Positions 1-47,622 of a DNA stretch of 47,622 bases are shown here, one piece after another. Origin of the DNA: an uncultured Cycloclasticus sp. (GTDB lineage: Bacteria > Pseudomonadota > Gammaproteobacteria > Methylococcales > Cycloclasticaceae). Both the position numbers and the translations under genes were made by a program. The stretch is from NCBI GenBank assembly GCA_913057515.1, contig CAJXOJ010000015.1:1-47622 (forward strand). The letters are read 5' to 3'. The notes beneath the pieces were generated by a model. It saw only the letters and a list, made by a program, of their open reading frames with translations. It ran no database searches and was not told the origin of the DNA. Positions within the stretch are counted from its first letter, which is position 1; each line of letters opens with the position of its first letter.

Positions 1-2
1 CA

Positions 3-1592
3 ACTTGGTATAACGATGTGTTGTATCGCGCCACGCCGGATAATAGGTTGCTAGCCCTTAATCCAAAAAATGGAAAAACCATTTGGGAAAAACGAACAGC
101 AGAGATTGAGTTTGGTTATTCAATGACCAGTGCCCCGCTTGTTGCCAATAACGTAGTGATCACGGGTGTATCAGGTGGAGAATTTGGCGCGAGGGGCTTC
201 TTAGACGGTTGGGACCCAGAAACGGGTGATCATTTATGGCGCTTTCATACCATACCCAAGCCGGGAGAAAAAGGTAGCGAAAGCTGGCAAGCTGATGAGT
301 GGGAGCATGGTGGTGGCCCAACTTGGTTGATAGGATCTTATGATAAAGAATTGGACCTCGTATATTGGGGGGTTGGAAACAAGTCACCTTGGAACATGAG
401 AGAGGGTGCAAAAGATAATTTATATACACAAAGTTTATTAGCTATAAAACCTAAAACAGGTGAGTTGGTGTGGCATTACCAATTTACCCCTAATGATGGT
501 TTTGATTATGATGGTGTCAACGACCCAATACTTGTGGATATGAAGGTTGATGGGAAAGAACGTAAGGTCTTAATACAGGCCAACAGAAATGGATTTTTTT
601 ATGTACTTGACCGTACCAATGGTGAGTTATTAAGAGCCAATAAATTTGTCGATAAAGTGACATGGGCCGATGGAATTGACATGGAAACAGGGAGGCCTAT
701 TTTATCTGAGCGTGTTAAAAACATGATAAAGACAGGAGAAACGACTGAGATTTGGCCATCAGCCTATGGTGGTAAGAATTTAGCGCCAATGTCTTATAGC
801 CCAACAACAGGCTTAGCATATGCTAATACCTTTAATATCGGTTGGAAATATACTCCGGTAGAGCAACCCTATAAAAAAGGCGTATTTTATATTGGAGCAA
901 GGTTTGAATGGGCATTGCCAGATGGGCCAAAGGGCTATTTAAGAGCAATTGACCCATTAACTGGGAAGGCAAAATGGCAATTCCCAACAGCCATTCCTAT
1001 GAATGGTGGGACACTAGTCACAGAAGGGAACCTTGTCTTCTCGGGTGCACAAACTGGGGAATTATATGCATTAAATGCACAGACTGGAGAAAAACTATGG
1101 GAGTTCCGTACAGGGTCTGGGATTATTGCCCCACCCATAACCTATCAAGTAGATGGTAAACAATATATTGCTATTGTCAGTGGTATAGGTGGCTTATATC
1201 ACAGCTTGTCAAATGATATTAACCTTAAAAATATTAACCCAGGTGGCTCTATTTGGGTCTTTGAATTAGGGAAGGGTGGAGATACAAGTACTATCCATGC
1301 CGAAACGATTCAACCACCTAAAGACCCTGACGCAGAAGGAGTAAGTGAAAAGCTCAAGTCATGGTCAAATAAGGCAAAACAAGGTGCTGAACTCTACGAA
1401 CAAGCCTGCTCTCATTGTCATGGTGTAGAAATGAAAACATCTGGTACGACATTTGATCTTCGTACATTTCCAAAAAATGACCAGGCAAGATTTATGAATT
1501 CGGTGATTAATGGCATAGGTTCCATGCCAGCATGGGGAAATAAACTATCGGCCGAAGAAATTGAGGCAATATACGAATATGTTATTAATTAA
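3..1592 (+). CDS. PQQ-dependent quinohaemoprotein alcohol dehydrogenase (5' end outside window)
   Basis: The reading frame is open to the first base of the window, so the N-terminus (signal peptide, first propeller blades and the usual vicinal Cys-Cys) lies upstream. What remains is the PQQ beta-propeller with repeated tryptophan-docking motifs such as LLALNPKNGKTIWE and LLAIKPKTGELVWHYQ, the GGGPTW element, and an acidic active-site stretch FDYDGVND. A C-terminal cytochrome c domain follows, with haem motif CSHCH and a distal Met in GSMPAWG. This is the layout of type II (periplasmic, haem-containing) alcohol dehydrogenases, which pass electrons from alcohol oxidation to the respiratory chain. 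A role in oxidising alcohols formed by the nearby oxygenases is inferred from location only. No terminator is seen after the stop. Confidence 0.9.
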   Translation, partial: TWYNDVLYRATPDNRLLALNPKNGKTIWEKRTAEIEFGYSMTSAPLVANNVVITGVSGGEFGARGFLDGWDPETGDHLWRFHTIPKPGEKGSESWQADEWEHGGGPTWLIGSYDKELDLVYWGVGNKSPWNMREGAKDNLYTQSLLAIKPKTGELVWHYQFTPNDGFDYDGVNDPILVDMKVDGKERKVLIQANRNGFFYVLDRTNGELLRANKFVDKVTWADGIDMETGRPILSERVKNMIKTGETTEIWPSAYGGKNLAPMSYSPTTGLAYANTFNIGWKYTPVEQPYKKGVFYIGARFEWALPDGPKGYLRAIDPLTGKAKWQFPTAIPMNGGTLVTEGNLVFSGAQTGELYALNAQTGEKLWEFRTGSGIIAPPITYQVDGKQYIAIVSGIGGLYHSLSNDINLKNINPGGSIWVFELGKGGDTSTIHAETIQPPKDPDAEGVSEKLKSWSNKAKQGAELYEQACSHCHGVEMKTSGTTFDLRTFPKNDQARFMNSVINGIGSMPAWGNKLSAEEIEAIYEYVIN

Positions 1593-1936
1593 CTCATATA
1601 TAGGTTGGCTTCAGTAAGATATAAGAATTAGCTCGAGCAGTAAAACATACAGTTTTTGATTGAGACCTTGGGTGTATGTGTTGATATATTGCTAGTAAGA
1701 TAGTTGCAGTTGGGTGAAGATAAAAATGCATCGCTAAGGTGGAAGCAAGGTTAAGGCACTAGCCATGCTAGCTTCTCGATTATGTAGATAAAAGGCATTT
1801 TACTGTTAGGCATAAGGTTATTTGGGTAAAATTAAAACAAGGCTATCTATAACTTGGGTGCTTAATGAAGTACGGTAGTCGTTTTGTACTCGACAATAAT
1901 ATGAATTTCTTTAATTTTAATAAAAAGGTATAAGCA
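1593..1936. other. 344-bp gap without a clear gene
   Basis: No convincing open frame, RNA gene or strong terminator is visible. Two short inverted repeats lie near the downstream gene: AGTAC/GTACT at 1869-1890 and GTCG/CGAC at 1878-1894. They could be operator half-sites for the SDR gene, but they are too short to be compelling. Positions 1781-1798 match exactly an 18-base stretch inside the small unknown gene at 7320-7709. Read on the minus strand in that gene's frame, they give AFYLH followed by R and S at matching positions. This may be a fossil of a second copy, but stop codons surround it. Confidence 0.4.
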
Positions 1937-2728
1937 ATGGGATGGTTAGATAATAAAGTAGTTTTGATTACAGGGGGAGCCTCAGGCATTGGCTTGGCAA
2001 TTGTGGAGCGATTTATTGAAGAAGGTGCAAAATTATGTGTAATGGATCGGTCTCAGGAAGGTATTGATGCACTAGAAAAAGCACATGTGGGATCTGTTGT
2101 TGGAATAGTTGGAGATGTTCGTTCATTAGAGTCAAACAAAGCCGCGGTTGAAAAAACAGTGTCAGCTTTTGGCAAACTGGATGTGTTTGTTGGTAATGCT
2201 GGTATTTGGGATTATATGGTGCCTTTAGAAGCGCAGCCAGACGATAAGGTTGAGGAAATTGCTGATGAAATATTTGCGGTTAATGTTAAAGGTTATCTCT
2301 TAGGTGCTAAAGCAGCCTTACCTGAGTTGAGAAAAACAAAAGGTAATATGATCTTTACCGCATCCACATCTAGCTACTATACCGGTGGCGGTGGACCTCT
2401 CTATGTGGCTTCTAAGCATGCCGTTATAGGCTTAATAAATCAGCTTGCGTATGAAGTTGCACCAGATATTAGAGTTAATGGTGTTGCCCCCGGTGGTACA
2501 GTAACAAATTTAGGTGGTACCAGTGCGGCAGGTCAAGCAGATAATAAACTTAATGAGGTGCCAGGCATTGATAAAATGATTGGCGATATGACGCCGCTAG
2601 GGTTTACTGCTGAGCCGGAAGATCATGCGGGTGCTTATTTATTACTGGCTTCTGAGCAATCTAAGTATATTACCGCAACCGTTATTAATTCTGATGGTGG
2701 CATTGGAGTGGGTAAACGGCCAGAATAG
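1937..2728 (+). CDS. SDR-family cis-dihydrodiol dehydrogenase (BphB/NahB-like)
   Basis: This is a 263-residue short-chain dehydrogenase with an NAD-binding motif TGGASGIG (residues 12-19), the NAG motif near 87-89, and the catalytic set Ser143, Tyr156 and Lys160 in PLYVASK. Length and sequence style match dehydrogenases that re-aromatise the cis-dihydrodiols made by biphenyl and naphthalene dioxygenases, yielding catechols and NADH in the cytoplasm. It stands alone on the plus strand and is followed by a bidirectional terminator shared with the convergent oxygenase pair. It is the only SDR in the window, so it is the natural partner for PhnA1A2 about 8 kb away. The product family is secure; the exact diol substrate is inferred. 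Confidence 0.85.
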
Positions 2729-2741
2729 AAAGTTGGAAAAG

Positions 2742-2779
2742 AAAAAGGCCTTAATGTTTTAAACATTAAGGCCTTTTTT
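2742..2779. terminator. Bidirectional rho-independent terminator
   Basis: Perfect 16-bp arms (AAAGGCCTTAATGTTT and its complement) are flanked by an A run on the left and six T residues on the right. It sits between two convergent genes and can stop transcription from both. Confidence 0.9.
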
Positions 2780-2795
2780 GTGTCATCGTGCTTTT

Positions 2796-3281
2796 TTATA
2801 CAGGGTATGCCATATAACGAGGTAATACGTTGGTATCAATAACCGCTTTACGCTGAAGAAAGCTTGCGCCATTTTCAATGAGTACGATGTCTTCGTAACG
2901 CCCAACACATAGGATTTCAGTCGTTTCAACAAGGTTCTGGGTATAAAAAACAGAGAAGTTAAAGTTAGCTTGGTAACGATTGTTGCCTAAATTTTCTATA
3001 GAGGTTAACTGAGTCATATGTCTTGTTTGGTAATGCTCAGTTGAGTCCTCTTGGATAACAGTAACCTGGGTTACTCTATCTTGTAAACGCTCATATTTAT
3101 CATCGAGCATAAAAGCGATAGGAAAACCGTTCGTTTCATTTTCATTTGAAATAAGTGTATAAGTGCCTTGTTTATTAAAACAAGCCAACCATTTATTCAT
3201 GTCTAATTTGTCGAGCGCACAAATATAGTCCCTATTTAAGTTCTCGATACTAAAAATTACGTTAGGTTCAATCTCACTCAT
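2796..3281 (-). CDS. Aromatic-ring-hydroxylating oxygenase, beta (small) subunit
   Basis: A 161-residue protein of the SnoaL/NTF2-like fold typical of Rieske oxygenase beta subunits, recognisable from the RLQDRVTQV segment near the middle, the YQTRHMTQL strand and the closing RYEDIV...RKAVIDT block. It supports the alpha3beta3 structure of the oxygenase and carries no metal site. Its start codon overlaps the end of the alpha gene by 4 bp, so the two are translationally coupled and made in equal amounts. The pair belongs to the same broad group as benzoate, salicylate and anthranilate oxygenases. The substrate cannot be told from the sequence. Confidence 0.88.
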   Translation of the reverse strand: MSEIEPNVIFSIENLNRDYICALDKLDMNKWLACFNKQGTYTLISNENETNGFPIAFMLDDKYERLQDRVTQVTVIQEDSTEHYQTRHMTQLTSIENLGNNRYQANFNFSVFYTQNLVETTEILCVGRYEDIVLIENGASFLQRKAVIDTNVLPRYMAYPV

Positions 3282-4468
3282 GATTCTGCCCTCTTAAAGC
3301 CCATTAGTTTTCTATAGTGTTCCCAGCGAGGTAGGTTTCCAGATTCATCATTTTGCCCAACCTGAAGATCAAGTTGGTACTCATCTTTAACGCCTTTCTG
3401 GAAAATAGCCATGCCTGGTGTTTTGTTGCCTTTATCAATTCGAGAGAAAATAGAGGCATCTTCCATACTTATTAAACCGCAAGGGCCGAGTAGGTTGCTT
3501 GATTGGCGAATTCTATGTGCAATCATTTCATCGTCATCATCTTCATGAGTGAAATAGGCATAATGGACTTCAATGCCTTTAGGGCCTTTAGGAAATGCAT
3601 ATCGAATGTTCAGCATATCCATATGTTTTGAATAAACCGTTAGTGGGAATTGCATCTGCACAATGGATCCGGTACTCGTTTCGGTGCCTTTAAAATCAAG
3701 TATAGATGCATCTTCTAATGCTGTAATGTCGTCAGGGATTTTAAGCTCAGACTCAAAAGATAAATGGCCATTTTCAGTTACATTTTGAACACCTTTTCCA
3801 CCTTGCCAATTAAGCATTTTAAACGCCAAATGTAGCAATGGAGCATGATAACCATCATTATCGCAATATGCTTTCCAGTTGCAGTCATAATGAACTTTTT
3901 GATAGCCGGCAAATTTTAATCGGCCGTCACCACCAAGAATACGGCTGAGAGGCTCATAGAAATCTTCCCCTAGGTATTCTTTAAGCGGTGCAACAGTATC
4001 GCTCATTGTAATGAAATATAAGCCACAAAACTCTTCCGTACGGAAGGTGGGTAAGCTAAAGTTCTTTTTGTCAAAATCAGGCGTAAATTCACGACTGTTT
4101 GGACAACCGACTAATTCACCCTCAGGGCTGAATAACCAACGATGATAAGGGCATTCAAATTCTGTTTTATTTCCTAAGCTTTCGGTAACAAGGGTTGTGC
4201 CCCGATGAGTACATGAGTTTTGAAAAATACGAATCTTATTATCTTCACCACGCACGGCAAAAATAGGAATCTCACCAAGGTCGGAGGCTTTGTAGTCTCC
4301 AATATTTGGAATTTCACTTTGGTGTACGACTGGGTGCCACTCCTCGCCATAAAATATTTTTTCAAGCTCAATGGGCCATAAGTCGGCACGTTCAAATACC
4401 TCTTTGGGTACTTCGTTATATTTAGCTGGCCACTCTAGGGTAGCCCTGTTATCGGGTGTTTGTGACAT
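3278..4468 (-). CDS. Aromatic-ring-hydroxylating oxygenase, alpha (large) subunit
   Basis: A 396-residue Rieske oxygenase catalytic subunit. The [2Fe-2S] Rieske ligands are Cys86, His88, Cys106 and His109 (CTHRG ... CPYHRW). The mononuclear iron site is Asp205-x2-His208-x4-His213 (DGYHAPLLH), with a likely third ligand Asp in GLISMEDAS. The start is supported by a strong ribosome site, TTGGAGGAAAT, directly upstream. It overlaps the beta gene and has its own promoter region, which carries a possible FNR box. It is divergent from the other alpha subunits here and keeps the GLISMED signature of the salicylate/anthranilate group. No dedicated ferredoxin or reductase is adjacent, so it presumably borrows PhnA3/PhnA4 or components outside the window. 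Confidence 0.9.
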   Translation of the reverse strand: MSQTPDNRATLEWPAKYNEVPKEVFERADLWPIELEKIFYGEEWHPVVHQSEIPNIGDYKASDLGEIPIFAVRGEDNKIRIFQNSCTHRGTTLVTESLGNKTEFECPYHRWLFSPEGELVGCPNSREFTPDFDKKNFSLPTFRTEEFCGLYFITMSDTVAPLKEYLGEDFYEPLSRILGGDGRLKFAGYQKVHYDCNWKAYCDNDGYHAPLLHLAFKMLNWQGGKGVQNVTENGHLSFESELKIPDDITALEDASILDFKGTETSTGSIVQMQFPLTVYSKHMDMLNIRYAFPKGPKGIEVHYAYFTHEDDDDEMIAHRIRQSSNLLGPCGLISMEDASIFSRIDKGNKTPGMAIFQKGVKDEYQLDLQVGQNDESGNLPRWEHYRKLMGFKRAES

Positions 4469-4545
4469 ATTTCCTCCAAGAAATGTACGTGAAAAAATAC
4501 TATATATAGTTTTGAATGCCTGACCAATAACTATTGGGCGGAAAC

Positions 4546-4559
4546 TTGATATAAGTCAC
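4546..4559 (-). promoter_or_regulatory. Candidate FNR-type box upstream of oxygenase alpha
   Basis: TTGAT-ATAA-GTCAC matches the FNR consensus TTGAT-N4-ATCAA at 8 of 10 positions with an intact TGA-N6-TCA core. A TATAGT -10 on the minus strand at 4504-4499 would place the box centre near -60, a class I activator position. Function is inferred. Confidence 0.4.
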
Positions 4560-4569
4560 TTGAGTGATG

Positions 4570-5310
4570 TTAGCGAGCAGAAGAGTTGGCTAGTTGTTCT
4601 AGTTTTTTGTTATCTAAAATTTGAATACTACGACCTTCTTTTTCAATGCAGCCAGTTTCAATCAGTTTAGAAAAAGATCGGCTCACGGTCTCAACAGCAA
4701 GGCCTAAATGGCTTGCAATATCTTGCCGTGTCATCGGTAATTGGAATGAAGTGGTTTGTAAATTAGAGGAGAGTAAACGGCGATGATGGAACAATAAAAA
4801 AGCAGCAAGTCGCGAAGAAGCTGCTTGAAGAGAGATAATATTTTGCACTTGGCTCATGGATGCTAAGGCTGTGCTATATAGCTTGACTGAGAAGTCAGAT
4901 AAAGTCGGAAATTCTTTCCGTATATTACGCAGAAGAGGGTAGTCTATTTTGCAGGCTAAGCTTGGTTCGAGTGCTTTTGAGCTATTAAGGGTCATACCAA
5001 TGCCGACGCTATCTAAGCCAATGACTTCCCCTGGTAAAAAAAAGTTATGCACATGTTCGGTGCCATGAGCAGAGACCATTTGGGTTTTAAATGAGCCGGT
5101 TTTTACGACGTACAAATAATTTGTTTTAGTGTGTTGTACAAATAAAGAGTCGCCAGTATTGTATGGAATATTGGTTTGGACAATATTTTCAAACCGGAAT
5201 AGTTTTTTAGCAGGCATGCCTGATGGCACACACCTTTTTGCTAGGGTACACTCGGAACAGTTTGAGGCGACTTTATTTTTTGTCATGTTGAATTTTTTTA
5301 TGCTAGCCAC
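4570..5310 (-). CDS. FNR-type oxygen-sensing transcriptional regulator (Crp/Fnr family)
   Basis: A 246-residue protein from the GTG start; an ATG at 5286 is an alternative and fits better if transcription starts near 5312. An N-terminal cluster Cys18-x2-Cys21-x5-Cys27 plus Cys120 lines up with E. coli FNR Cys20, 23, 29 and 122 at a constant offset of two, so all four ligands of the O2-labile [4Fe-4S] cluster are present. A cyclic-nucleotide-type beta-barrel and dimer helix follow. The C-terminal helix-turn-helix has VETVSR, matching the E-x2-S-R recognition residues that read TTGAT-N4-ATCAA. Family knowledge says it dimerises and binds DNA when oxygen is low. It lies among oxygenase operons, and matching boxes occur upstream of several of them. 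Confidence 0.9.
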   Translation of the reverse strand: MASIKKFNMTKNKVASNCSECTLAKRCVPSGMPAKKLFRFENIVQTNIPYNTGDSLFVQHTKTNYLYVVKTGSFKTQMVSAHGTEHVHNFFLPGEVIGLDSVGIGMTLNSSKALEPSLACKIDYPLLRNIRKEFPTLSDFSVKLYSTALASMSQVQNIISLQAASSRLAAFLLFHHRRLLSSNLQTTSFQLPMTRQDIASHLGLAVETVSRSFSKLIETGCIEKEGRSIQILDNKKLEQLANSSAR

Positions 5311-5318
5311 TTACGGTT

Positions 5319-5346
5319 ACTGTAAACTAAAAATTAGTGCTGTCAA
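5319..5346 (-). promoter_or_regulatory. Candidate sigma70 promoter of the FNR-type gene
   Basis: On the minus strand a consensus -35 TTGACA (5346-5341) is followed after 16 bp by TACAGT (5324-5319). The predicted start near 5312 leaves almost no leader for the GTG start at 5310 and favours the internal ATG at 5286. Confidence 0.5.
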
Positions 5347-5363
5347 CGTTGTATTATTGAAGC

Positions 5364-5401
5364 AAAAAAAAGCCCTAGTATAATATATACTAGGGCTTTT
5401 T
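5364..5401. terminator. Rho-independent terminator of the oxygenase pair at 5.4-7.2 kb
   Basis: 15-bp perfect arms (AAAAGCCCTAGTATA and complement, 3-nt loop) with an A run on the left that reads as a T run on the minus strand. It separates the minus-strand alpha/beta operon from the FNR-type gene downstream. Confidence 0.88.
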
Positions 5402-5416
5402 ACTTTTAGCTGAGGG

Positions 5417-6670
5417 CTATAAATCCATCAGTTCTCGATAACCTTTCCAGAGCCCACGAATTAAACCTTCTGTCACTAGATGATCATCTCCTTTTGCTTC
5501 ATCACCAGCCATACGGATAACATTTGTAAATTCACCATCTCTGATAATGGCATTTTGACACAACTCTGTTGACTCACCGTCTTCCATTGAAATAAGCCCA
5601 GCAGGACCAATCAGGTTAAACTGCTTTAAACGAATATTCCTAAGTTCTTCGGTATCGTCTTTATAGCCAAAGTAGGTCCAGACCAACTCAAATTCATCCT
5701 TACCTTTGGGTAAAATCTGACGAAAAGCGAGTGTGTTTTGAATTTGTTGAACAACCAACGAAGGAAATAACGACAAGATAACTAAAGTCACACCATCTTC
5801 GAATTCTTGTTTGCCAGCCAATAAAGACATATCTTGAAGCTCATATTCGCCAGTTTGAAGCGTTCTAAGCTTATCCTTCTTCATATCATCAAGCGCAGCC
5901 TCATCTTCGGTGCCACCACTTGCCCATAGAACTGAATGGTAGTCGTTGTTGGCAATAGACTCACCTTTTTGTGAAGAGCGATACAAACCAAAGGTGGCGT
6001 GAAATAAATGCAATAAACTCGCGTGATAGGGGTCTTTGGTGTTTTCTGAGTAGAACTTCCAATTCCCTTTAATATATTGCCGAGTTGTACCGAGTATTTC
6101 AACCGGCTTATTTAAGATTCGGCGCATATGGTGGCTGACATCTTCACCCATATATTCTTCAATATCTGGGGTATCATCGCTAAAGGTACCAAAAACAGCA
6201 CCATGATAATTGACGACACGAACTTTGCGTAAGCTGTGTTGTTTTTTATCAAAGTCTTTTGGCATACCACCCTTGCCAGCTAACCCGCGCTGAAACGGTA
6301 CGCCATGAAGGTCGCCTTTTGCATCATAAGCCCACTGGTGATAAACACAGGTGTACGCACCATCTTCAGATTTACCATGACGTTCACGGCAAATCTCGGC
6401 GCCACGGTGAGCACAACGGTTAACCCAAGCATAAATTTCATCATCTTGTCCACGAGTGACCACCACAGGGGTGTCGCCAATATAGGTTGATTTGAAGCTT
6501 CCCTTTTCTGGTATTTCTGCTTCAGAGGCTAAAAAATTCCATGTTGGACCATTGTAGATCCTTGCCTGTTCCAAGTCGTAGACCTCTTGATCATTGAAAA
6601 CGGAATAAGGCACCGAAGTATAGTTTTCATCAGCAGACCATTTTAAGTGTGGAGGTGTTATTGCATTCAT
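5417..6670 (-). CDS. Salicylate/anthranilate-type Rieske oxygenase, alpha subunit (NagG/AndAc-like)
   Basis: A 417-residue catalytic subunit with Rieske ligands Cys86, His88, Cys108 and His111 (CAHRG ... CVYHQW) and iron site Asp213-x2-His216-x4-His221 (DPYHASLLH). The longer loop between the Rieske pairs, the VYHQWAYDAKG stretch and the GPAGLISMEDGE motif are typical of salicylate 5-hydroxylase and anthranilate dioxygenase large subunits, which hydroxylate aromatic acids formed late in PAH breakdown. The start has a good ribosome site (GGAGAAAG). It is downstream of its beta subunit and closed by a strong terminator. The gene at 40782-42032 is a close paralogue, about four residues in five identical by eye. 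The exact substrate is not determined. Confidence 0.9.
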   Translation of the reverse strand: MNAITPPHLKWSADENYTSVPYSVFNDQEVYDLEQARIYNGPTWNFLASEAEIPEKGSFKSTYIGDTPVVVTRGQDDEIYAWVNRCAHRGAEICRERHGKSEDGAYTCVYHQWAYDAKGDLHGVPFQRGLAGKGGMPKDFDKKQHSLRKVRVVNYHGAVFGTFSDDTPDIEEYMGEDVSHHMRRILNKPVEILGTTRQYIKGNWKFYSENTKDPYHASLLHLFHATFGLYRSSQKGESIANNDYHSVLWASGGTEDEAALDDMKKDKLRTLQTGEYELQDMSLLAGKQEFEDGVTLVILSLFPSLVVQQIQNTLAFRQILPKGKDEFELVWTYFGYKDDTEELRNIRLKQFNLIGPAGLISMEDGESTELCQNAIIRDGEFTNVIRMAGDEAKGDDHLVTEGLIRGLWKGYRELMDL

Positions 6671-6681
6671 TATCTTTCTCC

Positions 6682-7167
6682 TTAAACAGGGATGACCATT
6701 AACGTTGTGATTCGGTGAGTATCGTAAATAGCGCTGCGCTTTTTAAACTTAAGCACACCTTTATCGCGAACAACCTCATCGACATAACGGCCTATGTTAT
6801 AAACCGTGCTTTCACCGTCATTGCAGGTTTTAAAAACAGCGTAATTTGACTGTACATGGAACGTCTCGCCGTCGTCTGTTTTGATGACAGGATTACTAAT
6901 AATGTGGCGATACCACTGAACTTGGTACACATTGGCATGACGTAAGGCGGTAATACGGTCTTCTAACATGCCTCGACTATCACACCACATTACTGCCGTA
7001 GGTAGGCCCACTTCATGGTTTTCTCTTGGAATAACCTGGTATAGGCATTCGTCAGTAAAAAATTCAGGCCAGCGCTCTAAGTCATCATCGTCGATACATT
7101 GGACGTAGGCGTTTAAAAGATCTTCTACTTCGTTTTTTAGTTCAAGAGTTAAGCTGCTGTTTGCCAT
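6682..7167 (-). CDS. Salicylate/anthranilate-type Rieske oxygenase, beta subunit (NagH-like)
   Basis: A 161-residue small subunit starting MANSSLTLEL. This ATG is chosen because GAGGAGGCC lies just upstream; the frame stays open further upstream without a ribosome site. Recognisable blocks are CIDDDDLERWPEFFTDEC near the start, the RGMLEDRITALRHAN helix and YRHIISNP, all common to NagH-type subunits. It partners the alpha subunit 11 bp downstream in an operon. Its promoter carries the best-placed FNR-like box of the window, so this oxygenase is the strongest candidate for oxygen-dependent control. Confidence 0.88.
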   Translation of the reverse strand: MANSSLTLELKNEVEDLLNAYVQCIDDDDLERWPEFFTDECLYQVIPRENHEVGLPTAVMWCDSRGMLEDRITALRHANVYQVQWYRHIISNPVIKTDDGETFHVQSNYAVFKTCNDGESTVYNIGRYVDEVVRDKGVLKFKKRSAIYDTHRITTLMVIPV

Positions 7168-7204
7168 GTGGCCTCCTCGTTTATTTTGTAGGGTAGAAAA
7201 GAAT

Positions 7205-7252
7205 GTGGTTGAGTATACGGGTGTCACTCTATAAGAAAATGATTATGGTCAA
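7205..7252 (-). promoter_or_regulatory. Candidate class II FNR-dependent promoter of the NagH/NagG-like operon
   Basis: On the minus strand a box TTGAC-CATA-ATCAT (7252-7239) matches the FNR consensus at 8 of 10 positions with intact TGA/TCA core. A -10 TATACT lies at 7217-7212, giving a start near 7205 and a box centre at about -40.5. That is within one base of the -41.5 position used by FNR at class II promoters, which typically lack a -35. Confidence 0.6.
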
Positions 7253-7289
7253 AAAAAGTCTCTTTATGCAAATTAAAGAGACTTTTTTT
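7251..7289. terminator. Bidirectional rho-independent terminator
   Basis: 16-bp perfect arms (AAAAAAAGTCTCTTTA and complement), 7-nt loop, A run on the left and T run on the right. It ends the small unknown minus-strand gene at 7320-7709 and touches the FNR-like box of the next operon. Confidence 0.88.
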
Positions 7290-7319
7290 GTAAGTGCTTG
7301 AAGTTGACTTTACTGATGC

Positions 7320-7709
7320 TTAGGAGCGGTTATCCACCAAAACCATTTTAGAAATGAGAGATTGGATATCGATGTTAACGTTATTGTCTATTAAGGCAGA
7401 TACTCGATTAATAGTGCAGACGACAGAACCTTGTCTGCTATGTAGATAAAAGGCATCTAATGGGTAGACAACAGATGGGTCATCTACTGCGCGGTGGTAG
7501 CTGAGTTGGCTGATACCCATAACGCCAAGGCCACCGGCTTCTGAGTGAGCCATCAGCCTTTCGGCGCGATCTTCAGAAATATCTCCAATATATTCAGTTA
7601 AAAAAGGAGGTGTTATAGCGCCTTTGCCAGGAACAGTTTCACGCCAACGGACGGCACCAATGACGCCATCAATGTCTAATAGGGAGCTAAAAGGGAATGG
7701 TTCAGACAT
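7320..7709 (-). CDS. Small protein of unknown function in the oxygenase cluster
   Basis: 129 residues starting MSEPFPFSSLLDIDG; this ATG has a GAGGA ribosome site 8 bp upstream, better than an earlier in-frame ATG at 7745. I do not recognise it with confidence. It has no signal peptide, membrane segment or cysteine cluster. The layout, with an N-terminal LLDIDGVIGAVRW strand, a middle helix with ERLMAHSEAG, then paired strands around DAFYLHSRQGSVV and a C-terminal helix, resembles small profilin- or roadblock-like folds such as DUF2173. That is only a guess. It is monocistronic, closed by its own terminator, and diverges from the PdxA-like gene with an FNR-like box between them. Confidence 0.7.
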   Translation of the reverse strand: MSEPFPFSSLLDIDGVIGAVRWRETVPGKGAITPPFLTEYIGDISEDRAERLMAHSEAGGLGVMGISQLSYHRAVDDPSVVYPLDAFYLHSRQGSVVCTINRVSALIDNNVNIDIQSLISKMVLVDNRS

Positions 7710-7836
7710 AAAGTTTTCCTCAAAGTTTGTTTGTAATTTTGTCATATGTAGTTAATAGAGGTTAGCGCACGAGCTTGGATAAACGCAACAGATTATTGAG
7801 CTTTTATCATTTGTTACGTTAAATTTAAAATTTGAA

Positions 7837-7886
7837 ATGATTCAGGTCAAGAACAAAGCATTTTTTTTGAGAATAATGTTATGCTA
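7837..7886 (+). promoter_or_regulatory. Candidate class II FNR-dependent promoter of the PdxA-like gene
   Basis: The box ATGAT-TCAG-GTCAA (7837-7850) has an intact TGA-N6-TCA core and matches the FNR consensus at 8 of 10 positions. A -10 TAATGT at 7874-7879 gives a start near 7886 and a box centre at about -42.5, again close to the class II position. The box lies between divergent genes and could also serve the minus-strand gene. Confidence 0.5.
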
Positions 7887-7940
7887 ATATTCAAAAAAAT
7901 AATTTAGTTTTAACGTTAAACCGCAGGAGAAAGTTAGATA

Positions 7941-8918
7941 ATGAATAAGAAACCAATTGTAGCCACGATGATAGGCGACCCAGCGGGAATTGGGCCAGAG
8001 GTAGTTGCTAAAGCTTGGGCAAGTGGTGAAGTTCATCAATATTGTCAGCCTGTTTTAGTCGGTAGTGCTGAAGTAATGCAGGATGTCGTCGATGAAAACA
8101 AGTTGCCGCTTAAAGTAAATAAGATTCAATCGGTGGACGATAAGACAAGCGATCCTAGCATTATAGATATTTTGGATTCTGGGAAATTTGATATGGGAAA
8201 CTATGTCAAAGGTCAGGATAATACATCTTGCGGTCAAATTAGTGCGGATTGGTTAGAGGAGATGGATCAGTTGGCCTTGTCGGGTGCAGTAGACGCGACC
8301 GTTATGGCGCCGATCAGCTCAGTTTCCATGAAAATGGCTGATGTGTTGGATAAAATTATTGAAATAGAGCCGGGCCATAGTTATTTGTTTTTAATTAGTG
8401 GGCCATTAAGGGTTATGCACTTAACAGACCATATTCCTTTACGCGATGTTTGTACGCTCATAAATAAGGACTTGGTGGCGAGTGCGATTGAAAAACTTAA
8501 TGGATCATTAATTGAGTGGGGTATTGCTAATCCGCGAATCGTTGTTGCTGGGCTGAATCCACATGCGAGTGGCATGGAAGAAGATAATGAAATTAGACCA
8601 GGTGTTGAGCAAGCAAAAGCGCTGGGTATTAATGTTGAAGGCCCAATGCCGCCAGACTCTGTTTTCAGGCAATGTATAGAAGACAAATATGATGTTGTAT
8701 TGGCGATGTTTCATGACCAAGGGCATATCGCGGTTAAAACATGGGGGTTCTCAGGTAATTGTGCTCTAATTATGGGCCCTCCTTATCTTCATATGTCAGT
8801 AGCGCACGGGACGGCTTACGATCTCGTTGGAACCGGTAAGGCAGACCATACGATGATGTTAGAGGCGATTAAGTTAACGGGTAACTTAGCCGCAGGTAAT
8901 GGTTTTTTTAGTGAATAA
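7941..8918 (+). CDS. PdxA-family dehydrogenase, probably catabolic (TphB-like)
   Basis: 325 residues of the PdxA (4-hydroxythreonine-4-phosphate dehydrogenase) family: GDPAGIGPE at 12-20, metal-ligand histidines at 164 (DHIPLRDV), 208 (GLNPHASG) and 258 (MFHDQGH), and the closing AHGTAYDLVGTGKAD. These enzymes use NAD to oxidise a secondary alcohol next to a metal site. The family also includes TphB, which oxidises and decarboxylates the cis-diol of terephthalate made by a Rieske oxygenase. Because it sits between oxygenase operons, a role on a carboxylated cis-dihydrodiol is more likely than vitamin B6 synthesis. The usual GHTE motif reads GHSY here, a departure from biosynthetic PdxA. Ribosome site CAGGAGAAAG is good. 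Confidence 0.85.
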   Translation: MNKKPIVATMIGDPAGIGPEVVAKAWASGEVHQYCQPVLVGSAEVMQDVVDENKLPLKVNKIQSVDDKTSDPSIIDILDSGKFDMGNYVKGQDNTSCGQISADWLEEMDQLALSGAVDATVMAPISSVSMKMADVLDKIIEIEPGHSYLFLISGPLRVMHLTDHIPLRDVCTLINKDLVASAIEKLNGSLIEWGIANPRIVVAGLNPHASGMEEDNEIRPGVEQAKALGINVEGPMPPDSVFRQCIEDKYDVVLAMFHDQGHIAVKTWGFSGNCALIMGPPYLHMSVAHGTAYDLVGTGKADHTMMLEAIKLTGNLAAGNGFFSE

Positions 8919-8943
8919 TAATAATAAAAGTTAATTAAATCAT

Positions 8944-9022
8944 TCCTCTCTGTTTGTCTGGTGTGGCGGTTTGAGAGGAGTTTAAAAGCTTTCCTAGTTG
9001 AAATGTATTCCACAGGAAGGCT
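8944..9022 (+). promoter_or_regulatory. Two tandem stem-loops in the leader of the phn operon
   Basis: The 132-bp gap before the alpha gene holds TCCTCTC/GAGAGGA (8944-8950 with 8973-8979) and AGCTTTCCT/AGGAAGGCT (8987-8995 with 9014-9022, one G-U pair). Neither is followed by a T run, so they look like leader structures or operators rather than terminators. No clear -35/-10 pair was found here. Confidence 0.35.
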
Positions 9023-9050
9023 TCTTGATTGAACAATAGGAGAAAATTTA

Positions 9051-10304
9051 ATGAGTGCTCAAGAAATAGTTAATAAAATCGATGTAAATGGCAATCATTC
9101 GCCTTTTGCTGTCTATTTAGATGAAGATGTATTTGAGTTGGAGCAGGAGACTTTATATCGAGGAAAGGTATGGTCGTATATTGGGCTAGATGCTGAAGTT
9201 CCCAATGCAGGCGACTATAAAACAACCTTTGTTGGGGATACTCCAATTGTGCTTACGCGGGGCGAGGACGGCAGTCTTAATGCCTGGGTAAATCGTTGCG
9301 CTCATAAAGGTGCGGTGGTTTGTCGTGAGCGTCATGGGCACTCTGAAGATGGCGCATTTACCTGTGTTTATCATCAATGGGCTTATGATGCTAAAGGTAA
9401 TTTAAAAGGCGTTCCTTTTAGGCGCGGAATGAAGGGTCAGGGTGGTTATGCAAAAGACTTTGATATGAAAGATTATGGTTTGCAAACATTGCGTGTTCAG
9501 ACGGTTGCGCAAATGGTGTTTGCAACTTTTGACCCAGAAACACCCGATTTAGAAGAGTTTCTTGGTGAAAAAATGTGTGCCAATATTAAGCGTATTATGC
9601 ACAAGCCGCTTAAAATAATTGGGCATACTCGCCAATTTATGAAAGGTAACTGGAAGGCATATGCTGAAAATAGCCGCGACAGCTACCATGGTGCCTTATT
9701 GCATTTATTTTACCCAACATTTGGCATTTATCGACAGGGGCAGATTAGTGAAGGAATAACCGATGAAGTCGGTTGTCATAACTATTTTAATGTTTCAGCG
9801 CCGCCTAAAGATGACCTCGATTATAAAGACTATGCGGATGAAGCAAATAGAGAAATGCAAGGGCCGCACCAGCTACAAGATACGCGCGTTTTAAATTTTA
9901 TTCCTGAGCGAGATGATAACGTTGCTTTAAGCATTCAATCGCTTTTTCCTAGCGTGGTGTTGCAGCAAATTCAAAATACATTAGCAGCTCGTCAAGTATT
10001 ACCTAAAAGTACTAACGAGACAGAGTTGGTGTGGACTTTTTTTGGTTATGAGGATGATGATGCTGCTATGGATGAGCATCGGTTACGCAATATCAATCTA
10101 GTTGGGCCTGCAGGTTTAATCTCAATGGAGGATGGTGAGGCTGTTGAGTTGGTTCAAAACGGCGTCCACCGTGATGGAGAGTTGCGTTCATTTATTGAAA
10201 TGGGTGGCAATGATGTTGAAGATTACACCAGTCCGATGGGGATGGATGAAAATGCCGTACGTGGTTTTTGGAAAGGCTATCGAGCAGTAATGGCTAAAGA
10301 CTAA
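9051..10304 (+). CDS. Rieske oxygenase alpha subunit without adjacent beta (NagG-like)
   Basis: A 417-residue catalytic subunit with Rieske ligands Cys83, His85, Cys105 and His108 and iron site Asp210-x2-His213-x4-His218 (DSYHGALLH). It belongs to the same salicylate/anthranilate group as the genes at 5417 and 40782 but is clearly more diverged from them than they are from each other. All catalytic residues are intact. Its ribosome site (AGGAGAAAA) is good. The next gene, 22 bp away, is another alpha subunit (PhnA1) rather than a beta, so this subunit has no beta of its own type next to it and might pair with the beta at 6682-7167 or act alone. It probably opens the phn operon. Confidence 0.9.
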   Translation: MSAQEIVNKIDVNGNHSPFAVYLDEDVFELEQETLYRGKVWSYIGLDAEVPNAGDYKTTFVGDTPIVLTRGEDGSLNAWVNRCAHKGAVVCRERHGHSEDGAFTCVYHQWAYDAKGNLKGVPFRRGMKGQGGYAKDFDMKDYGLQTLRVQTVAQMVFATFDPETPDLEEFLGEKMCANIKRIMHKPLKIIGHTRQFMKGNWKAYAENSRDSYHGALLHLFYPTFGIYRQGQISEGITDEVGCHNYFNVSAPPKDDLDYKDYADEANREMQGPHQLQDTRVLNFIPERDDNVALSIQSLFPSVVLQQIQNTLAARQVLPKSTNETELVWTFFGYEDDDAAMDEHRLRNINLVGPAGLISMEDGEAVELVQNGVHRDGELRSFIEMGGNDVEDYTSPMGMDENAVRGFWKGYRAVMAKD

Positions 10305-10326
10305 TTTAAGAGAAAGGGTAGAGGAC

Positions 10327-11709
10327 ATGATAGATATGGATAAACTGGTTGATACAAAAGAATCAACACAGTCAAAAAAAGTTTTTTGGGACCAAGAGGT
10401 CTATGATCAAGAAATAAAAAATATTTTTGGGCGTAGTTGGTTGTTCTTAACGCATGAATGTATGCTGGAAAAGAAGGGTGACTTTATTACCACCAAAATG
10501 GCTGAGGACTCTGTGATTGTTACTCGTCACACAGACGGTTCATTAAAAGCATTTGTTAATTCGTGTACGCATAGAGGGAATAGCGTTTGTACGGCAGACA
10601 GTGGTAATACGAAATCATTTGTGTGTAACTATCATGGCTGGGTGTTTGGAACCGATGGAAAATTAGTGGATGTACCATTAAGAGAAAAATGTTACCACGA
10701 TGAGTTGGATAGAGACTCGTTAGGTCTAAAAACCATCAGAGTTGAGAGCTATCGAGGTTTTGTTTTTGGTTGCTTTGATGAGACAGCCCCTAGTTTAGAA
10801 GATTTTCTAGGTGATTGGGGTTGGTACTTAGATACATGGATGGTAGGTGCTGGCGAAGGGGCCGAATTGGTTGGCCCGCCGATGAAGTCTATTCTTAAAT
10901 GTAATTGGAAAGTGCCAACAGAGAACTTTGTGGGCGATGGGTATCATGTTGGCTGGACGCATGCATCTGCCTTAAACGTACTCGGTGGAGAGCTAGGTGG
11001 GTTAGCTGGAAACCAAGCAGAGATGCCGTTTGATGAACTAGGTATCCAAGTTACCACACGACATGGGCATGGTTTTGGTGTCATCGATAACGCAGCTATT
11101 GGGATTCATGCTAAAAGAGATGAATATGCTAAGTACATGGAAGACACTATACCTAAGGTAGCAGAGAAACTTGGTGAGCCAAGAGCCAAGTTATTTAATG
11201 GTCACTGGAATTGTACAACTTTCCCAAATTGTTCATTTTTATATGGAACGAATATCTTTAAAGTTTGGCACCCACGTGGGCCACATGAGATTGAAGTATG
11301 GTCTTGGGTCATTGTGCATAAAGACCTGAGTGATGAAGGCAAAAGGGAGGTTGTTAAGCAGGCAGCTAGGAGTTTTGGTACAGCGGGCACGTTAGAGAGT
11401 GATGATGGTGATAATATGGTGCAATCAACACATAGTAATAGAGGCACATATACACGGGAAGGAACGATGAATTCGACTATGGGTCAAGGGTATGAAGGTG
11501 AACACCCAGACTACCCGGGTATTGTTGGTTCTAGCTTTATTGGGGAAACATCTTACCGTGGGTTTTATCGTTTTTACCAAGAAATGATGTCAGCAGACAG
11601 TTGGGATGAGATACGTGCTAACGATGAGCATTGGGCTGACTGTTTTCCAAATAAGGATTATTGGAAAGACCGTTTAGCGGCAAAAGCTGCGCAGGCTGAG
11701 GGAGAATAA
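10327..11709 (+). CDS. phnA1: PAH dioxygenase, alpha subunit (PhnA1; BphA1/NahAc-like)
   Basis: A 460-residue subunit with Rieske ligands Cys80, His82, Cys100 and His103 (CTHRGN ... CNYHGW) and iron site Asp204-x2-His207-x4-His212 in ENFVGDGYHVGWTHAS, nearly identical to the naphthalene dioxygenase motif around D205/H208/H213. The C-terminal GETSYRGFYRFYQEMM block is typical of naphthalene/biphenyl dioxygenases. It catalyses cis-dihydroxylation of aromatic rings using O2 and electrons from PhnA3. Length, motifs and the neighbouring phnA2 and phnC fit the PAH dioxygenase of Cycloclasticus, hence the symbol. It ends one base before the beta gene. Confidence 0.93.
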   Translation: MIDMDKLVDTKESTQSKKVFWDQEVYDQEIKNIFGRSWLFLTHECMLEKKGDFITTKMAEDSVIVTRHTDGSLKAFVNSCTHRGNSVCTADSGNTKSFVCNYHGWVFGTDGKLVDVPLREKCYHDELDRDSLGLKTIRVESYRGFVFGCFDETAPSLEDFLGDWGWYLDTWMVGAGEGAELVGPPMKSILKCNWKVPTENFVGDGYHVGWTHASALNVLGGELGGLAGNQAEMPFDELGIQVTTRHGHGFGVIDNAAIGIHAKRDEYAKYMEDTIPKVAEKLGEPRAKLFNGHWNCTTFPNCSFLYGTNIFKVWHPRGPHEIEVWSWVIVHKDLSDEGKREVVKQAARSFGTAGTLESDDGDNMVQSTHSNRGTYTREGTMNSTMGQGYEGEHPDYPGIVGSSFIGETSYRGFYRFYQEMMSADSWDEIRANDEHWADCFPNKDYWKDRLAAKAAQAEGE

Positions 11710-11710
11710 G

Positions 11711-12244
11711 ATGCATAATACAGAAGCGAAAGAACGTGTATCTGCACAGTTACATTACGAATTATCCCAGCACTATTATCAAGAAGCGACTTTACTACAA
11801 GATGCAGAGTTTTCGACTTGGATTGAGACTTTTGTTGCTAAAGATTTGCATTACTGGATGCCAGTGACAGAGCGCCGTTATGCTAAAGATAAGCGCCCTG
11901 AACCCACACCATATGACATGGCAATATACAATGATGATTATGATGAAGTAAAGGATCGAGTGGCGCGCTTGCTAACAGGAGCAGTGTGGATGGAAGATCC
12001 ACGGTCGACGGTTCGTTATCTGATCACTAATATTGAAGCGTTTCATACCGATAAAGATGATGAGTTTGTGGTGCGTAGTAACTTTGCGGTATATCGGCAT
12101 AGAGGCCAATTAGAACACTCTGAGCATGTTGGATGTCGTCAAGATTTAATACGCAAAGTGGGTGATGGTTTTCAATTAGCACGTCGTAAAGTGTCTTTAG
12201 ATGCGAGAGTAACAGAGGATAAAAATTTATATATATTCTTCTGA
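11711..12244 (+). CDS. phnA2: PAH dioxygenase, beta subunit (PhnA2)
   Basis: A 177-residue small subunit, longer than the other betas here and of the BphA2/NahAd style: an N-terminal helix with YYQEATLLQD, a WMPVTERR strand, the DRVARLLTG segment and the closing RRKVSLDARV. It starts one base after the phnA1 stop, so the two are co-translated and form the alpha3beta3 terminal oxygenase. The gap to phnC is only 44 bp, placing all three in one operon. Confidence 0.92.
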   Translation: MHNTEAKERVSAQLHYELSQHYYQEATLLQDAEFSTWIETFVAKDLHYWMPVTERRYAKDKRPEPTPYDMAIYNDDYDEVKDRVARLLTGAVWMEDPRSTVRYLITNIEAFHTDKDDEFVVRSNFAVYRHRGQLEHSEHVGCRQDLIRKVGDGFQLARRKVSLDARVTEDKNLYIFF

Positions 12245-12288
12245 TCAATAAGTTGTAAATTTAAAATTAAATAAAGAGGATTTAACAA

Positions 12289-13185
12289 ATGGGACAAGTA
12301 ACAGAATTAGGTTATATGGGGTTTAACGTCACGGATTTAGACGCTTGGCGTGAGTATGCAACAAAGTGTGTTGGTTTAGAGATTGAAGAAGGTGATCGTG
12401 ATGATCGTTTTTACTTAAGAATGGATAATCAACACCACCGTTTTGTTATTCATCAATCTGATGAAGATGATTTGGCTTATGCTGGCTGGCGCGTGAAGGG
12501 TTTTGAAGAATTTAAAGCGATTCAGCAGCACTTAAAAGATAATGGCGTTGATTTTCGTGTCGCATCTGAAGAAGAATGTGAAGAACGTTTTGTATTAGGT
12601 CTGCTTAAATTAGAAGATCCGTCTGGAAACCCAACAGAAATTTTCTATAGTCCTCAAATGGATGTAATGAAGCCTTTTCACCCAGGTCGCCCTATGTATG
12701 GAAAATTCCTGACAGGTGATCAAGGTATAGGTCATTTTATTATTCGTTCGATGGATGATGAAGCGATGTATGCATTTTATTCAATGTTAGGTCTTGTTGG
12801 GTCGGTGGAGTATAAAATTAAATTACCGAATGGCATGATCGCAAAACCTTACTTTATGCATTGTAACGATCGTCAGCATTCATTGGCGTTTGGACTGGGC
12901 CCAATGGAGAAAAGAATCAATCACCTCATGCTTGAGTATACAGAGTTAGATGATTTAGGGCTAGCTCACGATACAGCACGTCGAGAGGGTATTGATGTGG
13001 CAATGCAGCTTGGAAAGCATTCGAATGACCAGGCGTATACATTCTATTTTGCGACACCATCAGGGTGGTTGCTCGAGCTAGGTCACGGCGCTCGTGAAGC
13101 GATGAGAGATCAAGAGCACTACACAGGTGATATTTTTGGCCACAAACCGGAAGCAACAGGTTATGGGATGAATATTGATATTTAA
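12289..13185 (+). CDS. phnC: Extradiol ring-cleavage dioxygenase (PhnC; BphC/NahC-like)
   Basis: A 298-residue two-domain type I extradiol dioxygenase. The iron ligands in the C-terminal barrel are His149 (GIGHF), His212 (NHLMLEY) and Glu263 (LLELG), matching His146, His210 and Glu260 of BphC. It cleaves 1,2-dihydroxynaphthalene or 2,3-dihydroxybiphenyl-type catechols next to the diol with O2 in the cytoplasm. A strong ribosome site (AAAGAGGAT) precedes the ATG, and a strong terminator follows, so this is the last gene of the phnA1A2C operon. The products would pass to PhnD or the hydrolase at 42223-43071. Confidence 0.93.
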   Translation: MGQVTELGYMGFNVTDLDAWREYATKCVGLEIEEGDRDDRFYLRMDNQHHRFVIHQSDEDDLAYAGWRVKGFEEFKAIQQHLKDNGVDFRVASEEECEERFVLGLLKLEDPSGNPTEIFYSPQMDVMKPFHPGRPMYGKFLTGDQGIGHFIIRSMDDEAMYAFYSMLGLVGSVEYKIKLPNGMIAKPYFMHCNDRQHSLAFGLGPMEKRINHLMLEYTELDDLGLAHDTARREGIDVAMQLGKHSNDQAYTFYFATPSGWLLELGHGAREAMRDQEHYTGDIFGHKPEATGYGMNIDI

Positions 13186-13200
13186 GTAATATGCTTTAGC

Positions 13201-13228
13201 AAAAAGGGCGCTTTTTAGCGCCCTTTTT
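13201..13228. terminator. Rho-independent terminator after phnC
   Basis: 12-bp perfect arms AAAAAGGGCGCT and AGCGCCCTTTTT with a 4-nt loop, lying between phnC and the convergent globin gene, and usable in both directions. Confidence 0.9.
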
Positions 13229-13292
13229 GTTGCTCATATAGAATTAAGCTCTCTACTAGGTTGTCATTAATTGAAAGCAAGGATGCTAAGTA

Positions 13293-13700
13293 TCATGGGT
13301 GGTTTAATAAGGTGTCGCAGATACGCTGAAAAGCGGGTGTTAGCATTTCTCGATACTTTTCATCAATTTCTACATCTTTCATGGCCTGCTGCATACAGTG
13401 CATCCAAGCGTCAGATGCCTGTTGGTCAATTTTAAATGGCTTATGCTGTTTAGTAATACATGGGCTGCCGTGTTTAGCGACAAATAAAGGCGGACCACCT
13501 AACCAACCAGAAAGGTATTCAAATAAACCATGCCGAATAGCTGATAAGTCTTCTTTATGCATGGCTCGAATAGTTTTTGCCTCTTCGTCAGAGTCCATAA
13601 TGTCGTAAAATCGGTTAACAAGTTTACGGACACCCTCTTCACCGCCAATCCAGTCGTACATAGTTGTTTGTTGTTCGGTCGCTTGATTTGTATCAGTCAT
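13293..13700 (-). CDS. Truncated haemoglobin, group II (TrHbO type)
   Basis: 135 residues of the 2-on-2 globin family: TMYDWIGGEEGVRKLVNRFYDIM opens helix B region, with the Tyr/Trp-rich FEYLSGWLGGPPLF segment, the proximal His in KHGSP, and DAWMHCMQQAM in the G helix, as in group II (YjbI-like) proteins. The group binds O2 tightly and some members detoxify NO or peroxide, or deliver O2 to oxygenases. The first Met has GGAATA upstream. It is transcribed against phnC and away from trpB, with a TGA-N6-TCA palindrome in the shared upstream region. A role in supplying O2 to the ring oxygenases is inference from location. Confidence 0.88.
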   Translation of the reverse strand: MTDTNQATEQQTTMYDWIGGEEGVRKLVNRFYDIMDSDEEAKTIRAMHKEDLSAIRHGLFEYLSGWLGGPPLFVAKHGSPCITKQHKPFKIDQQASDAWMHCMQQAMKDVEIDEKYREMLTPAFQRICDTLLNHP

Positions 13701-13758
13701 TACTTATTCCAAAGGGTTTTTAATGTGGTTACTGTCGCATGATGCGTGAAGATTAACC

Positions 13759-13772
13759 ATGACTCAAATCAA
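13759..13772. promoter_or_regulatory. Candidate FNR-type box between globin and trpB
   Basis: ATGAC-TCAA-ATCAA keeps the TGA-N6-TCA core and matches the FNR consensus at 8 of 10 positions. No well-spaced -10 is obvious on either strand, so the target gene is uncertain. Confidence 0.35.
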
Positions 13773-13872
13773 GTTTTAACAAGATTTGGGCTAAGTGATG
13801 ATATTGTTATTTTAGTGGTTTGATACTAGAGTAGTAAGGCTATCAACATATAAAAAAAAAGAGGAGCAAAGC

Positions 13873-15072
13873 TTGAAATACAACACAATTCCAATGCCTG
13901 ATGATAAAGGCTATTTTGGCGAATACGGTGGGCAAGTTATCCCGCCTGATCTCGTTACCATCATGGATGAAATCAAGGATGCATACTTAGATATTTCTAA
14001 GTCAAAGTCTTTTAAAGATGAGTTAAATGATTTATATGTTCACTATGTTGGTCGGCCAAGCCCTATTTTTTATGCGAAGCGATTAACAGAAAAGTTAGGT
14101 GGTGCCAAAATTTTTCTAAAAAGAGAGGATCTAAACCATACGGGGGCACACAAGATAAATCATTGTCTCGGGGAGGCATTGTTAGCAAAGCACATGGGTA
14201 AAACCAAAGTGATAGCGGAAACGGGCGCAGGCCAACATGGCGTTGCACTAGCAACAGCTTGTGCGTTAGTGGGCATTGATTGCGAGATACACATGGGTGA
14301 GGTGGATATTGCAAAAGAGCATCCGAATGTCACTAAAATGAAAATACTGGGTTGTACGTTGATACCGGTGACTCGAGGAACTAGGACGCTGAAAGATGCA
14401 GTTGACAGTGCGTTTGAAGAATACCTAAAAGACCCTGTTAACTTCATTTATGCCATAGGTTCAGTCGTAGGGCCACATCCTTTCCCAATGATGGTTCGCG
14501 ACTTCCAGAGTATTATTGGTAAAGAAGCACGAGCACAGTTTCTTGAAGAACAAGAATGCTTGCCAGATGTGATTACCGCTTGTGTTGGCGGTGGGTCAAA
14601 TGCGATGGGTTTATTTACAGCGTTTTTAGACGATGAGGAAGTCAAAATCGTCGGTGTCGAGCCAGCAGGTCGGGGGCTGGATACAGATCAGCACGCCGCA
14701 ACCATGAGCAAAGGAATAAAAGGAGCTCTTCATGGTTTTGAATGCTACAACTTACAAGATGAGTCTGGAGAAACATTACCTGTTTATTCAATTGCTTCAG
14801 GCTTAGACTATCCAGGGGTTGGTCCTCAGCACTGTCTATTGAAAGATTTAGGTCGTGTGGAGTATGTAGCGGTAGATGATGATGACTGTGTTGACGCTTT
14901 TATGACACTTTCACGCGTGGAAGGGATAATTCCGGCATTAGAAAGTGCGCATGCGGTAGCTTATGCGATGAAAATTGCAGGCAACATGGCCGCTGATCAA
15001 TCTATATTGGTTAACTTATCGGGGCGTGGTGACAAGGATGCAGATTTTATTGCTGATAAGTTGGGGCTGTAG
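13873..15072 (+). CDS. trpB: Tryptophan synthase beta chain (TrpB), stand-alone
   Basis: A 399-residue TrpB1-type protein: PLP lysine Lys94 in HTGAHKINH, catalytic Glu116 in AETGAGQHG, phosphate loop GGGSNAMG, and SGRGDKD near the C-terminus. It condenses indole and serine to tryptophan, normally fed by TrpA. The start is TTG, supported by GAGGAG six bases upstream. It is not followed by trpA, trpF is not next to it, and it lies between a globin and a DUF2461 gene inside the PAH cluster. It could be the main trpB, displaced from its usual partner, or a second copy that scavenges indole. The family assignment is secure. Confidence 0.92.
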
Positions 15073-15195
15073 TGTTCTTTCTTATTAATTGAGTCAAAGA
15101 AGTTAAGCAGCTAACGACATGAATCTGCTTTATTCTTGCTAAAGACAATAAGCTTGCAGGCTGCTGAGAGTAGTGTTTTGCTAGATAGGGCAAAT

Positions 15196-15882
15196 TTAAT
15201 AAGGGAGTTCCAGAGCATTGCAAAGGTAGTCCATGAGGTCATTCGCCACTTCAAAACGATGATGAATTGTTCTGACCAAGTTAGGTGATAAGATTTCATC
15301 ACGACTTAATGGATGGAGAGCAATAAAGTCTTTACGTTTTAAATCATCAATCATAGGGTGGTCTTTTGCATAACCACGAGGGTAGGTTTTTAAACAATCC
15401 CCTGACAGCGCATAATAGCGCTGGAAAGTTTTATGGCGAGTGATTGTTTTCCAAGCATTAGGGTTGTCACTAATCATTTCTCTAATTTTGCTTAACGCTT
15501 TACTATCAGGGCGCCAAATCCCCGCACCCACAAAGCATTCTTCGGGAGAAATGTGTAGATAGAACCCAGGCGCATGTACATCTTTGCCAGCAAGATGTCT
15601 AAACTGAATGCCGATATTGGTTTTATACGGCGTTTTATCGTTGCTAAAGCGGGCATCCCGATAGATGCGCATGAGTGAGCCGCCAGTTTTTTTCGCCACC
15701 GCAGTAAAGCTTGGCGATAATGATTTAATATTCGGCTCCATGGCTTCAATGAACGCCAGTGCGGGTGAGCGTACAGCCTCTTCATACAGTGTTTTACGCT
15801 CGTTAAACCAGGGCCTGTTATTGTTAACGGATAGTTTTTGTAAGAAATCGAAGGTTTTTGGGCTAAAAAAAGATGTGTTCAT
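15196..15882 (-). CDS. DUF2461 (TIGR02453) family protein
   Basis: 228 residues beginning MNTSFFSPKTFDFLQKLS, followed by NNNRPWFNERK, the RIYRDARFSNDKTPYKTNIG signature, PGFYLHISPEE and a final AxGxxxP-like GAGIWRPDSKAL block; all are hallmarks of this widespread cytoplasmic family of unknown function. It is complete, with usual family length. It is convergent with trpB and divergent from phnA4, and has no evident link to aromatic degradation. Confidence 0.88.
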   Translation of the reverse strand: MNTSFFSPKTFDFLQKLSVNNNRPWFNERKTLYEEAVRSPALAFIEAMEPNIKSLSPSFTAVAKKTGGSLMRIYRDARFSNDKTPYKTNIGIQFRHLAGKDVHAPGFYLHISPEECFVGAGIWRPDSKALSKIREMISDNPNAWKTITRHKTFQRYYALSGDCLKTYPRGYAKDHPMIDDLKRKDFIALHPLSRDEILSPNLVRTIHHRFEVANDLMDYLCNALELPY

Positions 15883-15936
15883 TGAATTTAGTCACCTAAA
15901 GTTGATTTAAAACACGACTTGTTTGTTTGTGTTGAA

Positions 15937-15942
15937 TATAAT
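15937..15942 (+). promoter_or_regulatory. Perfect -10 (TATAAT) upstream of phnA4
   Basis: TATAAT lies 45 bp before the phnA4 start, but no good -35 is found at 16-18 bp spacing. It may depend on an activator; a modest call. Confidence 0.35.
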
Positions 15943-15986
15943 AACCTCTAATATTAATTATAGATTTTAGAGTAAAGAGGGGATGC

Positions 15987-17009
15987 ATGACCAGTTATAA
16001 CGTAAAAATAAATGAGCAAGAGGTCGAGTTTAAATGTGAGGAAGGCGACACAATTTTGCGTGCAGCATTGCGCGCTGGTGTAGGCGTGCCTTACGAATGT
16101 AACTCAGGCGGTTGTGGTGCTTGTAAAGTTGAAGTGTTAAGCGGTGAAGTCGACGATATTTGGGAAGGTGCGCCTGGGCTTTCTCCCCGTGATATTAAAA
16201 AGGGCCGTAAATTAAGCTGCCAGTGTATTCCGACAGAAGATTGCGAAATAAAAGTACGTTTAAATCCCGAGGCTGTACCTATTCATAAGCCAGTTAAGTC
16301 AGCGGCGGTTTTATTTGAAATAAATAAACTCACCGATGACATGGCAGAGTTCTGCTTCAAAACTGAACATGCGGCTCATTTTAAGGCGGGGCAATTTGCT
16401 TTATTAGACTTTCCTGGTATTACTGGTTCGCGTGGTTATTCAATGTGTAATCTGCCTAATGAAGAAGGCGAGTGGCGTTTTATTATTAAAAAAATGCCAG
16501 GTGGTAACGCAACAACGGCCTTATTTGAAGATTATGAAGTAGGCGCTGAGATTGTGATCGATGGGCCATACGGCTTGGCGTATTTAAAGCCAGAAATTCC
16601 TAGAGACATTGTTTGTGTGGGCGGTGGTTCAGGTCTATCTCCTGAAATGTCTATCATTAAAGCGGCCGCGAAAGATGATCGCTTGAGCGATAGAAATATT
16701 TACTTGTTCTACGGAGGCCGTACACCAAAAGATATTTGCCCACCAGCTTTAATAGAAGCTGACGCTGATTTGAAAGGCCGAATTAAGAACTTTAATGCGG
16801 TGTCAGATGTAGAAGCTGCAGAAGCAGCAGGTTGGGATGGTGATGTTGGATTCATCCATGAGTTATTAGGAAAAACATTAGGAGATAAGTTGCCAGAGCA
16901 CGAGTTTTATTTCTGTGGGCCGCCTCCAATGACAGACGCTTTAACGCGTATGTTGGTAACGGAATACAAAGTTCCGCTTGAGCAAATTAACTACGATCGT
17001 TTTTATTAA
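15987..17009 (+). CDS. phnA4: Ferredoxin reductase of the PAH dioxygenase (PhnA4)
   Basis: A 340-residue three-domain electron carrier. The N-terminal plant-type [2Fe-2S] domain has Cys38-x4-Cys43-x2-Cys46 and Cys78 (CNSGGCGAC ... LSCQC). An FAD domain with RGYSMCNLP and an NAD domain with GGGSGLSP follow. It passes electrons from NADH to the Rieske ferredoxin PhnA3. This NahAa/XylZ-like architecture, rather than the BphA4 type, matches the phnA4 of Cycloclasticus. The start follows GAGGGG. It heads the phnA4-phnA3-phnD group, about 4.3 kb from the terminal oxygenase genes. Confidence 0.93.
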   Translation: MTSYNVKINEQEVEFKCEEGDTILRAALRAGVGVPYECNSGGCGACKVEVLSGEVDDIWEGAPGLSPRDIKKGRKLSCQCIPTEDCEIKVRLNPEAVPIHKPVKSAAVLFEINKLTDDMAEFCFKTEHAAHFKAGQFALLDFPGITGSRGYSMCNLPNEEGEWRFIIKKMPGGNATTALFEDYEVGAEIVIDGPYGLAYLKPEIPRDIVCVGGGSGLSPEMSIIKAAAKDDRLSDRNIYLFYGGRTPKDICPPALIEADADLKGRIKNFNAVSDVEAAEAAGWDGDVGFIHELLGKTLGDKLPEHEFYFCGPPPMTDALTRMLVTEYKVPLEQINYDRFY

Positions 17010-17116
17010 GCCTTAAGTAGAGTAAAGTAAACGACAGTCACTTTTCGTCAAGCTACGATGTTATGGTTTTTGACGATAGAGTGAATTTTTATCAATATTA
17101 TTAAAGAGTTAAAATT

Positions 17117-17434
17117 ATGAGCAATGTAATATTATGTAAAACGGATGAGGTTAAAGACGAAGCGCCAGTAGCGGTTACGCCGGATGGTTTTCCAGCATTA
17201 GCGGTCTATGTATTTGAAGGTGAGTATTATGTCACTGACAACTTGTGTACGCATGGTATGGCGATGTTGACGGACGGTTACCAAGATGGTGATGAAGTAG
17301 AGTGCCCATTCCATGGCGGTGCGTTTTCTATTAAGACAGGCGAGGCAACTTCATTCCCTTGTCAAATACCGGTTAAAACATATCCTGTTACGATTGAAGA
17401 TGGTAATGTTTGTATTCCTGCTGCGAGTAACTAG
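17117..17434 (+). CDS. phnA3: Rieske-type ferredoxin of the PAH dioxygenase (PhnA3)
   Basis: A 105-residue soluble Rieske ferredoxin with ligands Cys44, His46 (CTHG), Cys63 and His66 (CPFHGG). It shuttles electrons from PhnA4 to the oxygenase alpha subunits. It is the only ferredoxin gene in a window with six alpha subunits, so it may serve more than one. The 107-bp gap upstream carries a 7-bp inverted repeat and a possible weak promoter (TTGACG at 17070). phnD follows after 11 bp. Confidence 0.93.
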   Translation: MSNVILCKTDEVKDEAPVAVTPDGFPALAVYVFEGEYYVTDNLCTHGMAMLTDGYQDGDEVECPFHGGAFSIKTGEATSFPCQIPVKTYPVTIEDGNVCIPAASN

Positions 17435-17445
17435 GAATTAATGGG

Positions 17446-18042
17446 ATGAATGAGTCTATAGATTTTTATTTTGACATGATGAGTCCATTTAGTTATTTGG
17501 CTCATACCCAATTACCTGATTTGGCGAGAAAATATGGCTTAACCGTCAATTACTTGCCTATGAGTATACCGCCAGCAAAAATTGCAGCAGGTAATTACGG
17601 GCCTTCAAATCGTGAAGTGCCTGCTAAAATAAATGTTATGTTGGCGGATATAAAGCGTTGGGCGGCGCATTACGATGTTCCGTTTACGTTTCCAAAAAAC
17701 CTTGAAGTTGAGCCTTGGAATGTTGGCGTTTTATATGCTAATGATAAGGGTCAAGCAGAAGCGTATGTGGATGCAGCCTATGCAAAGATTTGGGCAGATG
17801 GTTGTGATCCCTCAGATATGGCTGAGCTATCGCAAGTTGCTGAAAAAATGGGTTGGAACGCAGGTGAGTTTATCGATTATGTGCAGTCAAATGAAGGGCA
17901 AACTCGTTTCCGTAAGGCTTGTGTAGAGGCGCATAAAGCAGGTGTTTTTGGTGCGCCTATTATGATGCTAGATGACCAAGCTTGGTGGGGTAATGATCGC
18001 TTTATGTTTATTGAAGAATACCTTAAAGGCCGTAAAAGTTAG
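17446..18042 (+). CDS. phnD: 2-hydroxychromene-2-carboxylate isomerase (PhnD; NahD-like)
   Basis: A 198-residue DsbA/GST-kappa-like protein. FYFDMMSPFSYLAH at the N-terminus holds Ser13, equivalent to the glutathione-contacting serine of NahD; GVFGAPIMMLDDQAWWG near the C-terminus is also typical. It converts 2-hydroxychromene-2-carboxylate to the trans-benzylidenepyruvate in the naphthalene pathway, directly after the PhnC step. It ends the phnA4A3D group and overlaps by 4 bp the 3' end of the convergent GNAT gene. Confidence 0.92.
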   Translation: MNESIDFYFDMMSPFSYLAHTQLPDLARKYGLTVNYLPMSIPPAKIAAGNYGPSNREVPAKINVMLADIKRWAAHYDVPFTFPKNLEVEPWNVGVLYANDKGQAEAYVDAAYAKIWADGCDPSDMAELSQVAEKMGWNAGEFIDYVQSNEGQTRFRKACVEAHKAGVFGAPIMMLDDQAWWGNDRFMFIEEYLKGRKS

Positions 18043-18467
18043 GTTAAATTCTTCTGCATTTTAATATGTGTTATACCTGCTTCTTGAAATGGCTTCCCAA
18101 TAATTTGGAAGCCATTTTTTTTGTAAAATTCAACTGCGCTTTGTTGCGCATGGCAAATTAATTGCTCGATTCCAAGTGAGTCAGCAAGCTTTGTAATTTG
18201 TTTTAGTAGTTCTGCTCCCAGCCCTTGTTGACGATATTGCTTTAGAACGGCCATTCTGCCAAATTTACCATTAGGTGCTAACCGCGCAGTTGCAATGGCT
18301 GTGCTGTCGTCATTAAAAATAACGACGTGCAAAAAAAGCTCATCCTGTGAGTCTAACTCTAAGTGTCGAGGAACGCCCTGTTCTTCAACAAAAACAGCTA
18401 GTCGAATAGACTTGGAATACTTTCCTAAATCAGCCCAAGAGCCTGTTTTTATCGATGAGTTTATCAC
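18039..18467 (-). CDS. GNAT-family N-acetyltransferase
   Basis: 142 residues with the GNAT acetyl-CoA loop RQQGLG (79-84), FVEEQGVP in the N-terminal part and the EFYKKNGFQIIG motif near the end. It starts with GTG, whose first base is the last base of the moxR stop, so the two are coupled. The substrate is unknown. Its 3' coding part contains the terminator for the opposing phn genes. Confidence 0.85.
   Translation of the reverse strand: MINSSIKTGSWADLGKYSKSIRLAVFVEEQGVPRHLELDSQDELFLHVVIFNDDSTAIATARLAPNGKFGRMAVLKQYRQQGLGAELLKQITKLADSLGIEQLICHAQQSAVEFYKKNGFQIIGKPFQEAGITHIKMQKNLT
18087..18122 (+). terminator. Terminator of phnA4A3D inside the GNAT coding region
   Basis: 11-bp perfect arms AAATGGCTTCC and GGAAGCCATTT, a 9-nt loop, and a T run of eight ending at 18122. 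It lies 45 bp past the phnD stop, within the final third of the convergent gene. Confidence 0.85.
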
Positions 18468-19378
18468 TAGGGTATAGCGACTTCAGTCAGTAATATCGTG
18501 GATAAGAGCTGCTCTGACGGAGCGTTGTTTTGTAAAGTTAGTCTGTGGTCTGTAATAGAGGGCAGTACGGCTTGAATATCCTCGGGGTAAACACTGGTGC
18601 GGTTATCGATTAAAGCCCATGCTTTGGCCGCCTGAATTAAGGCGATGCCTGCCCGTGGCGATAAGCCTTGAGAGAACAAAGGGGATGTCCGTGAGAATTC
18701 TAACAGGGCTTGTACATAGTTGATTAATGGTTCAGCTGTATGCACAGTCATTACTTGCTGCTGGAGAGCAATAAGCTGGGCAGCGTCGATAGCTGTTTTG
18801 CAAGTGTCGAGTTTTAAACGCGTGTTCTCGCCGTTTAGTAATTGTTTTTCAGCGACCGCATCTGGGTAGCCAATGGACAGGCGCATTAGAAATCGATCTA
18901 ACTGGGATTCGGGTAATGGAAAAGTACCAATTTGATGGCCAGGGTTTTGTGTTGCAATCACAATAAATGGATTGCTCATTGGATAGGTTTTTTTCTCTAT
19001 GGTGACCTGTCGTTCCTCCATCGCTTCTAGCAATGCGCTTTGTGTTTTTGGGGTTGCGCGGTTAATTTCATCTGCCAGTATAAAGTCAGAAAAAATGGGC
19101 CCAGGATGGAACTCGAAACGACTGTTATTCTTGTCAAATACACTGGAACCGATAATGTCGGCTGGCAATAAATCGCTGGTAAATTGAATACGTTGGAATT
19201 TTAGCCCAAACAATATAGCGAAGGCATGAGCAAGTGTTGTTTTGCCAACACCGGGTACATCTTCTATTAAAAGGTGTCCATTTGCTAGCACGCAGCTTAG
19301 TGCTAATTTAATGGTTTTCTCTTTACCTAAAATGATGCCGTTGGCTTGTTCTAAAAATGCAGGAATAAGTGAGTTCAT
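18467..19378 (-). CDS. MoxR-family AAA+ ATPase
   Basis: 303 residues: Walker A VPGVGKTT near 41-48, Walker B FILADE ending at Glu104, sensor region VIATQNPGHQIGTFPLPE and the C-terminal lid with LSPRAGIALIQAAKAWAL. MoxR ATPases remodel or mature partner complexes, usually with a DUF58/VWA protein encoded next to them. Here the only coupled gene is a GNAT enzyme, and no DUF58 or VWA gene is visible. It diverges from mnmG. Confidence 0.9.
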   Translation of the reverse strand: MNSLIPAFLEQANGIILGKEKTIKLALSCVLANGHLLIEDVPGVGKTTLAHAFAILFGLKFQRIQFTSDLLPADIIGSSVFDKNNSRFEFHPGPIFSDFILADEINRATPKTQSALLEAMEERQVTIEKKTYPMSNPFIVIATQNPGHQIGTFPLPESQLDRFLMRLSIGYPDAVAEKQLLNGENTRLKLDTCKTAIDAAQLIALQQQVMTVHTAEPLINYVQALLEFSRTSPLFSQGLSPRAGIALIQAAKAWALIDNRTSVYPEDIQAVLPSITDHRLTLQNNAPSEQLLSTILLTEVAIP

Positions 19379-19513
19379 AGGGCCTCGAAGCAGTTTAGGT
19401 TGAAGGGATAATAAGATTATTCTAGCAAATAGAATTTACCAGTGGGTTGAACGCGACAACTAATAGTGTTGAATAATGTTAAAATCAACGGCTTACCAAT
19501 AAAAGCTATAGTT

Positions 19514-21388
19514 ATGCAATATCCAAATTATTTTGACGTTATCGTGGTCGGTGGCGGACACGCAGGTACAGAGGCAGCTTTAGCGGCGGCGCGTACAGGC
19601 GTTAAGACTTTGTTGCTCACTCAAAACATTGAAACCTTGGGGCAGATGAGCTGTAACCCGGCAATTGGTGGTATTGGTAAAGGCCACTTAGTAAAGGAGA
19701 TTGATGCGCTCGGTGGGATTATGGCGAAAGCGACCGATAAGGCAGGCATTCAGTTCCGTATATTGAACTCAAGTAAAGGCCCAGCTGTACGTGCAACACG
19801 GGCCCAAGCAGATCGTCTACTGTATAAACATGCAGTTAGAGAAACCTTAGAAAACCAAGAAAATTTAAGTTTGTTTCAGCAAACCGTGTCGGACCTTATT
19901 GTAGAGAATGGCTGTGTTAAAGGTGTGGTCACTCAAATGGGCCTTAAGTTTGTTGCTTCAACCGTTGTATTAACGGTTGGAACATTTCTAGGTGGGAGAA
20001 TTCATATCGGCCTTGAAAATTATGAAGGAGGCCGTGCGGGCGATGCGCCATCAAATGCATTGTCTAAAAGATTACGTGCCCTGCCTTTTAATGTCGATAG
20101 ATTAAAAACAGGCACGCCGCCAAGAATAGATGGGAGAAGTATTGATTTTAGCGTGATGAAAGAGCAACCGGGTGATACACCGTTACCGGTTTTTTCTTTT
20201 ATGGGCTCGGTTGAGGATCATCCAGAACAAATATCTTGTTACATTACAAGAACAAACGAACAAGGGCATGACATTATTCGTTCAGGATTAGATCGCTCGC
20301 CTATGTATACCGGTGTTATTGAAGGGGTTGGCCCACGATATTGTCCGTCGATTGAAGATAAAGTGATGCGCTTTGCGGATAAAGATTCGCACCAAATATT
20401 TGTAGAGCCAGAAGGGCTAACAACAACAGAAGTGTACCCGAATGGTATTTCAACGAGTTTGCCATTTGATATTCAATATGCCTTCATTAAAACAATTAAA
20501 GGGTTTGAAAATGCACATATTGTGCGCCCAGGCTATGCCATTGAGTACGACTTTTTTGATCCAAGAGACTTGAAGTCATCCTTAGAAACGAAACATATGC
20601 CGGGGTTGTTCTTTGCTGGACAAATTAATGGGACGACAGGTTATGAAGAAGCGGCAGCGCAAGGGTTGATTGCTGGTTTAAATGCGGCACGGCAATCCCA
20701 AGCTCTAGAGGCGTGGTGTCCACGTAGGGATGAGGCTTATATTGGTGTAATGGTGGATGATTTAGTAACGAACGGCACGCTAGAACCTTACCGAATGTTT
20801 ACGAGTAGAGCAGAGTACCGATTGTTACTTCGAGAAGATAATGCTGATTTGAGATTGACAGAGTTAGGCTACCAAATGGGCCTTGTGAGTGAAGCCCAAT
20901 GGCAACAGTTTAGTGTAAAAAGAGAAGCGATAGAGGTGGAGCAGGCGCGTTTAAAGTCAACCTGGCTACAACCGAAAACGCCAGCCTCTAAAGACGCAGA
21001 TAAATTTTTGAAAACACCGTTACAACGAGAAGCTAATTTATTGGATTTGCTACGCAGGCCTGAGGTGAAGTACACCCATATTGCTAATTTAACGGGAGTT
21101 GAGAGTGCGGTAGATGATAATTCGGTGCGTGATCAAGTAGAAGTTCAGGCTAAGTATGCAGGCTATATTGAGCGCCAGCAAACGGAAATTTCACGTGCAT
21201 TACGTTATGAGGAATTTGCCCTGTCATCAACAATGAGTTATCAGCATGTTCCCGGTTTGTCGTCAGAGGTTATCGAAAAACTAGATAGGCATAAACCCGA
21301 AACATTAGGACAGGCAGGGAGAATACAAGGGGTAACACCGGCTGCTATCTCTTTGCTATTGGTGTATTTAAAGAAAAAAAGCGGGTAA
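19514..21388 (+). CDS. mnmG: tRNA uridine-5-carboxymethylaminomethyl modification enzyme MnmG (GidA)
   Basis: 624 residues from ATG 19514 ([10 protein letters not shown]), close to the 629 of E. coli; the frame is open 16 codons further upstream but that part is not conserved. FAD motif [12 protein letters not shown] at 11-22, [22 protein letters not shown], and the C-terminal domain with [19 protein letters not shown]. With MnmE it modifies U34 of tRNAs. It begins the mnmG-rsmG-parA-parB housekeeping run. Confidence 0.96.
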
Positions 21389-21393
21389 TCGTC

Positions 21394-22017
21394 ATGTTTA
21401 ATGAATCACATCTGAAGCAATTAGAGCAAGGCCTTGAAGACATGCATATTATGTTGCCGTTAGAGGCGAGAGAAAAGCTTATTGAGTTTCTCAGGATGAT
21501 GGTGAAGTGGAATCGAGTTTATAATTTGTCGGCCATTAAAGAGCCAGAAGAAATGGTGAGCTTGCACTTACTAGATAGCTTGGCGGTGTTACCCTTTTTA
21601 CACGGTAAGAGTTGTATTGATGTGGGGACTGGCGCTGGTTTGCCGGGTGTGCCCTTGGCAATAGCACGTACCGATATGCGGTTTGCTTTATTGGATAGTA
21701 ACTCCAAAAAAACACGTTTTATTCAGCAGGCGTGTATTGAATTAGGTTTAGAGAATGTGCTGACTTTGCATGAGCGAGTTGAGGAGTATCGGCCAGAACA
21801 AAAATTTGATACGGTAACGGCTCGAGCATTTACGGCCATGCCAGATTTGTTATCGAAAACACGTCACCTATTAACAACTGGGGGGAAGCTTTTGGCAATG
21901 AAATCAAAAGAAACGGCTGCTCTTGAGAGTGATAATTTTCAGTTCGCTAGTGTGGAATCGCTGGTAATACCTAACCTCGATGCTACGCGGAATTTGGTTA
22001 TTTATACGGCTGTATAG
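21394..22017 (+). CDS. rsmG: 16S rRNA (guanine527-N7)-methyltransferase RsmG (GidB)
   Basis: 207 residues with SAM-binding IDVGTGAGLPGVPLAI (75-90), LLDSNSKKTRFIQQ and the TARAFTAMPDLL block. It methylates G527 of 16S rRNA. It starts 5 bp after mnmG, as in most gammaproteobacteria. Confidence 0.96.
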   Translation: MFNESHLKQLEQGLEDMHIMLPLEAREKLIEFLRMMVKWNRVYNLSAIKEPEEMVSLHLLDSLAVLPFLHGKSCIDVGTGAGLPGVPLAIARTDMRFALLDSNSKKTRFIQQACIELGLENVLTLHERVEEYRPEQKFDTVTARAFTAMPDLLSKTRHLLTTGGKLLAMKSKETAALESDNFQFASVESLVIPNLDATRNLVIYTAV

Positions 22018-22051
22018 CTGAGCGCACTATAACAAAAGGAGAGTAGCTTAA

Positions 22052-22831
22052 GTGGCAAGAATAATAGCGGTTGCTAATCAAAAAGGTGGTGTGGGTAAAA
22101 CGACAACCAGTGTTAATTTAGCAGCATCGATGGCTGAGTTGGGTCGACGAGTGTTGTTGGTTGATATGGACCCTCAAGGCAATGCCACAATGGGGAGCGG
22201 TGTTAATAAACAAGAGGTTGAATGGTCTTGCTACGATGTGTTGCTGGATGATTGTGACCCGTTTCTGGCCGTTGTTAGTTTGGACAGCATTAAGCATCAT
22301 GTATTACCGAGTAATATGGACCTTGCCGGTGCTGAGGTGCACTTATTAGATGTTGCCTATCGTGAAAGCCGTTTAAAAAAAGCGCTATCTGGTTTATTAG
22401 CGGACTATGATTATGTTTTCATCGACTGCCCCCCATCAATGAATATGTTAACTATAAATGCACTTGTTGCTGCCGATAGTGTGTTAGTGCCAATGCAATG
22501 TGAGTATTTTGCCCTTGAGGGTTTATCGTCTTTGATGGATACCTTGAAGCAGGTACAAGAAAGTGTGAATAAAAAATTGGCATTAGAAGGCCTTTTAAGA
22601 ACGATGTTTGATGGACGTAGCCGATTAACTCAGGATGTAAGCGAACAACTCATGACACATTTCTCCGATAGGGTATTTGACACGGTTGTACCACGAAATG
22701 TGAGGCTCGCTGAGGCACCGAGTTTTGGATTGCCTGCTATTCTTTATGATAAGAGCTCACGTGGCGCGCAAGCATATATGAGTTTAGCGCGTGAGCTTGA
22801 TGAAAAATATGATCAGGATAAAAGATGGTAA
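22052..22831 (+). CDS. parA: Chromosome partitioning ATPase ParA (Soj)
   Basis: 259 residues with deviant Walker A QKGGVGKTT (10-18), DMDPQGNATMG and VFIDCPPSMNML. It starts at GTG with AAGGAGAG upstream, and overlaps parB by 7 bp. It drives segregation of the origin region together with ParB. Confidence 0.95.
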   Translation: MARIIAVANQKGGVGKTTTSVNLAASMAELGRRVLLVDMDPQGNATMGSGVNKQEVEWSCYDVLLDDCDPFLAVVSLDSIKHHVLPSNMDLAGAEVHLLDVAYRESRLKKALSGLLADYDYVFIDCPPSMNMLTINALVAADSVLVPMQCEYFALEGLSSLMDTLKQVQESVNKKLALEGLLRTMFDGRSRLTQDVSEQLMTHFSDRVFDTVVPRNVRLAEAPSFGLPAILYDKSSRGAQAYMSLARELDEKYDQDKRW

Positions 22832-23673
22832 TAAAGAAAAGAGGCTTAGGTAGAGGCTTAGATGCGTTATTAAGTCAATCTACCGATAGTGGTGTTAAAA
22901 AAAATGTTAATAAGTTGCCGATAGACTTATTGCAACGAGGCAAGTACCAACCTAGAACTGAGTTTTCTCCTGATCAACTACAAGAGTTAGCTGATTCGAT
23001 CAGCGCACAGGGAATTATTCAGCCAATTATTGTGCGCTCTGTTGGTGCTAATAATTATGAAATACTAGCGGGTGAGCGACGTTGGAGAGCAGCGCAATTG
23101 GCGGGTTTGCAAGAAGTTGACGTGGTCATAAACGACGTTGATGATCGTGCAGCAATAGCAATTTCCTTAATTGAAAACATTCAGCGAGAAGATCTTAATA
23201 CGTTAGATGAGTCAGAAGCATTACAGCGTTTAATTGTTGAGTTTGATATGACTCATCAGCAAGCAGCAGATGCAGTAGGTCGCTCAAGAGCGGCAGTGAG
23301 TAACTTGTTGAGATTATTGGAGTTAGGGGGGGATGCTAAGGGGCTTCTTCGGACGGGACAGCTTGAAATGGGTCATGGCCGGGCGCTATTAGCTTTGAAC
23401 GAACAGCAGCAAAAAGTAGCAGCAAGTAAAGTGGTGAGAAGGGGCTTATCTGTACGTGCAACGGAGGCGTTGGTTAAGCAGTTGCTAAAAAGTGGGGATG
23501 AGAAGGCTGCAGTACGAATAAAAGACCCTGATATTGAACGCTTGCAACAAAATATCTCAGAGAAACTAGGGGCGAAGGTGAGCATTAACCATACAAATAA
23601 AGGTGTCGGAAATATAGTAATTCAATACGCTTCGTTAGATGAGCTAGAAGGTGTGTTAGGGCATATCAAATAG
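22825..23673 (+). CDS. parB: Chromosome partitioning protein ParB (Spo0J)
   Basis: 282 residues: N-terminal GLGRGLDALL box that stimulates ParA, the CTPase/clamp motifs with AGERRWRAAQLAG and IENIQREDLN, and an HTH with HQQAADAVGRSRAAVSNLL for parS binding. No good parS site (TGTTTCACGTGAAACA) is seen in the window. Confidence 0.95.
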   Translation: MVIKKRGLGRGLDALLSQSTDSGVKKNVNKLPIDLLQRGKYQPRTEFSPDQLQELADSISAQGIIQPIIVRSVGANNYEILAGERRWRAAQLAGLQEVDVVINDVDDRAAIAISLIENIQREDLNTLDESEALQRLIVEFDMTHQQAADAVGRSRAAVSNLLRLLELGGDAKGLLRTGQLEMGHGRALLALNEQQQKVAASKVVRRGLSVRATEALVKQLLKSGDEKAAVRIKDPDIERLQQNISEKLGAKVSINHTNKGVGNIVIQYASLDELEGVLGHIK

Positions 23674-23675
23674 GC

Positions 23676-23704
23676 TTGACTGTGCAGTGCAGCAAATTTA
23701 TAAT
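23676..23704 (+). promoter_or_regulatory. Sigma70 promoter of the atp operon
   Basis: TTGACT at 23676-23681, exactly 17 bp, then TATAAT at 23699-23704, starting 3 bp past the parB stop. The predicted start near 23711 fits the atpI ATG at 23732. Confidence 0.8.
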
Positions 23705-23731
23705 GGGCGGCTTGATTGGGTTGTTCTTGGT

Positions 23732-24920
<1,189 letters not shown>

Positions 24921-24938
24921 CAATTTATTAATTAGTAA

Positions 24939-25193
<255 letters not shown>

Positions 25194-25235
25194 GTTAGAA
25201 ATAAACGAAGATTAACCCTAACGTAAGGTTTAATA

Positions 25236-25715
25236 ATGAATATTAATGCAACCCTAATAGGTCAAACAATAGCGTTTTTTATATTTGTTTGGTTCTGCAT
25301 GAAGTATGTATGGCCGCCATTGATGGCTGCTATGGAAGAGCGAAAAAATAAAATCGCTGAAGGTTTGGCGGCTGGTGAACGTGGTCAAAAAGAACATGAA
25401 TTAGCAGAAAAGCGTGCTAAAGAAGTGTTACAAGAAGCCCATGCCGAAGCATCAGATATTATTAATCTAGCCAATGTACGTGCTGGTGAGATGGTAGAGG
25501 AAGCTAAAAGCAAGGCGACAGAAGAAGCAGCGAAAGTTAAGAAAGGTGCTGAAGCTGAAATTGAACAAGAGATTGCTAGTGCACGTGAAGTACTACGTGA
25601 ACAAGTATCAATTTTGGCAGTTTCGGCAGCAGAACAAATCATTAAGAGTGAAATTGATGCGTCTAAGCACAAGGCAATTATTGATGATGTAAGCGGCAAA
25701 CTGGGTGTAGCTTAA
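25236..25715 (+). CDS. atpF: ATP synthase Fo subunit b
   Basis: 159 residues with one N-terminal membrane helix (about residues 6-26) and a long alanine/glutamate-rich coiled coil forming the peripheral stalk. The last base of its stop overlaps the atpH start region. Confidence 0.95.
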
Positions 25716-26248
25716 TGGCTGAGGTAGCAGCGCTGGCAAGACCTTATGCAGAAGCTGTTTTTTTAATGGCTGAAGAAAAAGGGCAGCTTGATCAGTGGTC
25801 AGATATGTTGGGTTTTTTAAACCTAGTCATAGACAATGAGCAAGTTAAAAAGCTAACTGACAACCCTAAGTTATCAAAGGCTGATTTAGAAAACCTCATG
25901 TCTGATATTTGCAATGAGCAAATGGATGCGCAGGGTATCAACCTGGTAAAGCTGTTAATTAAAAATAACCGCTTGCCTTTAGCCGGTGAAATCTCAAGCC
26001 AATATGAGATTAAAAAAGCTGAAAAAAGTGGAGCACTCGATATCAATGTGACCTCTGCTTTCCCAATGTCAGATAGCGATAAAACAGAATTAGCCAGTTC
26101 TTTATCAGGTTCATTCGGTAAGACAGTAACCATAAGCGTTGAAGAGGACGCAAGCTTAATTGGCGGCATGATAATACGTGCGGGCGATAAAGTTATTGAC
26201 GGCTCTTTGAGTGGACAGATTCAACAATTAGCTAAACAGCTAAAATAG
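25715..26248 (+). CDS. atpH: ATP synthase F1 subunit delta
   Basis: 177 residues, beginning [16 protein letters not shown] and ending with the conserved LIGGMIIRAGDKVIDGS block. It ties the stalk b dimer to the top of F1. It overlaps atpF by one base. Confidence 0.95.
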   Translation: MAEVAALARPYAEAVFLMAEEKGQLDQWSDMLGFLNLVIDNEQVKKLTDNPKLSKADLENLMSDICNEQMDAQGINLVKLLIKNNRLPLAGEISSQYEIKKAEKSGALDINVTSAFPMSDSDKTELASSLSGSFGKTVTISVEEDASLIGGMIIRAGDKVIDGSLSGQIQQLAKQLK

Positions 26249-26263
26249 CAAAGGTAAAAAACC

Positions 26264-27805
26264 ATGCAATTAAATCCATCCGAGATAAGTGATCTTATCA
26301 AGAAAAAAATCGAAAATTTCGATACAGATGTAGAAGCAAAAACAGAAGGTACCATTGTATCACTAACAGATGGCATTGCCCGTGTACATGGCCTGTCTGA
26401 TGTTATGCAAGGTGAAATGCTTGAGTTCCCAGGTGGAACATATGGCATGGCGCTTAATTTAGAAAGAGACTCTGTTGGTGTTGTTATTATGGGTGCTTAC
26501 ACACACCTCACTGAAGGTGATAGTGTTAAATGCACTGGTCGTATTTTAGAAGTACCAACCGGCGAAGCAATGCTGGGCCGTGTGGTGGATGCACTGGGTG
26601 CACCTATTGATGGCAAAGGTGCTATCGATGCAGAATCATCGTCACCAGTTGAACGGATTGCTCCAGGTGTTATCGCACGTCAATCAGTAGATGAGCCCGT
26701 GCAAACAGGATTAAAATCTATCGATGCAATGATTCCATTAGGTCGTGGCCAACGTGAATTAATTATTGGTGATAGACAAACAGGTAAAACAGCCATTGCG
26801 ATTGATGCGATTATCAATCAAAAAGACACTGGAATTAAATGTATCTATGTAGCAATTGGCCAAAAGCAATCATCGATTGCTAACGTAGTTAGAAAGCTAG
26901 AAGAGCATGGCGCAATGGATCACACAATTGTGGTGAATGCGGGCGCTGCTGATTCTCCAGCTTTACAATTTATTGCACCTTACGCTGGTTGTGCAATGGG
27001 CGAATACTTCCGAGATAAAGGTGAAGATGCGTTAATCATCTATGATGACTTAACAAAGCAAGCTTGGGCATATCGTCAAATTTCATTGTTATTACGTCGT
27101 CCTCCAGGGCGTGAAGCTTACCCAGGTGACGTTTTTTATCTTCATTCACGCCTCTTAGAGCGTGCAGCACGTATCAATGCTGATGAAGTAGAAAAATTAA
27201 CAGGCGGTAAAGTAAAGGGCAAAACGGGTTCATTAACTGCGTTACCCATTATTGAAACTCAAGCGGGTGATGTGTCTGCCTTTGTTCCAACTAACGTAAT
27301 TTCTATTACTGATGGCCAGATATTCCTTGAAACAGACTTATTTAATGCCGGTATTCGCCCAGCTGTTAATGCCGGTTTATCTGTATCTCGAGTGGGTGGT
27401 GCGGCTCAAACAAAATCAGTTAAAAAATTAGGTGGTGGTACACGTTTAGATTTAGCTCAGTATCGTGAATTAGCTGCGTTTGCACAGTTTGCATCAGATT
27501 TAGATGCAGCTACAAAAGCACAAATTGATCGTGGTATCCGTGTGACTGAATTGATGAAGCAAAATCAATATGCGCCATTAAGTGTGCCACAAATGTCTAT
27601 TTCATTATTTGCTGCTAACGAAGGCTTTATTGACGATGTTGATGTCGATAAAGTGCTTAATTTTGAAGCGGCCTTACACAGCTATATGGAAAGAGAAAAG
27701 GCAGATTTAGTTGCTGCAATTGGTGATGAAGGCAACTACAACGACGACATTATCAATGAGTTGAGATCTTCAATCGAAGACTTTAAAAAGACTCAAGCCT
27801 TTTAA
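26264..27805 (+). CDS. atpA: ATP synthase F1 subunit alpha
   Basis: 513 residues, the same as E. coli, with Walker A GDRQTGKT at 169-176 and the catalytic-interface arginine region in the [10 protein letters not shown] block. It forms the non-catalytic nucleotide sites of the F1 hexamer. Confidence 0.97.
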
Positions 27806-27817
27806 AGGGAGCTCTTT

Positions 27818-28681
27818 ATGGCCGTCGGAAAAGAAATTAAGACCAAAATTGCGAGTGTTACCAATACACAAAAAATAACGCGCGCAATGGAAATGGTCGC
27901 TGCAAGTAAGATGCGTAAAACTCAAGAGCGTGTCCTTGCAGCACGTCCTTATGCTAAAAAAATGGGGCAGGTTATTCGTCACTTAGCGCAAGCTAGGTCT
28001 GAATATAAGCACCCATATTTAGTAGAGAGGGAGTGTCAACGGGTTGGAGTTATTCTTGTCAGTAGTGACAGAGGTTTATGTGGTGGCTTAAACTCAAATT
28101 TATTCCGTAAGTTTGTTTCTCAGCTCAAACGCTGGAATGATGAAGAGACAGAAGTGGTGATGGCCTCAATTGGTTCAAAAGGCGAAAGCTTTTTAGGTCG
28201 TTTAGGAGGCAATGTACTAAGCTCTGTTACACATTTGGGTGAGACGCCGTCAGTAGAAGATATTATTGGTGTTGTTAAAACAATGCTAAATGAATATAAC
28301 GAAGGAAAGATTGATCGCTTTTATATAGCTCATAATGATTATGTAAACACGATGACTCAATCACCAGAAATAACACAGTTATTACCGGTGCATACCGAAG
28401 AGTTAGATGATCAGCTGACACATCACTGGGACTATATTTATGAGCCTGATGCAAAAGAAGTATTGGATCAATTATTGATTAGATATATTGAATCTTTAGT
28501 TTATCAAGGTGTACTAGAAAATAATGCATGTGAACAAGCTGCACGAATGGTTGCTATGAAAAGTGCATCAGATAATGCCGGTTCATTAATTGATGAGTTG
28601 CAACTTATCTATAACAAAGCAAGGCAAGCAGCTATTACACAAGAACTATCAGAAATTGTGGCAGGTGCAGCAGCAGTTTAA
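27818..28681 (+). CDS. atpG: ATP synthase F1 subunit gamma
   Basis: 287 residues, with N- and C-terminal helices of the rotor shaft ([20 protein letters not shown] at the start, AAVKSASDNA-like [15 protein letters not shown] near the end) and the [10 protein letters not shown] block. Confidence 0.96.
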
Positions 28682-28692
28682 CGTTGCAATCT

Positions 28693-28807
28693 GCGGGAAG
28701 TTAACCCTTCCGCTGGCAGCACAATTTTTATGTGTTAAATGCATAAGGTTGAATAAAACAGTAGAGAAGCATTTTGCTTCAATGAGACTTATGACCTTTG
28801 GTCATAA
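28693..28807 (+). promoter_or_regulatory. Three stem-loops in the atpG-atpD gap
   Basis: The 161-bp gap, much larger than the others in the operon, holds a bulged hairpin GCGGGAAG/CTTCCGC (28693-28713), GAAGCA-TTT-TGCTTC (28766-28780) and the 8-bp TTATGACC-TTT-GGTCATAA (28789-28807). None has a T run, so mRNA processing or stability elements are more likely than terminators. Confidence 0.5.
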
Positions 28808-28833
28808 CAAAAAATTTAAATTAAGACTATTGA

Positions 28834-30225
<1,392 letters not shown>

Positions 30226-30239
30226 TAAAAGGGTCTAAA

Positions 30240-30656
30240 ATGAGCATGACAATTCATGTAGATATTGTAAGTGCAGAAGCCTCCATTTATTCTGGTTTAG
30301 CAGAAATGGTGTTTGCACCAGGTGAACTGGGTGAGTTAGGTATTGCACCTCGACATGCACCACTAGTGACTCGTTTAAAGCCTGGTGAAGTAAGGGTGAA
30401 TACGGGTAAAGAAGAGCTAGACTTTTTCATTTCAGGCGGTATATTAGAAGTTCAGCCACATCTTGTAACGGTATTAGCAGACACAGCTATTAGAGCAGGT
30501 GACCTTGATGAAGCTAAGGCGCTGGAAGCGAAAAAACAAGCAGAAGATGCTTTAGCGGATAAGTCATCTGAAATTGATTTTGTTAAAGCACAAGCTGAAT
30601 TGGCTGAAGCAGCGGCTCAATTACAAGCCATTAGTCGTTTGAGGAAAGCACGTTGA
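30240..30656 (+). CDS. atpC: ATP synthase F1 subunit epsilon
   Basis: 138 residues, with the N-terminal beta-sandwich ([17 protein letters not shown]) and C-terminal helical hairpin that can inhibit F1. Last gene of the operon; a terminator follows. Confidence 0.96.
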
Positions 30657-30718
30657 TAAAAGGCCTTGCCGCTTTATAAGCAAGTCTGACTAGGCTTAAT
30701 TTAAAGATATGTAAATTA

Positions 30719-30744
30719 AAACCCGTCATTAGGCGGGTTTTTTT
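30719..30744 (+). terminator. Rho-independent terminator of the atp operon
   Basis: AAACCCGTC and GGCGGGTTT (9 pairs, one G-U) with loop ATTA, then four further T residues. It is 35 bp before glmU. Confidence 0.88.
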
Positions 30745-30778
30745 ATACCTGTTAAACTAACCACAAAAAATATTAAGT

Positions 30779-32137
30779 ATGAATATAAAAACAGTTATTC
30801 TCGCGGCGGGAAAGGGTACGCGGATGGTGTCTGAAAAAGCCAAGGTGCTCCATAAAATTGCAGGCAAACCGATGCTTCAAAGAGTTATTGAATCAGCCGA
30901 AGCTCTTAATAGCAAGGTACTTGTTGTTTATGGACATGATGGTGAGCAGGTGAAGCAATCTCATTCCATGTTTAATATTTCTTGGGTTGAGCAAACAGAG
31001 CAATTAGGCACAGGGCATGCTGTTAAGCAAGTGTCACCTTTTATAGAAGATGATGATATTGCGTTAATTCTATATGGTGATGTACCGTTGATTAAAACGG
31101 ATACCCTTAAAAAGATGGTTGATAGTGTAAGTGATCAATCGATGTCATTACTAACGGTACAACTGGGAAATCCAACTGGGTACGGCCGAATTGTCAGGGC
31201 TAATAATAAAGTTACCAAAATAGTTGAACAAAAAGATGCGTCTGAGGCTGAGTTATTGATTGATGAGGTGAATACAGGCATTATGGCGGTAAAGGGTGTT
31301 CGGCTAACTCAATGGTTAGATCGCCTCGGCAACAAAAATGCACAAGGTGAATATTATTTAACTGATATCATCGAAATGGCTGTGAATGAAGGTGTGCTGA
31401 TTGAGACGATTCAACCCGATAATGAATATGAAGTGCAAGGTGTTAACTCTAAAGTTCAGTTGAATGAGTTAGAAAGAGAATACCAACGGCTTAAAGCTCT
31501 GCAGTTAATGAGCTTAGGGGTAACGTTAGCCGACAAAGCAAGAATAGATATTCGAGGTGACATCACTTTAACAGGAAGTGATGTTTATATTGATGTTAAT
31601 AACGTGTTTGAGGGCAATGTTAGCTTAGGAAAGAATGTACATATTGGGCCAAACTGTGTCATACAAAATGCAGTAATTTCTGATGATGTCGTCATTAAGG
31701 CAAATTCTGTTTTAGAAAATTGTAGCGTTGGGAAAAATTCAATCATTGGTCCGTTTGCACGGTTACGCCCTGGGACTGAATTAGCGAACGATGTACGTAT
31801 TGGTAATTTTGTTGAAATTAAAAAAACCGTCGTTGGCGAAGGCTCAAAGGTTAATCACTTAAGCTATATAGGTGATGCTGTGATTGGCACAGGTGTTAAT
31901 ATTGGTGCAGGGACGATCACTTGTAATTATGATGGTGTTAATAAACATAAAACTGAAATTAACGATGGAGCTTTTATAGGCTCTGGAACACAGCTAGTCG
32001 CCCCCATTACAGTTGGTGCAGAAGCGACTTTAGGTGCAGGCACAACGCTTTCTAAAGACGCTCCTAGTGATGCGCTAACGGTGACAAGAGCAAAACAAAT
32101 AACATTAAAGGGCTGGGTAAAACCGGTTAAGACGTAA
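30779..32137 (+). CDS. glmU: Bifunctional UDP-GlcNAc pyrophosphorylase / GlcN-1-P acetyltransferase GlmU
   Basis: 452 residues: N-terminal uridyltransferase with LAAGKGTRM near residue 8 and the GTGHAV loop, and a C-terminal left-handed beta-helix acetyltransferase with FVEIKK, NHLSYIGDA and GAGTITCNYDG. It makes UDP-GlcNAc for the cell wall and lipid A. No strong ribosome site is seen. glmS follows after 10 bp. Confidence 0.96.
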   Translation: MNIKTVILAAGKGTRMVSEKAKVLHKIAGKPMLQRVIESAEALNSKVLVVYGHDGEQVKQSHSMFNISWVEQTEQLGTGHAVKQVSPFIEDDDIALILYGDVPLIKTDTLKKMVDSVSDQSMSLLTVQLGNPTGYGRIVRANNKVTKIVEQKDASEAELLIDEVNTGIMAVKGVRLTQWLDRLGNKNAQGEYYLTDIIEMAVNEGVLIETIQPDNEYEVQGVNSKVQLNELEREYQRLKALQLMSLGVTLADKARIDIRGDITLTGSDVYIDVNNVFEGNVSLGKNVHIGPNCVIQNAVISDDVVIKANSVLENCSVGKNSIIGPFARLRPGTELANDVRIGNFVEIKKTVVGEGSKVNHLSYIGDAVIGTGVNIGAGTITCNYDGVNKHKTEINDGAFIGSGTQLVAPITVGAEATLGAGTTLSKDAPSDALTVTRAKQITLKGWVKPVKT

Positions 32138-32147
32138 AAGGATTTAT

Positions 32148-33977
32148 ATGTGTGGAATAGTTGGTGCGGTAGCACAAAGAGATATAACTGGTGTACTGGT
32201 ACAAGGCCTGCAAAGGCTTGAATACAGAGGTTATGACTCATCTGGCGTAGCTGTTATTAGCGGCAGTGGTGAAATAGAGAGGCGGCGTGTAGAAGGTAAG
32301 GTTAAAAACCTTCACGAACTTATTGAAAGAGAGCCCTTATCAGGGTTCTGTGGCATAGCTCATACCCGTTGGGCCACTCATGGTGTGCCATCAGAAGCGA
32401 ATGCACACCCGCATATCTGCGGTGATATTGCACTGGTTCATAACGGTATTATTGAAAACTATGAACTACTCCGTAAACAGCAGTTAGAAAATGGTCATGA
32501 GTTTGACTCTGAAACTGATACAGAGGTAATTGTCCATGCGATTTCAGATGCCTATAAAAAAACTAAAAACTTAGTGATGGCTGTTCAAGATACAGTTGCA
32601 TCATTAAGTGGTGCGTATGCATTGGGTGTTGTAGAAAAAGGGAATAACGAGCACTTAGTGGCTGTGCGTAAAGGTAGTCCTTTAGTCATTGGTGTTGGGG
32701 AGAATGAGCATTTTATTGCGTCTGATGTTTTTGCATTGCTGGGTGAGGCAGAACACTTCATCTATTTAGAAGAAGGAGATGTGGCTGACATTAGTTGTTC
32801 AGGTGTGACTATATATAATGAACAAGGTGAGCAAGTTAAGCGGAAACTTAACAAAACAAAACTACAAGCAGGTGAAACAGGCCTTGGTGATTATGATCAC
32901 TACATGCAAAAAGAAATTTTCGAGCAAGCAGCCGTGCTCAAGCAGACACTGGAGGGTCGAATTGTCAATGGCCGTTTAGCTGCTAGTTGCTTCGGTACTG
33001 ATGCAGAAGAAGCATTCAAAAGTATAGAAGAAGTTCAAATTGTTGCCTGTGGAACCAGCTTCCATGCAGGCTTAGTAGCTAAATACTGGTTCGAATCTAT
33101 CGCGGGGCTACCGTGCCATATTGAGGTGGCAAGTGAGTTTAGGTATAGGCCGCATATTGTTAAAAATAAAACACTGTTTGTGACGATTTCGCAGTCTGGG
33201 GAAACGGCAGATACCTTGGCAGCTCTGCAAGCATCGGCTGATATCGGCTATGCCCATACTTTAACGATTTGTAATGTACCGGAAAGTTCATTAGTACGAG
33301 AATCTGAATGGGCTTTAATGACCAAAGCGGGGCCAGAAATAGGGGTTGCTTCAACTAAAGCGTTTACCACACAATTAACCGCACTTTTGCTACTGGTTAT
33401 AGCGTTGGGCAAGCACCATAAAATTGATGATAAAAAACATATAGAAATTGTTAAACAACTGGAAATTTTGCCAGAGCAAGTGGCTGAAGTACTTCGACTA
33501 GAACCCGAGATTATCGAATTTGCTAATCAATTTAGTGATAAACATAATGCATTATTTTTAGGTCGAGGCGAGCAATACCCTGTTGCAATGGAGGGGGCTT
33601 TAAAACTTAAAGAAATTTCCTATATTCATGCAGAGGCATACCCAGCTGGAGAGCTAAAACATGGCCCGCTAGCATTGGTGGATGATCAAATGCCAGTCGT
33701 AGCGGTTGCACCGAATAATGACTTGCTAGAGAAGCTCAAATCTAATTTGCAAGAAGTGCATGCACGTGGTGGAGAGTTGCTTGTATTTGCCGACGTGCAT
33801 GCAGCGTTTGAAGAAGTCGAAGGGCTAAAAATTATTCGAGTATCTGAGATCGATGAGGTTGTGGCGCCCATTATATATACAGTGCCGCTGCAATTATTGG
33901 CCTACCACGTAGCCGTTATTAAAGGCACTGATGTCGATCAGCCGCGTAACCTTGCTAAATCAGTGACAGTAGAATAA
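32148..33977 (+). CDS. glmS: Glutamine-fructose-6-phosphate aminotransferase GlmS
   Basis: 609 residues, as in E. coli: N-terminal nucleophile Cys (MCGIVGAV), HTRWATHG, two SIS sugar-isomerase domains (TISQSGETADT), and the C-terminal DVDQPRNLAKSVTVE. It makes glucosamine-6-phosphate, the first step toward UDP-GlcNAc. No glmS ribozyme is seen or expected in this group. Confidence 0.96.
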   Translation: MCGIVGAVAQRDITGVLVQGLQRLEYRGYDSSGVAVISGSGEIERRRVEGKVKNLHELIEREPLSGFCGIAHTRWATHGVPSEANAHPHICGDIALVHNGIIENYELLRKQQLENGHEFDSETDTEVIVHAISDAYKKTKNLVMAVQDTVASLSGAYALGVVEKGNNEHLVAVRKGSPLVIGVGENEHFIASDVFALLGEAEHFIYLEEGDVADISCSGVTIYNEQGEQVKRKLNKTKLQAGETGLGDYDHYMQKEIFEQAAVLKQTLEGRIVNGRLAASCFGTDAEEAFKSIEEVQIVACGTSFHAGLVAKYWFESIAGLPCHIEVASEFRYRPHIVKNKTLFVTISQSGETADTLAALQASADIGYAHTLTICNVPESSLVRESEWALMTKAGPEIGVASTKAFTTQLTALLLLVIALGKHHKIDDKKHIEIVKQLEILPEQVAEVLRLEPEIIEFANQFSDKHNALFLGRGEQYPVAMEGALKLKEISYIHAEAYPAGELKHGPLALVDDQMPVVAVAPNNDLLEKLKSNLQEVHARGGELLVFADVHAAFEEVEGLKIIRVSEIDEVVAPIIYTVPLQLLAYHVAVIKGTDVDQPRNLAKSVTVE

Positions 33978-34003
33978 GGCATAACGAAATGTATTTTTGT
34001 TAT

Positions 34004-34035
34004 ATTTAAAAAATGACTTAAATCATTTTTTAAAT
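34004..34035. promoter_or_regulatory. 32-bp perfect palindrome with FNR/CRP-like core upstream of the envelope cassette
   Basis: Arms ATTTAAAAAATGA and TCATTTTTTAAAT are perfect over 13 bp around CTTAAA. The centre ATGAC-TTAA-ATCAT has the TGA-N6-TCA core. It lies just upstream of a likely promoter. It could alternatively be a weak AT-rich terminator for glmS, but the stem has one G-C pair per arm. Confidence 0.5.
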
Positions 34036-34065
34036 TGAAATTCCTAACAAGCGCTAGTTTATAAG
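34035..34065 (+). promoter_or_regulatory. Candidate promoter of the DUF1302 cassette
   Basis: TTGAAA at 34035-34040 and TTATAA/TATAAG at 34059-34065 (18-19 bp spacing) give a start near 34071, 54 bp before the gene. Confidence 0.5.
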
Positions 34066-34124
34066 CGTATGTTTTACGCAACACTTAAATTAAAGTGTAG
34101 TAAAAATAAAACAGGGGGAGTTTC

Positions 34125-35810
34125 ATGAAGAAATCGATTATAAAATCGAGCGCGGGTATTGCACTCGGCTCGGCACTACTATTGTCCCAAATTGGGACAG
34201 CACAAGCGTTTAGCTTCCATAAAGGAGAGCTAAAGGGATCTTTAGATACTGACATCACCTATGGTATCGCCATGCGTACTGAAGATATGGATAGCAATAA
34301 CTCTGGTGCATATGGTAATAGGATCTTTAAAGATGCAGGGGATGTGTTCAGTAACGCTATCCGTGGCTCAAGTACTTTTGCACTGGATTATAAAAATGTA
34401 GGCATGCTGGCACGTGGTAACTATTTTTATGATAATGCTTATGATCAAGAAAATTTGGCGGATGAAGCACATGATAAGTTAGTTAGAGATCTCACTTTGA
34501 CTGATTTAATGGTATACGGCTATTTTGGCGATAATGATCAAGTTAATATCCGAATAGGTAAGCAGGTGATCAGTTGGGGTGAAAACACATTTATTCAGGG
34601 TTCCCTTAATGATATTAATACGGTTGATTTAAATAAGCTTCGTCAGCCTGGTAAGGCACTAAAAGATGCCTTTATTGGAACAAACTCTGCGTACATCACT
34701 TGGAATATTGATGACGAATGGACGATTGAGACTTTTTACCTATTTGAGTTTGACCAAATTCAATTGGACCCTGCTGGCTCATTCTTTACAACACTGGATG
34801 CCGTAGGTGCAGGTGGTGGTTATGACGATGCTGGCGATGGAGTTATTGGAGGAGTTCCAGCAGGTAAAGGTACTTTGCCCTTTGGAGCGCCATCGGGTGC
34901 TTGTATTTCCATTGATCAATTAGACGATTGTGGTCTAGTAGCTGGTTCTTTGGTAAGGGTGGCGGATAATGCCCCCGATGGCGGTCAATATGGTCTGGCA
35001 CTTCGCAAGTTTTTTCCAAATTTGTTTGGTGGATCAGAAATAGCGCTGTATTACCAAAATTTACATGACCACACACCGATGCTTTCTACATACTACCAAA
35101 CCGGAGAGTTCTTTTTTGACTATGTAGAGAATATCGAGCGTATTGGTATGTCCTTTAACACCAATATTTCTGGTTGGGCCATAGGTGGTGAATATCACGT
35201 CCGAAAAGATGCGCCTATACAAATGACAGGGCCTGTATTTGCAGGGTTAGCACCAGGTTTTGGGCTTTGTGCAGGCTGTGCGCCAGGTGATGAAGTAAAA
35301 GGCTATGAGTTGGTTGATCGCCACCAAATGCAAATGACATTTCAGCGTATCTGGGGCGTTAATGACTGGTTAGGTGCGGATGCGAATAGCACCTTACTCG
35401 AGGTTGCTTATGGATGGGTTGATGATTTGCCAGAGAAAAATGAAGCACTGGGTGTACTAGGAGGTAGAACGGTGTTTACACCTCAAGTAACAGATCATTT
35501 CTGGGGCTTCCAAATCAAGCAAAGCATTACGTATGAAGCGGCTTTGTTTAATGTTGCTTCTGTTTCACCTTTTATCGCGTTTAAATACGATGTTGAAGGG
35601 GTATCTAACGAAATTGTTCCATTATTTGTTGATGATCGCAAAGCACTAACCATTGGTGCAAACTTTGGCTATGGCGGTGGTACATGGGCAGGTGGTGTTA
35701 GCTGGACAATGTTTGATGGGGCTAATGCAATGCTTAACCAAGCTGGCAGCCGTTTAAATGGCCGCACAGATCGCGACTTTATACAAGCAAATATTAGCTA
35801 CTCATTCTAA
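34125..35810 (+). CDS. DUF1302 family outer-membrane protein
   Basis: 561 residues with a signal peptide ending at AQA (residues 1-28). The mature part is rich in alternating strands, has RIGKQVISWGENTFIQGSLN typical of the family, and ends in phenylalanine (ISYSF), as outer-membrane beta-barrels do. The family is found next to DUF1329 and MMPL transporters in hydrocarbon- and steroid-using proteobacteria, but its role is not established. A strong ribosome site (AGGGGGAG) precedes the start. First gene of the four-gene cassette. Confidence 0.88.
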   Translation: MKKSIIKSSAGIALGSALLLSQIGTAQAFSFHKGELKGSLDTDITYGIAMRTEDMDSNNSGAYGNRIFKDAGDVFSNAIRGSSTFALDYKNVGMLARGNYFYDNAYDQENLADEAHDKLVRDLTLTDLMVYGYFGDNDQVNIRIGKQVISWGENTFIQGSLNDINTVDLNKLRQPGKALKDAFIGTNSAYITWNIDDEWTIETFYLFEFDQIQLDPAGSFFTTLDAVGAGGGYDDAGDGVIGGVPAGKGTLPFGAPSGACISIDQLDDCGLVAGSLVRVADNAPDGGQYGLALRKFFPNLFGGSEIALYYQNLHDHTPMLSTYYQTGEFFFDYVENIERIGMSFNTNISGWAIGGEYHVRKDAPIQMTGPVFAGLAPGFGLCAGCAPGDEVKGYELVDRHQMQMTFQRIWGVNDWLGADANSTLLEVAYGWVDDLPEKNEALGVLGGRTVFTPQVTDHFWGFQIKQSITYEAALFNVASVSPFIAFKYDVEGVSNEIVPLFVDDRKALTIGANFGYGGGTWAGGVSWTMFDGANAMLNQAGSRLNGRTDRDFIQANISYSF

Positions 35811-35854
35811 ATATTAATTATTAGAATAATTTAAGAGAGTTTTAAGGAGAAAAG

Positions 35855-37315
35855 ATGAAATTTTTAACATCAAAAATGAAAAAAACAATAGGTGTTGCGC
35901 TATCAGCGGCACTATTGCCAGGCTTGGCGATGGCAAAATTAAGTGATGAAGATGCAGCAAGACTGGGCATCAATGATACAGAGCTAACCCCAATGGGGGC
36001 TGTACGAGCCGGTAATGCTGAAGGGACAATACCAGCATGGAATAGTGAGCCGATGGCGATACCTACTGGGGGAACCGTTGATAGCTTGGCTGACCCATTT
36101 GCGGATGAAAAGCCGTTGTTTACCATTACCGCTCAAAATTACACAGAGCATATGGATAAATTAACCGCTGGTCAGATTGGTTTATTTAAGCAATACCCGG
36201 AAAGCTATAAAATGCATGTATACCCTACCCATCGTACCGGTGCGTACGATAAATGGGTCTATGATGCGACCATGGCACAAGCTAAAAACGTCGAGATGTG
36301 TGACGAATATGCAACGGAATCTAAAGTTTGCTTAAAGAATAATATTGCCGGTGGCGGAATTCCTTTCCCCGTGCCTCAAACAGGCGCAGAAGTAGCATAT
36401 AACCACTTTTTTGCTTTTAAAGGGCTTGCTAATGATCGAATGATTAATGGTGCCTTAACCGATTCAAACGGAAACCGTACTGACGTTATTATTAGGCAGC
36501 GTACGATTTCTCCTTATTGGTTTCCAGCAGATTCAGAAATCAGAAGTGTTAAATGGTATAACCGTGATGGGGTAGCCATGCTGTGTGACTCTTGGCAGGT
36601 TGAAAAACCACCTCGTTCATCAGGATTGGTATTTGGTGGCTGTAACTATGTTAATGATTTTGATTTTCAAACCTACTTATATGTACCAGGGCAACGCCGC
36701 GTTCGTAAAGCACCTGAAATTGGCTTTCACGACAGTCCATCTTTTGCTTCAGATGGTCAGCGTACGGTAGCGAGCCGTTGGATGCATTACTTTGGTGGTA
36801 AGCATACTCGTTTTGATTATGCGAAACCTGTTAAAAAAGAGATTTATGTTGCATACAATAATTACAAGCTAGGTAATCAAGACCTTCCTTTTGATGAAAT
36901 TTTTGGGCAAGAGCACATCAATCCAGAGGTTATTCGCTATGAATTGCACCGTGTATGGGTTATTGACACAACGCTAAAAGAAGGTCAGCGTCATCTTTAC
37001 AAACGTCATACAGCCTACTTTGATGAAGATACTTGGTTAGGCGTAGCGTTTGAAGCATATGATGCTAAAGACCGCTTATGGCGTGTTGGTGAGCAATACA
37101 ATGCCTTTATTCCTGGGCCAAATGTTGCTGGTCCATTAGGGGATATGCAAGTGGATTTGATTAATGGCCGATATACAACCTTCCCTTACTGGCAGTATCA
37201 AGCGGGTAAAGAGATGGGTTTTGGTGGTCAGAAAGTGGTATCAAAAGAAGCGGATATTGGCTTTAACATCGATATTTTCACACCACAAGGCTTAAGAAGA
37301 TTTGGGCGTAGATAA
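35855..37315 (+). CDS. DUF1329 family periplasmic/outer-membrane-associated protein
   Basis: 486 residues with a signal peptide ending near LAMA, then a conserved start DAARLGINDTELTPMGAVRA, and RVWVIDTTLKEGQRHLYKRH with FDEDTW in the C-terminal half, all typical of the family. Its C-terminal part resembles outer-membrane lipoprotein-sorting (LolA/LolB-like) folds, suggesting handling of lipids or hydrophobic molecules. It starts 44 bp after the DUF1302 gene with AAGGAGAA upstream and is followed by a strong terminator. Confidence 0.88.
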   Translation: MKFLTSKMKKTIGVALSAALLPGLAMAKLSDEDAARLGINDTELTPMGAVRAGNAEGTIPAWNSEPMAIPTGGTVDSLADPFADEKPLFTITAQNYTEHMDKLTAGQIGLFKQYPESYKMHVYPTHRTGAYDKWVYDATMAQAKNVEMCDEYATESKVCLKNNIAGGGIPFPVPQTGAEVAYNHFFAFKGLANDRMINGALTDSNGNRTDVIIRQRTISPYWFPADSEIRSVKWYNRDGVAMLCDSWQVEKPPRSSGLVFGGCNYVNDFDFQTYLYVPGQRRVRKAPEIGFHDSPSFASDGQRTVASRWMHYFGGKHTRFDYAKPVKKEIYVAYNNYKLGNQDLPFDEIFGQEHINPEVIRYELHRVWVIDTTLKEGQRHLYKRHTAYFDEDTWLGVAFEAYDAKDRLWRVGEQYNAFIPGPNVAGPLGDMQVDLINGRYTTFPYWQYQAGKEMGFGGQKVVSKEADIGFNIDIFTPQGLRRFGRR

Positions 37316-37338
37316 ATTGATAGAAAAGAAATAAATTT

Positions 37339-37376
37339 AAACCGAGACTAGAGATTTCTAGTCTCGGTTTTTTTTT
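37339..37376 (+). terminator. Rho-independent terminator after DUF1329
   Basis: 14-bp perfect arms AAACCGAGACTAGA and complement, a 4-nt loop, and nine T residues. It lies inside the four-gene cassette and probably lowers expression of the two distal genes. Confidence 0.9.
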
Positions 37377-37395
37377 AAAATGAGTGAGATTAGAG

Positions 37396-38346
37396 ATGTA
37401 TAAATTAATTTTATGTTTAGTTTTATTGGTCAGTAATATCGCTTTTGCTGATACGTCACCACGGTCTGCATTAGAGCTCCCTTTGGCTAAAAAAGCTGTT
37501 TTTTTAGATTTAGTCAGTAATGATCAAAGCGTAATAGCGGTTGGTGAAAGAGGGATAATCCTTAAATCGGATGATAATGGGCTAACTTGGGTACAGGTCA
37601 AGTCGCCAGTTGATGTAACCCTAACAGGTATAACCTTTTCATCTAAAAACAAGGGATGGATAGTGGGCCATGAGTCGACCATTCTAAAAACAACCGATGG
37701 CGGGAATAGTTGGGAAATAAGCCGATATCAGCCAGAAGATGAACGTTTTTATATGTCCGTTAATTTTATGACGGCCGATAGAGGATATGTGCTTGGAACG
37801 GATGGTGAGCTCTGGGTAACAGAGGATGGCGGTAAAAGCTGGGGTTTAACGGTATTATCAGTTGAGGAATGGTATCAAAATCACCTGTTTGCAATAGAGA
37901 AGGTCTCTAATACGTCCTTAGTGGTCGGTGAGCGGGGAGGAATCTTCACAAAAGGCGTTGAACAAAAAGACTGGCTGACCATAAGTTCTCCTTATGAAGG
38001 ATCTTTTTTTGGCGTTAATAAAGTCGGAGAAGATTTTTTAGTGTTTGGCATGAGCGGGAACTTGTATCTGCTCAACTCTCGAACATTGGAGTGGGTAAAA
38101 ATCAACACAAACACGGATCAATTTTTACTTGAGTCAGCTTCCATTGGCGCTAATGGAGGGGCTTTAGTTGTAGGTCGTGGAGGTATTATTTTGGTTGTTA
38201 ATGATAAGGGGAAACTGACTAAAACAGTCCAAAATAAAAGTCGTGCAGATTATACAGCTGTAACGATTAAAGATAAGACGGTTTATTTGTCATCAATGAC
38301 TGGTGGCATTACACAGATGTCACTTAGTGACTTAATTGAGAAGTAA
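37396..38346 (+). CDS. YCF48/BNR-repeat beta-propeller protein (photosystem II assembly factor-like)
   Basis: 316 residues from ATG 37396, beginning with a signal peptide (MYKLILCLVLLVSNIAFA). Repeats of the BNR/YCF48 type follow, such as ILKSDDNGLTWVQV, ILKTTDGGNSWEI and LWVTEDGGKSWGL, forming a propeller in the periplasm. In non-photosynthetic bacteria such genes stand next to MMPL/RND transporters, as here; the next gene starts 10 bp after this stop. It is probably an accessory or scaffold of the transporter. Confidence 0.85.
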   Translation: MYKLILCLVLLVSNIAFADTSPRSALELPLAKKAVFLDLVSNDQSVIAVGERGIILKSDDNGLTWVQVKSPVDVTLTGITFSSKNKGWIVGHESTILKTTDGGNSWEISRYQPEDERFYMSVNFMTADRGYVLGTDGELWVTEDGGKSWGLTVLSVEEWYQNHLFAIEKVSNTSLVVGERGGIFTKGVEQKDWLTISSPYEGSFFGVNKVGEDFLVFGMSGNLYLLNSRTLEWVKINTNTDQFLLESASIGANGGALVVGRGGIILVVNDKGKLTKTVQNKSRADYTAVTIKDKTVYLSSMTGGITQMSLSDLIEK

Positions 38347-38356
38347 GGTAGTAACC

Positions 38357-40717
38357 ATGAAACATGAGTCAAATTTAGTCCATAGAATTTCAGATTTTAT
38401 GGCGGATATATTATTAAAGCATCGTTTATTATTTTTAGTGGTTGGGCTGTTGATCACTGCGGTTCTAAGTTATCAAGGACTTAATCAGCAGCTTTCCCCT
38501 GGGTTTGATAAGGCGATTCCTTTATCCCACCCTTATATGAAAACATTTACCGAATATCGAAATGAGTTTGGTGGAGCTAACCGAGTCACTATTTTTGTTG
38601 AAAATGAAAAGGGTGACATGTTTACCCCTGAGTTTTTTACCACTCTTGAGGAAATTACTTCTGATGTATTGGTCATGGACGGAGTTGATGCAAGAACAGT
38701 AACGTCCTTATTTACGCCAAATGTTAATTATGTGGCAGTCAGTGAGGAGGGTTTTACAGGTTCACGAATAGTGGCGGCAGATTTTATTGCCACACCTGAG
38801 AGAATTGAAGAAGTTAAAAGCAACCTGTTTAAATCGTCAGAAATAGGTAAAACAGTTGCGAAAGACTTATCAGGTGCCCTGATTATTGCAGATTTAGTAG
38901 AAGTAGATGTCGTCACAAATGAAAAAATTGATTATGAAGTATTTGCTGAAAAATTAGAGCAGCTGAGGACAACTTATCAATCTGAAGGGACGGCCATACA
39001 TATTATTGGTTTTGCACCTTTTATTGGCGATGTGATTGAGGGCGCTGAAGGGGTTATTGGCTTTTTTATTATCACCTTAGTGATTACTTTTATTCTTTTA
39101 GTATTTTTTGCTGGTTCAACTAAGCTGGCGCTGGCAGTTATTGCAACGGCGCTAATTTCTGTTAGCTGGCAGTTAGGCCTAGTTAAAATATTGGGTTATG
39201 GTGTCGACCCTATGTCAATTTTGGTGCCCTTTCTAATCTTAGCCATTGGGGTGAGCCACGCAATACAGATGACAAATGTGTGGAGAATTGGGGTTGTTAA
39301 TGGAGATAGCCCTGTTAGTGCTGCACGAAATGCATTTTATAAACTATTTATACCGGGTGCGACCGCGTTGGTATCAGATGCGGTAGGGTTTGGCGTTATT
39401 GTATTAATTGATATTCCGATTATTAGGGAACTGGGAATTATTGCCAGTATCGGTGTAGCAGTGATGTTGTTAACAAACAAGATTATGCTACCTATCCTGT
39501 TGTCATATATTACATTGAATGATAAGGAAATTAAGAGAGCGCAATCTAACATTAAAGGTACAGACCATGCTTTTTGGCAACTTATCTCAAAGTTGACGGA
39601 TAGAAGAATCGCTACGGTTGTATTGCTGCTTGCGGCTGGTTTAGCAGTTTATGCACTATCAGTACAAGATCAATTGATTGTGGGGGATGTTGAGGCAGGC
39701 GCCCCTGAGTTCTGGCCTGATGCTCAATATAACTTGGATGCTGATGCCATACAGTCGAATTTTTCTGTGGGTTTGGATGAGTTGGTGATATTAGCAAAAG
39801 CTGATCAAAAAGGATCGTGTGTCAACTTTAACATCATGCAAACGATTGATGACTTTGTCTGGCAGATTAAAAATGTAGAAGGTGTGCAATCTGTAAAGGC
39901 TCTCTCACAGGTGATTCGTGAGCGTAATATTGGTAACTATGAAGCGAATCCTAAATTTCTAGGCATTCCTCGGAATGAGAAAATGATTTCTGCCAATATC
40001 TATAGGGTGGAAATGTCTCAAGCTCTATTTTCAAATGATTGTACGGTTATGCCAGTGACAATTTACCTAACAGACCATAGAGCTGGAACCTTAGATAGAG
40101 TGATGGCAGCAGTGACAGACTTCAATGAAAATAATACTAATGAGCATGTCAGTTTTGTACCTGCAATGGGGAATGCAGGCATTATGGCGGCGACTAATGA
40201 GATTGTGGCAGAAGCACAGACGAAAATTGAGTTGATCTTGTTTGCTGCGGTCGGCCTCTTCTGTTTTGTAACGTTTATGTCAATTCGAGCCACCATTTGT
40301 ATTGTTGTTCCATTGGCCTTAGTGGCTTATTTGGCTAATGCTGTGATGGTTTATTTAGGCATCGGCCTGAAAGTATCTACCTTGCCTGTATTAGCAATGG
40401 GTGTTGGTGTTGGTGTTGATTATGGTATTTACCTTTTTGCTCGAATGGTGGCACATAATTCAGCTGGTGAGCCATTACAGAAGTCATACTATGAATCGTT
40501 AAAAGAAGTAGGAACAGGAGTTGTTTTTACGTCGGTGACAATGACTATTGGCGTGTTAACTTGGTATTTTTCAGACCTTAAGTTTCAGGCGGATATGGGT
40601 ATCTTGTTGGCATATATGTTCTTTGTGAACATGTTGGGTGCAATTATTTTGATACCTGCATTAGCCAGCTTCCTTTACCCGCATGATGGGAATAAGGAAA
40701 AGGTGAAGCCTGAATGA
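38357..40717 (+). CDS. RND/MMPL-superfamily transporter
   Basis: 786 residues from ATG 38357. The layout is one membrane helix near 23-40, a large periplasmic loop, five helices (roughly 225-390), a seventh helix near 415, a second loop with a cysteine pair, and five final helices with GVGVDYGIYLFARM. This is the duplicated 6+6 plan of MMPL/HpnN-like exporters. Such proteins move lipids or hydrophobic compounds using the proton gradient. It is the last gene of the DUF1302-DUF1329-YCF48 cassette. A decayed relative lies at 43145-43593. Confidence 0.88.
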   Translation: MKHESNLVHRISDFMADILLKHRLLFLVVGLLITAVLSYQGLNQQLSPGFDKAIPLSHPYMKTFTEYRNEFGGANRVTIFVENEKGDMFTPEFFTTLEEITSDVLVMDGVDARTVTSLFTPNVNYVAVSEEGFTGSRIVAADFIATPERIEEVKSNLFKSSEIGKTVAKDLSGALIIADLVEVDVVTNEKIDYEVFAEKLEQLRTTYQSEGTAIHIIGFAPFIGDVIEGAEGVIGFFIITLVITFILLVFFAGSTKLALAVIATALISVSWQLGLVKILGYGVDPMSILVPFLILAIGVSHAIQMTNVWRIGVVNGDSPVSAARNAFYKLFIPGATALVSDAVGFGVIVLIDIPIIRELGIIASIGVAVMLLTNKIMLPILLSYITLNDKEIKRAQSNIKGTDHAFWQLISKLTDRRIATVVLLLAAGLAVYALSVQDQLIVGDVEAGAPEFWPDAQYNLDADAIQSNFSVGLDELVILAKADQKGSCVNFNIMQTIDDFVWQIKNVEGVQSVKALSQVIRERNIGNYEANPKFLGIPRNEKMISANIYRVEMSQALFSNDCTVMPVTIYLTDHRAGTLDRVMAAVTDFNENNTNEHVSFVPAMGNAGIMAATNEIVAEAQTKIELILFAAVGLFCFVTFMSIRATICIVVPLALVAYLANAVMVYLGIGLKVSTLPVLAMGVGVGVDYGIYLFARMVAHNSAGEPLQKSYYESLKEVGTGVVFTSVTMTIGVLTWYFSDLKFQADMGILLAYMFFVNMLGAIILIPALASFLYPHDGNKEKVKPE

Positions 40718-40781
40718 TAACTCGGTGTGGATAAGGCCTCTCAAGGCTACTTTTTTTGATAATTAATAATGGAGCTCTCTT

Positions 40782-42032
40782 ATGGCTAATACACCTGAGC
40801 ATTTAAAGTGGCCTGCAGATGCAAATTGTACAGCCGTCCCTTATTCGGTTTTTAATAGCCAAGAAGTTTATGATCTTGAGCAGGAGAAAATTTACAATGG
40901 CAAAACATGGTGTTTTTTAGCGGCTGAAGAAGAATTGCCTGAGAAAGGAAGTTTTAAATCAACGTATATAGGGGATACACCGGTAGTTGTCACACGAGGG
41001 CAGGATAACGAAATATATGCATGGGTAAACCGCTGTGCGCATAGAGGTGCTGAAATTTGTCGTGAACGGCACGGGCGGGTGGAAGACGGAGCCTACACCT
41101 GCGTTTATCATCAATGGGCGTTTGATGCGAAAGGTGATTTAAGGGGGGTCCCCTTTCAACGAGGGCTTGCCGGCAAAGGGGGTATGCCTAAAGACTTTGA
41201 TAAAACCAAGCATAGCCTAAGGAAGGTACGCACCGTGAATTATCACGGTGCAGTTTTTGGAACGTTTAGCGAAGACACGCCCGATATTGAAACCTATATG
41301 GGTGATGATGTGAGTTATCATATGCGCCGTATTTTGAATAGACCCATTGAAATACTTGGCACGACCCGGCAGCACATCAAAGGGAACTGGAAATTCTACG
41401 CTGAAAATACTAAAGATCCCTATCATGCAAGCCTGCTGCACCTCTTTCATGCCACCTTTGGGCTGTATCGCTCGTCGCAGGAAGGGGCCTCTATTGTTAA
41501 CAATAAAGTGCATTGTTTAATTTGGGTAAAAAGCTCTAAAGAAGAAAAAAGTGCACTAGATGATGTAAAAAAAGAAAACCTAAGAACGATGCAGCAAGGA
41601 AGTTATGCGTTAGCAGATGAATCGTTATTAGCCGGTCAGCAAGAGTTTGAAGATGGGCATAGCTTGGATATATTGTCTATGTTTCCATCATTAGTGTTAC
41701 AGCAAATTCAAAACACACTGGCTTTTCGGCAAATTTTACCGAAAGGCAAAGATGAGTTTGAATTGGTTTGGACATACTTTGGTTATAAAGACGATACTGA
41801 AGAGCTTCGAAATATTCGTTTAAAGCAATTCAACCTCATTGGCCCCGCTGGTTTGATTTCTATGGAAGATGGAGAGTCAACAGAGTTATGTCAAAAAGCG
41901 GTGGTTAGAGATGGCAAGTATACCAACGTTATCGAAATGGCTGGTAAAGAACCGGAGGGCGCTGACCATTTAGTCACAGAAGGAATGATCCGCTCGATGT
42001 GGCAAGGGTATCGGGAAATAATGGGTTTTTAA
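40782..42032 (+). CDS. Rieske oxygenase alpha subunit without adjacent beta (NagG-like, second copy)
   Basis: 416 residues with Rieske ligands Cys85, His87, Cys107 and His110 and iron site Asp212-x2-His215-x4-His220 (DPYHASLLH). It is a close paralogue of the gene at 5417-6670 along its whole length. The DNA differs at many third codon positions, so the copies are not recent but both are kept under selection for protein sequence. There is no beta subunit beside it. It follows the RND gene by 64 bp and is closed by a terminator hairpin. Confidence 0.9.
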   Translation: MANTPEHLKWPADANCTAVPYSVFNSQEVYDLEQEKIYNGKTWCFLAAEEELPEKGSFKSTYIGDTPVVVTRGQDNEIYAWVNRCAHRGAEICRERHGRVEDGAYTCVYHQWAFDAKGDLRGVPFQRGLAGKGGMPKDFDKTKHSLRKVRTVNYHGAVFGTFSEDTPDIETYMGDDVSYHMRRILNRPIEILGTTRQHIKGNWKFYAENTKDPYHASLLHLFHATFGLYRSSQEGASIVNNKVHCLIWVKSSKEEKSALDDVKKENLRTMQQGSYALADESLLAGQQEFEDGHSLDILSMFPSLVLQQIQNTLAFRQILPKGKDEFELVWTYFGYKDDTEELRNIRLKQFNLIGPAGLISMEDGESTELCQKAVVRDGKYTNVIEMAGKEPEGADHLVTEGMIRSMWQGYREIMGF

Positions 42033-42148
42033 GAACGCTACCAGTTTTACAAAATATAAAAATAGCCCTTATTGGTTATAGAGTGCGAAAGACGTTAGCT
42101 GCGTGAAGAAACTCTTATTACGACGACAAGGTATGCTGAATAAGTAAG

Positions 42149-42181
42149 CAACAAAGCCCATAGGTAACATGGGCTTTGTTG
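42149..42181. terminator. Bidirectional terminator hairpin
   Basis: 13-bp perfect arms CAACAAAGCCCAT and ATGGGCTTTGTTG with a 7-nt loop between convergent genes. The T run is poor, but stem and position support the call. Confidence 0.75.
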
Positions 42182-42222
42182 TTAAAACAAGATGCTTTTA
42201 AAGCGCTCTTTGCAAGCTAAGG

Positions 42223-43071
42223 CTAGTCATCAAAAGCACCATCAAAGAATAATTTGGTTAAATTATTAAATGCTTTTTTCTTTTCAATTTGAATCCAGTG
42301 TCCGCAATGATCAAATACATGTAACTGTGCATTTGGAATTCTTTCAATCAAATGATAGGCATTATTCAGCGGAATAAAAAAGTCTTCTCGAGCATGCGTA
42401 ACGAGCATTGGGTGCGAGATATTGTTTAATTCACTATCGGATAAAACAAAGGCATCAATACCCTTCTTCGTGCCGCCGCTAAACATCGCTTCAAACTGAA
42501 CACGGACTTCATCCTTCATAACATTATCAAAACGTTGTGCAGCAATATTGGCAATATCATCGCCCAGTAAACTCGGGTCAAAAAGGAATTTAGTTATTAA
42601 GTACTCTAGTGCTTCTTTGGATGGATCTTTATAAAATTGCCATCCCTTGTTGAGGCCCTCAGTGGGTTCAAATGGAGCACCTACCGGGCCCATAAGAACA
42701 GCTTTTTTAAAACGTTCGGGGTGCCTGTTTAGCAGGTGTAAGGTGACACCACCACCCATGGAATTACCAACAATATGTGCTTGCTCAATACCTTTGGCAT
42801 CTAGTAGATCAATTTGTTGCTGCACCCATGTGTCAATCCATTGACTGGTTCCATTAGGTGGAGAGTCGTGTTGGCTTTGACCAAAACCAGCAATGTCTGG
42901 GGCAAGGCAATGGTAGTTCTCAGCTAAAAAAGGCAGAGCATGTTGCCAGTTTGACATGGCGTTAGCACCTGGACCAGAACCATGCAGCAATAAAATGCTG
43001 GTGTCATTATTAACCCCATCTTCATTAAGGAAGGTGGTGAATGTTCCTGTTTGTACGGCTGACGTGTGCAT
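42223..43071 (-). CDS. Meta-cleavage-product hydrolase (BphD-like alpha/beta hydrolase)
   Basis: 282 residues from ATG 43071, chosen for GAGGT 8 bp upstream. Oxyanion motif HGSGPGANAMSNW, nucleophile Ser104 in GNSMGGG, acid residue in HAREDFFIPL and the base in CGHWIQIEK match the BphD/HsaD group, which hydrolyse the C-C bond of vinylogous 1,5-diketones made by extradiol dioxygenases such as PhnC. It stands alone on the minus strand. Activity toward biphenyl- or monoaromatic-derived products is likely; the exact one is unknown. Confidence 0.88.
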   Translation of the reverse strand: MHTSAVQTGTFTTFLNEDGVNNDTSILLLHGSGPGANAMSNWQHALPFLAENYHCLAPDIAGFGQSQHDSPPNGTSQWIDTWVQQQIDLLDAKGIEQAHIVGNSMGGGVTLHLLNRHPERFKKAVLMGPVGAPFEPTEGLNKGWQFYKDPSKEALEYLITKFLFDPSLLGDDIANIAAQRFDNVMKDEVRVQFEAMFSGGTKKGIDAFVLSDSELNNISHPMLVTHAREDFFIPLNNAYHLIERIPNAQLHVFDHCGHWIQIEKKKAFNNLTKLFFDGAFDD

Positions 43072-43144
43072 TAGTAACCTCAATTATTTGAAAAATAAAG
43101 AGTATCGCTAAGTACTTGAAAAGTCTAGCTGGAGATGCTTCTCA

Positions 43145-43593
43145 ATGCTATATTGTTGCGGATTTATTCCAAATTTTATAGCATTAACGATTTTACCTAT
43201 TACTAATACAGCAGTGGGCGTTATATGGCAGTTAGGTTTGCTGTCAATGCTAGGGTTTGGATTAGACCCTATGAGTATAATAGGTACCACTTTTAGTTTT
43301 TCCTATTGGTGTGAGTCATGGTGTGCAAATTATTAGTGGCTGGATGAGGGGTTATGTGGTGGTGATGAAGATAGTTTGGGGAGGCTTGCCGTACCTACAG
43401 GGCATCATTACGAATGGGGCCTCAGGGCTTGAGGCGTCAAAAACCTTTAGATGTTAATTGATGCCTGGAAGCGTTGCCTTGGCTATTGATGTGGTGGGTT
43501 TTAACAATTCTAAGGGCCTCTTTTGGGGTTATCTATGAAATGGCCATCGTGGCGAGTTTATGGGGGGTAGTCATTATTGTTACCGGCTTTTAA
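43145..43593 (+). pseudogene. Decayed fragment of an RND/MMPL transporter
   Basis: Translation gives VGVIWQLGLLSMLGFGLDPMSI, then after a frameshift IGVSHGVQIISGW, then PGSVALAIDVVGF and VIYEMAIVASLWGVV in further frames. These line up in order with WQLGLVKILGYGVDPMSI, IGVSHAIQMTNVW, PGATALVSDAVGF and IIRELGIIASIGVAV of the intact transporter at 38357-40717. Only the part around the first membrane-helix bundle survives; both ends are missing and stop codons interrupt it. It is a relic of a second transporter of this kind. It fills most of the 653-bp gap between two genes. Confidence 0.8.
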
Positions 43594-43622
43594 AACTGTG
43601 TCATACCGTAATATGAGGGTGT

Positions 43623-43636
43623 CTGATTTGAATCAA
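43623..43636 (+). promoter_or_regulatory. FNR-type box upstream of the AlkB-like gene
   Basis: CTGAT-TTGA-ATCAA matches the FNR consensus at 9 of 10 positions, the best in the window. With a -10 TATAGT at 43699-43704 the box centre would be near -81, one of the allowed class I positions. Confidence 0.5.
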
Positions 43637-43660
43637 AAAAATTCCCAAATTTAAAAAAAA

Positions 43661-43678
43661 CTAACAATCATTTGTTAG
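43661..43678 (+). promoter_or_regulatory. Inverted repeat, possible operator
   Basis: CTAACAA-TCAT-TTGTTAG has perfect 7-bp arms. It lies between the FNR-type box and the presumed -10 of the AlkB-like gene, where a repressor or second activator could bind. Confidence 0.4.
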
Positions 43679-43736
43679 CATTTGAGTTTAAATAAAAGTA
43701 TAGTAAACAGATAAATTAGGAGTCAGAGGATTAAGA

Positions 43737-44939
43737 ATGTTACACAGAGCGAATTTACCGCAGAACATTAAGCGGAAAGTCAGTATTGTTACCCAGTTTA
43801 CAACTATCCCAATTTTACTGTTTGGGTTAACACCATTTATGGCCTACTTTCTTGGTGGTAACCATTGGTATTGGCTAACACCTGGGATTTTTGTCTTTTG
43901 TATGATTCTTGATCCTATTGTTGGTGATGACCCAATTAATGCACCTGAGGAGATGGAAAAAGAGCTCGAAAATAGTTTGTTTTATAGGTTTATGCTATGG
44001 ATTTTTGTTCCCATGCAGTACATAACCATTCTTTTTTGTTTGGCGTTAATAACGTCCACTTCGGTCGGAGCATTCACATATTTTGGAATAACTTTCGACC
44101 AGTTAAGTACCTCCAATATAGTAGCGCTATTGCTAACAGCGGGGCTATTAGCCGGAACAGGTGCAACACCAGCCCATGAGTTATGCCACCACGGAAATCA
44201 ATTCGATCGTTTCATGGGGCAAGCACTTATGACACCTATTAGTATGGCAGATTTTTATGTTTATCATAATTTTCACCATCATATTCATGTGGCAACACCT
44301 TTGGATCCAGCTACCTCGGCATATGGTGAGAATTTTTGGAAATTTGCTCTTGTTAGTACCATCAAGAAATCTGGGCTGGCGTGGAAGGTAGAAGCTGAAC
44401 GCTTAGGGCGTAAAGGGTCAAGTTGGTTTAATCTTGATAATAAAATGATCAAAATTACTATTGCGCAATTCGCTTGGTATGGTCTATTGGTTTATCTGTT
44501 TGGTTGGATTGCAGTGCCTTTAGCATTCTTGCTGTATTTCTTTCCGCGCTTATTGCTGGCGTCTGCAGATTTTGCTGAGCATTACGGTTTAATGCGTAAG
44601 AAATTAGAAGATGGTAGTTATGAGAAGATTCGCCCGGAGCATGCTTGGGATGACAGTATGATTATCAGCAGCTTTTTCATGTGTCAAATTGATAGGCACT
44701 CAGACCACCATGCCAATGTTGGAAGGCCATATCAAATTTTACGAGTAATGGATAAAGCACCTCGTCTACCATTAGGTTATCTCAATATTTTATTTATTGC
44801 GATGATTCCAGCTTTGTGGAGAAAACTGATGCACCCCATCATTGAGAAGTTTTATGACACGGCAGATATTATTCCTTATGCGATGCCAAATACATTGCCA
44901 GAAAGGTTTTTAGACAGAGCTGTTATCGCACAGAAGTAA
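43737..44939 (+). CDS. AlkB-like integral-membrane di-iron monooxygenase
   Basis: 400 residues with several membrane helices and the histidine clusters of the alkane hydroxylase/XylM family: HELCHH at 147-152, HNFHHHIHVATPLDPA from 177, EHYG at 281-284 and RHSDHHANVGRPYQ from 320. The spacing fits the family, but the first two boxes differ from the usual HELGHK and IEH-x2-GHH, so it is a divergent member. It would insert one O atom into an alkyl chain or methyl side group, using rubredoxin or ferredoxin electrons; no rubredoxin gene is nearby. The next gene, an oxygenase alpha subunit, is 65 bp on. Confidence 0.88.
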   Translation: MLHRANLPQNIKRKVSIVTQFTTIPILLFGLTPFMAYFLGGNHWYWLTPGIFVFCMILDPIVGDDPINAPEEMEKELENSLFYRFMLWIFVPMQYITILFCLALITSTSVGAFTYFGITFDQLSTSNIVALLLTAGLLAGTGATPAHELCHHGNQFDRFMGQALMTPISMADFYVYHNFHHHIHVATPLDPATSAYGENFWKFALVSTIKKSGLAWKVEAERLGRKGSSWFNLDNKMIKITIAQFAWYGLLVYLFGWIAVPLAFLLYFFPRLLLASADFAEHYGLMRKKLEDGSYEKIRPEHAWDDSMIISSFFMCQIDRHSDHHANVGRPYQILRVMDKAPRLPLGYLNILFIAMIPALWRKLMHPIIEKFYDTADIIPYAMPNTLPERFLDRAVIAQK

Positions 44940-45004
44940 TTTTTTTATACAAAAGGGTTGTCTGTAGGTAAACAAGCTAAGCCGGCTAATAAAAGGAGAA
45001 GAAT

Positions 45005-46246
45005 ATGACGAAAAGTATTGATTACAACCACCTAATACAAGCTGATAAAGTACATGGATCGGTATATACGGAAGATGCTATTTTCGAAGAAGAAATGGAA
45101 AAGATTTTCCAAAATAGCTGGTTTTATGTCGGACACGAAAGTGAAGTAAAGGAAGCTGGAGATTTTGTTGCAAGAGATGTCGGTCGATCAGCCTTGATTA
45201 TGGTTCGTGACAAGGACGCTACCGTGAATGTAATGGTAAACCGCTGTAGTCATCGTGGTAATAACCTGTGTAATGAGATGAGTGGTAATAAACGCAATTT
45301 TTCGTGTTTATATCATGGTTGGGTGTTTGGCTTAAATGGTGAATTATTGGATGTTCCTTACCCTGATGGTTTTACTAAGGATAAAAAAGACCATGGTTTG
45401 CAGAAGCTAGTCACAGATAGTTATCGCGGTTTTGTTTTTGCTCATTTTGATGAACCAAAGGTTAGCTTTGATGATTATTTAGGCAATGCCAAAAAATTGA
45501 TCGACCGAGCATGCAATCTTTCTCCAGAGGGCGAAATTGATTTAACGGGTGGTTGGGTCCGTCAAAAATTTGATGCTAATTGGAAAATGTTGCCGGAGAA
45601 TGATACAGATGGTTACCACGTAAATTACGTTCATCAGTCATTTGTGCAAGTTATACCTTCTCAATATAACGAGTTTGTCGGTGGAGAAGATACCAATAAA
45701 GGCGTAATAAGGGATTGGGGCAATGGCCACACAGAAATTGACTTTGCAGCAGGCTATGTGAGTACCTTGGATTGGTTAGGCTCAACGGTTGAAAAGTCAA
45801 AATCGTATGTTGAAAAAATGCATGCAGCCTATGGTGAAGAAGAAGGAGATAAAAGGTTATTTGATGGGCCTCCACACTCATGTATCTTTCCAAACTTATT
45901 TTTAGCAGAAATGAATATCGTCATATTCCAGCCAATAAGCACCAATACATGCGTGCAATGGAGCACACCCATGTTTTTAAAAGGTGTGCCAGAGTTGAAC
46001 TTTAAGTTATTAAGGCAAAGTGAGGGAGCGTTAGGCCCAGCAGCTTTTCTATTGGCAGATGATGCAACGATTGCAGAAAGAGCTCAAAAGGCGCTTAAAG
46101 CAGGCACTCCTTGGTGTGACTTAAGTAGAGGGGTGGATCGAGAGATCGTTAGAGAAGATGGAGTTAGGGAATCCCGTATGAGCGATGAGACCTCAAATAG
46201 AGGCTTTTGGCACCATTACCGTTCAGTCATGTTGGGAGAAAATTAG
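45005..46246 (+). CDS. Aromatic-ring-hydroxylating oxygenase, alpha subunit
   Basis: 413 residues with Rieske ligands Cys81, His83, Cys101 and His104 (CSHRGN ... CLYHGW) and iron site Asp202-x2-His205-x4-His210 (DGYHVNYVH). Its CLYHGWVFGLNGELLDVP region is nearer to the benzoate/biphenyl side than to the salicylate type subunits elsewhere in the window, and it ends SNRGFWHHYRSVM. The ribosome site AAAGGAGAAG is strong. It is followed directly by its beta subunit. The substrate is unknown. Confidence 0.9.
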   Translation: MTKSIDYNHLIQADKVHGSVYTEDAIFEEEMEKIFQNSWFYVGHESEVKEAGDFVARDVGRSALIMVRDKDATVNVMVNRCSHRGNNLCNEMSGNKRNFSCLYHGWVFGLNGELLDVPYPDGFTKDKKDHGLQKLVTDSYRGFVFAHFDEPKVSFDDYLGNAKKLIDRACNLSPEGEIDLTGGWVRQKFDANWKMLPENDTDGYHVNYVHQSFVQVIPSQYNEFVGGEDTNKGVIRDWGNGHTEIDFAAGYVSTLDWLGSTVEKSKSYVEKMHAAYGEEEGDKRLFDGPPHSCIFPNLFLAEMNIVIFQPISTNTCVQWSTPMFLKGVPELNFKLLRQSEGALGPAAFLLADDATIAERAQKALKAGTPWCDLSRGVDREIVREDGVRESRMSDETSNRGFWHHYRSVMLGEN

Positions 46247-46247
46247 A

Positions 46248-46742
46248 ATGAGTAATCAAGTAGCATTTGAGGTAACAAGAGAGCTTGAAGCATTTATTAT
46301 TCAAGAGGCCAAGTATGCCGATGAAGGCGAATATCAAAAATGGTATGAGCTGTGGGCACAAGATGCCGTTTATTGGGTGCCACTCAAAGAGGGGGATGAC
46401 CCTGCGCAGAAGGCGTCACATTTGTATGATAACTATTCAAGGCTAACGACTCGAGTAAAGCAGCTTAATACAGGAAATCGATTCAGCCAAGTTCCAATTT
46501 CTGGTATGCGTCGAGTCATTTCAAATTACGAATTTTTTAATGACAGTGATGGCAAGTTCAGGGTGGAGGCAAATTTCTATTTACCAGAATATTCCATTCA
46601 GTCAACACATAATTTTAGAATCTGGTCTGGCCGATATACCTATATCGTTAGCCGAAAAGAGGATAGTTTTCAAATACACACTAAGAAAATTGTCTTAGTG
46701 AATGGGCTAGAGCCTATATCAACTTTATCTTTCTTGATTTAG
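46248..46742 (+). CDS. Aromatic-ring-hydroxylating oxygenase, beta subunit
   Basis: 164 residues starting MSNQVAFEVT; this ATG has GGGAGA upstream and sits just after the alpha stop, whereas the longer open frame would overlap the alpha gene. The WYELWAQDAVYWVPL strand near residue 35, the RLTTRVKQLNTG segment and the SNYEFF block are typical of small subunits. It is coupled to the alpha gene at 45005 and leads into the thiolase-like gene 4 bp later. Confidence 0.88.
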   Translation: MSNQVAFEVTRELEAFIIQEAKYADEGEYQKWYELWAQDAVYWVPLKEGDDPAQKASHLYDNYSRLTTRVKQLNTGNRFSQVPISGMRRVISNYEFFNDSDGKFRVEANFYLPEYSIQSTHNFRIWSGRYTYIVSRKEDSFQIHTKKIVLVNGLEPISTLSFLI

Positions 46743-46746
46743 CTTT

Positions 46747-47622
46747 ATGGATAGGCAGCCCTTATCAGCCGTTACTGGCCTTGGGATGACAGAGTTGCGC
46801 CGTGATTATACGGTGTCTTCATGGGAATTAGCCGTTGAAGCAATTGGCATGGCGATTAGCGATGCTGGCTTAAAGCATCACGATATTGATGGACTACTGA
46901 TTAATAAAAGTCCCATTGAAGATTTATCGGCGATGCCGATGGACCTTCAAGATTATGCCGGCCTTAGGGATTTAAGTTTGCTGAATGTTGTTGAAGCAGA
47001 AGGCAGCTCAATGATTCAAACACTGCAACAAGCAACGATGGCTATTCAATCTGGATTGGCTAAAAAAGTGGTGTGTGTATTTGCAGATACCCCTTTGCAA
47101 CCAGGTGGTTCTGCCGCAGAGTCCTTTGCAATCGCAATGCCGATGATGGGCAAATTGGGAACTGAGGTAGCAAATGGTTTTTACAGCGCGATAGCCGCGT
47201 ATGCGATGGCCGCACAGCGGTATCTAGCAGTGTATAACCGAACAACCGATGACCTAGCAGCAGTAGCGATAGCAAACCGTGAGTGGGCAAGGCTTAATCC
47301 ATTGGCTAAAATCAAAAAACCGATGACGATTGAAGATCACCATGCATCTCCGTGGTTAGTTGAACCGCTAAGAATGCTAGATTGTGCCTACCCTGTGAAC
47401 GGTTCAATTGCTGTGGTGGTCAGTGATGTAGAAACAGCAAAAGATGCCAAAGAGTACCCCGCTTATATCTATGGAATGGGACAAGGTCATAAAGGTAATA
47501 CCAACCGTCGTGGATATCAGCCAGAAATAGAAACAGGCGCTAAAGCCGCTGCGCAAAGAGCGTTTAGGATGGCAGGTGTCACGGTAGATGATATTGATGC
47601 CTGTGAATTTTATGATGCGTTT
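46747..47622 (+). CDS. Thiolase-like / lipid-transfer-family protein (3' end outside window)
   Basis: The frame is open from ATG 46747 to the last base (292 codons). It begins MDRQPLSAVTGLGMTEL and shows thiolase-superfamily features: a TMAIQSGLAKKVVCVFAD strand after the nucleophile elbow, EPLRMLDCAYPVNGS, and CEFYDAF near the window end. At the elbow the sequence is EAEGSS (83-88) with no cysteine, unlike true thiolases. It thus resembles SCP2/Ltp-type non-thiolytic members, some of which are retro-aldolases working with a DUF35 partner. It starts 4 bp after the beta gene without a clear ribosome site, so translation is probably coupled. Confidence 0.8.
   Translation, partial: MDRQPLSAVTGLGMTELRRDYTVSSWELAVEAIGMAISDAGLKHHDIDGLLINKSPIEDLSAMPMDLQDYAGLRDLSLLNVVEAEGSSMIQTLQQATMAIQSGLAKKVVCVFADTPLQPGGSAAESFAIAMPMMGKLGTEVANGFYSAIAAYAMAAQRYLAVYNRTTDDLAAVAIANREWARLNPLAKIKKPMTIEDHHASPWLVEPLRMLDCAYPVNGSIAVVVSDVETAKDAKEYPAYIYGMGQGHKGNTNRRGYQPEIETGAKAAAQRAFRMAGVTVDDIDACEFYDAF

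Follow-up and report, generated by a model that had tools for sequence, protein, structure and literature searches.

The marine PAH degrader Cycloclasticus is widespread, and the regulation of its degradation pathways has been published as c-di-GMP driven. In Cycloclasticus sp. strain P1, the protein DPR-2 (Q91_2232) has been described, together with DPR-1, as a c-di-GMP-binding activator of naphthalene and phenanthrene genes (Wang and Shao 2021, PMC8547461). According to the main text of that study, SPR gave a KD of DPR-2 for c-di-GMP of about 0.04 uM, and c-di-GMP tightened the binding of DPR-2 to three promoters about 100- to 1300-fold. Residues L91, D92, T99 and L100 were reported to bind c-di-GMP, and in the quadruple mutant binding was weakened to about 1e-5 M. 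ChIP-seq pointed to three main target operons, one of which is Q91_2220 to Q91_2218, and P1 without dpr-2 lost growth on naphthalene and phenanthrene, with expression of the three operons eliminated (PMC8547461). Structural models of DPR-2 were built on the templates 5e44 and 5cvr, and the protein was purified with 0.1 mM EDTA and 1 mM DTT, with no anaerobic step named (PMC8547461). For C. pugetii PS-1, later work describes PAH gene expression that does not depend on the substrate (PMC10338962) and, in a second paper, expression patterns unlike the co-regulation of P1.

A second group of related systems is formed by the O2-responsive FNR proteins, with solved chains 5cvr, 5e44 and 8qto. In E. 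coli FNR, the cluster ligands are Cys20, Cys23, Cys29 and Cys122, and the recognition residues Glu209, Ser212 and Arg213; we take 5cvr and 5e44 to come from A. fischeri, and 8qto is presumably the L28H variant. Three Cys4 FNRs, Pseudomonas putida PP_3233 and PP_3287 and Paracoccus FnrP, carry substitutions next to their ligands and are reported to react more slowly with O2, at 38, 55 and 29 M-1 s-1, respectively, compared with 280 M-1 s-1 for ANR (PMC4771820, PMC4505428); for E. coli FNR the rate is given as 180-200 M-1 s-1 (PMC4771820). Finally, HbaR of Rhodopseudomonas palustris, which regulates 4-hydroxybenzoate degradation, is a CRP/FNR member controlling aromatic degradation, as cited in PMC8547461, but in an anaerobic pathway.

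Here, we focus on a 47,622-nucleotide stretch of DNA (the window) from an uncultured Cycloclasticus sp., in which the initial annotation had recognized a complete O2-sensing FNR homologue embedded among O2-consuming ring oxygenases. Unlike that of HbaR, the pathway of the window needs O2.

A DPR-2 orthologue with the ligand set of FNR

Judged by sequence comparison, the regulator of the window is an orthologue of DPR-2, since gene order, length and four key residues agree. A single-contig, P1-like genome (G001) served as a stand-in for P1, and the comparison was made through published gene numbers, lengths and residues. Counted outward from the orthologue, the gene order of G001 agrees one by one with the Q91 numbers 2218 to 2244. 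The lengths also agree for the reductase 2220 (340 aa), the ferredoxin 2219 (104 aa), the ring-cleavage dioxygenase 2224 (298 aa), 2225 (177 aa), the regulator 2232 (238 aa) and the permease 2242 (302 aa), with 445 versus 443 aa for the rhd2 alpha subunit 2244. Here, 2225 matches a beta subunit, whereas the table in PMC8547461 names it alpha. L91, D92, T99 and L100, the residues mutated in DPR-2, are identical in the window protein and in G001.

When the GTG at 5310 is taken as start, the reading frame (4570-5310, minus strand) encodes 246 aa with cysteines at positions 18, 21, 27, 120 and 221, a numbering that is kept below. The start is probably better placed at the ATG at 5286, giving 238 aa, which is the published length of DPR-2 (PMC8547461). 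The same length from an ATG is found in 7/14 members of the DPR-2 clade defined below, the others having 230-242 aa.

Alignment with a solved FNR chain places C18, C21, C27 and C120 on FNR positions 20, 23, 29 and 122, and E207, S210 and R211 on positions 209, 212 and 213, so that both the full set of [4Fe-4S] cysteines and the E-x2-S-R recognition helix read from the sequence at the outset hold. The protein exceeds the Pfam cut-offs for PF00027, PF13545 and PF00325, which correspond to a cNMP-like sensor domain and a Crp-type HTH. With the NCBI Fnr model NF008365, it reaches 146.2 bits, the best score among 11 models, against a curated cut-off of 228; under the NCBI naming rule it is thus an FNR-type paralogue and not Fnr. 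Its top matches among solved structures are chains named "FNR type regulator" (E about 1e-32, similarity over 231 residues), and 5e44 and 5cvr, listed under this name, are among the best of them. Among named relatives, two Cycloclasticus MAGs come closest (93% and 85% identity), followed by a third match at 26%. The regulator is a known one, and its FNR nature was not found discussed in the main text of PMC8547461, which contains none of the terms cysteine, 4Fe-4S and Fe-S.

Three Cys4 paralogues and their conservation

The genome that holds the window (G000; 2.48 Mb, 97 contigs, 89.9% complete) has seven HTH_Crp_2 matches, six of them over the cut-off, and three of its proteins carry the four cysteines. 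These are the window regulator, a second paralogue (G000:C30) adjoining an oxygenase alpha/beta pair, and a third (G000:C4), likely the respiratory FNR, which lies by ccoN and a metal P-type ATPase. E-x2-S-R is present in all three. Here, ccoN, copper P-type ATPase and Hcp are names read from translated sequences and do not come from family searches.

Among 18 genus-level genomes searched, 14 had a match at E 1e-20 or better; the alignment comprised 29 full-length genes out of 31 rows, excluding two that are truncated at the ends of contigs. The four cysteines and E-x2-S-R are kept in 29/29 aligned genes, in an alignment whose entry filter was the first three cysteines together with E-x2-S-R and which all 29 Cycloclasticus loci entered passed. 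In the tree, these genes form three clades, with 14 DPR-2 genes from 12 genomes, seven genes of the second paralogue (eight tree rows, one a duplicate) and eight of the respiratory type. The DPR-2 and second-paralogue clades are sisters (100/99) and stand apart from the respiratory type, the order-level FNRs and the solved FNR, with long branches flagged. The order-level FNRs are eight proteins compared from a search in which 57/201 genomes had a match at 1e-30, identity outside the genus being 35% or less.

Within the DPR-2 clade, the four cysteines are kept in 14/14 genes despite a mean pairwise identity of 54% and a minimum of 36%, and they are among the 53 invariant columns of 241. Up to residue 45, only C18, C21, L23, C27 and P29 are invariant; the non-ligand C221 is kept in 12/14 genes.

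This pattern bears on the view that DPR-2 is mainly a c-di-GMP-responsive activator in which the cysteines are leftover or structural and O2 plays no part. The published affinities, quadruple mutant and mutant phenotypes (PMC8547461) speak for it, as do the presence of L91, D92, T99 and L100 in the window protein and the 28 GGDEF-domain matches in the 2.5 Mb genome (some of which may be fragments of a single gene), which are in line with an active c-di-GMP network. Yet the four docked residues are kept in only 11, 7, 8 and 11 of the 14 clade genes, compared with 14/14 for the cysteines, and the second contact is E in the other seven. L91 and D92 also lie in a G-[LF]-D/E segment common to FNR proteins of other groups, and we infer from this sharing that the quadruple mutant may simply misfold. 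In addition, the templates of the DPR-2 model are themselves listed as FNR type regulators, and the PAH expression of C. pugetii PS-1 is reported as substrate-independent (PMC10338962). This view of DPR-2 as mainly c-di-GMP-responsive, with no part for O2, seems unlikely to us.

The second Cys4 paralogue (L003 / L056, G000:C30) adjoins another dioxygenase alpha/beta pair, and in G008 and G015 it shares one PAH cluster with DPR-2. It was also considered as DPR-1, published with 242 aa (PMC8547461), and is kept as a candidate only, as its residues at the docked places, L/E/Y/L in 7/7 genes, do not match the published L93/D94/T101/L102. Two further proteins were rejected as DPR-1 for want of an N-terminal cysteine set, namely the regulator beside a hydroxylamine-reductase-like gene (G001, G002, G007) and a 241-aa CRP-like protein at 928 kb of G001.

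Association with ring oxygenases

The window holds two aromatic catabolic gene blocks around a housekeeping block (mnmG, parAB, atp, glmUS), and the features relevant here are collected in Table 1. The start of the dioxygenase beta gene was revised because the conserved -10 hexamer lies inside the GTG reading, which is probably wrong, and GAGGAGG precedes the ATG.

Table 1. Genes, FNR-type boxes and -10 hexamers of the window (positions within the 47,622-nucleotide stretch; a dot marks no assigned strand).
Feature	Positions	Strand	Remarks
Ring-hydroxylating dioxygenase alpha	3278..4468	-	beta at 2796-3281
FNR-type box GTGACTTATATCAA	4546..4559	-	centre 84 bp before dioxygenase alpha 3278-4468; core aligned in 9/9 genomes
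dpr-2 orthologue, FNR-type regulator	4570..5286	-	238 aa from ATG 5286; Cys10/13/19/112 in 238-aa numbering
Ring-hydroxylating dioxygenase alpha	5417..6670	-	
Dioxygenase beta	6682..7167	-	start revised from GTG 7227 to ATG 7167
-10 hexamer TATACT	7212..7217	-	21 nt after dioxygenase-B box, 8/8 genomes examined
FNR-type box TTGACCATAATCAT, dioxygenase beta/alpha operon	7239..7252	-	core in 9/9 aligned genomes
FNR-type box ATGATTCAGGTCAA	7837..7850	+	between orf141 (-) and pdxA-like gene (+); core in 7/7 genomes
Dioxygenase alpha; HcaE/HcaF-like alpha + beta; extradiol dioxygenase (298 aa)	9051..13185	+	match Q91_2227 to Q91_2224 by order and length
Truncated haemoglobin (Bac_globin)	13293..13700	-	
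FNR-type box	13759..13772	.	between truncated haemoglobin (-) and trpB-like gene (+); 6/6 on haemoglobin side, 6/7 on trpB side
Degenerate FNR-type box TTGATTTAAAACAC	15902..15915	+	before ferredoxin reductase operon; same or close form in 7/7 genomes
-10 hexamer TATAAT	15937..15942	+	21 nt after reductase box, 6/6 genomes and G002 by alignment (7/7)
Ferredoxin reductase (340 aa), Rieske-type ferredoxin, 198-aa protein	15987..18042	+	match Q91_2220 to Q91_2218
FNR-type box ATGACTTAAATCAT	34013..34026	+	about 106 bp before DUF1302/DUF1329/MMPL gene row; core in 4/4 genomes

The tie between the FNR homologue and ring oxygenases, proposed from the window, is supported by the genomes compared. Within 1.5 kb, 12/14 DPR-2 genes and 6/7 second paralogues have an oxygenase alpha gene, compared with 0/8 genes of the respiratory type, and for the other two DPR-2 genes an oxygenase pair is found about 2 kb away. 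All 11 genomes with a close relative of the neighbouring oxygenase (E below 1e-200) have a DPR-2 clade gene. Among the seven genomes without such a relative, the clade gene is present in G009 only, and six lack both; two of these six (G005 and G006) nevertheless have a respiratory-type FNR. G011 (83% complete), one of these seven, with no DPR-2 match at 1e-20, has other oxygenases, among them an rhd2-type gene with a 9/10 box upstream.

Residues beside the ligands

The window regulator differs from the E. coli and A. fischeri FNRs at residues 24, 28 and 154 (E. coli numbering). Position 28 is R in eight, K in three, Q in two and D in one of the 14 DPR-2 genes, compared with L in all FNRs of the respiratory type (8/8) and of the order-level set (8/8). 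At position 24 the DPR-2 clade has T, V, I, A, F or M, never Ser, compared with S in 8/8 respiratory-type FNRs. In E. coli FNR, the changes S24F, S24P and S24R and changes of D22 are reported to slow the reaction with O2 or to give aerobic activity (PMC4771820, PMC4505428), and L28H to make the protein O2-tolerant (PMC12343034); the substitutions described for PP_3233, PP_3287 and FnrP are unlike those of the DPR-2 clade. The changed positions 24 and 28 suggest that a DPR-2 cluster would be less reactive with O2 than that of E. coli FNR. Position 24 is, however, Arg in 8/8 order-level FNRs, so that changes there are common, which counts against an O2-desensitized protein.

A different use of such a cluster is also conceivable, in which it resists O2 and reports NO or iron-sulfur supply, so that the cell makes iron-rich oxygenases only if it is able to assemble clusters. 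The residue at position 28 is a polar or charged one throughout the clade (14/14 genes), and for the L28H variant of FNR tolerance of O2 is described together with sensitivity to NO (PMC12343034); furthermore, the genes behind the boxes treated below include Rieske proteins, a ferredoxin and the truncated haemoglobin. Against this, His is the only residue at position 28 described in the literature consulted, and the effect of Arg, Lys, Gln or Asp may be a different one; no Fe-S assembly gene was recognized behind the conserved boxes of the window. We regard a sensor of NO or cluster supply as decidedly improbable.

The loss of Asp154 was considered as a sign of O2-independent dimers and rejected, as this residue is also missing from the respiratory-type FNR of Cycloclasticus. 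FnrP without Asp154 is reported still to switch (PMC4771820), and ANR, which keeps Asp154, is reported as dimeric without cluster.

Conserved boxes and promoter geometry

TGA-N6-TCA occurs 28 times in the window (13.7 expected; 0/100 shuffles as high). Eight sites are intergenic (4,411 bases) and are spread over seven gaps, one of which holds an overlapping pair, compared with 0.75 expected and 0/2000 shuffles reaching eight. The 13 other spacers (2 to 15) gave 0-3 intergenic sites each. The initial annotation had counted six gaps with such palindromes and left coding DNA aside; the enrichment is real, the number of gaps is seven, and the density is higher in intergenic than in coding DNA (Fisher p 0.003), contrary to the outcome named at the outset as refuting the proposal, as many boxes in coding as in promoter DNA. 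A genome scan with the strict box TTGAYNNNNRTCAA gave 37 places, compared with eight for a reversed-pattern control, but proved weak as a test, as 30/37 lie within ORFs; by the ORF calls used, the remaining 7/37 are intergenic, and the window contains none of the 37.

For conservation, 17 upstream regions were aligned across genomes (two pairs of regions share a gap; an 18th, with three genomes, was dropped), and a box was called conserved when TGA-N6-TCA was present in every genome within two alignment columns. This was found in 5/17 regions, namely those of oxygenase A (9/9), oxygenase B (9/9), pdxA (7/7), the haemoglobin (6/6) and DUF1302 (4/4), the remaining regions having it in at most 2/9 genomes. 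Of 640 dyads, six have any fully conserved region, and the next best has two, both in one gap. Accordingly, the palindromes at 4547, 7240, 7838, 13760 and 34014 are conserved in related genomes, and those at 15883 and 43624 are not. The rule also misses the conserved reductase-promoter box at 15902. Upstream of the regulator itself no conserved box indicative of autoregulation was found (at most 2/9 genomes).

FNR proteins bind TTGAT-N4-ATCAA-like boxes at class II promoters, in which the box is centred at -41.5. Box to -10 spacing was tested for seven upstream regions and is constant in two, dioxygenase B and the reductase, where the 21 nt put the box centre near -41.5, which by its sequence is a class II arrangement, as in FNR of E. 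coli and A. fischeri. At the pdxA promoter the spacing varies from 21 to 25 nt with weak -10s, and at the haemoglobin promoter none was seen in five genomes. In G001, boxes are present in two of the three published DPR-2 targets, the reductase and rhd2. The rhd2 promoter holds a perfect TTGATTTGAATCAA with 10/10 consensus bases, which is also found in G002, and 6/9 rhd2-type homologues checked (9 of 25 rows) have a box, which is absent in 3/9. For the third target, the 2227 promoter, the gap before the gene itself is without a box in G001; one lies a gene upstream.

These boxes are not attributable to the window protein alone, because two further Cys4 paralogues share its recognition residues. 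They may serve the respiratory FNR (G000:C4) or all three paralogues, with DPR-2 acting on a subset only, and a box of the same form, ATGACATAAATCAT, is found between the respiratory-type FNR gene and ccoN. Herbaspirillum likewise is reported to have three Fnr orthologues with hierarchical interactions (PMC5934665). On the other hand, DPR-2 travels with the neighbouring oxygenase (11/11 genomes, and six without both, of which G005 and G006 keep the respiratory-type FNR), and in the published dpr-2 knock-out three operons were no longer expressed (PMC8547461). Such a shared or subordinate role is, in our view, very unlikely.

Proposed mode of action

In the reading that we prefer, and hold with belief and doubt in about equal measure, dpr-2 encodes a specialized, O2-desensitized FNR paralogue that would activate PAH operons, perhaps together with c-di-GMP. 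This reading builds on the ligand set, its conservation, the boxes, the promoter spacing and the paralogy observed here, and on the positive regulation and DNA binding published for the orthologue; from the sequence we infer the cluster, the O2 response and its direction. A DPR-2 dimer would bind TTGAY-N4-RTCAA-like boxes, in class II position at least at the reductase and dioxygenase-B promoters, and would activate the PAH operons, electron-transfer genes and probably a truncated haemoglobin. A [4Fe-4S] cluster would most likely sit on C18, C21, C27 and C120, and should be less reactive with O2 because the regulator must work in cells that need O2 for their oxygenases. It might remain active under the low aeration that is usual for these cells and lose strength at high O2 only, so that the supply of oxygenases, ferredoxin and haemoglobin would be raised as O2 falls, with c-di-GMP as a second input if the published binding is right. 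At the outset, either such a boost or a shut-off of the pathway had been envisaged; the latter fits badly with an orthologue that regulates positively and without which P1 does not grow on naphthalene and phenanthrene (PMC8547461). Several observations count against the preferred reading. The published DPR-2, purified with EDTA and no anaerobic step named, bound DNA tightly once c-di-GMP was added, so that a cluster may not be needed (PMC8547461); the spacing from box to -10 is constant in just two of seven regions; the 2227 promoter lacks a box directly before its gene; and the 9/10 box of G011 occurs in a genome with no DPR-2 match at 1e-20.

More tentatively, and with doubt outweighing belief, the two sister Cys4 FNRs, both linked to ring oxygenases, may have an O2-tolerant cluster and together act as a positive master switch for the aerobic breakdown of PAHs. 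This switch would read O2 (or cluster supply) as well as c-di-GMP, so that oxygenase, electron-transfer and haemoglobin supply would increase with falling O2, and the c-di-GMP mechanism published so far would describe one half of a mechanism gated by O2.

If these regulators are iron-sulfur FNR proteins, the protein used in the published work probably had no cluster, and oil breakdown in low-oxygen water and sediment would have O2 as one of its control variables. The putative targets of the window regulator, in contrast to those of FNR in E. coli and A. fischeri, are aerobic catabolic genes, so that here FNR would drive O2-consuming catabolism instead of silencing it. With its conserved boxes and cysteines, the system makes the question of O2 sensing testable in a laboratory host.

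Further genes of the aromatic clusters

A gene for a PdxA-like dehydrogenase (7941-8918, plus strand) is first in an aromatic gene row, and the box ATGATTCAGGTCAA heads this pdxA-RHD-bphC row; a TrpB-like gene (13873-15072, plus strand) also lies within the aromatic cluster. The truncated haemoglobin gene is located within the PAH cluster with its conserved FNR-type box about 65 bp upstream (6/6 genomes), and its product could serve O2 supply to the oxygenases or NO removal. Near the second paralogue, a CRP/FNR regulator without N-terminal cysteines is found by an Hcp-like gene (L052:6526-8954; L053:7425-9847; L055:12812-15233), and the two perhaps form an NO-response pair.
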